This document shows, in pieces, positions 1 to 64,000 of a DNA stretch of 64,000 nt. The stretch comes from Eutreptiella sp. 'Long Island Sound 2002'. Taxonomy: Eukaryota; Euglenozoa; Euglenophyceae; Eutreptiales; Eutreptiaceae. Under the pieces are notes generated by a model. It was not told the origin of the DNA and searched no databases. It saw nothing but the letters and a program-made list of their open reading frames with translations. Every line of letters starts with the position of its first letter. Within the stretch, counting starts at the first letter, position 1. Both the position numbers and the translations under genes were made by a program. The stretch is from positions 125,061,708 to 125,125,707 of the forward strand of contig OZ038381.1 in assembly GCA_964036045.1 (NCBI GenBank). The letters are read 5' to 3'.

Positions 1-211
1 GTCATCGTCCGAATCAGCCTCATGTGCGGCGTAGTCCAGGGACACATGTTGGCCACGGAAGTCAGGTTCCCGCACACGGAGTTGACTCTCGTGGCGCTCC
101 CAGAACTGTCCGTGACCCACCTTGATGCGGTAGGTGTCCTCACCAATCCTGCGGACCACCTCTCCGGGTGTGAACCAGGTTTTGGTGCGGTGGGTGCCCA
201 TGGGGCGGGGT
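1..211 (-). pseudogene. Element B integrase C-terminal part (left fragment)
   Basis: The minus strand reads as an open frame from position 210 to the window edge, with ...MGTHRTKTWFTPGEVVRRIG followed by a basic, aromatic stretch and an acidic tail. This resembles the post-catalytic C-terminal region of a Ty3/gypsy integrase, where target DNA and LTR ends are bound. It is the continuation of the integrase at 21535-23606. If element A and one GGGT target copy are removed, the codons run without a break (VIRP followed by RPMG). The rest of B (any chromodomain and the 3' LTR) lies beyond the left edge. I am confident of the join and less sure of the domain name for this tail. Confidence 0.8.
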
Positions 212-2553
212 TAAAGAAGGTCCCTACCAGGACCGGCCCCTGCTGTACCCCTTCCACCATATCCCGTCACTCCTAGGGTCTTGCTTCTCACCAGGGTCTG
301 CATTTTCCCACAAAAAAAAAGAAAAAAACTCCTTCACACAAACCCTGATCCCTTGCAATACCCAACTCACAAGTACAATCCAATCCAATCCACACTGAGG
401 GCTTTCCTTTCAGTACGCCGGGTGTCTCACGGTGCACACGGAGACCCGGGCGTTGGGCATGTACAAGAATTGCACCAAAGAGGAAGCCCTGAAATTGGCA
501 TATGAACACAAATAAAGCAAAGTTGGGGAAAGATGGAAACATACACAATCACAGCCATAGACCCCTCATTCCCTGGACTCAAGACCTTCCCTTGACTCGC
601 CAACATGATGCCCTGATCCAAGTCAGATAAGATGGCTGAATGCCATGTGTCAAAAGTCACTACACAAACCCCAAAAATGTGTTCACTCCCAAGCCTCTAA
701 ATCCTAGCCCAATAGGGGAGGTGGCGTGTCATGGCCTAGAGTGGCACTCAGGACCATGCCCTACCCTGACATAATTTTAGTTGGACTTGGAGTCGATTGG
801 GCGTGGATAATTGCCCCATGAAGATGACCTCACAACATGGCAAAATCAGGCAAATCACACTATTATGCCCGAAAATCAATTATATACTCAAAAATGCATA
901 CGCCAAATGTTCAAATGCTCCATGCATGTGTCAAACCGGAAAGTAATATACAAGAGTGATATAGACCAAAGGACCATGCCCAGGAATATTCCATCATTGG
1001 CTCCGAAGCTCTTCCGGTTATGTACATGACATGCTTCACAAGTCAACTCATGAATTTGGGACCTAATTTTGTGAGGCCTCATGTGCCAAGCCAAAGTGAC
1101 CACGTGATCCGGCATATGGTGAGGTGCAACACCGAAGCATATGCCAACATATAAGCAACATACCATAGTTCACGAATCTCTAGGCACTCTACTGTAAGCC
1201 GACCAGTTGAGCACATAAAATACAAAAATGAGCATAAGATGAGGTCAAAAACATACTAATAATGCCAAATTCAAGATAATTACAATAGTATATATCTTCG
1301 CTCACCCATGGTATCAACATATGATTCAAAACACAATTGCTTGGGACCATTTGCCAACAATCCCGCCACTTGGATCCCCACGTGGACGCATAGGGACACC
1401 TTCGAACCTCCTCCTAACACGCACCATGAAAAATGGGAAAATTGATAGTGGCGCTTGTGGGTCGCTCTGTAAGCCCTCCCACATGCACTATATCAGCGGT
1501 AGACTTAGTCTAGCGCTATGGAGCTCATCATTGGGACATGGGCAAAGCCCTTGCCACTGATGACTCCATATATCTTCCTGCAAACGGAGATATATAACAT
1601 GGGCGTGAGCATATCGAAGCACATACCATGCATATAACACATACCCTCAAAAAGTGGCTCCCACCATGGTATGCCATGCCCCTCCATGGACATAACTTCA
1701 CGTTAAAAATACGTAGGAACCCAAGAAAAGTTTCTATGCAACACCAACACTCATGCGGTACACTCGAAAGTCACATTAACATATTCGGTTGCACGGTCCA
1801 AGAGTTATAAATCACTTTCTACCCTCTTGACCATTATCCCTTGCTACACCCGGCATGTGTACACATCAAAGGCGTTTGATGCTTCCTCAATCCAGTTGAG
1901 ACCAAGGCGGTTCCAACCCAATTCTCGAAATTGGTATTCCTCGCCGTGAGCCGAAGATATGACCTTTCAAAGTGGCCTCACGAATCAATTTTGTTTCGCC
2001 TATATCTCCAAGAAAAAAGAGGGATATAACAAGAGGAAGGGTGATTCGTGATCGGGGAAAAATGTTGGACCACTCGGGATTCATCACATCAAGTGCGGCG
2101 ATGTCGAAGTCGAAAATCCGATTCTGAAAGTCTGAAAAAATTGGATTAATTTTGCGAGTGTATAACATGAAAATTGCGGAAGCAACGAACCCTTTACTGA
2201 TGAAATCTGACCGTTCATCGGGGTTTCCGCCAAAATAGCTGCAAATAACAGTTAACCAATCGGTTAATGCAAAATCGGGAGCCAACTGCCAGTCGCCGAT
2301 ACATTGACAATCAGAACAGAAGGCTGAAAAATTACGGGAAAATTATGATAGAAAAACCCTGTTGATTCCTGATATTCTGATATATAAATCTCAGCCGGCG
2401 GCGCCTCGGTATTGAATATGGCCGCTCATAGCTGGAATGGCCAAACCTATCACACTATCACATCAGGTTAGATCAGCCAATGGCGGATTGCCGGCACATA
2501 GATACACACCCCAAGTGACCCAAAGATGGCCACGGGGGTCCGAACTGGCTTCA
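212..2553 (-). repeat. Element A 3' LTR
   Basis: Direct repeat of 19199-21534. On the minus strand it begins TGAAGCC (complement at 2553) and ends CTTTA (complement at 212). The outer end next to 212 still carries the codons for the first Gag residues, as expected if gag starts inside the LTR. The U3 part has a truncated version of the GATGTCGAA hairpin seen in C and D. Confidence 0.92.
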
Positions 2554-2563
2554 CCCCCCTTCT
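2554..2563 (-). promoter_or_regulatory. Element A polypurine tract
   Basis: On the minus strand the bases directly before the 3' LTR read AGAAGGGGGG, the usual position and composition of the plus-strand primer site of LTR elements. The same tract lies at this point in C (34451-34461) and D (59500-59509). Confidence 0.8.
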
Positions 2564-3031
2564 GAGAGCGTTGTTTCCGCTCGGAAGTCATTGAAGAGAG
2601 GACGGGAGGACCCCAATGGGCTCCACACACCCCCCCCCCTCAGGTCCCAAGGACACATGGAGGCCCCACACACGTCGTAAGCGTCACCCATGCCCCAAGG
2701 GAGGGGTGAGGACACTCATAATCGGTGCCCTACGCCATATTCGGTCTCCTCTTGATCTACAACATGGACCAAGGGGATCAAAGATAGAGAAACGTCGCCG
2801 GTTGACCTAAATAAGTATACCACAATGAAATATATATGTGGAGATCGAGTGAAGGGGGTATATGGCCAATCAAGGCCGAATAATCCCCGGATGAACGCCC
2901 TCAGCCGTCCCCCAAGCACAAAAACAAACAAAAATGCCAAGTGGGATTCATTAGGGTGCTACAGCAGCAACCAAATGGACCAACACGTCCTTGACATCCA
3001 AAGAAATGTTGGTTTTCTTTAGATACTCGGT
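2564..3031 (-). other. Element A region between integrase stop and polypurine tract
   Basis: No open frame of its own is supported. The sequence matches the same interval of C and D, including the A+T-rich stretch around 2820-2870. In C part of this interval is still coding (the C-terminal tail of the pol frame), so in A it is partly former coding sequence behind a new stop at 3032-3034. Confidence 0.6.
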
Positions 3032-3318
3032 TCAGACCGTGGTATACCTCGGCACAAAGCTGCTGGGAGGCGACCACGAATCCCTGGATGCGGCGAATCC
3101 CTTCCAACGGACTTTATAAAGCCTCCCCCCAGGCGTTCCTGGGTCCGCCTTGTCCGCCAGGATCCTCTTGGCGGTGAAGTCCTCGTCCTCACCCTCGTCG
3201 TCCGAGTCCACATTGCCGGCCGTGAACTCGAAGGTGACGGGACGTCCGCTGGGGTCTGGTGCTCGGGGACGAAGCTGGGTATGGTCGCGGTCCAGGATCT
3301 TGTTATCCCCGACACGAA

Positions 3319-3338
3319 GGTAGGTAGGTAGGTAGGTA
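3319..3338. repeat. (GGTA)5 microsatellite, tail of the retroposon
   Basis: Five perfect GGTA units exactly at the left junction of the 702-bp insertion. On the minus strand they form the 3' terminal tail. Confidence 0.9.
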
Positions 3339-3911
3339 TCTTCGGGAGCTCGGGATGCCTCCTTTGACGATGCAGGAAGAAGGGCTTACCAAGGGGACGT
3401 CCTGTTCCTCCCACTGCCCTATGTCAGGTGCCTCTTGAGCTGCTCCCGCATGTGCTTCGGAAGGCATTGTCGCGGCTACCCGGTCCATGTGTCCCACGTG
3501 GGAGGGTGTCCCCACATGTGTCCATGGGTAGGGCCACATGCCCCCTCATTTGGGCGGCAGCTCTGGGGGCTGCCCAGCCGTGTGGAGTATCTCTCACCAC
3601 ATGGGGTATTGCTCCCGCTAGTCTACGGTACGACCGCCTCACTCTTGTGGCTTGAGTTGCGGGGCCACCCCGCTTGGCCACTCTGCTTGGCAGGCGACCC
3701 CCTCCTGGACTGTGTACCGGCTCGCCTGTCACCGGTGGCTTCCATGGCTCCGGGTGACGTTTGCCATGGTCCCCGATGCAGCCTGGTCGGGCTCGGATCA
3801 GTGGCCTTGGAGTACCGCTCCTGCTACTGGCCCGGTGGGTCAGCTGGGTCGCCCCAGTGTGTCCGACCCATGGGGTGTTGGTTCTTTCCTGTCCCTCGGT
3901 TGCCCTACGTG

Positions 3912-4018
3912 TGTGCAGTGTCCTGGGCCACTTGGCTCCCGTTCACCAGTGCGTCCGCTGGGTGTGTTGTGTTGCGTGTGCAGTGTCCTGGGCCAGTTGG
4001 CCCCTGTTCACCGGTGTG
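3912..4018. repeat. Tandem repeat of about 65 bp inside the retroposon
   Basis: The unit starting TGTGCAGTGTCCTGGGCCA at 3912 recurs at 3977 with the same following TTGGC and CGTTCACC/TGTTCACC context. The second copy is cut at the target duplication. Confidence 0.75.
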
Positions 4019-5476
4019 CCCGCGGTCCAGGATCTTGTTATCCCCCCCACAAACCGCATACACATCCTGCCCGACCTTCCGCACGATTACCACCGGCACA
4101 TACCAAGATGCCTGCCGATGCCTGGACAGGACATTCTTGTGGTGCCGCTCCACCCATACGGTGTCTTGGAGAGCATACTTCTGGACTTTTCCCTGCTTGA
4201 AGTACTTGGCCCTCTCCTCATGCTCGTCCTGAAGTGCTTTGCACACCTTGGCCGCCGTGTCGTCCGCCTCAGCCATCATAGCATTCGCATCCTGGGCCAC
4301 TTTGCCATGGTTCAACCACGGGAGAGTGCGTGACACTCGATCCCGTAGGAACAGGATACGATGGGGCGACAGTCCAGTGGGCCCCGGAAGGTCGTGGTAC
4401 GCCTTGAGTACTCTCCACAGCGAATTGTACCTATTCCGGCCCGGTTCGTCAATGTGCAGCTGGCGGAACGTTTCGAACATCTGTCGCCCGGACACCTCAG
4501 CCCGGCCATTCGACCGGCTGTGGTACGCCACGGTCTTGGCGTGCCGAATCCCCATGTGCTTGCACATCGTCTTGAACCACGTCCCTAAAAACTGACTGCC
4601 CCGATCGCTGCAGATGACAGCTGGGACATCAAAAATCGTCAGCCAATGCCTGATCATGGTATTAGCGACAGTCTTGGCCTGCAGACCCACTCCATGCTTG
4701 TCCTTTTTGTCCTCCTTCTTGGACTTCTTGCCAGGGACCGCCACGATATATCCGCTGTGCCTATCCACCGCCAGGATGACACAGTGGTAGGTCTCTGCTT
4801 CCACGGTGACCTCCGGCATGGCGAACACATCCATGGCCACGGACCGCATAGGGGCCTCCGGTATAGCCGTATACACCGGGTTGCCCGCTGTGGAATGGTT
4901 GGGGCTGTTCGTGGCCGGACACACGGCGCAGTCGCTGCAGTACTTGTCCAGGATGCCGTAGTACCCCGGTGGGAACTTGAAGCGCCACTCCAGGTCCTGC
5001 TGCATCTTGTCCCGACCAGGATGCATGAGCTGGGTGTTATGCCAGCGGTCAATGAGCTCCTCCATTCGGTTCTCAGGGACCAATAGCTTGTCCTTGAGGA
5101 ATAGTTTATCCCCATTCTCGGTCAAGCCCTCGGGCCATTCGTCGTCCGACGGGGCGCTCATGGCATTCCAGTACTTGCTCCAGTGCTCGGATGCCGCATA
5201 GTCATCGGACCAGTCCTCTGTGAGCACCGACCTGACTAGCTCTACAGCGCCACCATCCATTGCTGGAGCGTTTTCTCTCGAATAGCTTGGACTCGGGCGC
5301 CCCGGAACTTGGCCAGGTCTGTACGCTTTGCCATCACCCCAAAGCACTTGACTCCCTCTTGCTCCATGGCCTTCTCCATCTCGATGATGCGCTCGGCCTC
5401 CTCGGTCTCCTCGGTGTCCCCAATGGCTGGATACATCCATCCAAGCCTTTCCCGCGGGGTAGGCCCATCGACTGAG

Positions 5477-8400
5477 TCAATCTGCCACAGTGTTGTCCTT
5501 CCCCGGGACATATACGACGCTGAGGTCGAACTTGGCGAACGTCTCATGCCATCCGGCCCTGCTTGCCGCCGGTCCCGAGGGGGTGTCGATGTGCTCCTTG
5601 TGCCAGCTCTGCAAGGACTGATGGTCCGTACAACCCACCACCGGTTGCAATCCGATGTGGCCAGACCACTTCCTGAGCGCACAAACAATGGCGTACGTCT
5701 CCTTCTCCCTCGCGGTCCAGGTTCGACGTAGGCCCTCGGCCAGGATCCGGCCCCAAAACGCCACGGGTACGTGCGACCCGTCTTCCCGGACCTGCTCAAG
5801 GACTGCACCTACAGCATAGTCCGAGGCGTCCGTCGGTAGCACCGATCCCTTGTCCGGGTCCACCAGGAATAGCCCCAGCTGCCCCAGGAGTCGCTCCTTC
5901 AGGCGGCTGAACGCATCTTCAGCCTCAGGCGTCCAGGCAAGCTTCTTCTTGCTCCCCTTCCGGCCATCGAACTTGCCCACCCGCAGCATCTTGTGCAGCG
6001 GCCCCGACAGTTCTGCATACATCCGGACATAGCCCGAATAGTAATTACAGAACCCCATGAAGGATCGGAGTTTGCTGATGGTCTGGGGCTTTTCCCAGTG
6101 GTGTAGGGACACCAGCTTCCCAGGCATGGGATGGCGTTGCCCGTGACCAACCACGTGACCCGCAAACTCCACTTCCTTCACGAAGAGTGAGGCTTTGGTG
6201 GGCTTGCACACCATGTTGTGCATGTCCAGCTTGCTGAGCACTCGGCGCAGATCCGCCTCATGCGCTTTGATGAGCTCGTCCTCAGTCATGTCCTCTGTGC
6301 CGGACCCGATGATGATGTCATCCACAAAGGGGTCGGAACAGTCCCGGACAGGACCGAGTAGGTCCTCCATCATGCGCTGGAAAGCGGCGTTGCCATTCTC
6401 GGCGCCCATAGGCACCACTTTCCACTGCATGGGCCCCAGCGGCGTCGACATCGCCGTGCAGGGCCTGGAGTCCGGGTGTAGCGGCATGTGGTGATAGCCG
6501 TGTTTCAGGTATAACACCGTAAAGATCCGCTTTTTCTGTTGCTTTTGGAGGATGGTGTCGATCAGAGGAAGCGAGTACGATTCGTGCTCGGTTTGCTCGT
6601 TCAAACCCCTGTAATCAACCATCAACCTCCACCCGCCCTTCTCTTTCTTGGGCACAATGAAGGCTGGGCTGGCCCACTCACTGTCGGAGGGTTCCATCCA
6701 TCCCCGCTCAATGAACTCGGCCAATAACTTCTTCATGGCCTTGGCCCGATCGCCCTGAAGTTGGTACTCCCGAGGACGATAGATCTTGGGGTTCGGCTTC
6801 AGCTTGATCCTTGCTGTGCCAAACCTCCCACGATCTGGAGGGTTCTTGTTGGCGACGCCACTGAATAGCCGCGGATAGGCATTGATCAGCCCTTCATTCA
6901 GCTCGGCGACCTTCGGGTTCTCCTGGGCCTCTTCAGCCGCTTGCTTCGGTATCGATACAACCGACCGCACTGCGGTATAGGCCTCTTCTGGGTCCGAGTC
7001 CAACTTCCCCTCGTCCGATATGCCGTCTTCATCGTCGTGGGGCGCGCTTCCCACCGATAATCTTCGGAAATTTGCGGCATCGGGCTGGTTCTTGTCGCTA
7101 CCCGCTCCCATTCTTGGAAAATCCCACGTCGGAGGGTCCGACCCGACCGGATTATCATATTGGTCGGCGATGTGGTCCATGACCCTCGCCACGAACTCAT
7201 CCTTCTCGTACTTGCCAGTGACCAACGTCTTGTCATCCCACCAATGCGGAGAGGTGACCATGGCCCGCCTCTTCTCGGCTGCCACACGGTCGTGCATCCC
7301 CAATCGCATGTAGTTGACGACGTGGTCGATCTCGGAGTAGGACAGGATGTCAATGCCATCAATTGGCTGATCCGTCCCCTCCTTGGGCTCAAACATGACC
7401 CGCATGGGCACCGCCTCCACTCTACGGATGAATGCTTCATCACCCGTGGGCTGGGCTTGCGCCCCATCCACCAGGAAAGCCTTGGTACCCCACGCTTGAC
7501 CCGGGGAGGGCATTGATACACCCTTGGCGTTGATGAACAACTCCTCCTCTGGCCCGAATGACATCTCGTTCAGGGTGATGGAGTCCAGCGTCGACTTGAG
7601 ACCCTCCAGCGGACATGGGGTGGATCCTATGCCGGTTATGACCAGGATCCCCTTCGCCCTATCCGCGACGATCTTCTCCACCGTACGTCTGGTATTGTCC
7701 AGGGAGCCATGCCAATACATGGGCCCCCACTCCTTCAAACCCCAATGCCTGTGCCAGGCTGAGTCTCCTCGATGCCAATGCCTCCTACACTTCCGCAAAA
7801 GTGGGGCATCCCGGGAAGCGAAGACGTCCGTCTCCGGCGCTTCGGCTCCCAGCGTCTGGATCATCCTGGCATACACCTGCGGCGCCATACCATACTCCGT
7901 GAGCTGAACTCCGCAGTCTCCTCTGGACTTGGCACCCACAGCTTGCACCGCTCGGACGATCCGATCCTCTTCCTCAGCATTCCATTGGGATGATCCGCAT
8001 GCATAGTCCGTGGACAGCCATGTAAGGCATTCATCATCCTCCCGGACCAGCGTTGCACGATGGGGAAGGGCTCCAATGGCGTTTCCCACCATAAAGTCAT
8101 ACCCCATGATCATATCCCAATATGTAATGTCGGCCACATAGAAGTTCCCGGATAGAGTGCTTCTCTTCGCCAAATCAGGGCGGATCAAGCGCTCATGCTC
8201 CCGGAATTCCATACTGATAGTGGCCTCATGGGTGCCACCACCCATAATCTCTCCATTGGCCACCTTCAGGCGTACCGGTCTACGGCTGGGCTGCAGGGAT
8301 TCCTCCTTGAACAACCCTCTCCGGACCAGGCTCACCTGGGCACCTGTATCCACCAAAACATCCACCACGAACTCCTCTTGTGCGCACCGTACACGCACCT

Positions 8401-8752
8401 TCAAGTGCAACTGCCACTTGTCACCATGCGGTGTATGGACGACTCTCACGGAATGCAACTCTAGCACATCCGGGTGCATCAGGACTTCGAGGGTATTGTC
8501 ACGGATGGTGTAGATCTTGGGCTTGTCCCGCCCGTCCACGGGGCTCTCCGTGGTCGCTCCTTCCTTCTTGCCACGTCCCTTGCCCACATAAAATTCCCTT
8601 GGCAGGGCGCTCCAGGGGTTAGGAGTGGCGAAACTCAGTGGTTTTGGCTCTTCTGGAGCCTTCTTCGGCACCCGATGTGCCTTCGCTTTCTCTGGGATTC
8701 CACTGATTTTCGGAGGAGAGACCTCCGCGGTCCCACACCCGTGGGGGCTCCT
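5477..8752 (-). pseudogene. Element A pol: protease, linker domain, RT, RNase H
   Basis: One long minus-strand frame, open from 8752 to 5477 (the first in-frame ATG is at 8671). It continues the gag frame past a single TAG at 8753-8755 where C has CAG. In order it shows aspartic protease (VDVLVDTGAQVSL, near 8310-8350), a linker of several hundred residues with a methyltransferase-like block near 7625-7832, the RT palm (FVDDIIIGS near 6310, here following CSDP), and RNase H (DASDYAVGAVLEQ, REKETYAIVCAL, CTDHQSL). The frame is lost just after PGKDNTVAD, before the integrase. RT shows LYLKHGYHHMPLH where C has LDLKHGYHQMPLH, so the first catalytic Asp of RT (motif A) is replaced by Tyr. The copy is therefore likely dead for reverse transcription apart from its frameshifts. 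Confidence 0.9.
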
Positions 8753-9329
8753 CTAGACATGGCCTGCCGCAGCTACCTCCTGCTGGGATCCGCTCAGACT
8801 TTGTCCACCACGTTGCTGGGCTTTGAGTTCCTCCAACGTCCTCAACATATCCTCAGCAACCTCCTCGATCGACCTCACGCGTCGGTCTGGACCAGGTCGT
8901 CCACCATAGCCTTTTCCTCCGCGTTTCCCTTGGCCATTTCCTTGGCCTTTTCCACCACTTCCGCCCTTTGCCTTCCAATCGGCAATTCGTTGCTCCTTGG
9001 GCTTCCTGTTGGGATGGGCGGCGAAGTAGGTCTTCTTGTCCTCCTCATATACCTTACAATGCCGGTGGTCATGTGCATGGTTGTTCCCCTTGCCGTAGCA
9101 GACCCAGCAACCGGTGTGCTGCGATCTGTACTCGCGAGATGAGAGCGGCGGGTTCCCGATCCTCCGCGGTTCTCTGCGGTTCTTGGACCTGGGATCCAGG
9201 CGGTTCCACCTGGACCTGTCCTGCCAATTCTCCTTCATGTTGTGCGCTACGAACGCGAAGAAGTGGGCTTCTTCATGATCTTCTGGGGTGGTCACGGTCC
9301 AGAGATCTTGGCCGCTTCCACTCCCTTCC
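8753..9329 (-). pseudogene. Element A gag C-terminal part with zinc knuckle
   Basis: The frame reads HFFAFVAHNMKENWQD, then CWVCYGKGNNHAHDHRHC, a CCHC-like knuckle of the kind that binds genomic RNA in nucleocapsid, and then a Gly/Lys-rich tail and a short helix (EEVAEDMLRTLEELK). It ends at a TAG that replaces a Gln codon of C. The 5' part of the same gag is 7.4 kb away, at 16724 and beyond, separated by the LINE. The residues GSGQDLWTVTTPEDHEEAH are encoded on both sides because they lie in the LINE target duplication. Confidence 0.9.
9263..9329. repeat. LINE target-site duplication, left copy (67 bp)
   Basis: Identical to 16724-16790 except for one base seen by eye (TTCTGGGG here, CCTCTGGGG there). 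Both copies encode the same gag residues. Confidence 0.92.
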
Positions 9330-9752
9330 GCACGTAGACACATTTTGAGTCCGGTGAAGACTGTTCGATCAAATTTACACTGCAAAACTACTTTACAGCA
9401 GAACCCAGTAGGCAGAGTCACCCGATGGATGCCCCTCACGCCATTGGGTCAGTGGAAATTCGGGTGCTCGGCGCCTCGAGATCCTGCAGGGCATCCGCCG
9501 GCACATGAGGGGGTGATATATGCAATATATCATGAGAGTTGGATGTGCATTCGAAACTGTAAGCAAAGCTTGGCTAACAGAGGGTACTTTCGGCTGTGGT
9601 CAGGGTGGATTAGCTAGCTACATCGTGTGGAATTACTGGAGGCATGAGGAGAGACGTACAACAGGTTCAGGCCGCTAGTTCGGGGGGAAGAATCTGTCGA
9701 TCCGAGGCTGTTTGGGATCAGGAGGGTGTGCGGCCTGGGGGGGGGGGCGGGT

Positions 9753-10500
9753 TCACTGCGCTTTCGCCCTTTGTGCTGCACCTGGGCTCCGTCGCGTTGG
9801 GGTGGCGCAGGGGGAGGAGGGGGGGGGACCGGGGCCAATAGGCTGCAGGTAGGCGTCCAGAGCGCGTTGCGCTGCGCTGGGCTTTGCTGGCTTGGGCGGT
9901 GCCGGGGGGGGGGGGCGTTTTTTCCGCTGTGGTTGATCTGAGGCTTTGCGCTTCGGGGGTGTCAACACCGCCTCAGGCAGGGCCGAGGGGGGAGCGTATT
10001 TTGGCGGGTCCCGGGGGGCATGGCCTCTGGAGGTACTGAATTCACCCAGGGAATCAAAATAATTGTTTCTGGTTACTGGTGGGCCGATGGCCCCGGGTGG
10101 GTTGTCTTGGAGAAATTTGTTGGCGTCCTCGATGAGTGGCGTGAGGGCCCTATTGCGTTTAACCAGGGCGCTGTCAAAGTCCTTAGCATGCATGGCGGGG
10201 TCCTTGCCTGACGGGGACTTTGCAAGCGTTGTGTGGAGCGTTTTTGGGACGAGCGTTCTGGTAGCGAGTCGTCTGTCCCCACGGTCGCTGGCTATCCACC
10301 ATTCGAGTGCTAATTTGTCAAAAGGGGGGGGCCAGGCGCTGGAGAGACACTGCTGGAACCACTGCATCCTGGGACAGAGGGCGCAGAATGAGATGGGATC
10401 CATCGGGTGCACTTCTTGACATTTAGGGCATGTTCGGTCACTGGTGTCACAGTGAGGTCTGTAGCCCTGACAACCATACGTGCCTGACACCCACTTGAAT
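9753..10500 (-). pseudogene. LINE C-terminal region with Cys/His cluster
   Basis: The frame overlaps and follows the RNase H frame, shifted near 10490. It reads KWVSGTYGCQGYRPHCDTS then CPKCQEVHP and FCALCPRM, a cysteine/histidine pattern like the zinc-binding C-terminal domains that follow RT or RNase H in many LINEs and that bind template RNA. The rest is Pro/Lys/Arg-rich and low in complexity, with long C runs on the coding strand (for example 9908-9917). The end of the protein is uncertain. I infer that it is the tail of the same polyprotein, since the alternative frame of the RNase H part stops at once. Confidence 0.6.
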
Positions 10501-11514
10501 GCGAATTGCCGAGAAAAAGCTGCTCTGTCGGAGAAAGCTTGCACTGGTGCTGAAGTGCAGCCGCGTGTGTGGGTGGGTCGGGAAGAGGGAGCGGGTGTGG
10601 TGTTTCGGAATTTTTGAGATGAGGGCTAGGCCCCCACTAGTGACCACTCCCGCAGGGGGGGGGGGGGGGGGGGGTAGGAGGGAGGGGTGCCACAGTAGTG
10701 CTTGAGCGGCCCATTTTGAGAAATAGTCCGCGAGCTCGTTTCCCATAAAGTGTGTGTGGCCCTTGATCCAAGCCACATGGATCGCCCGGGGGAGGGGGGC
10801 GAGGAGGGATGTGTAGGCAGTGTCTCGTGTGCCCTGTGTGTAAGTGGACGGCCTCGCTGGGGGGGGGCTGGAAAGGGCCCGGTTGACCGCTTCGACTGTG
10901 TCAAGGTTATCACTCAGGATCACCACCGGAGTATTGGGGAGGATGTTGGGGAGGTGTGCTAACGCCATTGCCATGGCCCATTGCTCGGAGCACCCTGAAG
11001 TGGGCGAGGGTGACGAGCGGCAGGGGACGTAACACTGTTGTTGCCAAAAGATAGCGAAGGCGCTGCCATGGCCCCCATCACCCCAGCTTCCATCCGTATA
11101 AATCCACGCCGTGTCATCAAAGGGGAGCTCGGCGACGAGGTTAGCCGCCTGAATGCACCCCCACCCCATTAGATCCTCATGGTTTAGAACGTGGCGGAGG
11201 TTAGGCAGGTGGAACCAGTGTCCTTCACAGGTGCTATCCATGAGGTCCGCTTGAAGAGGAACCGGGATGTCGGGGTTGCGGGTTTGCGGGGTAGAGAAGG
11301 GTGAGAAAAGGTGGTAGTGGGTTATGTCACCCGGGGGGAGGGGAGGGGTGTTTGGGGGGGGTGAAGGGGAAATTACTCCGTTCCGTGATGGTAGCGGATT
11401 CCCCGGTGTCGAAGCAAATGGTGGCTGTTTTTTTGTAGACTTTGGTAACCGTGGCCAGGCAGGGGGCGGCATTTTGGGGTGCAGCATACAGTCGTTCCCG
11501 CTCGCGTAGTTCAC
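10447..11514 (-). pseudogene. LINE RNase H domain
   Basis: Type I RNase H, which removes the RNA strand during cDNA synthesis. The catalytic set is visible: Asp in WIYTDGSWGDGG (about 11087-11106), Glu in SEQWAMAMALAHLP, Asp in VVILSDNLDTVEAVN, and the His/Asp end in WIKGHTHFMGNELADYF. About 130 residues of Pro-rich sequence precede it. Its frame differs from that of the RT ORF, which it overlaps at 11327-11514 in a C-rich tract. A polymerase slip, a recent indel or programmed shifting would each explain this. The domain itself looks intact. Confidence 0.85.
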
Positions 11515-14500
11515 AGGGGAGGCAGGGGTTCCATGGTCCAGGGGCGTGGAATCGTAGACTCAGGCGGTTGGCCGCATCCAGGAAGCTATCTTGAAGGGCA
11601 TTTTGGCTTGTTGAAAGGAGGGCGTCTCTAACTGCCACACAACTGGCCGGGGGTCCGTCCTGGTTCAGGTACCTTAGTCCCGCCTCAACAAAAGACTTGT
11701 GAACCGCTTTTCCCAGGTGGCGGAGGCCTAGCCCCAGTTTAGCACGTGGCTGGTATATGTCCTTAGTGGAGACTTTGGGCGAGATTCTGCCATGCGTAGC
11801 AAGCCCTTTCCAGACCGCTGCCGTGAGTTCATCTATTTCGCTGGGGAGAAAAGGGTGGGCAATGAGGCGGTAGGTGAGGATTGGTATTAGTTGGACATTC
11901 ACCAGTTTAACCAGCTCAGGGAGGGTGAGGCGAAGCGGGGAAAGGTGTACGAAGTAGCTGTTCAGTTCCGAGTGTATTTGGTGACGGAGGTGCGGGGGGT
12001 GCTTATCGTTGTAGATGTAAACACCCAGGTATTTGTAGCCCTTCCGTGGCTGTTTGGTATCCGGGTTGACAGTGGAAAGTGTGAAGCCGCTTGGGCTCTG
12101 GAAGTCATGCTGTGGGGCGCCTCCCAGGGCGTGCACCTCTGACTTGTCACAGTTCATTTGGAGCCCCCATGTCCTGGCGTCCGTGTCATAGAAGTCAATT
12201 AACTTTTGGATGTAGGTCTGGGAGGGTGATCGGTACAATTTGTCATCGATGAAAGCGTGTGCTGAGGTCTCGGCGGGTCTCTCCAAAGGACAGGGTTGAG
12301 GGGCTGCATGGAGCAGCACGTTAGAATAAAGGATGAACAGGACAGGGGACATGGGGTATCCTTGGCGGAGGCCCCTGGTTTGGAGGTAGTGGTAGGGTGT
12401 GACATTGTTGACAAGAGGGGCATCCTGGGGGTGGGCGTAGAGTCCACTGATCAGGTCTACCAGTCCGGCCGGCATTCGATAGTGGTGGAGGACCCGACGG
12501 AGGGTGGGGTGGGAAAGGCTGTTAAAGGCCTTCTTAAAATCAATGTAAAAATGGTAGGCCTGTGGGCTTCGGGCGATTTCTGCTGTGACGTGAAAAAGGT
12601 GGTCCGTGGTTCGGAAATTTGGCATGCCCCCGTGTTGGCTGTGGTGCATGAGGGAATGATCTCTGATGAAGGTTTGGAGGGCGGAGGCGGCATGTCGGGC
12701 GACTAGCTTGTAGACAGTGTTTAAAAGGGCTATTGGGCGGTAGTTTGCGGGGTCGTGGGGGCATTTTTTCTTGTAGATCAAACATACTTGGGCGGTCGTC
12801 CAGTGGGGAGGCAAGGGCTCATGCAGGAAGCGATTTACCACCAGAAAGAAGAGCGTCTGCAGGTGGGGGGGGAGGACGGAGAGCAGGTAGGTGTTGGTGT
12901 GGTCGTCTCCTCCTGCCTTGCGCGGGTTAGCCGAGTGGAGGATGTCGGTAAACTCTGACCATGTCATGTCCGGGATGTCCTGAGTTTCTGTGCCCGAAGG
13001 GCACTGGGGTGTGTGGCTCAGGAGGCGCTCTGTGAAATCCTCAGGGGGGGTGTAGTCAGGCGAACCCCCCAAGTGGAGGAGCTTTTCCGAAAATATCTTT
13101 GCAACCTCTTTGGTGTCTGTAGCAAGGGTTCCGTTAGAGCGCCTGAGGGAAATTGGAGCCTGATCCGGGGGTTGGAGGTGTTTCTGGATGGCACTCTTGA
13201 GTTGGCGGCCCTGGACGATCGCTCTGTGCACCGCGGTCCGGGCCGATTTCTGTTTCACTTTCTGCCATTCATCGAGGTAGTCATTGAGCTGCCTCATTTT
13301 TTCTCCAAAACGGGGGTGGGAGGCTGGGGGGAGGGCATTGGCCAACTGGGTGAATTCGTTTTGAATTTTGGACGGGGCTGTCCCTCCCGCCGGGGTGGTA
13401 ATCGAGTGGTAGGCCTCCGAGCACTCTCGGAGAATGGCGTCCACTACCGGGACCAGGTCAGAGGTCGGGACGTCAGGGAGGTGTTTGTTAAAGTCCTCAC
13501 ACCATTTCTCGAGGGGTTGCAGTCCCCCTTGAAGACGGAGCAATTCCTGTTTCTTTAGCCTTCGGAAGCGTTTACGGGGAGGTGGGGGGGATTGTGTGGG
13601 GATGAGGGGTGAGTGCAGTTGTGCTGTAACAGGGTGGTGGTCGCTAGAGCAATCACCATAGAGAATTGAAGCGTCAGCAATTTTTTGGTCATGGAAGAGG
13701 CTCCTCGAAGCAAAGATGTAGTCCAATCTGTTCTTAGACGCTGGTCGGGTCCACCCCAGGGCAGTGCTGTGCATGTGTCGGTACGTGTCGATCCATGACG
13801 GGTTACCGCCCGATGTTTTGGAAGTGACCCAGGCCCACGGGTTGGAGTCGGCGTGCAAGGAGTCTAGATGGGGATTGCGGATGCAGTTGAAATCCCCTCC
13901 CACCACATGGTAAGGGTATCGGGAAAGAAGACGCGACAGGTTGATTTCAATCAGGGGGCGCCTGGTAATTGCGGGTGGGGGAGAGTAGAGAGAAGTGAGG
14001 AGCGTGGGGGGGCCGCCTGGGAGGGTTATTTCAACCGAGCACATGAGTCCATCGTTGTCTGAGTTCGGAACAAACTTTGTGTAGGGCCGCAGAGCCGAAG
14101 AGACCACGATGGCAGTGCCATTCTTTTTCTCTCTCTTGTTGATGTTGGTGAAAATTTTGCATTTTTCTCCCCCGTGGCTAAAGATGTGTGGGAGGCTGGG
14201 CTCTTCGTTCAGTTCCTGGAGAAGCAAGACATGGTATCCTTTTTGTAGGTGGTGGAAAATGAAGGGGGTGGGGGGTTTCTTTTCCAGGTTGTGTGAGAGG
14301 ATTTTGATCGTGGGGGGCGGGGGGTTGTTGAGCTTTGCAGCTGGGCGCACATACCCCTTGCTTTGCCTCCAATTGGTCACGGGAGGGGGCTCAAGACCAA
14401 AGCAAGCCAGGTCGGGCAAGCGTGATGGTCGCGGGTTTTTAGGAGTGGGGCGGGGGCGGAGGGGTTCAGAGGATGGAGGGGGGGTGCTCAAACGATGCGC

Positions 14501-14650
14501 GCTGGGTTGAGGGACGCCGAGGCGTTGAAGCAGTTCGTTAAGCTTGCCCGCTGCCGTCTTGAGTCTCGGCGTCGGGCTCGGCGTCCAGAGCACACTGCAG
14601 GTTGCGAAGGATGACCGCCACTCGCCGGTCCCGAGGGACTTCGGTCCCAT
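11327..14650 (-). CDS. LINE endonuclease-reverse transcriptase ORF
   Basis: 1,107 codons without a stop. The APE-type endonuclease, which nicks the target, occupies about residues 95-340: LLLQELNEE, VVGGDFNCI, RLDYIFASR and SSDHHPVTAQ carry the expected Glu, Asp/Asn, Asp and His/Asp residues. The RT follows (about residues 560-820): CPHDPANYRPIALLN, FYIDFKKAFNSL with the first catalytic Asp (near 12540), TRGLRQGYPMSP, and AFIDDKLYRS (near 12245) as the catalytic box. This box reads FIDD rather than the more usual F/YADD. A thumb region of about 250 residues follows. The first ATG (14650) is probably not the natural start, because an AlkB frame runs into it. No LINE clade can be assigned by eye. 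The combination of APE endonuclease and RNase H fits I/R1/Tad-like or plant-type L1 elements. Confidence 0.88.
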   Translation of the reverse strand: MGPKSLGTGEWRSSFATCSVLWTPSPTPRLKTAAGKLNELLQRLGVPQPSAHRLSTPPPSSEPLRPRPTPKNPRPSRLPDLACFGLEPPPVTNWRQSKGYVRPAAKLNNPPPPTIKILSHNLEKKPPTPFIFHHLQKGYHVLLLQELNEEPSLPHIFSHGGEKCKIFTNINKREKKNGTAIVVSSALRPYTKFVPNSDNDGLMCSVEITLPGGPPTLLTSLYSPPPAITRRPLIEINLSRLLSRYPYHVVGGDFNCIRNPHLDSLHADSNPWAWVTSKTSGGNPSWIDTYRHMHSTALGWTRPASKNRLDYIFASRSLFHDQKIADASILYGDCSSDHHPVTAQLHSPLIPTQSPPPPRKRFRRLKKQELLRLQGGLQPLEKWCEDFNKHLPDVPTSDLVPVVDAILRECSEAYHSITTPAGGTAPSKIQNEFTQLANALPPASHPRFGEKMRQLNDYLDEWQKVKQKSARTAVHRAIVQGRQLKSAIQKHLQPPDQAPISLRRSNGTLATDTKEVAKIFSEKLLHLGGSPDYTPPEDFTERLLSHTPQCPSGTETQDIPDMTWSEFTDILHSANPRKAGGDDHTNTYLLSVLPPHLQTLFFLVVNRFLHEPLPPHWTTAQVCLIYKKKCPHDPANYRPIALLNTVYKLVARHAASALQTFIRDHSLMHHSQHGGMPNFRTTDHLFHVTAEIARSPQAYHFYIDFKKAFNSLSHPTLRRVLHHYRMPAGLVDLISGLYAHPQDAPLVNNVTPYHYLQTRGLRQGYPMSPVLFILYSNVLLHAAPQPCPLERPAETSAHAFIDDKLYRSPSQTYIQKLIDFYDTDARTWGLQMNCDKSEVHALGGAPQHDFQSPSGFTLSTVNPDTKQPRKGYKYLGVYIYNDKHPPHLRHQIHSELNSYFVHLSPLRLTLPELVKLVNVQLIPILTYRLIAHPFLPSEIDELTAAVWKGLATHGRISPKVSTKDIYQPRAKLGLGLRHLGKAVHKSFVEAGLRYLNQDGPPASCVAVRDALLSTSQNALQDSFLDAANRLSLRFHAPGPWNPCLPCELRERERLYAAPQNAAPCLATVTKVYKKTATICFDTGESATITERSNFPFTPPKHPSPPPG

Positions 14651-14744
14651 CCACCAAATCGCTCATGCGGTAGGGCACCTGATGCTGCCATTGTTCTCGA
14701 AGTTCTCCCGTGACTTGGAGGGCTGAGTATCGTGGTACCCGCAC
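14538..14744 (-). pseudogene. LINE AlkB-like domain, C-terminal half (shifted frame)
   Basis: This frame reads VPRYSALQVTGELREQWQHQ, then VPYR, and later PRDRRVAVILRNL. In AlkB-type oxygenases the second half of the fold supplies an iron-binding His in a (W/H)xHxIP-like context and an Arg-rich RxxxxxR strand that binds 2-oxoglutarate; both can be recognised here. It follows the first half (in 14663-16723) after a shift of one or two bases near 14745, so this copy does not encode a continuous domain. After the domain a further shift leads into the endonuclease frame, which suggests that AlkB and the endonuclease/RT were once one polyprotein or overlapping ORFs. Confidence 0.75.
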
Positions 14745-16723
14745 ACCGGGCCATTTCCTTTACGGAACTCCATGGTGGTAGCCCCCATGAGTGAAATAGA
14801 GGTGATAGTGTCGCCTAGGTCATCGATGTCCTTATGCCATCCTATGCCCACCCCAGGTTCATAGTCGTTCACGCTGACTTGGTTCGGCTCCACCGCTAGC
14901 AGGGGGATGTTCTCCGAGTCTTTAGCGTCCATGAGGTTGTCGATGAGATTCATGAGCTCCGTGGGGAGCTCCTCCGCTCGTTCGAGGGTGTGGGAGGCAT
15001 CCACATACTTCCATCCGTAGTGCAGCTTGCCTCTTCGGGTCTCTCTCACCCATTCCTGTTTCTCGAGGTGGGCCATTAGGGTGGTCTCCATAGTCATGTT
15101 GATGACGTCCTCGATAATGCGTAAGCCCGGGAGGTCTTCCTCCGTGAGGTCCTCCGGTTGTCGATCTTCTTGTCGCGGCGGGCGGCGAGGCGGGCGTAGG
15201 AGTGTTTGATGCTCCTTGTAGTTGGCGATGTAGTCCTTGAGGAAGGCCCCCGCGCCGACGTTCAGGCCCGCTCGCACTCGTGCTTCCGCCGGGCGATCCT
15301 CCTCAGCCACCGAGGGGTCGAGTTGTAGGAGTGTGTCAACCTGTAGATAAGGTTGGGACGGGTGAAAGGAAATGGGGCCCACAGCAAAACCCGTGGCAAA
15401 TTGAGCGGATTGGAGCTTCTCATAGGTGACGGAGTAGAAGCTTATGGGAGGATTTTCGGATCTCGAGTGGAGTTCAAACCGCGTGAATGGGCCTAGGAGA
15501 CCCGCCGCACATTGAATGTGAAAAAGTGAGGTCGTGTTGGGCGCTTGGACATCCACCTCGTTTGGCTCTCCCTGACTAGGCATCGGCGGCGTAATAGAGA
15601 CCATGGTCGGCGGAGATTTAGGGTGGGCGTCCTGCTTGCCTCCTTGTCCAAATGCATTGAAGGTGATCAACGCTCCGTCCTTTGAGGTGCACATTACCAT
15701 CGCTCCATTAGTGTGGAGGAAAGAGGCAAAGGTAGAGAGAGGCGAGCGCCCTTCGTCGCTTGGGGTATTGCTAAGGTCCAATCGGACTATCACGCTATCC
15801 CGGCTCTTGATTGACGTGCCCATGACACGGGTGCGCCCTCGTCCCCCAATCATGTGGCCCATGAGGGTGTTCATGACCTCGGTGGGTGTAAATTCTCCCT
15901 TGTGGCGGTTCCTCTCGTTGCGTGACGGGTTCACAAAAAAAGAGTGTTGGTCAACCATTTTTGCCACTTCAATCACATAGAATCGCCCTCGTAAGAAATC
16001 TCCATGCTCCAAAGCCACGGACATAAGTTCGTTTGCAAGAGCCGGAGCCATGGTATAGTCGTACGGATAATAATTTGGGTGTGGTGCACGAAGGGCTTCT
16101 CCGTTCTCAAAAAGATATTTGCAATTGGTGGTAGTCGCCGCGCCCTCAAAGTCCGGTGCAAGCGTATTGTTCAACCATTTGTAGAAGTCCCGCACGTTGC
16201 CTAGCTCCGCTTTCTTTCGGGTGTTGGTGTCTTCTTGGTCACTCGGGAGCTCTCGTTGATCGATGATCTCGCGTAGCACGTCAAATCGAAGTAGGACATG
16301 CACTTGCTCTATATCCAAGTTGGTACTTTGATGTACCAAGCGACGTAGGCTCAAGGAGTGGTCAACCGTGACGCTCGGGTGCTTAGACGGAGCATACCAT
16401 GATTGGGAATGAAGTCGGTAGGCGATGTATGGCACGGCGAGGGCATTCCCCAAAATGTATTGGGCGTTCTCAACGTTTTGGTTGCCGGGGATCCACCATT
16501 GCTTTGCATCATGGAAGCTAAAGCGTTGCGTAATAAAGGGGCGTAAGGGAGTGAGAAGCAAACGGGGGTCAACCAACAAGCAATTTTCCGCATTGCAATT
16601 TTTAATGGGCGCCGGTAACATGAACCATCCCTCGAACTCTTCGTTGCGCGAGCGGGCTAGTTGAAGGGCGTGTCCTATTGAGGCCGCCCAATCCGTCACG
16701 GTCTCTACGGTGGTTCCCAAGTC
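14663..16723 (-). CDS. LINE upstream ORF with AlkB-like oxygenase N-terminal half
   Basis: The open frame runs from the LINE 5' end to 14663 and is also open into the gag upstream (to 17272). The first 500 or so residues (from DLGTTVETVTDWAASIG) match no family I recognise. They are soluble-looking, with no membrane segment or zinc motif. After a Pro/Arg/Glu-rich hinge (near 15140-15200) comes LPGLRIIEDVINMTMETTLM and then AVEPNQVSVNDYEPGVGIGW followed by HKDID. This is the AlkB signature NxYxPGxxIxxHxD with its iron-binding His and Asp (near 14830), and SISLMGATTMEFRKG is the next strand. AlkB enzymes oxidise methyl groups off nucleic-acid bases. In a LINE such a domain could repair or demethylate element RNA or cDNA, but that is inference. 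Confidence 0.8.
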   Translation of the reverse strand, partial: DLGTTVETVTDWAASIGHALQLARSRNEEFEGWFMLPAPIKNCNAENCLLVDPRLLLTPLRPFITQRFSFHDAKQWWIPGNQNVENAQYILGNALAVPYIAYRLHSQSWYAPSKHPSVTVDHSLSLRRLVHQSTNLDIEQVHVLLRFDVLREIIDQRELPSDQEDTNTRKKAELGNVRDFYKWLNNTLAPDFEGAATTTNCKYLFENGEALRAPHPNYYPYDYTMAPALANELMSVALEHGDFLRGRFYVIEVAKMVDQHSFFVNPSRNERNRHKGEFTPTEVMNTLMGHMIGGRGRTRVMGTSIKSRDSVIVRLDLSNTPSDEGRSPLSTFASFLHTNGAMVMCTSKDGALITFNAFGQGGKQDAHPKSPPTMVSITPPMPSQGEPNEVDVQAPNTTSLFHIQCAAGLLGPFTRFELHSRSENPPISFYSVTYEKLQSAQFATGFAVGPISFHPSQPYLQVDTLLQLDPSVAEEDRPAEARVRAGLNVGAGAFLKDYIANYKEHQTLLRPPRRPPRQEDRQPEDLTEEDLPGLRIIEDVINMTMETTLMAHLEKQEWVRETRRGKLHYGWKYVDASHTLERAEELPTELMNLIDNLMDAKDSENIPLLAVEPNQVSVNDYEPGVGIGWHKDIDDLGDTITSISLMGATTMEFRKGNGPVCGYHDTQPSKSRENFENNGSIRCPTA

Positions 16724-16790
16724 GTGGGCTTCTTCATGATCCTCTGGGGTGGTCACGGTCCAGAGATCTTGGCCGCTTCCACTCCCTTCC
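16724..16790. repeat. LINE target-site duplication, right copy (67 bp)
   Basis: Second copy of 9263-9329, at the 5' side of the minus-strand LINE. It is immediately followed on the minus strand by the first LINE codons. Confidence 0.92.
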
Positions 16791-17579
16791 TCTGCAGTGT
16801 TAACCGTGTCCCCCTTGACCTCTCGCTGCTGGCGATCTGCTCGATGACCTCCATGTCCATGGCCCTGTCGATCCTGCACGTGGGCCTCGTTCTTGGCGTT
16901 GAGCTTCAGCTCCACCGTGATGTACTTCACGATCTCGTCCAGGCTCATGCGGGCGAAGATGACCTGCATCCTCAGCTGTTCTCTGCGCCTCCACTCCACG
17001 TTGTTGAGGCGCATCAGCTTTTGCCCCATGGTGTCGCCGAATACCTCCACGTAGACGGCTTTCTTCAACCCCAACATTCGGCTGGGCTTGCCGAGGTTTC
17101 GCCGGTAAAACTCCATTATTCCGGCGTGGGTGTCCTCCGATGCCATGATCCGTACGGCCACGCGCTTCTTCGCTCTCTTCTTCTCCTCGTCCTCCACTCG
17201 CCTGTTCCAGTGGCCGGGGGGGACGTCCTTCAGCAGGTGGCGGATCTCGCTGGCCTCATTCCAGTCCTCCACCAGCTTGATGCTTCTTTGGTACTTGCGG
17301 ATGTACCGATTCCATTCTCGGATCCCTCAATTCCCCGCGCTCTAGCGGCAGCGGAATGGACCTAAAATCCTCCAACTTCTGGTTGGGGGCGTCCACTCGC
17401 TCCTCGTCCTCCAGCCACTCGAGGCAGGCCTGCTTCGTCTGGATCAGTCCCTCGCGGATCTGATCCCTGAGCTCCTCCTCAGGTCCTGCGCCAGCCTGTG
17501 TGGGAATGTCCGACATACCAACTTGTCCCTTGGCGCTCCCTTCATCTCGCCGACGACCTCCTCGGCGAAGTCCTCCCAA
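16724..17579 (-). pseudogene. Element A gag, central (capsid-like) part
   Basis: The frames 17256-17579 and 16724-17272 together match C gag residues of the capsid region: ELRDQIREGLIQTKQACLEW, WNEASEIRHLLKDVPPGHW, KKRVAVRIMASEDTHAGIME, and QVIFARMSLDEIVKYITVEL. These helices are of the kind found in Ty3-type capsid. Frameshifts at about 17330 and 17450-17480 break it. The last part runs in frame into the LINE ORF, giving an 869-codon chimera. Confidence 0.85.
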
Positions 17580-19290
17580 TCCAGGAGGAAATCATCCAGG
17601 TTCGAGGGGTTGCCATCGTAGTAGGTGATTTGGATTCCCCTGAGGTCGTCAATCCTGATGGCGTCTCCAACGTCCGCAGCCACCACTCCAACGAGACGGA
17701 TACCACCTGTGGCCGGGGGGTGTGAGTACACTCCCCTTACATCCCTCTCCTCCATGGAGTGCGGTCCAGTAGGCCCTGAACCCATGGGGTTTGGGATGCG
17801 GGAAGGACTTGCTTCACCGGCTGTCCATATCCCCGTATTGGGGTCCTTCACCCACAGGTGTCCGCCTGGGTGGCCTCGACCATGTCCGTCGGCGCTTCCC
17901 ATGGTTCGCCCCTGCATGGTCTGGCTCTGGATCTCCTCTTCCGCATAAACTGCATGGGCAGTCGTAGTGGTCGGTGGGTCCTGGGCGGCATGGGACATCT
18001 GTACCGTCAGGCTCCTCAGGTCCGTGGTTGCGTGCCCTTCCCGCATGGACCCAGCTGGTGCCGTGTATTCCCCGCGCATTGTTGATTCCCTGAACATTGG
18101 AACAATCGGCAGCGCACCCGGTTCAACACGCGGAGGCGCGTAAGGTGCCTCTGCAGGGCCGCTCATGGGTTTATCAATGGCGCTCCTGAGGGTCTTAACC
18201 CGCTCCACCAGCTCTGCTGCTTCCGGCTTTGCCGGGAGCTCCGGACCCGAGGCGAGGGGTTGTAACTCCTCTAGCCTTTTCAGGCGTCCCGACATGTCCT
18301 CCACCAGGTGGAGGAGGCTGTCCACCACTCGCTGCTGCTTCTGCAGGGCCAGCTCCAGATTCTCTCGGTACCGGACCTGTTCTGCTCGCAGCTCCGCCAT
18401 GTCTCTCTCCGCTGCCGACTGGTCATCCAGGATCCCCGCGACGTCCTCTACTAGACCGTCCTTCGCGTTGTCCAGGCGGTCGAGGTGCTGCACGATGGCG
18501 TCCATCCCCATCTTTGGGTACTTGCCGATGAGGAAGAATACGTGCTCGCAGCGGCACTCAACGTGCTTTCCACCTGATCCGGCGCATCCCACGGTTTCCG
18601 GCGCCTCGGACTCCTCCGCCATGGGTGTGTCGCCCGTGCTATCCCGCGTTGGCTCCGTGTGCCGGGCCATGGGCGCCGTTCTGGCTCTGGCAGGCCTCTC
18701 CAACGCCTCGGCGTCATGCTCCAGGCTGGGCTCGGGGGCCGTGTTCGCCCTTGTGGGCGGTCTGGCCATCTCCTCCGACTCCGAAGAGTGAGCTGTCCGA
18801 TAGCCCTCGGAGTGCCCCTCGGAATCTGCAGCTGACCACAGCCTGACCGGGCTGGGATCCGTCTCCATCGCCCTGGCTTCCGCCGCGGGTTTTGGGGACC
18901 TGCGCTTCCGGTAACGCCGGGCTCTGCCGTTGCTGCCAGTCTCCTCCAAGTCCTCTGCAGCGGACCGGAGGTTGCAAGCCTTGCGGCATTGCCTTTCACA
19001 CATGGAGGCCAGGTCCTCCATGTCCAGCCCATGTCCTGCAAGGGCTCTCTGTTCTTAGCATCTTTGCTCTTCTCAGGCTCCCAGTCCGGCGTCGACTCGA
19101 CGGACTCCACGATCTGCACCCGGCGCGTCCTTGGGCAGGGCTCATGAGGACCCAAGTCCCCGGTGCGGCGGTAGGGGGCAGGTACTCCTCTGCTACCATA
19201 AAGAAGGTCCCTACCAGGACCGGCCCCTGCTGTACCCCTTCCACCATATTCCGTCACTCCTAGGGTCTTGCTTCTCACCAGGGTCTGCAT
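17444..19290 (-). pseudogene. Element A gag, N-terminal part starting in the LTR
   Basis: Homologous to the start of C gag. The ATG at 19290 lies inside the 5' LTR and the frame MQTLVRSKTLGVTEYGGRG continues through the primer-binding site (DLLYGSRG). A frameshift near 19040 moves the reading to the frame of 17444-19021, which starts MEDLASMCERQCRKACN. It has a Cys-containing segment (CRCEHVFFLIGKYPKMGMDA), a strong coiled coil (RYRENLELALQKQQRVVDSL and onward, near 18270-18400) and a Pro/Gly-rich hinge. It ends out of frame at 17444. This is structural protein for the intracellular particle; no enzyme motif. Confidence 0.87.
19187..19198 (-). promoter_or_regulatory. Element A primer-binding site (initiator tRNA-Met)
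   Basis: On the minus strand TGGTAGCAGAGG follows the LTR end CTTTA directly. It is complementary to an initiator-Met tRNA 3' end CCTCTGCTACCA. The same 12 bases follow the 5' LTR of C. The site also lies within the gag reading frame. Confidence 0.9.
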
Positions 19291-21534
19291 TTTCCCACAA
19301 AAAAAATAGAAAAAAACTCCTTCTTACAAACCCTGATCCCTTGCAATACCCAACTCCCAAGTACAATCCAATCCAATTCACACTGAGGGCTCTCCTTTCA
19401 GTACGCCAGGTGTCTCACGGTGCACACGGAGAGCCGGGCGTTGGGCATGTACAAGAATTGCACCAAAGAGGAAGCCCTGAAATTGGCATATGAACACAAA
19501 TAAAGCAAAGTTGGGGAAAGATGGAAACATACACAATCACAGCCATAGGCCCCTCATTCCCTGGACTCAAGACCTTCCCTTGACTTGCCAACATGATGCC
19601 CTGATCCAAGTCAAATAAGATGGCTAAATGCCATGTGTCAAAAGTCACTACACGAACCCCAAAAATGTGTTCACTCCCAAGCCTCCAAATCCTAGCCCAA
19701 AAGGGGAGGTGGCGTGTCATGGCCTAGAGTGGCACTCAGAACCATGCCCTACCCTGACATAACCTTGGTTGGACTTGGAGTCGATGGGGCGTCGAGAATT
19801 TCCCCATGAAGATGACCTCACAACATGGCAAAATCAGGCAAATCACACCATTATGCCCAAAAATCAATTATATACTCAAAAATGCATACGCCAAATGTTC
19901 AAATGCTCCATGCATGTGTCAAACCGGAAAGTAGTATACAAGGGTGATATAGACCAAAGGACCATGCCCAGGAATATTCCATCATTGGCTCCGAAACCCC
20001 TCCAGTTGTGTACATGACATGCTTCACAAGTCAACTCATGAATTTGAGACCTAATTGTGTGAGGCCTCATGTGCCAAGCCAAAGTGACCACGTGATCCAG
20101 CATATGATGAGGTGCAGCATCGAAGCATATGCCTAAATTTAAGCACCATACCATAGTTCACAGATCTCTAGGCACTTTACTGTTAGCCGACCAGTTGAGC
20201 ACATACAATACAAAAATGAGCATAAAATGAGGTCAAAAACATGCAAATAATGCCAAATTCAAGATAATTGCAATAGTATATAACTTCGCTCACCCATGGT
20301 ATCAACATATGATTCAAAACACAATTGCTTGAGACCATTTGCCAACAATCCCGCCACTTGGATCCCTACATGGACGCATGGGGACACCTTCGAACCTCCT
20401 CCCAACACGCACCATGAAAATGGGAAAATTGATAGTGGCGCTTGTGGGTCGCTCAGTAAGCCCTCCCACATGCACTATATGAGCGGTAGACTTAGTCTAG
20501 CGCTATGGAGCTCACCATTGGGACATGGGCGAAGCCCTTGCCACATATGACTCCATATATCAAACGGAGATATAGTACATGGGCGTGAGCATATCGAAGC
20601 ACATACCATGCATAAAACACATACCCTCAAAAAGTGGCTCCCACCATGGTATGCCATGCCCCTTCCATGGACATAACTACACGTTAAAAATACGTAGGAA
20701 CCCAAGAAAAGTTTCTATGCAACACCAACACTCATGCGGTACACTCGAAAGTCGAATTAACATATTCGGTTGCACGGTCAAAGAGTTATATATCACTTTC
20801 TACCCTCTTGACCATTATCCCTTGCTACACCGGGCATGTGTACACATCAAAGGCGTTTGATGCTTCCTGAAATGAGTTGAGACCAAGGCGATTCCAACCC
20901 AATTCTCGAAATTCGTATTCCTCGCCGTGAGCCGGAGATATGACCTTTCAAAGTGGCCTCGAGAATCAATTTTGTTTCGCCTATATCTCCAAGAAAAACG
21001 AGGGATATAACAAAGAGAAGGTTGATTCGTGATCAGGGAAAAATGTTGGACCACTCGAGATTCATGATATCAAGTGCGGCGATGTCGAAGTCGAAAATCC
21101 GATTCTGAAAGTCTGAAAAAATCAGATGAATTTTGCGAGTGTATAACATGAAAATTGCGGAAGCAACGAACCCTTTACTGATGAAATCTGACCCTTCATC
21201 GGGGTTTTCGCTAAAATATCTGCGAATAACAGTTAACCAATCGGTTAATGCAAAATCGGGAGCCAACTGACAGTCGCCGATACATTGACAATCAGAACGG
21301 AAGGCTGAAAAATTACGGGAACATTATGATAGAAAAACCCTGTTGATTCCTGATATTCTGATATATAAATCTCAGCCGGCGGCGCCTCGGTATTGAATAT
21401 GGCCGCTCATAGCTGGAATGGCCAAACCTATCACACTATCACATCAGGTTAGATCAGCCAATGGCGGATTGCCGGCACATAGATACACACCCCAAGTGAC
21501 CCAAAGATGGCCACGAGGGTCCGAACCGGCTTCA
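19199..21534 (-). repeat. Element A 5' LTR
   Basis: Direct repeat of 212-2553, with scattered substitutions. It begins TGAAGCCGGTTCGG at the right end (21534, complement) and ends at CTTTA next to the primer-binding site. It should hold the promoter of the element, but I cannot place a TATA box with confidence. The GATGTCGAA hairpin present in C and D has lost one arm here. Confidence 0.92.
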
Positions 21535-23606
21535 GGGTCTGATTACCCACACCGGGTCTCTCACCCTGAACTTTTGCGCTGTCGAGCTCGGGGCGGACTT
21601 CTGACGCTCGGCATGCTCCTTCTCGAGCTGCTGGCGGATGTCCCGCGCCGTTGCCTCCTGCCGCGCAAAGAATTCCTTGGCAGCCATGGCCATACCATCA
21701 CCCGACAAGGGAAGCCCCTGACCCAGGGGGTCCCTGCCGAAGAAAATCTGGTGAGGGGACAAACCACCCGGAGTGGGGGTGTCATGATGGGCCTTCAGAG
21801 CGGGCCACATCTCCTCAAACGAGTTCCGACGTGGGTTGGTGATGTGTATCTTGCGTAGGTTCTCGAACAGCTGTCTTCTAGCCACTTCAGCCCGGCCGTT
21901 GGACCGGCTGAGATAGGCGGCGCTCTTGGCATGGCGTATTCCCATGAGGGAACACATGGCCCTGAACCAGCCACCAGTAAACTGGGGCCCTGGGTCACTG
22001 CAAATGGTGCGGGGGATGTCAAAGACGGTCAGCCAATGACGAATCATCATGACTGCCACTTCCTTGGCAAGCAACCCCCTTTTGCGTGCCGGAACGGCTA
22101 CTACGTAACCGCTGAGGCGGTCCACACAAAGGACCACACAGTCAAAGGTCTCCTTGTCTATGTGAACTTCGGGCATGGAAAAGACTTCCATGGCCACGCT
22201 CCCCATGGGCTGGTCAGGCACCGGAGTCCGTTGGGCTTCCCCCTTGACGTTCCGGTTGTGGGGATTGCAGGCCTGACAGACCGAGCAACCCTTTATGACC
22301 TTCTTGATAGCGTTGTAGAGATTGATCTGGGCGATTTCGAACCGGCGCTGCATATCCAGGGCTTGCTTCTTGACCCCTGGGTGCATCATGTGGTGGTGCC
22401 AAGCCTCACATAGCTTGGACTCTGGGACCAGCAGCTTACCATTCCGGTAGAGCTTGCCATCCTCCTCAGTCAGCCCCTGTGGCCACTTCTGCCCGTCATC
22501 AGGGTCGGTCACAGCCCTATACTCGGCCTCAAAGGCCTCAGACTTGGCGTAGTTGTCGGTCCAGTCGTCCGGGAGGCAAGATTCAGGGAAGAGGTGCTTG
22601 TCGGACTCGGCTCCTTCAGGGGCGAGTACTCTGACCGCTCTGCCCATCCTCCTTCTGAGGGGGGCATCTGCAGCCATGACGACGAAGCATTTAACACCCT
22701 CCTCCTCCATCAGGCGCTCCATCTCTATGATCCTCTTTGCCTCAGCGGTCTCAGCCTCATCGCCATTGCCGGAGACATCCGTGATGCCCTTGCTGGCGGG
22801 ATAGGCCCACCTACTGAGACAGTCGGCCACGGTGTTGTCCTTGCCAGGAACATACACAACCGTGAGGTCGAACTTCGCCAAGGTTTCATGCCATCTGGCC
22901 CGTCGGGAGGCGGGACCAGAGGGGGTGTCCACGTGCTCTTTGTGCCACGACTGCAGACTCTGATGGTCGGTGCAGACAGTGACGGGATGGAGGGCTATGT
23001 ACCCAGCCCATTTCCTGAGAGCTATGACGATGGCATAAGCCTCCTTTTCTCGGGGCGTTCACGTTGGTCTCTCGCCTTCCGCCAAGACTCGGCCCCAAAA
23101 GGCCACTGGCACGTGCCTCCCATCGTCAAGCACTTGTTCCAACACAGCGCCAACGGCGTAGTCAGAAGCATCGGTGCGCAGGACAAACCCTCCGTCGGGA
23201 TCCACGAGGTGCAGACCCACTGCGGATAGCAGCGCCTGCTTCATCCTCTCAAAGGCACAGTCCGATTCTTCATTCCAGACCAGAGCCTTCTGGGACCCCT
23301 TCTTGGTCTCCTCTCGGTTGCCCTTGAGCATGGTCGTCATGGGGGCTGCATACTCGGCATACATCTTGATATACCCCGAGTAGTAGTTGCAGAACCCCAA
23401 GTACGCCCGTAGCTCAGAGACCGTCTTGCGCTTTTCCCAGTGCTCAATCACAGCCACCTTGCCAGGTATGGGCTTTCGCTGCCCGTTCCCGACTACGTGG
23501 CCAGCGAAAACCACCTTGCTTACCGCAATGGTGGCCTTGTCACTGGTGCCCGTGAGTTTGTGCTGAACCAGAAGGTCCAGCACTCTGGTGACGTCCCTCT
23601 CATGTG
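21535..23606 (-). pseudogene. Element B RT end, RNase H and integrase (middle fragment)
   Basis: Open minus-strand frame with a single TGA (23059-23061) where relatives have TGG. It starts, from the C insertion, at HERDVTRVLDLLVQHKLTG, continues with the RT thumb (FAGHVVGNGQRKPIPGK), RNase H (RTDASDYAVGAVLEQ, CTDHQSL near 22960), and integrase with HHCC (AWHHHMMHPGVKK, CSVCQAC) and the triad AMEVFSMPE, CSDPGPQFTGGW, SNGRAEVAR. It is clearly related to A, C and D but well diverged, so B is another family. It is bounded on the left by element A (GGGT duplication) and on the right by element C (TGTG duplication). Confidence 0.93.
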
Positions 23607-25972
23607 TGAAGCCGGTTCGGACCCCCGTGGCCATCTTGGGGTCACTTGGGGTGTGTATCTATGTGCCGGCAAGCCGCCATTGGCTGATATCATACTCTCC
23701 CGTCCACCTGACCTAACCCGATGTGATAGTGTGATAGGTTTGGCCATTCCGGCTATGAGCGGCCTTATTCAGTACCGAGGCGCCGCCAGCTGAGATTTAT
23801 ATATCAGAATATCAGGAATCAACAGGGTTTTATTATCATGATGTTTCCGTAATTTTTCAGCCTTTCGTTTTGCTGGTCAATGTATCGGCGACCGTCAGTT
23901 GGCTCGCGATTTTGCCTTAACCGATTGGTTAACTGTTATTTCCAGATATTTTGGTGGATACTCCGTTGAAGGGTCAGATTTCATCAGCAAAGGGTTCGTT
24001 GCTTCCGCAATTTTCTAAATAAGCATTCGAAATTTTAATCTGAATTTTTCGCGATGTCGAAATCGGATTTTCGACTTCGACATCGCCGCACTTGATTTGG
24101 ACTTCGTCGAGTGATCATACTCTTTTCCCTATGCCCGAATCAGGTTTCCCTTATACTTGCCACCCATTTGACTTGGAGATATAAGGGAAACAAAAGTGAA
24201 TCGTGGGACCACTTTGAAGGACCATATCTACGAGCGAGTGTGAGGAAAGAGAATAAGGAAAGTTGCGTTGCAAACGCCTTGGTCTCAACTTAATTAAGAA
24301 AGCATCAAACGCCTTTCGTGTGTACACATGCATCCTGTAGCAAGGGATAATGATCAAGAGGGTATAAAGTGATGTATAACTCTTGGACCGTGCAACCGAA
24401 TATTTTAATGCAACTTTCGAGTGTACCGCATGAGTGTTGGTGTTGCATAGATACTTTCTTTGGGTTCCTACGCATTTTTAACGTGAAGTTATGTCCATGG
24501 AGGGACATGGCATATCATGGTGGGAGCCACTTTTGAGGGTATATTTTATATGCATGGTATATGTCTTGATATGCTCACGCCTATGTTATATATCTTCGTG
24601 TGGCCGAAGAGATGGGGAGCCATACGTGACAAGGGCTTTGCCCATGTCCCCATTGTGGAATTCAAAGCGCTAGACTAAGTCTACCGCATATGTATTGCTC
24701 ATGGTATGTGTGACAAAGAGAACCATGAGTGCACTCCCATTTTCATGGGGCATGTAGATACGAGTGGCGAAGGTATCTCCATGCGCCTGATTGGGGATCC
24801 AAGTGGGGGAATTGTTCGCAAATGGTTCCAATCATTAGTGTATTGAACCATGAGCGGATATCATGGGTGAGCATAGAGATATACTATCATGACAACTTTG
24901 TATTTGGACATATTTTCATGTTTTTGACCTCAATTTCTGCTTATTTTTGCATTTTGTGTACTTAACTGGTCGGCAAACAGCAAGAAGCCTATGGAGAGTC
25001 GAACTATGGTATGTTGTTCATATGCTGGCATATGCTTTGGAGTTGAACACCACCATATGCCGGATCGCGTACTCCATTTGGCTTGGCGCACGAAGGATTA
25101 CAAGATTTGGTCTCAAGATCATGGGCTGACTTGGGCAGTGCGTGGCGCCCATATCCGAAGGGGTTTCGAGGGTAAAGTGTGGATGTACATGGGCATTGAC
25201 CTTTGGTCTATATCCTCCATGAATATTAGACTTCAATTCCATGCATGCTTTGAGCCTTCGGATAAGTGGTAACCTCAATTTTGAGCATATATTTGATATC
25301 TGGCCAATATGGTGTGAATTGGCAGTTTTTTGGCATGTTATGAGTTCAAACTCATGGGGCATATCTCCAAGCCCATTCCACTCCAAGTCCAACCAAGGTT
25401 ATGTCAGGGTAGGGCATGGTCCTGAGTGCCACTCTAGGCCATGACACGCCACTTCCCCCTTTGGGCTAGGATTTAGAAGCTTGGGAGTGAACACACTTTT
25501 GGGTTTTATGTAGTGACTTGTGACACATGGCATTCAGCCATCTCATTTGACCTGGTTCAGGGCAACATGTTGGTGAGTCAAGGGAAGGTCTTGAGTCCAG
25601 GGAATGAGGAATTCATGGCGATGAATGTGTATGTTTACCTCTTTCCCCTCCTTTGCTTTATTTGTGTTCATACGCCAATTTCAGGGCTTTCTTCCTTGGT
25701 GCAATTCTTGTACATGCCCGCCACCGTGAGACGACCGGTGTGCTGAACGAAAGCCCGCAGCCTGATTTGGATTGTGAATTGGGTTATTGCTGTATTTGTG
25801 GGATCTGGTTGCCATTCAGGGTTGAAGGAGGATTTTATTCTCTATATTTTTGGATTTTGGACCTTGGACTTTGAGGATTTTGAGAAATGCAATCGTTGAT
25901 CCGGAGTAAATCAGCAGGGGTAACAGGCGGAAGGGGCACAGCGGGGGCCGGTCCTGGTAGGGACCTTCTTTA
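23607..25972 (+). repeat. Element C 5' LTR
   Basis: Begins TGAAGCCGGTTCGG and ends CCTTCTTTA. Matches 34462-36829 with few differences (for example GGCTCGCGATTTTGCC against GGCTCTTGATTTTGCG). The Gag start codon at 25887 lies inside it. Confidence 0.95.
24051..24086. repeat. Hairpin in element C 5' LTR
   Basis: Arms GCGATGTCGAAATC (24051-24064) and GACTTCGACATCGC (24073-24086) pair with one mismatch around an 8-base loop. The same structure is at 34906-34941 (3' LTR) and 59020-59055 (element D). Possible regulatory or protein-binding palindrome; function unknown. Confidence 0.8.
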
Positions 25973-28900
25973 TGGTAGCAGAGGCTTACCTGCTGCCCCT
26001 ACCTACCGCCGACCCGGGGACTTGGGCCCTTATGAGCCCTGCCCAAGTACGCCCCGGGTGCGTATTGTGGACTCGGTGGAGACCACGCCGGAGATTGGAG
26101 CCATAGAAGGACCGAGACGTTCAAGAGCATGGCGAACTCCGGAAGTTGAAGCCCGAAGAGAAGAACGACATTCGGGAAGAGGAGGACGTGACATGGAGGA
26201 CCTGGTCTCCATGTGTGAGCGTCGCTGCCGAAAGGCATGCAACCTCCGCTCCGCCGCGGAGGACTCTGATGAGGCTTGCCATTCAGGCAGCAGTGGAGGA
26301 CGGGCCCGGCGCTACCGGAAGCGCGGGTCACCCAAGTCCGCGGCAAGGGACGCCGGGGCTATTGACACGGACCCCAGCTCGGTCAGGCTGTGGGAATCCG
26401 AGGGGCACTCCGAGGGCTATCTGACAGCCTACGAGCCACCTTCGGAGCCGGAGATGTCCGCGCCGATCGCCAGGGCGCATACAGCCCCCGAGCCCGCCCT
26501 GAAGCACGACGCCGAGGGCTTGGAGAGGCCAGCCAGGGCCCGGACGGCACCTGTGCCCCGGCACACGGGACCAGAGACGGACGCCATAGGCGATACGCCC
26601 ATGGGCGATGAGTCTGAGGTGCCGGGAACCGCGGGATGTGCTGAATCCGGCGGAAAGCACGCTGCGTGCCACTGCGAGCACGTGTCCTTCCTCATGGGCA
26701 AGTACCCGAGAATGGGGATGGACGCCATCGTGCATCATCTTGACCGCCTGGACAACGCCAAGGATGGTCTAGAGGAGGACGTCGCGGGGATCCTGGACGA
26801 CCAGTCGGCCGCGGAGAAAGACATGGAGGAGCTGCGAGCAGAACGGGACCGGTACCGGGAGAATCTGGAGCTGGCCCTGGAGAAGCAGCAGCGAGTGGTG
26901 GACAGCCTCCTCCACCTGGTGGAGGACATGTCGGGACGCCTGAAAAGGCTAGAGGAGCTACAGCCCCTCGCCTCGGGTCCGGAGCTCCCGGCAAAGCCGG
27001 CCGCGGTAGAGCTGGTTGAGCGGGTTGAGACCCTCAGGAGCGCCATGGAGAAACCCATGGGCGGCCCTGCAGAGGCACCATACGCGCCTCCGCGTGTTGA
27101 CCCGGGTGCGCTGCCGTTTGTTCCCATGTTCAGCGAATCCACAATGCTCGGGGAACACACGGCACCGGCTGGGTCCATGCGGGAAGGGCACGTGACCACG
27201 GACCCGAGGAGCCTGACGGTACAGATGTCCCATGCCGCCCAGGATGTACCGATCACGACGAATATGGTAGTCTATGCGGAAGAGAAGATCGAGATCCAGA
27301 ACCAGACCATGCAGGGGCGAACCATGGGAAGCGCCGACGGACATGGTCGAGGCCATCCAAGCGGAAACCTGTGGGCGAAGGACCCCAATACGGGGATATG
27401 GACGGCTGATGGAGCAAGTCCTTCCCGCATTCCAAACCCCATGGGTTCAGGCCCAACTGGACCGCACTCCATGGAGGAGAGGGATGTACGGGGAGTGTAC
27501 TCACACCCCCCGGCCACAGGTGGTATCCGTCTCGGTGGAGTGGTGGCTGGAGACGTCGGAGACGCCATCAGGATTGACGACCTCAGGGGAATCAAAATCC
27601 CCTATTACGACAGGAACCCGTCCAACCTGGATGACTTCATCCTGGACTGGGAGGACTTCGCCGAGGAGGTCGTCGGCGAGATGCGGGGAGCGCCGCGGGA
27701 CAAGTGGGTATGCCGGACATTCCCACACCGGCTGGCGCAGGACCTGAAGGAGGAGCTGCGGGATCAGATCCGGGAAGGACTGATCCGTACGGAGCAGGCC
27801 TGCCTCCAGTGGTTGGAGGATGAGGAGCGGGTGGACGCTCGGAATCAGAAGCTGGAGGACCTGTGGTCCATCCCACTGCCGCTGGACCGCGGTGAGTTGC
27901 GGGTCCGGGAGTGGAACCGGTATCTGCGGAAGTACCGCAGATGCCTCAAGCTGGTGGAAGACTGGAACGAGGCCAGTGAGATCCGCCACTTGCTGAAGGA
28001 CGTCCTCCCCGGCAATTGGAAGAGGAGAGTTGAGGACGAGGAGAAGAAGAGGGCGAAGAAGCGCGTGGCGGTGAGGATTATGGCGGCGGAGGATACCCAT
28101 GCGGGTATCATGGAGTTCTTCAGGAGGAACCTGGGCGAACCCAACCGGATGTTGGGCCTGAAGAACGCCGTGTACGTGGAGGTATTTGGGGACTCCATGG
28201 GGCAAAGGTTGTTGCGCCTCAACAACGTGGAGTGGAGGCACGGGGAGCCGCTGAGGATGCAAGTCATCTTCGCCCGCATGAGCCTGGACGAGATCGTGAA
28301 GTACATCACGGTGGAGTTGAAGCTCAATGCGAAGAACGAGGCCCACGTGCAGGATCGGCATGGTCATGGACAAAGAGGACACCGAGAAGACCGCCATCAT
28401 CAGGAGATCCAGGAGGACACGGCCAACTCCGCGGAGGATGGTAGTGGAAGTGGCCAAGACCACTGGACCGGGTCCCGGGAGGATCACGAGGAGGCCCATT
28501 TCTTCGCGTTTGTGGCGCACAACGTGAAGAACCATGGGCAGGATCGGTCCAGATGGAGCCAGCTGGGACCCAAGAAGAGCAGAGAGCCAAGGAGGATCGG
28601 GAACCCACCGCTCTCGTTCCGAGAGTACAGGTCTCAGCACGACGGGTGCTGGGTCTGCTATGGCAAGGGAAACAACCATGCACACGACCACCGTCAGTGC
28701 AAGGTGTATGAGGCGGACAAGAAGGCCTACTTCGCCGCCCACCCCGAGAAGAAGCCCAAGGAGCAGCGGATTTCCGATTGGAAGGCGAAGGGCGGAGACG
28801 GGGGAAAAGGCCAAGGCAAAGGCCAAGGAAAAGGCGGAGGAAGAGGCTATGGTGGTGGACCTGGCCAAGACCGACGAGTGAGGTCGATCGAGGAGGTTGC

Positions 28901-29423
28901 TGAGGACATGTTGAGGACGTTGGAGGAACTCAAAGCCCAGCAACGTGGTGGACAAAGTCCTGGCGGATCGCAGCCGGAAGGGGCTGCGGGAAGCCAAGTC
29001 CAGAGGAGCCCCCACGGGAGTGGGACCTCGGAGGTCTCTCCTACGAAAATCAGTGGGATCCCAGAGAAAGTGAATGCACATCGAGTGCCGAAGAAGGCTC
29101 CAGAAGAGCCAAAACCACTGCGTTTCGCCACTCCCAACCCCTGGAGCGCCCTGCAAAGGGAAGTACATGTGGGTACGGGACATGGCAAGAAGGAAGGAGC
29201 GACCACGGAGAGCCCCGTGGACGGGCAGGACCAACCCAAGATCTACACCATCCGTGACCATACCCTCGAAGTCCTGATGCACCCGGACGTGGTAGACTTG
29301 CATGCCGTGAGAGTCGTCCATACACCTCATGGCGACGAGCGGCAGTTGCACTTGAAAGTGCGAGTACGGTGCGGACGAGAGGAGAAGGTGGTGGATGTGT
29401 TAGTGGATACGGGTGCCCAGTGA
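25887..29423 (+). CDS. Element C Gag-protease ORF
   Basis: 1,178 codons starting at an ATG inside the LTR and passing through the primer-binding site (LYGSRG). The N-terminal 250 residues are charged and low in complexity. A Cys/His segment follows (HAACHCEHVSFLMGKYPRMG), then a coiled coil at about residues 300-370, a Pro/Gly-rich hinge, a capsid-like helical region (about 560-830), the knuckle CWVCYGKGNNHAHDHRQC (nt 28648-28701), and a Gly/Lys tail. The start of the aspartic protease is VVDVLVDTGAQ at the very end. It stops at TGA because one G is missing after CCCAG (29420) compared with A. In an active copy it would continue into pol without a stop, so Gag and Pol would be made as one protein and cut later. 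Confidence 0.92.
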   Translation: MQSLIRSKSAGVTGGRGTAGAGPGRDLLYGSRGLPAAPTYRRPGDLGPYEPCPSTPRVRIVDSVETTPEIGAIEGPRRSRAWRTPEVEARREERHSGRGGRDMEDLVSMCERRCRKACNLRSAAEDSDEACHSGSSGGRARRYRKRGSPKSAARDAGAIDTDPSSVRLWESEGHSEGYLTAYEPPSEPEMSAPIARAHTAPEPALKHDAEGLERPARARTAPVPRHTGPETDAIGDTPMGDESEVPGTAGCAESGGKHAACHCEHVSFLMGKYPRMGMDAIVHHLDRLDNAKDGLEEDVAGILDDQSAAEKDMEELRAERDRYRENLELALEKQQRVVDSLLHLVEDMSGRLKRLEELQPLASGPELPAKPAAVELVERVETLRSAMEKPMGGPAEAPYAPPRVDPGALPFVPMFSESTMLGEHTAPAGSMREGHVTTDPRSLTVQMSHAAQDVPITTNMVVYAEEKIEIQNQTMQGRTMGSADGHGRGHPSGNLWAKDPNTGIWTADGASPSRIPNPMGSGPTGPHSMEERDVRGVYSHPPATGGIRLGGVVAGDVGDAIRIDDLRGIKIPYYDRNPSNLDDFILDWEDFAEEVVGEMRGAPRDKWVCRTFPHRLAQDLKEELRDQIREGLIRTEQACLQWLEDEERVDARNQKLEDLWSIPLPLDRGELRVREWNRYLRKYRRCLKLVEDWNEASEIRHLLKDVLPGNWKRRVEDEEKKRAKKRVAVRIMAAEDTHAGIMEFFRRNLGEPNRMLGLKNAVYVEVFGDSMGQRLLRLNNVEWRHGEPLRMQVIFARMSLDEIVKYITVELKLNAKNEAHVQDRHGHGQRGHREDRHHQEIQEDTANSAEDGSGSGQDHWTGSREDHEEAHFFAFVAHNVKNHGQDRSRWSQLGPKKSREPRRIGNPPLSFREYRSQHDGCWVCYGKGNNHAHDHRQCKVYEADKKAYFAAHPEKKPKEQRISDWKAKGGDGGKGQGKGQGKGGGRGYGGGPGQDRRVRSIEEVAEDMLRTLEELKAQQRGGQSPGGSQPEGAAGSQVQRSPHGSGTSEVSPTKISGIPEKVNAHRVPKKAPEEPKPLRFATPNPWSALQREVHVGTGHGKKEGATTESPVDGQDQPKIYTIRDHTLEVLMHPDVVDLHAVRVVHTPHGDERQLHLKVRVRCGREEKVVDVLVDTGAQ
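25973..25984 (+). promoter_or_regulatory. Element C primer-binding site (initiator tRNA-Met)
   Basis: TGGTAGCAGAGG immediately after the LTR end, complementary to an animal-type initiator-Met tRNA 3' end. Identical to the site in A. It encodes Gag residues GSR in frame. Confidence 0.92.
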
Positions 29424-32400
29424 GCCTGGTCCGGAGAGGGTTGTTCAAGGAGGAATTCCTGCAGCCCAGCCGGAGACCGGTCCGCCTGAAGGTCGCCAAC
29501 GGAGAGATCATGGGTGGTGGCACCCATGAGGCCACCATCAGTATGGAATTCTGGGAACATGAGCGCTTAAACCGCCCTGATCAGGCGAAGAGAAGCACTC
29601 TATCCGGGAACTTCTATGTGGCCGACATTACCAATTGGGATATGATCATGGGGTACGACTTCATGGTGGCAAACGCCATTGGAGCCCTTCCCCATCGTGC
29701 AACGCTGGTCCGGGAGGATGATGAATGCCTCACATGGCTGTCAACGGACTATGCATGCGGATCATCCCAATGGAATGCTGAGGAAGAGGATCGGACTGTC
29801 CGAGCGGTGCAAGCTGTGGGTGCCAAGTCCAGAGGAGACTGCGGAGTTCAACTCACGGAGTATGGAATGGCGCCGCAAGTGTACGCCAGGATGATTCAGA
29901 CGCTGGGAGCTGAAGCGCCCGAGACGGACGTCTTCGCTTCCCGGGATGCCCCACTTTTGCGGAAGTGTAGGAGGCATTGGCATCGAGGAGACTCAGCCTG
30001 GCACAGGCATTGGGGTATGAAGGAGTGGGGGCCCATGTATTGGCATGGCTCCCTGGACAATACCAGACGTACGGTGGAGGAGATCGTCGCGGATAGGGCG
30101 AAGGGGATCCTGGTCATAACCGGCATAGGATCCACGCCATGTCCGCTGGAGGGTCTCAAGTCGACGCTGGACTCCATCACCCTGAACGAGATGTCATTCG
30201 GGCCGGAGGAGGAGTTGTTCATCGACGCCAAGGGTGTATCAATGCCCTCCCCGGGTCAAGCGTGGGGTACCAAGGCTTTCCTGGTGGATGGGGCGCAGGC
30301 CCAGCCCACGGGTGATGAAGCATTCGTCCGTAGGGTGGAGGTGGTGCCCATGAAGGTCATGTTTGAGCCCAAGGAGGGGACGGATCAGCCAATTGATGGC
30401 ATTGACGTCCTGTCCCACGCCGAGATCGACGACGTCGTCAACTACATGCGATGGGGATGCACGACCGTGTGGCAGCCAAGAAGAGGCGGGCCATGGTCAC
30501 ATCTCCGCATTGGTGGGATGACAAGATGCTGGTTACCGGCAAGTACGAGAAGGACGAGTTCGTGGCGAGGGTCATGGATCACATCGCAGACCAATACGAT
30601 GGTCCGGTTGGGTCGGACCCACCAACATGGGATTTTCCGAGAATGGGTGCCGATAGCGACAGTCACCAGCCCGAGCCCGCAAATTTCCGAAGATTATCGG
30701 TGGGAAGAGCTCCCCACGACGATGAAGACGGCATATGGGACGAGGAGAAGTCGGAATCGGACCCAGAAGAGGCCTATACCGCAGTGCGGTCGGTTGTGTC
30801 TATACCGAAGCAAGCGGCTGAAGAGGCCCAGGAGAACCCGAAGGTGGCCGAGCTGAAGGAGAGGCTGATCAAGGCCTATCCGCGGCTATTCAGTGGCGTC
30901 GCCAACAAGAACCCTCCAGATCGCGGGAGGTTTGGTACAGCGAAGATCAAGCTGAAGCCGAACCCGAAGATCTATCGTCATCAGGAGTACCAACTTCAGG
31001 GCGATCGGGCCGAGGCCATGAAGAAGCTGTTGGCCGAGTTCATTGAGCGGGGATGGATCGAACCCTCCGACAGTGAGTGGGCCAGTCCAGCCTTCATCGT
31101 GCCCAAGAAGGAGAAGGGCGAGTGGAGGTTGGTGGTTGATTACAGAGGTTTGTACGAGCAGACCGAGCACGACTCGTACTCGCTTCCCCTGATCGACTCC
31201 ATCCTCCAAAAACAACAGAAAAAGCGGATCTTCACGGTGTTAGACCTGAAACACGGTTATCACCAGATGCCGCTACACCCAGACTCCAGGCCCTGCACAG
31301 CGATGTCGACGCCGCTGGGGCCCATGCAGTGGAAAGTGGTGCCTATGGGCGCCAAGAATGGCAACGCCGCTTTCCAGCGCATGATGGAGGACCTACTCGG
31401 TCCTGTCCGGGACTGTGCCGATCCCTTCGTGGATGACATCATCATCGGGTCCGGCACGGAGAACATGACTGAGGACGAGCTCATCGACGCGCATGAGAAG
31501 GATCTGCGCCGAGTGCTCAGCGAGTTGGACAAGCACAACATGGTGTGCAAGCCCACCAAAGCCTCACTATTCGTGAAGGAAGTGGAGTTCGTGGGTCACG
31601 TGGTTGGTCACGGGCAACGCCGTCCCATGCCTCGGAAGCTGGCGTCCCTGCACCACTGGAAGACGCCCCAGACCATCAGCGAACTCCGATCCTTCATGGG
31701 GTTCTGCAACTACTATTCGGGCTATGTCCGGATGTATGCAGAACTGTCGGGGCTGCTGCACAAGATGCTGCAGGTGGGGAAGTTCGATGGCCGGAAGGGG
31801 AGCAAGAAGAAGCTTGCCTGGACCCCTGAGGCTGAAAATGCGTTCAACTGCCTGAAGGAGCGACTCCTGGGGCAGTTGGGGCTGTTCCCGGTGGACCCGG
31901 ACAAGGGATTCGTGCTACGGACAGACGCCTCGGACTATGCCGTGGGGGCAGTCCTCGAGCAAGTCCGGGACGACGGGACTCATGTTCCCGTGGCGTTTTG
32001 GAGCAGGATCCTGGCTGAGGGCCAACGCCGAACATGGACCGCGAGGGAGAAGGAGACATACGCCATTGTATGTGCGCTCAGGAAGTGGTCTGGCCACATC
32101 GGACTGCAGCCGGTGGTGGTTTGCACGGACCACCAGTCCCTACAGGGCTGGCACAAGGAGCATGTCGACACCCCCTCAGGACCAGCGGCTAGGAGGGCCC
32201 GATGGCACGAGACGTTCGCCAAGTTCGACCTCAGCGTCGTGTACGTCCCGGGGAAGGACAACACTGTGGCAGATTGCCTCAGTCGCTGGGCCTACCCCGC
32301 GGGCAAGGCGTGGATGGACATATCCAGCCATGGCGACGCCGAGGAGACCGAGGAGGCCAAGCGCATCATCGAGATGGAGAAGGTCATGGAGCAAGAGGGG

Positions 32401-34212
32401 GTCAAGTGCTTTGTAATGATGGCAAATCGTACAGACCTGGCCAAGTTCCGGGGTGCCCGCGTCCAAGCTATTCGAGAGGAAACCCTCGAGCAGTGGATGG
32501 TGGCCCCTGTAGAGCTAGTCAGGTCGGTGCTCACAGAGGACTGGTCGGATAACTACGCGGCATCCGAGCACTGGAGCAAGTACTGGAATGCCGTGAGCGC
32601 CCCGTCGGACGACGAATGGCCCGAGGGCTTGACCGAGGATGGCGACAAGTTGTTCCTCAAGGACAAGCTGTTGGTGCCCGAAAACCGAGTGGAGGAGCTC
32701 ATTGACCATTGGCACAACGCCCAGCTCATGCACCCTGGCCGAGACAAGATGCAGCAGGACCTGGAGTGGCGTTTCATGTTCCCTCCGGGGTACTACGCCA
32801 TCCTGGATAGGTACTGCAGCGACTGTGCCGTGTGTCGGGCCACGAAGAGCCCTAACCACTCCACAGCGGGCAACCCGGTGTACACGGCTATACCGGAGGC
32901 CCCTATGAGGTCCGTGGCCATGGATGTATTCGCCATGCCTGAGGTCACCGTGGAAGGAGAGACCTACGACTGTGTCATCTTGGCGGTGGACAGGCACAGT
33001 GGGTATATCGTGGCGGTCCCTGGCAAGAAGTCCAAGAAGAAGGACAAGAAGGACAAGCATCGAGTGGGGCTGCAGGCCAAGACCGTCGCTAATGCCATGA
33101 TGAGGCATTGGCTGACGATTTTTGATGTCCCGGCTGTCATCTGCAGCGATCGGGGCAGTCAATTCGTGGGGACGTGGTTCAAGACGATGTGCAAGCACAT
33201 GGGGATTCGGCACGTCAAGACCGTGGCATACCACAGCCGGTCGAATGGCCGGGCTGAGGTGGCCGGGCGGCAGATGTTCGAGAAGTTCCGCCAGCTGCAC
33301 ATCGACGAACCGGGCCGGAATTGGTACAATTCGCTGTGGAGGGTACTCCAAGCGTACCACGACCTTCCGGGGCCCACTGGACTGTCGCCCCATCGCATCC
33401 TGTTCCTACGGGATCGAGTGTCACGCACTCTCCCGTGGATGAACCATGGCAAAGTGGCCCGGGATGCGAACGCTATGATGGCTGAGGCAGAGGACACGGC
33501 GGCCAAGGTGTGCAAGGCACTACAGGACGAGCATGACAAGAGGGCCAAGTACTTCAAGCAGGGAAAAGTCCAGAAGTATGCTCTCCAAGACACCGTGTGG
33601 GTGGAGCGGCACCACAAGGATGTCCTGTCCAGGCATCGGCAGGCATCTTGGTATGTGCCGGGGGTAATCGTTCGGAAGGTCGGGCAGGATGTGTATGCGG
33701 TTCGTGTGGGGGATAACAAGATCCTGGACCGCGACCATACCCAGCTTCGTCCCCGAGCACCAGACCCCAGCGGACGTCCCGTCACCTTCGAGTTCACGGC
33801 CGGCGATGTGGACCCGGACGACGAGGGTGAGGACGACGACTTCACCGCTGAGAAGATCCTGGCGGACAAGGCGGACCCGGGGACGGCTGGGGGTAGGCTT
33901 TATAAAGTCCGTTGGAAGGGATTCGCCGCATCCAGGGATTCGTGGGAGCCTCCGAGCAGTTTTTTGCCGAGGTACACCACGGTCTGGATGGACTACCTGA
34001 AGAAAAAGAGTATTTCTTTGGATGTCAAGGACGTGTTGGTCCATTTGGTTGCTGCAGTAGCACCGTCATGGATTCCCCTTGGCATTTTGTTTGTTTCTGT
34101 GATTGAGGAGACGGGTGAGGGCGTTCATCCGGGGATTTTTCGGCCTTGCTTGGCCATATACCCCCTTCACTCGATCTCCACGTATATATTTCATCGTGGT
34201 ATACTTATTTAG
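29421..34212 (+). pseudogene. Element C pol: protease end, linker, RT, RNase H, integrase, chromodomain
   Basis: The frame is open to 34212 apart from one missing base near 30450 (frames 29369-30856 and 30451-34212). In order: protease flap region, linker with methyltransferase-like block (29923-30130), RT with LDLKHGYHQMP and FVDDIIIGS (near 31424), RNase H with RTDASDYAVGAVLEQ, REKETYAIVCAL and CTDHQSL, then integrase. The integrase has HHCC (HWHNAQLMHPGRDK, CSDCAVC) and triad AMDVFAMPE, CSDRGSQFVGTW, SNGRAEVAG, then a basic tail and the chromodomain ADKADPG to VRWKGFAASRDSWEPP. All catalytic residues I can check are present. About 60 residues follow the chromodomain. The two deletions make this copy formally defective; sequencing error is possible. 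Confidence 0.92.
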
Positions 34213-34450
34213 GTCGACCGACGACGTTTCTCTGTCTTTGAAGCCCTTGGTCCATGTTGTAGATCAAGAGGAGACCGGATATGGCGTAGGGTACCGATTT
34301 TCAGTGTCCTCACCCCTCCCTTGGGGCATGGGGGACGCCTACGGCGTGTGTGGGGCCTCCATGTGTCCTTGGGACATGGGGGGGGGGGTTGGAGCCCATT
34401 GGGGTCCTCCCGTCCTCTCTTCAATGACTTCCGAGCGGTAACAACGCTCT
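34213..34450 (+). other. Element C 3' untranslated region
   Basis: Non-coding stretch between the pol stop and the polypurine tract. It has a G-run (34379-34388) and matches the same interval in D and A. Confidence 0.75.
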
Positions 34451-34461
34451 GAGAAAGGGGG
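34451..34461 (+). promoter_or_regulatory. Element C polypurine tract
   Basis: GAGAAAGGGGG directly before the 3' LTR. Confidence 0.88.
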
Positions 34462-36829
34462 TGAAGCCGGTTCGGACCCCCGTGGCCATCTTGGGGTCAC
34501 TTGGGGTGTGTATCTATGTGCCGGCAAGCCGCCATTGGCTGATATCATACTCTCCCGTCCACCTGACCTAACCCGATGTGATAGTGTGATATGTTTGGCC
34601 GTTCCGGCTAAGAGCGGCCTTATTCAGTACCGAGGCGCCGCCAGCTGAGATTTATATATCAGAATATCAGGAATCAACAGGGTTTTATTATCATGATGTT
34701 TCCGTAATTTTTCAGCCTTTCGTTCTGATGGTCAATGTATCGGCGACCGTCAGTTGGCTCTTGATTTTGCGTTAAACGATTGGTTAACTGTTATTTCCAG
34801 ATATTTTGGTGGATACTCCGTTGAAGGGTCAGATTTCATCAGCAAAGGGTTCGTTGTTTCCGCAATTTTCTAAATAAGCACTCGAAATTTTAATCTGAAT
34901 TTTTCGCGATGTCGAAATCGGATTTTCGACTTCGACATCGCCGCACTTGATTTGGACTTCGTCGAGTGATCATACTCTTTTCCCTATGCCCGAATCAGGT
35001 TTCCCTTATACTTGCCACCCATTTGACTTGGAGATATAAGGGAAACAAAAGTGAATCGTGGGACCACTTTGAAGGACCATATCTACGAGCGAGTGTGAGG
35101 AAAGAGAATAATGAAAAGTTGCGTTGCAAACGCCTTGGTCTCAACTTAATTTAGGAAGCATCAAACGCCTTTGGTGTGTACACATGCCCGGTGTAGCAAG
35201 GGATAATGGTCAAGAGGGTATAAAGTGATATATAACTCTTGGACCGTGCAACCGAATATTTTAATGCAACTTTCGAGTGTACCGCATGGGTGTTGGGGTT
35301 GCATAGATACTTTCCTTGGGTTCCTACGCATTTTTAACGTGAAGTTATGTCCATGGAGGGACATGGCATATCATGGTGGGAGCCACTTTTGAGGGTATAT
35401 TTTTTATGCATGGTATATGTCTTGATATGCTCACGCCCATGTTATATATCTTTGTGTGGCCGAAGAGATGGGGAGCCATACGTGACAAGGGCTTTGCCCA
35501 TGTCCCAATTGTGGAATTCAAAGCGCTAGACTAAGTCTACCGCATATGTATTGCTCATGGTATGTGTGACAAAGAGAACCATGAGTGCACTCCAATTTTC
35601 ATGGGGCATGTAGATACCAGTGGCGAAGGTATCTCCATGCGCCTGATTGGGGATCCAAGTGGGGGAATTGTTCGCAAATGGTTCCAATCATTAGTGTATT
35701 GAACCATGAGCGGATATCATGGGTGAGCATAGAGATATACTATCATGACAACTTTGTATTTGGACATATTTTCATGTTTTTGACCTCAATTTCTGCTCAT
35801 TTTTGCGTTTTGTGTACTTACCTGCTCGGCAAACAGCAAGAAGCCTATGGAGAGTCGAACTATGGTATTTTGTTCATATGTTGGCATATGCTTTGGAGGT
35901 GAACACCACCATATGCGGAGATCGCGTACTCCATTTGCCTTGGCGAACGAAGGATTACAAGATTTGGTCTCAAGATCATGGGCTGACTTGGGCAGTGCGT
36001 GGCGCCCATATCAGAAGGGGTTTCGAGGGTAAAGTGGGGATGTACATGGGCATTGACCTTTGGTCTATATCCTCCATGAATATTAGACTTCAATTCCATG
36101 CATGCTTTGAGCCTTCGGATAAGTGGTAACCTCAATTTTGAGCATATATTTGATATATGGCCAATATGGTGTGAATTGGCAGTTTTTTGGCATGTTATGA
36201 GTTCAAACTCATGGGGCATATCTCCAAGCCCATTCCACTCCAAGTCCAACCAAGGTTATGTCAGGGTAGGGGCTGGTCCTGAGTACCACTCTAGGCCATG
36301 ACACGCCACCTCCCCTATTGGGCTAAAATTTAGAAGCTTGGGAGTGAACACACTTTTGGGTTTTATGTAGTGACTTGTGACACATGGCATTCAGCCATCT
36401 CATTTGACCTGGTTCAGGGCAACATGTTGGTGAGTCAAGGGAAGGTCTTGAGTCCAGGGAATGAGGGGTTTATGGCGATGAATGTGTATGTTTACCTCTT
36501 TCCCCAACTTTGCTTTATTTGTGTTCATACGCCAATTTCAGGGCTTTCTTCCTTGGTGCAATTCTTGTACATGCCCGCGACCGTGAGACGACCGGTGTGC
36601 TGAACGAAAGCCCGCAGCCTGATTTGGATTGTGAATTGGGTTATTGCTGTATTTGTGGGATCTGGTTGCCATTCAGGGTTGAAGGAGGATTTTCTTCTCT
36701 ATATTTTTGGATTTTGGACCTTGGACTTTGAGGATTTTGAGAAATGCAATCGTTGATCCGGAGTAAATCAGCAGGGGTAACAGGCGGAAGGGGCACAGCC
36801 GGGGCCGGTCCTGGTAGGGACCTTCTTTA
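34462..36829 (+). repeat. Element C 3' LTR
   Basis: Near-identical copy of 23607-25972, ending CTTTA and followed by the target copy TGTG and the RT of element B. It contains the same hairpin at 34906-34941. Confidence 0.95.
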
Positions 36830-39277
36830 TGTGCCTCCAGGAGCTCCTCATAGCTCATACTGGGGTCCCCGGACGCGATGATCACGTCGTCGACAAAAGG
36901 GGTCCACACAGTCACGCACTGGCTCGAGCAGGTTCTCCAGCATCCGCCGAAAAGCCGCATTGCCGTCGGTAACGCCCATGGGCATCACCTTCCACTGGAG
37001 GGGTCCAAGTGGGGTGCTCATTGCTGTGCAGGCACGGGACTCCTCGGCGAGAGGCATCTGATGATAACCATGTTTCAGGCCAATCACCGTGGAGATTCTC
37101 CGCCGGTGTTGCTTTTGCAGCATGTCCTCAATGAGGGGCAGCGTATAGCTGTCATGCTGCGTTTGGGCGTTTAGGCCGCGGTAGTCGACCACGAGCCGCC
37201 ACTCTCCGGCCACCTTCTTGGTGACGACAAAGCACGGGGAGGCCCATTCGGAGTGGCACGGCTCAAGCCAGCCTCTCTCGATGAATTCACGGAGGATCTT
37301 TTCCATGGCCTCCTTCCTCTCGCCCCTCAGGGCGAATTTCCAGTGTCGGTACACATGGGGGTCCGGCTTCAGCCGTATCTTGTCCTCACCATACGGTCCA
37401 CGCACCGGTGGGTGAAACACAGGCTTGCTGGTGAAGAAGGTATCACCATACTTCTGCTTCAGCCTGGCCCTCAATGCCTGGATCTTGGGGCACTCATCGG
37501 ACTCCGCCTTGGCCTTTCCGGGCACCTGAACCACTGAGCTTACTTGCGCGGTACCACCACAAGATCGCTCAGGCGGTCTTCCCAGGTGGCCCAAAGGGCC
37601 ATCTCTGGTCTTGCCTCGGAACAAGTCACTGTAGCTTGGTGGGTTACCGTTGATTGGCTCGTCCTGGCTGGACATGGGGTCCAGCACCCTCCTTACGAAG
37701 GTATCCCCATCATAGGAACCAGAGGGGATGGAGTCCACTTCCCACCAGGCTTTGTCCTGGCCCTTGTCCTCACGCTGGCTTCCCCAGTGGTGAAAGGGCT
37801 GATCCATATACCCCTGAACCAGGTCCAGTTCTTCTGCAGTGAGGAGGTCCTCCGATTCTCCGATGACAACAGGGGAAACCGCGAAGCATTGCTGCCAGGG
37901 CTCCGCTATGATGCGGTTGACACACACGAAGTCCGTGGTGTCGGCCTGCTCAAAGCCCGCATCCACATAGTAGAATTCCGTTGGCCATCTCTGGGGTGGC
38001 ATGGGCTGTCCCTTAGCGTCCTGATAGACACCCTCTCCAGCCGGTAGGGCGACCTTGTTTCAGGTCATTTTGGTCAGTGAGACCACCCAATCTTGGGTGC
38101 TTTCCTCCTCGGTGCATCCCATGGGAACAACCAGCACTGCCTTGGAGCGGTCCTTGCGAATCTTCGCTACCGCCCTTGGAATGTCCCATCGGGGGCAATG
38201 GATCCACATCAAACCCTGATGTGGACCCCAGTGCTTCTTCCACGCGGTGTCCTGGGCGCTCCAGTACTTCTCACAAACCCGAAGATGGGCGGAGGTTCCT
38301 GATGAGAACGCATCCAGGGCCAGATCCAAAGCTCCCAGGTCCGCAACCACTCGGCTCGCCACTTCCGGCATTACACCGTACTCCTGGTTTGCTGACCCAG
38401 CTGGCTCAGTCCCCAGCGCGGCTACTTCAAGCTGATTGCGATCCGGGTGGATCCATTGGCACCCCACATGGTGCTCAGGTGACGAAAGCCACGGGAGCTG
38501 GTCGTCCTGGTACAGGGTCATGGAGGCCTGGGCCGGGAGACCGCCGGAGTCCATCTCCATCATGAAGTCGTACCAAACGATCATGTCCCAGTCCATCTGG
38601 GCGTCGTAGAAGCGACCTTGCAGGAGGATTTCTTTGCCGACGTCCGGGCGGCTCAGCTCACGGTGGTTCACTAACTGCAGCCAAATGGCTGCTTCCCTCG
38701 TGCCTCCCACCATGTACTGGCCGTACGCCACCTTCGGCCTGACAGGCCTCCGACTGTCGGTCAAGCACTCTGGCGGGAGTAGGCCGGCCTTGACCAGGCT
38801 GACCTGAGCTCCCGTGTCAACCAACACGTTGAAGACCTTCTCCACTTCCCCGCATAGGGCACGGACCTTAAGGTGCAACTGCTGCTCACGCCCAACACGG
38901 CGCACGGTGTGCAAGCTCAGGATCTCCGGCCGTTTCAGATGCTCAATGAGCGAGTGCTGCAGGTCATGGACAATGGGCTCAGGCTCCCCATCTGCAGCAT
39001 CCAGCTGCGGTCCGGGTGATCCTCCGATACTCTCGGAAAGATCTTGAAGCACATCAAACACGTTCTTGGTCGCGAAGGATGCACGGGTGCAAGGGTTCGT
39101 GCCTACACTTGCCCCCACCCTGCCACTGCGACTGTCTTTCGTCTTGGGTGCCGGACCAGGCCTTCCGCCCGCGGCAATCCCTTGGTGCTCATTGTCTCCC
39201 GAATGGGATGGTGCGGCGCTTCCCGCAACACCATCCTGCGACCGCCCTAGCTGGGGCCCTTGGCTGCTCGGGCTCCG
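36830..39277 (-). pseudogene. Element B protease, linker domain and RT (right pol fragment)
   Basis: Minus-strand frame continuing from B gag. Protease is FNVLVDTGAQVSLVKAGLL (near 38770-38830), followed by a linker with a methyltransferase-like block (38118-38330), then RT fingers and palm (WRLVVDYRGLNAQTQHDSYT, VIGLKHGYHQMP). Lesions are a TAG separating it from gag (39278-39280), a TGA at 38060-38062, and an extra base in the A-run 36894-36897 that shifts the frame inside the catalytic box (PFVDDVIIASG reads on only after the shift). The motif A Asp position reads VIGLKHGYH where C has VLDLKHGYH, so this Asp is also lost. The fragment ends at the C insertion. Confidence 0.9.
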
Positions 39278-40120
39278 CTAAGGGGCGTCGCTTGTGGTAG
39301 CAGGGGTACTCTCCTCTGCATCAACGTCGTTGACACTCTTCTTCTTTCCCCCCTTCTTACCCTTCTTGTGCTTGTCCTTGTTCTTGTCTTCAGACTCGGG
39401 GACCCAGGACCTCTTGATCTCCTGCATCTCTCTTGCCAGCTCGGTCCCCACCGACATCAGCTTGGAGAGCTCGTCCTTGGTGACCTCCACCTTGGTCTCC
39501 CGGATACCCACAGGTGCACGCTTTTTCGACCCATGCACCACCTTGTAAGCCTCCGTGTCGGCTCTGTTGATGGAACATGTTCGGTGGTCGTGGTTGAACC
39601 CTTTGTTCCTTCCATAACACAAGAAACAGCCCTGAGGGTGAGCTCGTATGAACTCCCCAAAGGACAGCGGAGGGTCGCCCATGCGGTGCGGCTCCTTCTT
39701 CTCCTTCTCCTTCCAACCCTTTTGCAGGGGCTTCCAGCTTCCCCGGTTGCTCCCCGCGTTCAGGTTGTTGGCTACTAAGGCACAAACGGCTGTCTCCGCG
39801 GGCTCATCATCATCGTCATCATCGTCGAGGGCCTCACTGCCTTCGGTTCCCGCTGCATCCATGGCAGATTCCCCGCCAGACCCTTCGCCAACATAGTTGA
39901 CGTCACTGTCACCAGCCTTCAAGCCGCGGGTGTGGTGGAGATTCCTGTACTCTTTGAGTACCTCCTCTCCGACCCACTCCAAGACCTCGTCACAGGTCTT
40001 CCGCGCCAGGATGGCCTGCAGACAGAGGGTCTGGCCGCCCACATTGCACTCGTCAAGGCGCAACATCGCGGTCTTCTCGCGATCGCCCGTGATGGTGATG
40101 AGGAGGGCGTTCCGCAGGGA
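39278..40120 (-). pseudogene. Element B gag C-terminal part with zinc knuckle
   Basis: Same frame as B protease. It reads SLRNALLITITGDREKTAML, LQAILARKTCDEVLEWVGEE (parallel to QVIFARMSLDEIVKYITVEL in C), an Asp-rich run, then CFLCYGRNKGFNHDHRTC, the CCHC-like knuckle, and a Lys-rich tail. It stops at TAG 39278-39280, which may be a leaky or secondary stop, as C has none. Its 5' neighbour in B is at 42197 and beyond; element E separates them. Confidence 0.88.
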
Positions 40121-40792
40121 TGCAGTTTGGGGACCCTTTGGGCCCAACTGCTGTCTACGCCAGTGCAGACCGACTGATGGTCAGAGATCATCTTTCTGGA
40201 GCAGCTCCCAGGTTGAGCGCTGAAGGTCACGCGCACACAAATCCACGTGGAATGTGAAGTTAAAAATGTAGAATTCACCCAAGTTCTGACGCTTTTTAAC
40301 TTAGACTGCGTATTTTATTATTAAATTGTACACTGCCGCATATTGTTGCACATGACGGCGCAATTCGAATTTGCGCCTTTGCTTCATGTTGCGCTGTCGC
40401 TGTAACAGCACCTATGCATATTTCTTTTCCTTTCTAAGGATGCAGAGAATGTAGATTGCTTCGTGCAATCATGCACGGGGCTGTGGGGCACAGCGGCGCC
40501 AGTGGAACAGTGTGAGCACACCAAAGAGCCGGCGATCCTTCTCTTGGTTGCAGTTCGGATTGGGATGACCGAGGGCAAGGGAATCTTGCAGATTTTGATA
40601 AAATTTATTATAAAAACTGCAGCGGAACACCACTGACCGGGTTGGAGATCATCATAAAATGTTGGGGTTTTGTGTGAATACGCCTTCCAAAAATGCAGGT
40701 TTTCTTCGTGTCAAAGACCAGTGCCGGCCGTCAAACCAAAGTAGAATGGAGAGCTCAAGATCAATGTTGCAGGACCCACCGAAACCGCTTCA
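40121..40792. repeat. Element E terminal repeat, left
   Basis: Matches 41525-42196 with few changes (for example GAGATCATCTTTC against GAGATCTGCTTTC). Confidence 0.88.
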
Positions 40793-41524
40793 GAAGCAAT
40801 CTACACGCTGGTGAACATGCAGAAGTCCAAAATTTCTTCGGTGTGGAACATCGACGCCGACAGCTGAGCAGCGGACGTGCTGCAGCAGCCACGACGTCCA
40901 GAGCTACATTGACGCCAGCCACGACCTGCGGCGCTGCGACGAGAGTGTGCAGATGAGGCCTGCGCGAAGGCAGCAATCGTCAACGCAAGATTTGCGCAGG
41001 GGAAGGACCGCCAGGGAATGACGCGTGGTACTCGTGATAATCTGGTTGGTTGCAACGATCCCCTCATGCCAGTGCTAGCGCCGGAATGCTCATAGCGTCA
41101 ACATGTTGGTCATGCAGGAGAAGGGCCCGCAGCAGCTGACGGCGCTGTCCCAGCAGCGCGATTGAGTTCTGTCGTGCGGCGTGTTTGGTAATGTGGGCGG
41201 CTAAGTCCACACGCTCTTTTTCCCAGTGCCTGTTTGCCCCTTGGTTTCTGAATATTGCAAATATTTGCTGCAGCCCTGTGCATGGCCTCAGTCAGTGTCA
41301 TGGTGGCTTTTTATCATCAATTTTTCCATCCCTTGATTGCCAAGCTCCCGCTGTAGGTGCGAGAGCCCAGACCAGCCTCCCCCAAGAATGATGATTGATG
41401 ATACAGCCCCCGGAGGAAATGCCTGCTAGGTCGCCGGAGGAAAGGTCCATGGGGAGTCACTTTTGTGGCCAGGGCAGGGTCACTTTTGGGGCTGGGTATG
41501 CAGATATCTTACGGAGGGAGGTGA
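40793..41524. other. Element E interior, non-coding
   Basis: About 730 bp. Short frames only, none with a recognisable motif. Two short CAGC-rich patches (about 40860-40960 and 41120-41160). No clear tRNA-type primer site next to either repeat. Confidence 0.7.
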
Positions 41525-42196
41525 TGCAGCTTGGGGACCCTTTGGGCCCAACTGCTGTCTACGCCAGTGCAGACCGACTGATGGTCAGAGATCTGCTTTC
41601 TGGAGCAGCTCCCAGGTTGAGCGCTGAAGGTCACGCGCACACAAATCCACGTGGAATGTGAAAAATGAAATGTAGAATTCACCCAAGTTCTGACGTTTTT
41701 TAACTTAGACTGCGTATTTTATTATTAAATTTTACACTGCCGCATATTGTTGCACATGACGGCGCAATTCGAATTTGCGCCTTTGCTTCATGTTGCGCTG
41801 TCGCTATAACAGCACCTATGCATATTTCTTTTCCTTTCTAAGGATGCAGAGAATGTAGATTGCTTCGTGCAATCATGCACGGGGCTGTGGGGCACAGCGG
41901 CGCCAGTGGAACAGTGTGAGCACACCAAACAGCCGGCGATCCTTCTCTTGGTTGCAGTTCGGATTGGGATGACCGAGGGCAAGGGAATCTTGCAGATTTT
42001 GATAAAATTTATTATAAAAACTGCAGCGGAACACCACTGACCGGGTTGGAGATGATCATAAAATGTTGGGGTTTTGTGTGAATACGCCTTCCAAAAATGC
42101 AGGTTTTCTTCGTGTCGAAGACCAGTGCCCGCCGTCAAACCAAAGTAGAATGAAGAGCTCAAGATCAATGTTGCAGGACCCACCGAAACCGCTTCA
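41525..42196. repeat. Element E terminal repeat, right
   Basis: Second copy of 40121-40792, followed at once by B gag sequence. Confidence 0.88.
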
Positions 42197-43727
42197 GCAG
42201 CTCTTGCCGCTTGACATCCCGCGCACCATGCCTCTTTGTCCAAGCCAACACGTTTGGATGATACTCCTTGGGGAGCATCACCTTGAACGTGTGGTTGAAC
42301 TTGGCTCTCTTGACTTCCTTCTAGGTGACTCTCTTGATCCATGCTTCCGGCAGCATGGAGAGCAGGCGGGCCTGCTCGTCACCCTCATTCCAGTCCTCCA
42401 CGTTGCGGCAGAAGAGGGTGTATTGCCCCCGGAAGTCTCGCCAATCCCGTAGGCGGATCTCCCGACCATCATGCTGCAGCTTGATGGCCCCCCACCGCTT
42501 GGCAGCCACCTGCGGAGCGTCCACCCGCTCCTGCTCGTTGAGCCACTTCTTGGCTTCCTTGAGGGTCTTGATTTTCCCCTCCTTGGTCGCCACGAAGTAT
42601 AGCTCTTGGAGTACCTCCGGCAGGCGCCACCTGAACCGTTTGAAGACATATTTCTCTGCCTCTGCGGGATCCATGTCTTCAGTGACGGTCATCCCCCAAT
42701 CGTCCAGCTTCTCCAAGAAGCGGTCGAGGTTGAGGGGGTTGCCATCGTACGTGGGGGGCTTGATGTCCTCCAGGTCCTCCCACACAGTGGCATCTGCGGC
42801 CTTAGAGACCATGAACGCCGGCCGCGAGGTCAACCGAGGTTCCCATCGGCGTCCCCCACGGACTCCCACGGCCGCCACTTCCATCTCCTCCGCGGTATCC
42901 ATATGGCTACGCCGTGGTTCCTCCATGTACGCTGAACCTAGATGTTGACGCCGTACTCCTTCCATGTACACCTCCTCATCACGGCGCCGGCGGCTGCGTT
43001 CAGCGGCCTCCTGTCGTACACCACGCGGCGGGGTAATGCTGAACTCCTCCACGTCTTCCTCGCCTCCGCTGACATCCCACTCCACGTCCCCTCCGGGGAC
43101 CTCATCTCTGAGTCCACCGTATCGCTCCCCAGCCATTGGGATTGGCCCTGGGACTGGTGCGGGGCGTCGGGGGCGCACTGGTGTTCGCGGTGGAACACGG
43201 CGGTTGTGGTACTGCGCACTGAGCCACTCGTCACACCACTCTTCACTGCCACTGCCGGGCAGCACACGCTCGTTACAGCGGCCCGCGCTGTGATGAGAGG
43301 GGGCGCTGAGAGAGGGCGCACTGGCGCTCGGGCGACTCCTGGGGGCTCCGCCGGGGGCGTGGGCTCTGCCTGGACCTGGTGCAGGTTCCCAGCCATCGTC
43401 CAACGAGCCGGATTCCAGGGGTGGGGAGTCGCTGCCTACGCTCCCCGGGCCTTCCAGCCTGTCCAACCTCTGCTGCAGGCCGTTGATGACCTTATTCAGC
43501 AGTCTGGTCTCGCCCCTGGCGATGTCCAGCTCCCTCTGGGCGGCCTTGGCGACCTTGGCGATCTTGACCATCTCTGTCTTGGCGATGTCCAGCTCCTTCT
43601 GTGCGCCCGCGGCGACCCTGGCGATGCTGATCATCTCGCTTTCCCCCATGTCTTCCTCGCACTCGAGGGACTGGACCCTCCTGCGGAGGTTGACGATCCA
43701 CCGCCAAGTGGCCTCCGGGTCACCATC
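42197..43727 (-). pseudogene. Element B gag, capsid-like part
   Basis: The minus frame from 43727 reads through WRWIVNLRRRVQSLE, a heptad-like coiled coil (KELDIAKTEMVKIAKVAKAA, then QRELDIARGETRLLNKVING), a Ser/Arg/Pro hinge, and the capsid-like block DIKPPTYDGNPLNLDRFLEK to WNEGDEQARLLSMLPEAWIK, which parallels WNEASEIRHLLKDVLPGNWK in C. A TAG (42321-42323) interrupts, then the same frame resumes with KEVKRAKFNHTFKVMLPKEY up to the E insertion. The join to 40120 needs a one-base shift, so the excision is not perfectly clean or a lesion lies nearby. Confidence 0.85.
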
Positions 43728-45717
43728 TTATGGTGGGCCGTCGGGGTCCCCAGGGAGTCCTCCAGGAGGGCCTCTGCTGGGCCCACCCGGTCCAGGGGGT
43801 CCTCCCCCGCCAGGGGGTTTGCCTCCGGGGGGTCCACCTGGTGGACATCCTCCAGGGGGTCCTGACAGGCCTCCGCGTGGGGGTCCCGGTGGGTCTTCGC
43901 CGGGTCGCCTTGGTGGGTCCGAGGATGGGAGCTTCTCCGTGTAGCCGAAGTCCATGTCACCATCCTCGTCCATGTCGCCCCATCTAGCTGTCTCGGTCTC
44001 GCACGCGGTGGACTCCGAGCTCCGGTAGGGAGGAGGGAGATCCTCACCCTCAACCTCCGGCTCCATGGGGACATCTCCGCCTCCTTCTCCAGCCATTCCT
44101 CGGCGATGTCGGCGGTCTCGTCCGTCCCCGTCGCTGGCAGTGAAGAAGGGGTCGGAGTCGTGGGGATGTCCGCCCGCGGAGCTCCGTGCCCTCTCGGGAG
44201 TCTTCCACTTACCCTTCGTTCGCCGGTGGGTAGTGGGGTCACTGTCCCCACTGCTGCCGGTGTCAACCCCCTCCAGATTCAGCTTCATCTTGGAGGAGGC
44301 GTCTCTTCCGAGGAGCTTTGGAAGGGTCTCCACTCTGAATCCTCCCGGGGGTGTCTCGCGCTGAAGATTGGCCTCCGCCTCCTCCATTGCGGCGGCCGTG
44401 GCTGCGGCCGCTCGACTTTCGGCCTCTTCTCGGGCACGGGCAGCCTCGGCCTTCTTAGCCTGCTGCAGCTGAGCCTTCTCAGCTTCCAACGCTGCCAGCT
44501 CCGCCTCCGTCTTGGCCCTCTCCTCAGCGACCTTCCTTCGCGGTGCCTCGATGGGGTCCTTCCTGGCGGCGTTCGCTTGGGCCTTGGCTGTTGCTTCGGC
44601 GTTGGCCCTTTCCTCCGCCTCCTTCCTTGCTCTCTCTTGGGCAAGCGCCTCTTCGAACGCTTTCACCTCGGCCTCCCTACTGACAATGGCCTCCTGGGCC
44701 AGGCGGGCTTCCTGGGCGGCTGCCGCCACCTCACTCCTGACCCGGGCAGCCGCTGCCTTCTGTGCGGCTGCAGCCATGACTCCGGCCGCAATGGCCGCCA
44801 CGGGCGAGGCATGGAAGGCCATGCCTCTGCCCCATTCTGCAGCCTCCTCCTGGGCGATGCTAACGGCGCCCTCCACGGCAGGGTTCTGCTGCGTGGCCCC
44901 TTGCCGGGCAACCCGAAGGTAGCAGGGCACCCCACAGGCGTGCTCGCAGGCGCCGGCCACGTCCCTTTGGCCAGGAGCGACGCTGCTGCTGGAGCTGGCC
45001 TCGTCAGCCGGCATCCTCCCACGGCGGGCCGACTCCGCGTCGCTGCTGGGACCTGACTTCCTCAGGTGCAGCTGACGGGGCTTGGCCTTGGCCTTCTTGG
45101 CGACTCCAAGGAAGTCGCCAAGGGTGGTGAAGCCGGGGTGATGACCGCCACCGGCCCGGTTGGGGGCTGGGGGCTGGGGTTCCGCCCTTGCTCTTGTTCT
45201 CCGCGGCTTGGGCGGCTTCGGCGGCCAGGGATTCCTGGTACTCCCGCCATTTCTTGTCCCGCTTCCTGTCTCCGGCGGATGGCTTCTCCTTCCCAGGGGA
45301 TGCGCTGCTGTTGCTGCCCTGCAGCGTACGCTTGTCCCCCGGTTCTCGAAAGTTCTTTTCAATCATGTCCCATATAGAGACGTTGATCGTAGCGCCCGAC
45401 GGGTACTCGCTGGGGTTCTCCTCCTCATCAATCCCGTCGGGGCGCAGCCCCTCGCCGGGCCTGTCTGGGCGGGTCCAGACCCTCCAGCGCTTCTGATGGA
45501 AGCGGTAGGCGTATCCTTCCACCCGCAGCCAGTCTTCCATTGCCTGCAGGTGGTCGACGCCTATATCCTCGCGGGGCTCGAAGCTCCCGGGCATGCCGCC
45601 TTCGCAATGGGGGTTGCTGTGGCGGTAGTGCTGACCCCACACCAACCCACGCAGCACGTACACAGCATGGGGCTGGGGCTGCGGCCACGTCTTGCCCGCC
45701 TCCTGCCAGTTCACCAT
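43728..45717 (-). pseudogene. Element B gag N-terminal region, Ala/Glu coiled coil and collagen-like stretch
   Basis: Probable start ATG at 45717 (MVNWQEAGKTWPQPQPHAVY). A frameshift in a C/G-rich run near 45150-45190 moves the reading to the frame ending at 43728. Contents are a Trp/Tyr-containing N-terminal part, then a long Ala/Glu/Arg-rich helical stretch (44360-44760), an acidic region, and at the end a Gly-Pro-rich run with many PPG and GGP triplets (43731-43890). A TAA at 43728-43730 then separates it from the next part in the same frame. A and C have no match to this region. It could be a Gag extension or a separate upstream ORF. I do not recognise a family. Confidence 0.7.
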
Positions 45718-45872
45718 GGGCGCTCGCTCCTCTCGATGGACTAGTCCTGGGGGTGGTTGTTGAAGCGGTTGTTGTGGTCCACTCTGTCTACAGGGCTGGG
45801 ACCCAGACGCCCGATGGTGGTTGTGGAGGTGGGTGATGCAGCTGGGAGTGCGGCCGCTACCGGTCGGCGGAA

Positions 45873-45896
45873 GGAACTCCCTGACGTCAGAGTTCC
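45873..45896. repeat. 24-bp palindrome centred on TGACGTCA
   Basis: Arms GGAACTC and GAGTTCC are perfect, and the centre contains CTGACGTCAG, a perfect palindrome that includes the TGACGTCA core bound by CREB/ATF-type bZIP factors in other eukaryotes. It lies about 150 bp upstream of the B gag start. Confidence 0.7.
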
Positions 45897-48772
45897 GGTC
45901 GCTACACCTCCTTCAAGGACTCGGCGCTGTTGCTGACGCTCGGGGCGATGCTCCGGGCAGCGCTGCGAAGCCCGTGTTGCTCGGGGGTCAGGCGGCCCCA
46001 AGTGGCACGCGAGGGATGGGTGACCCCGCGGCGGTGAAACGCTTTCGACGCGTTCCCGTGGGGGGCCTGGCCACGGGACGCTGCGGTGGACACGCAGAAG
46101 CAGGCAGGCAGGCAAAGCACTGCGCTCACAGGGGCATCCTCATGCTCATGTCATGTGACAAAGCATTTCAGGATCCTTGCACCTCTGAAACAAGGGAACC
46201 AAAGTATGTACAACAACACATCAGGATATGTACACATGGGGTGAAGACTGGACTGGGGTAAGTGCATCACAGGACAATAGACACTCAATCCCAACTCATA
46301 TCCCAATCCCAAGTCCGACCCTCCCAGTGGCTGGCAGGGGCGGGGGCTGAAACACAACCCATGCCCTGCTCAGTCGGGACCCTGAAACCCTGCCAATAGG
46401 TGAGGGTGTCCTGCCCAGACACAGGCGAGCTTCTGGGAACCAAGGAGCACGAAGGCCGACCAACAATCGCTCCCCGTGCTCCCTGAACGGCAGGTCCCAA
46501 CTTTTCTCTGAGCTGGAGATAGGGCCCCACCATTATCCCCTAGGAGTTGGTAGCTGAAAATGGGCTGTTTCAGCCCAGACTGATATTAGCTCGAAAAACT
46601 GCAAAATTGACTGCTCGTGCGGACCTGCCAGAGGTAGGGACGAGGCAACTGACCCTATGCCCCTCAAGTAGGAACTCTTCGGACCCTTCACCCGACCTGG
46701 TTCCCTCTGAGCTTCCAGCATCAGGGCACCACAGGTTCGCCAAGTGGGGTCATGCTGCCAAAATCACCAAAATTTGAGTCATTCCCACGGATGGCACGCT
46801 CCGCCAGGGCAAGGCCAATGACTCAGAGGATAGGAGGCAGAACCTAGGACCTGTATCTAAGTGCACGACCTCAAATTGGGTCCAACCTCCTCATGGGCAT
46901 AGAGATGGGGGGCCGCCAATCGACCACACGGGGGGCTGAAATTGGGGTCCAAAAAGGGGGTCATTTTGGCTGCTCAAAATGAGCCAAAATTGGAGGTATG
47001 CCCAATGGTATATCTCCACGCCGGTTTGGAGATCGAATCCGCCATTCCATATGCGATTCGCTGGGATTTTCACGGAGACTTACATGTACTTGGCTTTCAG
47101 AGATCCCCATGGCCCTCGGTGTGGTGATGATCCAAACTGGGTCCACAAATGCCAAAATGGCAAAATCGGCCGTCTCGGGCGACCGGCCAGGGTAGGAAAC
47201 CTTGGCGGTCTCGTCGCGCCAATCCTTGATTCACCACCCTTGATATCCCCTTTGGTCCCCTGCCTTGGGATTTGGCCTGCTGTCACACTGGCCGCTTACT
47301 GTTCATCGCGGGGATGACCACACGGATGGGGCAGAAAGCAGCATGCGGTGCCAAGGGGGGGATCATGGATCGCACCAAAAGTCGAATAACTCCGGATGAG
47401 CCAGAGGAGCAAACACGAAACTCAATGGTATTCAACCCTTGATCATGTGCTACAATAATTGCCACTTCTCTCTGGCTAGGTCCCTTGCCCCATGGGAATA
47501 TGGTAGTACCAATATGGCATACAATGAGAAAAACAGCGAAATTTGGCCAAAATGGCCCACACTCATGATTCGCTGTCTCCATGGCCACGGCGAGGATCCT
47601 CCCATCCAAAGATGCCATGGACACATGGGACTTAGGTCCCAATATATGCCACTTGCCAACCCTCATGGTCGCCTCTAGCTATTTTCCCCGTTTGGGGGAA
47701 AACGACACACAAATGGGGCAGAATGGCAACATATTCCAAATAGGGTGACTCACAACTCTCCCTTCAAGAGGAGAGGCCACATGGGGAAACCACCCATTCG
47801 ATGCGGGTTTATGTGCCCCCTCCGAATCGCCCTTACCCTTGGTCAAGTGGCGCACGCAACCTCGGGCCCAACATTAAGGGGGAGACGGGGTTTGTGGCCA
47901 TTCTGGGCAAAACGGCCAAAATTCACCCAAAAGTGGTCACTTGAAAAATCGTATCTCCGTATCACAAGAGAAATGAGCCTCGGGCTTTTGCATGGATGCA
48001 AACCGAAGCTTTGCCTCCCTTTTGCAATAAGGGTTGGTGTTCAAAGCATAATAGAAACATTTTTGACACCTCAATCTTTGAAGCACACTATTTATGGGAA
48101 AAAGTGCATATATCGGCGATATTGGCATGTACATATCTTTGGGTCATTGAGGGGCAACAATATGAGTAAACACGTTTGGAGTAGGTCCATAGTAGGTGCC
48201 CTCAAATATGCACACTATGGTTAGATTGTCTCCGCCCACCCGTGTCATTAATGTTTGCATATGAGCGCGTGTGCAAAGAGGCAGTATGGCACGCGTGCTC
48301 ACAAGGCGACGTTATATAAAAGAGAAGACAAGGTTGCAAAAATCAACCAAGCCATCCACGATGTCCTTCGTGGTCTCCAGGCTACATATTGCCTTGATTC
48401 AAGGCTCAACCCCCCATAGGCTTCGATTACGAGCCTCAGGGGTTTGGCTATTTTGGCCTAATTTTCGACCAAAATTTGCCCTTTTTCAAAAAATGAGTTT
48501 TGGTACGCATTGAATTGCGTGGAGCCATCGTTGAGTTGGCTCGAAAAACGAAAATGGCCTAGGGCTTTTGGTCTTGTAAGCATTGTGGTTGGTTATGAAC
48601 GCGCATGCTCACAAGGCCACAAAGTTAGCGTTTGCGCACGCAAATAACTTGGGTTTACAACACCCATATGCTGCCTAAAACATCCCTATTGCCCGCTTCC
48701 CTATACAAAGTGATATACCCACGTGAAAGGGGCATGAATGAAAGGCATAGGTGGGGAATGTAGGGTTCTGTC

Positions 48773-48804
48773 CGAACTCATGGTCCTTGAGAACCATGAG
48801 TTCG
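48773..48804. repeat. 12-bp perfect inverted repeat with 8-base loop
   Basis: CGAACTCATGGT and ACCATGAGTTCG flank CCTTGAGA. Function unknown. Confidence 0.75.
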
Positions 48805-49184
48805 AGCGATCGACAGAAAAGCTTGCACGCTGATTTTCTCTCAGACTTGACGGCGAAAAATTCTGGTGAACACACCAGATGAAAGTACAAGAAAAGTCCT
48901 CTAGATCCAGCCCTCAAGTTCCTTTAGAACCTCAAAGGTACTCGAGAAAAATCCATCACAAAACTCGCCACGGAGAAGCGACAAAAGCGCGCAAACAGGC
49001 GACAACAGGCGGCAAGTTCACGACAATTAGAAATTGCGGTAGAAATCAGGTATTTCACCGATTTCTAACAGAAAATTGACCAAGACAGTAAAATTATGGT
49101 AATTCTACATCGACTTAATGGTTAGGGATCGGATTCCAGATCCCGCGGATTAGAAAACAGGGGCAGCCTGTGTCAACGGCGGTG

Positions 49185-49935
49185 TGACGGCTCACAGGCC
49201 TCCGGGCCATGGGCCATCGGCTCTGGGTACCGCTTCAATACGGACTCCCAAACAGTTGAAAGGTTTTTGGGTTTAACCCAATGGTACGCAATTGATATGC
49301 GTAATTGCGCAAAGTATGCCGGGATTTCGTCTGAGGCCCTGCGGAAACTACCAGAACCGACCGCAAAGGATAAGGGACGCTCCTCACAGCGACATAAGAT
49401 TTTTGGGACAAGGAAGATGAAGCGTGCTTTTTCCCAAATCAAAGGTGGCATGAGTGACGATGTGATCCTAGACAATGCGGATGTCAACAAAAAATCAATT
49501 ACAAGGGTTGATGCGAGTGACTATGCGGTAGGAGCAGTGTTGGAGCAGTATGACTCCAAAAACCAGCTCAGGCCCGTAGCATTCTCTTCCAGAAAGTTGG
49601 CAGGGGATCAGGGTGATGGTACCGCGTGGGGACAAAGGGGTACGAGTACGCGAGAAAAGGAGATGTATGGCATCATCTCCACCTTGCATAAGCATCAGTC
49701 ATGGATAGGGATGGGAACTGAGGTAGAAATTCTGACTGACCACTGTACGCTGGAGAAGTGGTACCACGACGATTTGTTGACAGTCAGTGGTCCACTTGGC
49801 CGTGGCGGTCGTTGGCATGACTTTCTATCGAGATATTGCCCAGTGGAGGTGAGGTACACTCCGGGTGCGGGGCACATTGTTCCTGACGTGCTCTCCCGTC
49901 GGGCGTACCCTGCCAACACTGCGGCCGCCTGATAG
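49185..49935 (+). pseudogene. Element F: RT end and RNase H of a second chromovirus lineage
   Basis: The frame begins abruptly near 49185 and reads TDSQTVERFLGLTQWYAIDM, the thumb segment after the Ty3/gypsy RT palm, then RNase H: RVDASDYAVGAVLEQ (Asp), TREKEMYGIISTLHK (Glu), ILTDHCTLEKW (Asp) and PGAGHIVPDVLSRRA (His/Asp end). The 5' part of the element (gag, protease, RT palm) is absent. The frame ends at TGA TAG near 49930, where a single missing base separates it from the integrase frame. It is only distantly related to A-D. Confidence 0.88.
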
Positions 49936-51889
49936 TAGCATACATGGGTCAGAAAATGATGCGGCTGCATGGGAAAGAACTGAGGTGGAGGTCAGGGAGC
50001 AGGAAAATCAGGCCCTGCGTGAGCATCCACTTTTCGCTGATTGTATGCAAGAGTTGGAGCGGGGCTCCAAATCACTGCACCTGCTCCCACAGAATGACGG
50101 ACGTCAGAAGTGGGTTATCACAAATCGAAGGGAACGTCTTTTGGAGGACAGTGCGAGGTTATTGCGTCAGGTACGCAGTGAACAGGTGGTGCCTCAGGTT
50201 CAGGATCAGGACGTCTCGACAGAGCTCAGGGAAGCTACAATGAGACATCAGATGGATACCCGCTTGCGGTCGTTGTTCAGTGACAGTCAATCACCCCTGC
50301 AGAGCTCCAGTGGGGATTCTGTGAACCACGAGAAGCGCGTTAAGCGCATCATCCATAATTTATGTTGTGCTGAGAGTGGGCTGGACCCGTTTTAGCTTGC
50401 AGCGCTGCCTCAGGAGCCACTCACTAAATGTTTATTTGGCAAGTGGGACAACAAATACCAGAGTGACCGCAATGTTTCCACCATTTTTGACAAATTGTCA
50501 CAGGGTGGGGCCGTTGCAGGGTTTTTGCTTTTTCAGGGGAAGCTGCGACACCATGGCAAGATCGTGGTTCCGTTTTCGTTAACGGATAAGGTTCTGACTG
50601 CCATGCATCAGTATCACCATCCAGGTAGGGACAAACTGATAGAGTTGGTCCACAGAAAATTTTATTTCACCTTCCGGCCGAATGTTTTGAAGAAAAAGGT
50701 CACTGAATTGGTTAAACGATGTCCTGTTTGTCAAATGTGTAAAACAGGCCCAGCACGCTTAGATGAATGTCGTTTTTTCCCTGTCCCCCAGTATCCCTTT
50801 GCATCGCTTGCCATTGATTTTGTATCATTGCCGAAGGTTACTTCGGCCGGACAGGTGTATGACCAGTGTATGGTAATTGTAGACAGGCTGACAGGTTATT
50901 TGACTGCGGTGCCCTGCAGGGCCCAGGGCCTGGATGCCAAGGCAGCGGCAGATTTGTTTTTGCAACGCTGCTTGTTCTTCACCGGCGTTCCGAAAGAAAT
51001 CATGAGTGACAATGACAATGTTATTACCAGTGATTTCTTTCACAGTTTGTGTGAGAAAATGGGGATTGAGACCCACAGGGATGTTATATATAGGCCTTCG
51101 AGTAATGGGAGGGCCGAAAATGCAGTCAAGGCGGTAGTAAATTCGCTCCGTCTGTATTTGGAGCAGCGAAAGACGCTGTGGGTGAATGCGCTACCGCTGG
51201 CAGTGTGGGCAGTGAATGACCTGCCTGGCATTCACAGTCCCTACAGCCCTCACAGACTGGTGTTTGGGCGTGACCCCATTGGTTTTGGGGACTGTCCACC
51301 GGTCCAGTATGACTGTGCGGAAGACGCCCTGACGTTTCTCTCCCGTTTGGAGAAGGAACGAAGGAAGGTGCAGAAAAAGTTGAAAAAGATTCATGCCGCA
51401 CAGCGGAATAAGTTTCTTCAGAAATTCCCGACCCTGAACTTGCTTCCAGGGGGCAACGTGCGGGTGAAGAACCTCCCAGGCAAATCTAAGTTAGATAGGC
51501 TGTGGCAGGGGCCCTGTGAGGTGGAGAGGGTCATTTCTGCTTCCAGATTGGTTGTGAATACCCCTCAAGGGGATCAGACATTGTCTACCAGTAGATTGAA
51601 GCATTACATGCATCCGTATGGTGCACCAGATTCTGCACATCCTTTTAATTACTTTTCCAAGGAGGACGTCGCCCCCCCTGTGGTACAGCACTGGGTGCCA
51701 GAGAAATTTTTGGCTACCAGGGTTTACCCCAATGGTGTTCGTAGGTGGAAGGTGAAGTGGCGCGGTCATACACGTCCCACATGGGAGCCTGCCAGGAGCT
51801 TCATGAATGAACTCAACAAAGACTGTCATGCTTTCAATCAAAAGAAGGGGCTCCATCTCACAGTTGATGATGTAGTTAGTATGTCTTGA
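49936..51889 (+). pseudogene. Element F: integrase with chromodomain
   Basis: One frame with a single TAG at 50392-50394. A spacer of about 180 residues comes first, then the integrase: HHCC zinc site (MHQYHHPGRDKLIELVH, CPVCQMC), triad AIDFVSLPK, MSDNDNVITSDF, SNGRAENAVK, a GPY/F-like tail (LDRLWQGPCEVERVISASRL), and a C-terminal chromodomain (YPNGVRRWKVKWRGHTRPTW near 51720-51785). The catalytic second motif reads SDNDN where most elements have SDRG. I found no LTR after the stop, so the element is truncated at both ends or its LTR is single-copy here. Confidence 0.9.
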
Positions 51890-54800
51890 ATGTATGATGC
51901 ATCCCCCTCACCCTGTTTATTTGCACTCCTCTCTTTCAGGTGCAATGACTTCGATTCAATGCAGGCAACTCAGTGATCGATGTCAGTTTTATGGTATGCC
52001 ACCATTTTTCGGGTTCCACGAATGAAACATCACTCTGGACTGCTTCTCAGGAGTCGGATCAGCATCAATAAAGACAAATGAAGGATCCAGAGAACGAATC
52101 TCAGAAGTAATCTCACTCATATATGACTTCAGTGAATGGGCTTTGTATATTAGCATTTACGTCTGTTTGTTTGAAGACATTGTGTTGTGGTGCACAGAGA
52201 TTTGCATTCGTATGTTCGAGCCCTTGCTTGGAGCCCACTGAAAGTTGTACAGTAAACTTCTGAGAAACAATGGATCCCCAATGTCAACAACAAAAAGAAA
52301 ACAACAACCAGTGGAACCGGTGGTATACGCGTTGACTGACGTTGCCCCCCCCCCCCCCGCCTTCTGTGCAAAGGCAGGCAGTCAGAGTTACAGGACAGTG
52401 CTGTGATTCAATGCCAGGGCAATGTGATGACAGGTTTGTAGTTCTTGGAACTCGGTACCCCCCCCCTCTGCGTACAGATAGGCTCAGCAGACGGCTGTGG
52501 CAACTCCCTCAGGCAGATCCCAAATCATAGAACCATGGGCCTGCTGGGGCTGTTATCCAGTTTTTCAGCCCCAAAAAGAGATTTCTTGGGCTTGAGAGGG
52601 GAGTGTAGCCGCCAGCATGCAGCGACGGAAGTCGCCTGAGCATGTTGTGTTATTTAGCGATGATCATGAGATTTAGCGCTGTGCAGTGCAGTTTCAATTG
52701 TGGAAGTTTCATTTCAAAATACCACGATCTTCTGTCACTGCATAGGTTCCTGTTATGTTCCAAATGGCTTTGGTGCTCGTCCACTGATCTGTTTGGCTTT
52801 GGGTAAGCATTGGAGTAATTCTAGGACAAGACATCAAGGAGGACTTGAACTAGTACAATAGGTCTTTCACCATGACCCCCCCACCCCTAATTTTGAGGGT
52901 GCCAGATCCAAAAAAAAGCACGGTTGGGCCTCATATGCCGCCTAGAGACTTGTAACTTCCCAACTCACAATCCCTTGATCCCAGAAGCACAACATGCAGC
53001 AGAACACTAGTGTATCATCATACAAGCTGCAGAATGAGGAGGTATTATTCCTTTTGCGATGAGGAATACTTTCTCTTCCTCATGGGAGGAGCAAATCGCG
53101 GACCCCATGCCTCGGATTGTTCAATCGCCATGTACAAATCTTCTCCTGTGCCCTCACCAGATGCGCGGATGCCAAGAACATCATGCTCACTAGCAAACTT
53201 CATCTATAAAGAAGCAAACACCTTCCCCAGAAAGGTGTCCGGATCCCAACCACTTTGTTGGGCAACGACCTTAACTTGGTGTCCCATTGCTTTGAAGGTT
53301 CGGCACACCAATGCACCAACACCAACACCATGGGTCATATGTACATGCCGTTATAATGCATTACGAATGGTGAAGCAAAACGCAACGTCAAACCTTTGCA
53401 GAAAAGATGCAGTTATGTCCCAACGAGCCTTGCAACCAGCAATACAGCCAAAAAAGGCCTGAGAAACAAGACATTAAGGTGCAAAAGTGTGAGTCAGTCA
53501 AAATGAAGAGTTTGGGAGCACAAAATCCAGACATTGTAATGTACACATCGCTTTTGTTACAACATCATCGTTCCAGGCGAATTCTTCGCAAACAAAATTT
53601 GGAGTTTTGGTCACCGAGCAGTCCTTTGCTAAAATCGCGACACGGGCCTAAATCGCTACAGGCTGTGCTGCGACCGTAGTGCCGGGCACCGGTGGCTCAT
53701 GGGATATGGCTAAGGGAAAACCTCGCCCGTCAGACTACCTCACTACTGAGACTGGCGCGCGGAAAAAATGCGGCTGCGCGCGCCGCGATTTGGCTGCGCG
53801 AGCTCCCCCCAAGTGCAAAAACAGGCGGCTGTAGATCGAACCTCCGATCTGGCGCCGGCGCCGCATTTAGTTACCTCTGCGTTACCCAACTGTACTACTG
53901 TTGCCTGTTCAGTACCGCGGAAAAACTGTATATGGATTTGGTCTCCCCGAACGAAGATTTCTAAAAAAGCAGATACGGGTCCGTAGGCAGATACTGTGGA
54001 TACGAGCACGCGCGTCAGATTTCGAACCTGCAGATTCAAGCAGCAGCGGAAAAATGGCAACGAGGCAACCAAACTGGCAAATTAGATGCGATTTGACTAA
54101 TAAAGGAAGAGCGTATACCTATATGTTTCAATCTTCAGTGTAAAAAATGTAAAAATAATGTAACCTCGAATGTTTGACAACTTTGCGAAGCAGCAGTCAG
54201 ATACGTACTGACAGCAGCTTGCTGCAGCTCACAGACTAAAATCATCCTACAGGCTCTCCCCAGCCTGTATCGTGCAGTTGCAACTTTGAAACTTAACCTA
54301 AAACCATGCTAGATGGCACCATTGTCATCTCAATCTGACCCACAATCAACCGCAACACATACCTTGTGGCTGCTCACCTCAAAACCTGACTTATCACATT
54401 GCATATGTCTTGGAAGAAAGCAGTACTAGCATCCAACTCTTTCGTAGTGAAGTTAGCACTTTGCAATTCAAGCTGAATGGATTGTAGATGCTCACATTGT
54501 AACCTTGATCCCACCTACAATGCACCCGTAAACGCTGCTCTCGGCTCCTCTACTGAGGAACATATTTCATTTCCTCCAATTCTTCCCTGGCATAGTTGCT
54601 ACCTAGACATTCAAGATAAATTGACGGTGGATGCCACGTTGGTCATTTCAATCCAAATCACAATCCACCGCCAAATGCTGTGTGTGGCCCTGTCAATCAA
54701 AAACAAACTACGCAACTTACATATGACTTAACACGAAGCACGACAGCCTTTCACCGGCCCCGAGCTCCTCCGTACTGCAGTTGCCAATTTTACAAGGTAG

Positions 54801-57135
54801 CTAAATTTACTGGCTCGAGCTAAAACCTAGTAAAATATCGCTCGAAGGGAGCCAAAGGCCGTCTAAATAGAAGGAAAAACAATAGGTAAGACTTAAAAAA
54901 CACCACTGGGGTGGACTGAGAAAACCACATCTTGATGGTTCTTCGACGTACAGCAGTTGTTTTTGGCAATTTTTTACATAGCTTTAACAAAACGTTGCAA
55001 CTTTATGCTTAGTTTTGACCCAATCAGCACTAAAATGCCGTTCGGCGGGAGACAAAAGCCCATTGAATAGAGTGAAGGACTGTAATAAGTTGGGGCATTT
55101 GGGCCCCTCAGAAGCTTTCTGGAGGAACTCTACGAGACCTTACAGAGCTTCAAGATCCTAAGATACTAGGATATTTACTCATATTTGGCTCACACTTCAA
55201 GCCTATAGCTTATTGCTAGAGTCTACTACTCTTAAGTACACTATAGAGAGCAGACATCTAGGATACATTAGTAGCCATACATGAATAATCACATTCCATA
55301 TGCTTATAATTTGATTTAATCATCTTTTATGCTATTTTAGAAAGTTGTAATGTATTAGAAGCTATTTTGAGGCTATTTAGAAGCTTCGGAAGACCTGTCG
55401 CGATTGTCGGCGCCTGCTGTTGCCGACAGCGATGTACGTAATGTTGACAAGGCCTTTGACAAGATAGACTATACAGAAAGTTGCTAAAATATAGGTTCTT
55501 TTGCCTTTTGAATGAGATTTTAATGCTACATTAATTGTCCTGTTATTTAGGCATGTGAACCCGTATTACTGGACCAGCCAGTTGGTCCAGCTTGATATTC
55601 GTCAAGATGGTCGTCTTCTTGCTGTTGCCTGTGTCCTGTACTTGCCAACAAGATCAATTGTAATGGAGACTATTGGAAACAATTTGATTTCTAAGTGCAA
55701 GACCAGGAAAATGGGTTTTCTATATGCACCCAAGCACAAGCATATGACAGTCCAGTAGTCTGAGTTTGAGCAAGACGACGACGACGAGGACGATGCGCAG
55801 AAGCTGGGCAAGCGTACGCTGTTCCATAATGGTGAGTTCCTTGCTTGAATTCAATGAAAAGTTGGAGAAACTTTGAAGAATTGAAGGTATACTTCCAATT
55901 TCGTTCAAAAAAGCTTGAAATTACTGTGAAAGCAGGGATAGCGCAGCTGTAAGCGCACTGCAGGGACGATGACGACGACCAGGACTGCGAAAGACGACGC
56001 TCTGGACTTCCTGGAGCTTCGAAAGTTTGATTTTCTTGAGGATTTTCAAGTTTCATCCAAGACTACGTTGAGTGACTCAAGAATACTTTGAAAAGTGGTC
56101 AAAAGAAGCTCAAAATTGTCGAAATTTATGGGCTACGCACTGCTAGGCGATGTGAACGAACACTGGAGGACTTCGACAACGCGTTTTCAAGGCGCTGCAG
56201 GCTGCAGCAGCCTTGTGATTTGCAGTTTTGAAATGTAGCATAGTATACCTTTGCTGTTTGTGTTGTTGCATTTCATTGCCACATTGCACACGGCCTTCGG
56301 TTGCCCTTTGTCGAGGATTCACGCACTTTGACGCGCTTTTCTAGCTGCAGGCGTGTCTCCAGTACCTTGATTGTCGATTTCCCACCCTCCCTTCCCCATC
56401 AAAGCTATGATTTCATTGAAGTTTTTCACTAACTTTTGATGTTCCAAAAGGCCAAAAATGTCGAAAATGGCCTACATTTTTTTATGCATCACTTGGCGCC
56501 ACTGGCTGGAAATGCGTCAGGTAAAGCGCTATCGTAAACTGGAGAGCGCTGCCCGTTCAAAGGCGTTCAACAGGGGCTTCTTTCTGTAGTGTTTTCAAGA
56601 TGACCCATGAATCACCTTTTGCCCAACCCTCTAAAACACTCCAAAATGACATTTGGTGTTTTACGCGTATCTTCGCGCCACTGCACGGAAAAAATTTGAA
56701 TCAAGCATATATGGAAAGTACAAAGCTGGACGATCTCCTTCCATATTTCACCTCGTTGAAATCAGTTATTGTAATATTTTCCTTATCCCCGACAACTTTA
56801 ATTATGAACCACACTTGAAAAACCCCTAAAAAATGCCTCTTGAGCTCCTTTCATATCTCCAAGAGAAAAAAGGTTTGAGGTTTGATATTATTTTTCTAAA
56901 CAAGGCTGAAGTATGTGCTTTCTAACCCTGAGTCACTTTCATTTTAGAAAATTCAGAATGGCTATGGTAAAATTGCAACAATTTACCACACAAACCACTT
57001 GGTGAAAAATCATGTAAAATGTTTTCCGGGTTTTAATCATTTCCCTGGGACCATGGTGAGTTCAAACCTGAACCAAGGTGTTTTACAGGCACTGGAGCAT
57101 AAAGCTCCGAAAACATGTTTACTTTGAATTTCTGT
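51890..57135. other. 5.2 kb without a recognisable gene
   Basis: A+T-richer than its neighbours. The open frames are short and show no motif. Small features: a run of C at 52346-52359, two tRNA-promoter-like patches (53836-53910 and 54010-54070), and diverged duplicates around 54826-54881 and 55014-55073. Host intron or intergenic DNA is possible; I cannot support a host exon. Confidence 0.6.
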
Positions 57136-59499
57136 TAAAGAAGGTCCCTACCAGGACCGGCCCCTGCTGTGCCCCTTCCGCCTGTCACCCCTGCTGACTT
57201 GCTCCGGATCAACGATTGCATTTCTCAAAATCCTCAAATTCCAGGGTCCAAATCCAAAAATATAGAAAAGAAAATCCTCCTTCAACCCTGAACAGCAACC
57301 AGATCCCACAAATACAGCAATAGCCCAATTCACAATCCAATACGGGCTGCGGGCTTCCGTTCAGCACATCGATTGTCTCACGATGGCGGGCATGTACAAG
57401 AATTGCACCAAGGAGGAAAGCCCTGAAATTGGCATATGAACACAAATAAAGCAAAGTTGGGGACAGAGGTAAACATACACATTCACAGCCATAAACCCCT
57501 CATTCCCTGGACTCAAGACCTTCCCTTGACTCACCAACATATTGCCCTGAACCAGGTCAAATGAGATGGCTGAATGCCATGTGTCACAAGTCAATACACA
57601 AACCCCAAACATGTGTTCACTCCCAAGCCTCTAAATCCTAGCCCAATAGAGGAAGTGGCGTGTCATGGCCTAGAGTGGCACTCAGGACCATGCCCTACCC
57701 TGACATAAACTTGGTTGGACTTGGAGTCGATTGGGCTTGGAGAACTGCCCCATGATGTTGACCTCACAACATGGCAAAATCAGGCAAATCACACCATTAT
57801 GCCCAAAAGTCAGTTATATACTCAAAAATGCATACGGCAAATATCCCAATGCTCCATGCATGTGTCAAACCGGAAAGTAATATACAAGGGTGATATAAAC
57901 CAAATGTCCATGCCCGAGAATATCCCATCATTGGCCCCGGAACCCTTCCGGTTATGTACATGACATGCTTCACAAGTCAACTCATGAATTCGAGACCTAA
58001 TTTTCTGAGGCCTCGTGTGCCACGCCAAATTGACCATGTGATCCGGCATATGGTGAGGTACAGCACCGAAGCATATGCCAACATATAAGCAACATACCAT
58101 AGTTCACAGATCTCTAGGCACTTTACTGTTAGCCGACCAGTTGAGCACATAAAACACAAAAATGAGCATAAAATGAAGTCAAAAACATGCAAATATGTCC
58201 AAATACAAAGTTGTCATGATAATACATCTCTATGCTCACCCATGATATCCGCTCATGGTTCAATACACAAATGATTGGAACCGTTTGCGAACAATTCCTC
58301 ACTTGGATCCCCAATCGGGCGCATGGAGATACCTTCACCACCCATACCTACATGCCCCATGAAAATGGGAGTGCACTCATGGATCTCTTTGCCAAACATA
58401 CCATGAGCAATACATATGCGGTAGACTTAGTCTAGCGCTTTGAATCCCACAATTGGGACATGGGCAAAGCCCTTGTCACGTGTGGTTCCCCATCTCTTCG
58501 GCCACACGAAGATATATAACATAGGCGTGCGCATATCAAGACATAAACCATGCATATAACACATACCCTCAAAAGTGGCTCCCACCATGATATGCCATGC
58601 CCCTCCATGGACATAACTTCACGTTAAAAATACGTAGGAACCCAAAGAAAAGTATCTATGCAACCCCAACACTCATGCGGTACACTCGAAAGTCGCATTA
58701 AAATATTCAGTTGCACGGTCCAAGAGTTATATATCACTTTATACCCTCTTGACCATTATCCCTTGCTACACCCGGCATGTGTACACACCAAAGGCGTTTG
58801 ATGCTTCCTAAATTAAGTTGAGACCAAGGCACTTGCAACGCAACCTTCCTTATTCTCTTTCCTCACGCTCGGGCGTAGATATGGCCCTTCAAAGTGGTCC
58901 CACGATTCACTTTTGTTTTCCTTATATCTCCAAGTCAAATTGGTGGCAAGTATAAGGGAAACCTGATTCGGGCATAGGGAAAAGAGTATGACCGCTCGAA
59001 GAAGACCAAATCAAGTGCGGCGATGTCGAAGTCGAAAATCTGATTTCGACATCGCGAAAAATTCAGAATAAATTTTCGAGTGCATATTTAGAAAATTGCA
59101 GAAGGAACGAACCCTTTACTGATGAAATGTGACCCTTCATCGGGGTTTCCGCCAAAATATCTGGAAATAACAGTTAACCAATCGGTTAACGCAAAATTGC
59201 GAGCCAACTGACAGTCGCCGATACATTGACCATCAGAACGAAAGGCTGAAAAATTACGGAAACATTATGATAATAAAACCCTGTTGATTCCTGATATTCT
59301 GATATATAAATCTCCGCTGGCGGCGCCTCGGTACTGAATGTGGCCGCTCATAGCCGGAATGGCCAAACCTATCACACTATCACATCGGGTTAGGTCAGGT
59401 GGATGGGAGAGTATGATATCAGCCAATGGCGGCTTGCCGGCACATAGATACACACCCCAAGTGACCCCAAGATGGCCACGGGGGTCCGAACCGGCTTCA
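57136..59499 (-). repeat. Element D 3' LTR
   Basis: 2,364 bp, same family as the C LTRs. Starts TGAAGCC (complement at 59499) and ends CTTTA (complement at 57136). It contains the Gag start segment (minus-strand ATGCAATCGTTGATCCGGAG near 57223) and the hairpin at 59020-59055. Confidence 0.92.
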
Positions 59500-59509
59500 C
59501 CCCCCTTCT
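59500..59509 (-). promoter_or_regulatory. Element D polypurine tract
   Basis: On the minus strand AGAAGGGGGG stands directly before the 3' LTR, as in A. Confidence 0.82.
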
Positions 59510-59892
59510 CAGAGCGTTGTTACCGCTCGGAATTCATTGAAGAGAGGACGGGAGGACCCCAATGGACTCCAACTCCCCCCTTCATGTCCCGAGGACACAT
59601 GGAGGCCCCACACACGTCGTAGGCGTCCCCCATGCCCGAAAAGGGGGGTGAGGACACTGATAATCAGTGCCCTACGCCATATCCGGTCTCCTCTTGATCT
59701 ACAACATGGACCAAGGGGATCAAAGATAGAAAAACGTCGTTGGTCGACCTAAATAAGTATACCACAATGAAATATATATGTGGAGATCGAGTGAAGGGGG
59801 TATATGGCCAATCAAGGCCGAAAAATCCCCGGACGAACGCCCTCACCCGTCTCCTCAATCACAGAAACAAACAAAATGCCAAGGGGGACCCA
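59510..59892 (-). other. Element D 3' untranslated region
   Basis: Matches 34060-34450 of C. In D the pol frame already stops at 59893 (TAA where C has TCA), so the last 40 or so residues of C pol are not encoded. Confidence 0.7.
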
Positions 59893-61465
59893 TTACGGTG
59901 CTACAGCAGCAACCAAATGAACCAACACGTCCTTGACATCCAAAGAAATATTCTTTTTCTTCAGGTAGTCCATCCAGACCGTGGTGTACCTCGGCACAAA
60001 ACTGCTCGGAGGCTCCCACGAATCCCTGGATGCTGCGAATCCCTTCCAACGGACTTTAAAAAGCCTACCCCCAGGCGTCCCCGGGTCCGGCTTGTCCGCC
60101 AGGATCTTCTCAGCGTGTGAAGTCGTCGTCCTCACCCTCGTCGTCCGACTCCACATCGCCGGCCGTGAACTCGAAGGTGACGGGACGTCCGCTGGGGTCT
60201 GGTGCTCGGGGACGAAGCTGGGTATGGTCGCGGTCCAGGATCTTGTTATCCCCCACACGAACCGCATACACCTCCTGCCCGACCTTCCGAACGATTACCC
60301 CCGGCACATACCAAGATGCCTGCCGATGCCTGGACAGGACATCCTTGTGGTGCCGCTCCACCCACACGGTGTCTTGGAGAGCATACTTCTGGACTTTTCC
60401 CTGCTTGAAGTACTTGGCCCTCTTGTCATGCTCGTCCTGTAGTGCCTTGCACACCTTTGCCGCCGTGTCGTCCGCCTGAGCCATCATAGCGTTCGCATCC
60501 CGGGCCACTTTGCCATGGTTCATCCACGGGAGAGTGCGTGACACTTGATCCCGTAGGAACAGGATGCGATGGGGCGACAGTCCAGTGGGCCCCGGAAGGT
60601 GGTGATACGCTTGGAGTACCCTCCACAGCGAATTGTACCAATACCGGCCCGGTTCTTCGATGTGCAGCTGGCGGAACTTCTCGAACATCTGCCGCCCGGC
60701 CACCTCAGCCCGGCCATTCGACCGGCTGTGGTATGCCACGGTCTTGGCCTGCCGAATTCTCATGTGCTCGCACATCGTCTTGAACCACGTCCCCACAAAT
60801 TGACTGCCCCGATCGCTGCAGATGACAGCCGGGACATCAAAAATCGTCAGCCAATGCCTGATCACGGCATTAGCGACGGTCTTGGCCTGCAGACCCACTC
60901 CATGCTTGTCCTTCTTGTCCTTCCTCTTGGACTTCTTGCCAGGGACCGCCACGATATACCCACTGTGCCTGTCCACCGCCAAGATGACACAGTCGTAGGT
61001 CTCTCCTTCCACGGTGACCTCAGGCATGGCGAATACATCCATGGCCACGGACCTCATAGGGGCCTCCGGTATAGCCGTGTACACCGGGTTGCCCGCTGTG
61101 GAGTGGTTAGGGCTCTTCGTGGCCCGACACACGGCACAGTCGCTGCAGTACCTATCCAGGATGGCGTAGTACCCCGGAGGGAACTTGAAACGCCACTCCA
61201 GGTCCTGCTGCATCTTGTCTCGGCCAGGGTGCATGAGCTGGGCGTTGTGCCAATGGTCAACGAGCTCCTCCACTCGGTTCTCGGGCACCAGCAGCTTGTC
61301 CTTGAGGAACAACTTGTCCCCATCCTCGGTCAAGCCCTCGGGCCATTCGTCGTCCGACGGGGCGCTCACGGCATTCCAGTACTTGCTCCAGTGCTCGGAT
61401 GCCGCGTAGTCATCCGACCAGTCTTCTGTGAGCACCGACCTGACTAGCTCTACCGGGGCCACCAT
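59893..61465 (-). pseudogene. Element D integrase and chromodomain, frameshifted
   Basis: The integrase frame (61465-60110) has HHCC (DHWHNAQLMHPGRDK, CSDCAVC) and triad AMDVFAMPE, CSDRGSQFVGTW, SNGRAEVAG. One extra base near 60113 puts the chromodomain (GGRLFKVRWKGFAASRDSWE) into the next frame (60267-59893). Upstream, a TGA (61466-61468) replaces a Trp codon of C and cuts integrase from RNase H. Otherwise nearly identical to C. Confidence 0.92.
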
Positions 61466-63082
61466 TCATTGCTCGAGGGTTTCCTCTCGAATAGCTTGGA
61501 CGCGGGCACCCCGGAACTTGGCCAGGTCCGTACGATTTGCCATCACCACAAAGCACTTGACTCCCTCTTGCTCCATGGCCTTCTCCATCTCGATGATGCG
61601 CTTGGCCTCCTCGGTCTCCTCGGCGTCGCCATGGCTGGATATGTCCATCCACGCCTTGCCCGCGGGGTAGGCCCAGCGACTGAGGCAAGCTGCCACAGTG
61701 TTGTCCTTCCCCGGGACGTACACGACGCTGAGGTCGAACTTGGCGAACGTCTCGTGCCATCGGGCCCTCCTAGCCGCTGGTCCTGAGGGGGTGTCGACAT
61801 GCTCCTTGTGCCAGCTCTGTGAGGACTGGTGGTCCGTGCAAACCACCACCGGCTGCAGTCCGATGTGGCCAGACCACTTCCTGAGCGCACATACAATGGC
61901 GTATGTCTCCTTCTCCCTCGCGGTCCATGTTCGGCGTTGGCCCTCGGCCAGGATCCTGCTCCAAAACGCCACGGGAACATGAGTCCCGTCGTCCCGGACT
62001 TGCTCGAGGACTGCCCCCACGGCATAGTCCGAGGCGTCTGTCCGTAGCACGAATCCCTTGTCCGGGTCCACCAGGAACCGCCCCAACTGCCCCAGGAGTC
62101 GCTCCTTCAGGCGGTTGAGCGCATCTTCAGCCTCAGGGGTCCAGGCAAGCTTCTTCTTGCTCCCCTTCCGGCCATCGAACTTCCCCACCTGCAGCATCTT
62201 GTGCAGCGGCCCCGAGAGTTCTGCATACATCCGGACATAGCCCGAATAGTATTTGCAGAAGCCCATGAAGGACCGGAGTTCGCTGATGGTCTGGGGCTTC
62301 TCCCAGTGGTGCAGGGACGCCAGCTTCCGAGGCATGGGACGGCGTTGCCCGTGACCAACCACGTGACCCGCGAACTCCACTTCCTTCACGAAGAGTGAGG
62401 CTTTGGTGGGCTTGCACACCATGTTGTGCTTGTCCAACTCGCTGAGCACTCGGCGCAGATCCTTCTCATGCGCGTTGATGAGCTCGTCCTCAGTCATGTT
62501 CTCCGTGCCGGACCCGATGATGATGTCATCCACGAAGGGATCGGCACAGTCCCGGACAGGACCGAGTAGGTCCTCCATCATGCGCTGGAAAGCGGCGTTG
62601 CCATTCTTGGCGCCCATAGGCACCACTTTCCACTGCATGGGCCCCAGCGGCGTCGACATCGCTGTGCAGGGCCTGGAGTCCGGGTGTAGCGGCATCTGGT
62701 GATAACCGTGTTTCAGGTCCAACACCGTGAAGATCCGCTTTTTCTGTTGTTTTTGGAGGATGGGGTCGATCAGGGGAAGCGAGTACGAGTCGTGCTCGGT
62801 CTGCTCGTTCAAACCTCTGTAATCAACCACCAACCTCCACTCGCCCTTCTCCTTCTTGGGCACGATGAAGGCTGGGCTGGCCCACTCACTGTCGGAGGGT
62901 TCGATCCATCCCCGCTCAATGAACTCGGCCAACAGCTTCTTCATCGCCTCGGCCCGATCGCCCTGAAGTTGGTACTCCCGATGACGATAGATCTTGGGGT
63001 TCGGCTTCAGCTTGATCTTCGCTGTGCCAAACCTCCTACGATCTGGAGGGTTCTTGTTGGCGACGCCACTGAATAGCCGCGA
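61466..63082 (-). pseudogene. Element D RT and RNase H
   Basis: Open frame between a TAA (63083-63085) and the TGA (61466-61468). RT shows VDYRGLNEQTEHDSYSLPLI, VLDLKHGYHQMPLH and PFVDDIIIGSG with both catalytic motifs intact. RNase H shows RTDASDYAVGAVLEQ, REKETYAIVCAL and CTDHQSSQSW. First ATG at 62944. As a domain pair it looks competent, but it is bounded by nonsense codons. Confidence 0.92.
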
Positions 63083-64000
63083 TTACGCTTTGATCAGCCT
63101 CTCCTTCAACTCGGCGACCTTCGAGTTCTCCTGGGCCTCTTCAGCCGCTTGCTTCGGTATCGATACAACCGACCGCACTGCGGTGTAGGCCTCTTCCGGG
63201 TCCGAATCCGACTTCTCCTCGTCTGATATACCGTCTTCATCGTCGTGGGGCATGCTTCCCACCGATAGACTTCGAAAATTTGCGGCCTCGGGCTGGTGCT
63301 CGTCGCTACCGGTTCCCACTCTTGGAAAACCCCACGTTGGTGGGTCCGACCCAACCAGACCATTGTATTGGTCCGCGATGTGATCCATGACCCTCGCCAC
63401 GAACTCATCCTTCTCGTACTTGCCGGTGACCAACATCTTGTCGTCCCACCAATGCGGAGATGTGACCATGGCCCGCCTCTTCTTGGCTGCCACACGGTCG
63501 TGCATCCCCATCCGCAAGTAGTTGACGACGTCGTCGATCTCGGCGTGGGACAGGACGTCAATGCCATCAATTGGCTAATCTGTCCCCTCCTTGGGCTCAA
63601 ACATGACCTTCATGGGCACCGCCTCCACCCTACGGATGAATGCTTCATCACCCGTGGGCTGGGCTTGCGCCCCATCCGCCAGGAAAGCCTTTGTACCCCA
63701 CGCTTGACCCGGGGAGGGCATTGGCGTCGATGAACAACTCCTCCTCTGGCCCGAATGACATCTCGTTCAGGGTGATGGAGTCCAGCGTCGACTTGAGACC
63801 CTCCAGCGGACATGGGGTGGATCCTATGCCGGTTATGACCAGGATCCCCTTCGCCCTATCCGCACCGATCTTCTCCACCGTACGTCTGGTATTGTCCAGG
63901 GAGCCATGCCAATACATGGGCCCCCACTCCTTCAAACCCCAATGCCTATGCCAGGCTGAGTCTCCTCGATGCCAATGCCTCCTACACTTCCGCAAAAGTG
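63083..64000 (-). pseudogene. Element D protease-RT linker, partial
   Basis: Linker region as in C, including the methyltransferase-like block (63830 to the right edge: RHWHRGDSAWHRHWGLKEWG). Lesions: TAG at 63575-63577 where C has CAG, an 11-base deletion near 63721 relative to C, and the TAA at 63083-63085 that ends the frame. Cut by the window edge. Confidence 0.88.

Follow-up and report, generated by a model that had tools for sequence, protein, structure and literature searches.

The locus analysed here raises the question of whether an AlkB-type oxygenase domain lying inside a LINE belongs to that element, and what it might do there. A first-pass annotation of the window, a 64,000-nt stretch of the Eutreptiella sp. 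genome, had placed such a domain upstream of a LINE endonuclease and reverse transcriptase (RT). We have confirmed the domain by its PF13532 match, catalytic residues, further copies, substitution pattern and predicted fold. AlkB is a component of these LINEs, although not one that LINEs normally carry.

The element occupies positions 9330-16718 of the minus strand and is a LINE on the evidence of its endonuclease, RT and flanking repeat. Its ORF2 encodes, on the same strand, an endonuclease (PF03372; 13697-14272), an RT (PF00078; 12017-12769) and an RNase H domain (PF00075; 10708-11106), each placed by profile match, and this order in family A, to which the window copy belongs, is of LINE type. 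PF03372 and PF00078 exceed their cut-offs in family A and, in two pieces, in family B, and among PDB sequences the RT has matches in human L1 ORF2 and in further RTs of the non-LTR type. A 72-nt direct repeat (96% identical, with 48 nt exact), a probable target-site duplication, flanks the element at its 3′ side (9258-9329) and at its 5′ side (16719-16790). Of 12 family A loci, 5 are bounded by exact repeats of 14-17 bp. None was found at six of the remaining seven, two of which are cut at the 5′ end, and the seventh (L010) was left out of the count since it sits in a tandem array; the count covers family A loci, the 5′ ends of family B lying outside the stretches retrieved. The LINE is inserted in a Gypsy-like LTR element, within its gag frame, and that element was classed as Gypsy by reading its frames. 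Full-length family A elements measure ~8.16 kb, and by comparison the window copy is 5′-truncated; because both of its reading frames are broken, ORF2 downstream of the RT, it is dead.

ORF1 of the window copy consists of a long N-terminal region (15122-16726, minus strand; 93% identical to residues 266-800 of P0001) followed by the C-terminal AlkB (2OG-FeII_Oxy_2) domain, located with PF13532 and tblastn at 14607-15019 on the same strand. The N-terminal region begins internally owing to the truncation, and at its start it overlaps the flanking repeat. The AlkB frame is broken at about 14741-14744, where two tblastn pieces join, and stops at 14538-14540. The segment had initially been given as 14538-16723; its lower bound is indeed the end of the AlkB frame, whereas 16723 marks the truncation point and not a true 5′ end. 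The peptides first described as following the HxD...H...RxxxxxR plan of AlkB enzymes, with a frame slip between them, were found; they lie on the minus strand. The HxD iron-binding motif (14828-14836) and the second iron-binding His (14682-14684), both read from the translation, occur in 22/22 family A rows, and the RxxxxxR 2-oxoglutarate motif (RVAVILR; 14604-14624) in 21/22, with L026 not covered there. The motif set of the window copy is complete, but split by the frame break.

Comparison with the AlkB profile PF13532 (curated cut-off 31.2 bits), the check named with the original claim, gave a match of 34.8 bits (E = 2.5e-8) for the window piece, cut at its in-frame stop, and of 52.9 bits (E = 6.9e-14) for the unbroken ORF1 of a sibling family A copy. 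An unbroken family B ORF1 scored 47.0 bits (E = 4.6e-12), and families C, D and E scored 58.5, 49.2 and 52.0 bits, respectively. HxD...H...RxxxxxR is present in families A, B, B2, C, D and E; individual copies with one altered catalytic-motif residue also exist. In the predicted model of the family B protein, the AlkB part lies in blocks with pLDDT of 84-97 and the rest is unusable. The 50 PDB matches listed were all AlkB-family structures, and a double-stranded beta-helix (AlkB) fold is predicted with confidence for the family B domain. A spurious profile match is ruled out by the Pfam score, the profile search against PDB sequences and the structural matches. For the N-terminal part of ORF1, searches of Pfam, NCBIfam, PHROGs and PDB sequences yielded no relative. 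PF13532 was the sole Pfam match in ORF1, and no RRM, zinc finger, zinc knuckle or methyltransferase was found; a model of a large part of ORF1 (743 aa, 8-row alignment) had a mean pLDDT of 32.5, and nothing was inferred from it.

At PDQ..NxY, whose D, Q and N are invariant in 50/50 bacterial relatives, family B has N, M and A instead; the Asn, which is kept in family A and absent from family B, belongs to the residues listed as stabilising 2-oxoglutarate in ALKBH5 (PMC9289625). Family B retains R, H, G and Y (393, 397, 399 and 402), which are invariant or nearly so in the 50 bacterial relatives, N-terminal to the core, where a nucleotide lid is expected.

Other copies of the element carry the domain as well. 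Selection of copies by their endonuclease was confined to family B and did not extend to family A, that of the window copy; AlkB lies just upstream in 20/20 of the copies so chosen, without a stop or frame break in 16/20 and with intact catalytic-motif residues in 19-20/20. Families A and B have ORF1 proteins that are 24% identical over 834 aa and ORF2 proteins that are 38% identical; despite this divergence, both ORF1s end with AlkB and keep HxD...H...RxxxxxR. Capture by chance in one copy, which had been named as an outcome that would undo the claim, is ruled out by the 20/20 count together with the presence of AlkB in two deeply divergent families. In unbroken A and B copies, AlkB is in frame with the N-terminal region of ORF1 and adjoins the endonuclease and RT. 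The domain is fused to the ORF1 C-terminus in families A, B and B2. In family C it immediately precedes the endonuclease frame, and no stretch resembling the ORF1 N-terminal region was found upstream of it; the endonuclease piece of this family matched no Pfam model and was recognised through its match to family B. In families D and E, AlkB lies in a frame downstream of the RT. Copies are spread over many chromosome-size contigs, and every AlkB-LINE copy analysed comes from one genome. A search for the same fusion in related species had been proposed, and none was traced to another species by protein searches or a viral-contig scan; the protein searches gave one, no and thirty proteins, and of the thirty P0021 was a 100% match to this genome and the other 29, unplaced, were 86-97% identical to the query. 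If AlkB was acquired once in the A/B lineage, the fusion would date back to the divergence of these two families or earlier.

The substitutions within the domain, also proposed for checking, were mostly synonymous where shared between copies. Omega was 0.16 for shared versus 0.55 for private substitutions in family A (p = 2e-5), and 0.20 versus 0.62 in the 20 endonuclease-chosen copies of family B (Fisher p = 0.019). The pN/pS of AlkB, 0.28 in A and 0.23 in B, fell within the range of family A RT and endonuclease. Small counts of shared substitutions are noisy, as shown by a weak signal for family B RT (0.27) and by family B RNase H, where no constraint was seen (2 synonymous and 6 nonsynonymous). 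For AlkB, the pattern is one of purifying selection.

Among PDB sequences, the ORF1 profile matched human ALKBH8 best (E = 5.8e-21), and next after ALKBH8 and Ofd2 came NMAD-1 of C. elegans (E = 3.1e-7), whose deposited entry names it a DNA N6-methyladenine demethylase; ALKBH5 gave E = 0.047. Of 20 extra AlkB pieces, L035 and L048 were dropped before tree building, since neither contained a recognisable AlkB frame or matched the LINE domains by tblastn; L002 was included in the first tree and removed from the second. The LINE domains of families A, B, B2 and C share a 34-row clade with the ALKBH8-like group (96/87), with bootstrap not fully settled and long branches, and stand beside, not inside, the host and bacterial ALKBH8-like group (94/95). 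By sequence and tree, the LINE domain is ALKBH8-like, but it lies outside the ALKBH8 clade proper, forms separate clades and is part of a LINE ORF1. L034 and L036 seem to be ALKBH8-like sequences belonging to the host itself. Characterised ALKBH8 members are described as hydroxylating the tRNA wobble uridine and/or repairing etheno and methyl lesions, and as lacking the RRM and zinc finger in bacteria and in one protozoan (PMC4051686).

The nearest published case found among the matches listed is an AlkB (2-ODD) ORF in Ty3/Gypsy elements of the orchid Phalaenopsis, which, like the domain described here, is retrotransposon-borne and has HxD...H and RxxxxxR (PMC9289625). As described there, it has been retained over replication rounds, and it binds RNA and demethylates m6A in vitro; it is a separate, recent, ALKBH5-like extra ORF in an LTR element, whereas here the carrier is non-LTR and the domain is ALKBH8-like and sits at the ORF1 C-terminus (A, B, B2) or downstream of the RT (D, E). 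Membership among the orchid-type elements is excluded, since AlkB is carried with a LINE-type ORF2 and the Gypsy-like sequence in the window is the insertion target. Plant RNA viruses (flexiviruses, closteroviruses) are likewise RNA-borne replicators with their own AlkB domains (cited in PMC9289625), but within replication proteins and without reverse transcription; predicted viral structures also match the AlkB fold (10-26% identity among the matches listed). The element shares its endonuclease-RT-RNase H order, target-site duplications and 5′ truncation with other LINEs of that make-up, and differs from them in its ORF1, in which neither an RRM nor a zinc knuckle was recognised and whose C-terminus is an AlkB domain. 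Among the open-access matches listed, screened by title and the start of the abstract, there was no AlkB-bearing LINE; subscription papers and Repbase reports fell outside that scope.

We propose, with a probability of roughly 55%, that this LINE lineage encodes an ORF1-terminal, ALKBH8-like AlkB domain, under purifying selection, that likely acts as an Fe(II)/2-oxoglutarate oxygenase and frees the RNA or nascent cDNA of the element from alkyl marks or lesions. LINE ORF1 proteins generally bind their own RNA. By binding the element RNA, ORF1 protein would bring the oxygenase to the template. There, ahead of target-primed reverse transcription or in its course, the enzyme would oxidise N-alkyl groups that either mark the RNA or stall its copying by the RT. 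Delivery by ORF1 is assumed, since its N-terminal part matches no RNA-binding family. The candidate substrates, m1A, m3C and etheno-type adducts, are a first guess based on the in vitro activity of ALKBH8-family enzymes on lesions of this kind, and "demethylase" is just one possible activity, given that ALKBH8 members hydroxylate wobble uridine and/or repair lesions. Suppression of L1 in mammals by the m6A eraser ALKBH5 (PMC7873242) and the PDQ..NxY losses in family B both weigh against this proposal, as does the nearest relative by sequence with a solved structure, which is a tRNA hydroxylase.

That relative, ALKBH8, speaks for an action on host RNA, in which ALKBH8-like hydroxylation or modification of tRNA would favour translation of the element. 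Two protozoan ALKBH8s, one of which consists of just the AlkB domain, are described as modifying the tRNA wobble uridine (PMC4051686), and the R, H, G and Y of family B are kept where the nucleotide lid is expected. We nevertheless find this quite doubtful: ORF1 lacks the RRM, zinc finger and methyltransferase, the LINE domains fall outside the host and bacterial ALKBH8-like clade, and the host apparently has ALKBH8-like sequences already. The domain could instead be an eraser of marks, taking m6A off element RNA or N6-methyladenine off new DNA insertions and so evading host recognition or silencing; the in vitro activity of the orchid ORF and the rank of NMAD-1 in the profile search agree with this. 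It is unlikely, though not negligible, with a domain far closer to ALKBH8 than to ALKBH5 and with ALKBH5 acting against L1 in mammals.

ORF1 proteins need nucleic-acid binding. No other domain for it was recognised in this ORF1, and family B lacks some residues that are invariant in bacterial relatives, both of which would suit a non-catalytic binding module. HxD...H...RxxxxxR would be needless for mere binding, however, and its retention across families at 24-38% identity and in nearly all of the endonuclease-chosen family B copies makes such a module improbable. A host gene fragment captured by one copy, or an assembly artefact, might be suggested by the broken window copy nested in another element; with the domain recurring across copies, divergent families and chromosome-size contigs, we give this hardly any credence.

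Extending our preferred reading to all families, we suggest more tentatively, as a serious possibility somewhat short of an even chance, that an RNA/DNA-dealkylating oxygenase is core LINE machinery in this host, that two or more acquisitions or relocations placed it upstream of the endonuclease in A/B/B2/C and in a frame after the RT in D/E, and that, while target-primed reverse transcription proceeds, it rids the template or nascent strand of host marks or damage. If true, this would be a non-LTR retrotransposon with a built-in epitranscriptome or repair counter-measure. The carriers of AlkB, namely cells, RNA viruses, giant viruses, phages and orchid Gypsy elements, now extend to non-LTR retrotransposons, and an ORF1 type with an enzyme-like end is added. 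That a LINE lineage has kept AlkB through deep divergence suggests that, for these elements, base modification of their RNA or cDNA is important enough to be countered, and provides an enzyme that can be tested.

The AlkB domain is carried by a LINE family, beyond the copy that lies in the window. That copy, a member of family A, reads on the minus strand and spans about 16718 to 9330, as delimited by its flanking repeat and its domains. A 72-nt direct repeat flanks it (16719-16790 and 9258-9329; 96% identity). The copy interrupts the gag frame of an element that is Gypsy-like by our reading of the frames, with both flanks carrying on one gag sequence. Profile family and mapping placed the endonuclease at 14272-13697, the reverse transcriptase (RT) at 12769-12017 and RNase H at 11106-10708, all on the minus strand. 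The first-pass annotation had described an AlkB domain in a LINE upstream of the endonuclease, with motif parts across a frame slip, and this was found: the domain forms the end of ORF1 and its reading frame breaks near 14742, with HxD ahead of the break in one frame and the second histidine and RxxxxxR past it in another. Of the span proposed for it, 14538-16723, the 14538 end is the ORF1 stop, whereas the 16723 end is a 5' truncation point. The gag frame runs by chance, stop-free, into ORF1, giving an 887-aa chimeric frame (window 14663-17326, minus strand). P0029, a database protein with RT and AlkB within a single 733-aa frame, resembles this chimera and is apparently a similar accident. 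A second break lies in ORF2, after the RT. The window copy is dead, so the question becomes whether the family carries AlkB.

The Pfam AlkB profile PF13532 was searched against the window's own genome (2.28 Gb); 150 of 1107 candidates were scored, giving 151 matches that include sequences resembling ordinary host AlkB genes. Twenty loci were fetched from this list, picked for long open frames. A LINE endonuclease was present in all 20 (partial in L010), and RT in 19. The sole locus without RT, the family B copy L022, has a long tandem array 3' of its endonuclease, with all three forward frames open (L022:5098-9945). Twelve of the loci belong to family A and eight to family B. Where copies of either family are unbroken, a long N-terminal region and AlkB share a single ORF1 frame of about 1000-1140 aa, and the ORF2 frame starts ahead of the ORF1 end in several copies (e.g. 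L011 and L018). Exact flanking repeats of 14-17 bp were found at 5 of the 12 A loci, delimiting an element of about 8.16 kb (9.2 kb in L026), and none at 6 of the 12; L010, which lies within a tandem array, was left out of the count.

Because these loci had been chosen by AlkB, a reverse search was begun from the family B endonuclease. Here 107 of 6913 candidates were scored, ranks 2 to 21 were taken as a nonrandom sample of high-scoring copies, and 901 bases at the expected AlkB position were fetched per copy. AlkB was found in 20/20, without stop or frame break in 16; L053 and L062 have a frame break, and L063 and L068 have stops. Of the two iron histidines (H1, H2), the aspartate (D) and the two arginines (R1, R2), D, H2 and R1 were kept throughout (20/20 each) and H1 and R2 in 19/20. 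The domain noticed in one copy thus recurs in other loci, chosen by AlkB in families A and B and by endonuclease in family B.

Pooled within-family pN/pS for AlkB was 0.28 in family A (22 rows) and 0.23 in family B (8 rows); the corresponding values for endonuclease and RT were 0.32 and 0.22 in A, and 0.23 and 0.46 in B. Differences confined to a single copy are mostly post-insertional, whereas those common to copies are the signal of the source lineage. In the dN/dS comparison across genomic copies proposed in the first-pass annotation, AlkB differences common to several copies were mainly synonymous in both families. Counted per site against the majority codon, without a tree, and in first-set copies picked by AlkB, omega was 0.16 for shared vs 0.55 for private differences in A (Fisher p=2e-5) and 0.13 vs 0.32 in B; in the endonuclease-chosen B copies it was 0.20 vs 0.62 (Fisher p=0.019). 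Shared-difference omega in family A was lower for endonuclease (0.07) and RT (0.06) than for AlkB, and therefore AlkB looks constrained, more weakly than the polymerase. Family B gave 0.27 for RT and 0.92 for RNase H (2 synonymous, 6 nonsynonymous), and both values blur the picture.

Families A and B both retain the HxD...H...RxxxxxR plan at 24% identity in ORF1 (over 834 aa) and 38% in ORF2 (over about 1200 aa). Subfamily B2, represented by the database protein P0021, is 52-53% identical to B and has a 100% match within the window's genome. In family C (locus L051), a 222-aa AlkB frame stands immediately ahead of an endonuclease frame that has 36% identity to that of B, then 45% past an insertion; no Pfam model passed for the first piece of this endonuclease. 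Nothing resembling the ORF1 N-terminal part was seen upstream of AlkB in the fetched stretch, which covers AlkB and endonuclease with RT outside it, so family C shows AlkB ahead of the endonuclease without showing the ORF1 fusion. A single contig (G000:C4:154495774-154513928) contains both the family C AlkB and, at a distance of about 14 kb, the sole 100% match of the B2 ORF1.

Two further families carry AlkB downstream of RT. Family D (L049:2280-3377, L052:2242-3339 and L074:3-2600) has an ORF2 with 38% identity to A over 821 aa, and directly 3' of the C-terminal part of ORF2 with its RNase H region, a 365-aa AlkB frame whose N-terminal half is rich in serine and glutamate. The two copies of this family share 98.9% identity over 5 kb and therefore may represent one event. 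In family E, the RT has only about 21-23% identity to A and is followed by a piece resembling the ORF2 C-terminal part and then by an AlkB frame beginning about 1.1-1.2 kb past the last RT-side frame. Its two loci (L050:348-3345 and L073:493-4106) are 88% identical over 3.8 kb, with frames broken in places, and an upstream stretch, L075, reads by eye like a candidate endonuclease. D and E form one group in AlkB trees (96/96 in the first, 100/99 in the second), yet the RT of D is near those of A and B and far from that of E. Given this disagreement, the AlkB module was captured twice, moved, or exchanged.

Against solved structures, the ORF1 profile matched human ALKBH8 best (E=5.8e-21); S. pombe Ofd2 (1.1e-14) and C. 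elegans NMAD-1 (3.1e-7) came next, with weaker matches to ALKBH7, ALKBH2 and ALKBH6 (2.7e-4 to 8.6e-4) and ALKBH5 (0.047). The second tree included host AlkB together with 22 bacterial ALKBH8-like sequences from a set of 56 without stops (60 of 80 loci tried). With bootstrap incompletely settled and several long branches, it placed the AlkB of A, B, B2 and C in one group (88/82) and that of D and E in another, and united both with ALKBH8-like proteins in a clade apart from six other host AlkB (96/87). Those six host-like sequences are L001, L003-L006 and L008; two ALKBH8-like sequences, L034 and L036, are apparent host genes. Family B keeps R393, H397, G399 and Y402, common to bacterial relatives, and is without their D, Q and N at 443, 444 and 448; family A retains the Asn equivalent to 448. 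A model of a family B protein (55-row alignment; whole-model mean 58) is confident only within the AlkB part, residues 351 to 550, where 10-residue blocks score 84-97. Its best 50 Foldseek matches are AlkB-family, with ALKBH6 the best PDB match and ALKBH8 at rank 5.

All LINE copies analysed come from one genome, with none traced to a second species, and among the open-access literature matches listed we found no report of a LINE with AlkB. The AlkB of an orchid Gypsy element demethylates m6A in vitro (PMC9289625). Against an m6A role for the LINE domain stands a report that mammalian L1 is suppressed by ALKBH5 (PMC7873242). In vitro, ALKBH8-family enzymes are described as repairing DNA that carries m3C or etheno adducts; those of two protozoa are reported to hydroxylate the tRNA wobble uridine (PMC4051686). 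An ORF1 protein that coats the element RNA would deliver the oxygenase to the template, where it would likely strip blocking or marking N-alkyl groups from the RNA or nascent cDNA.
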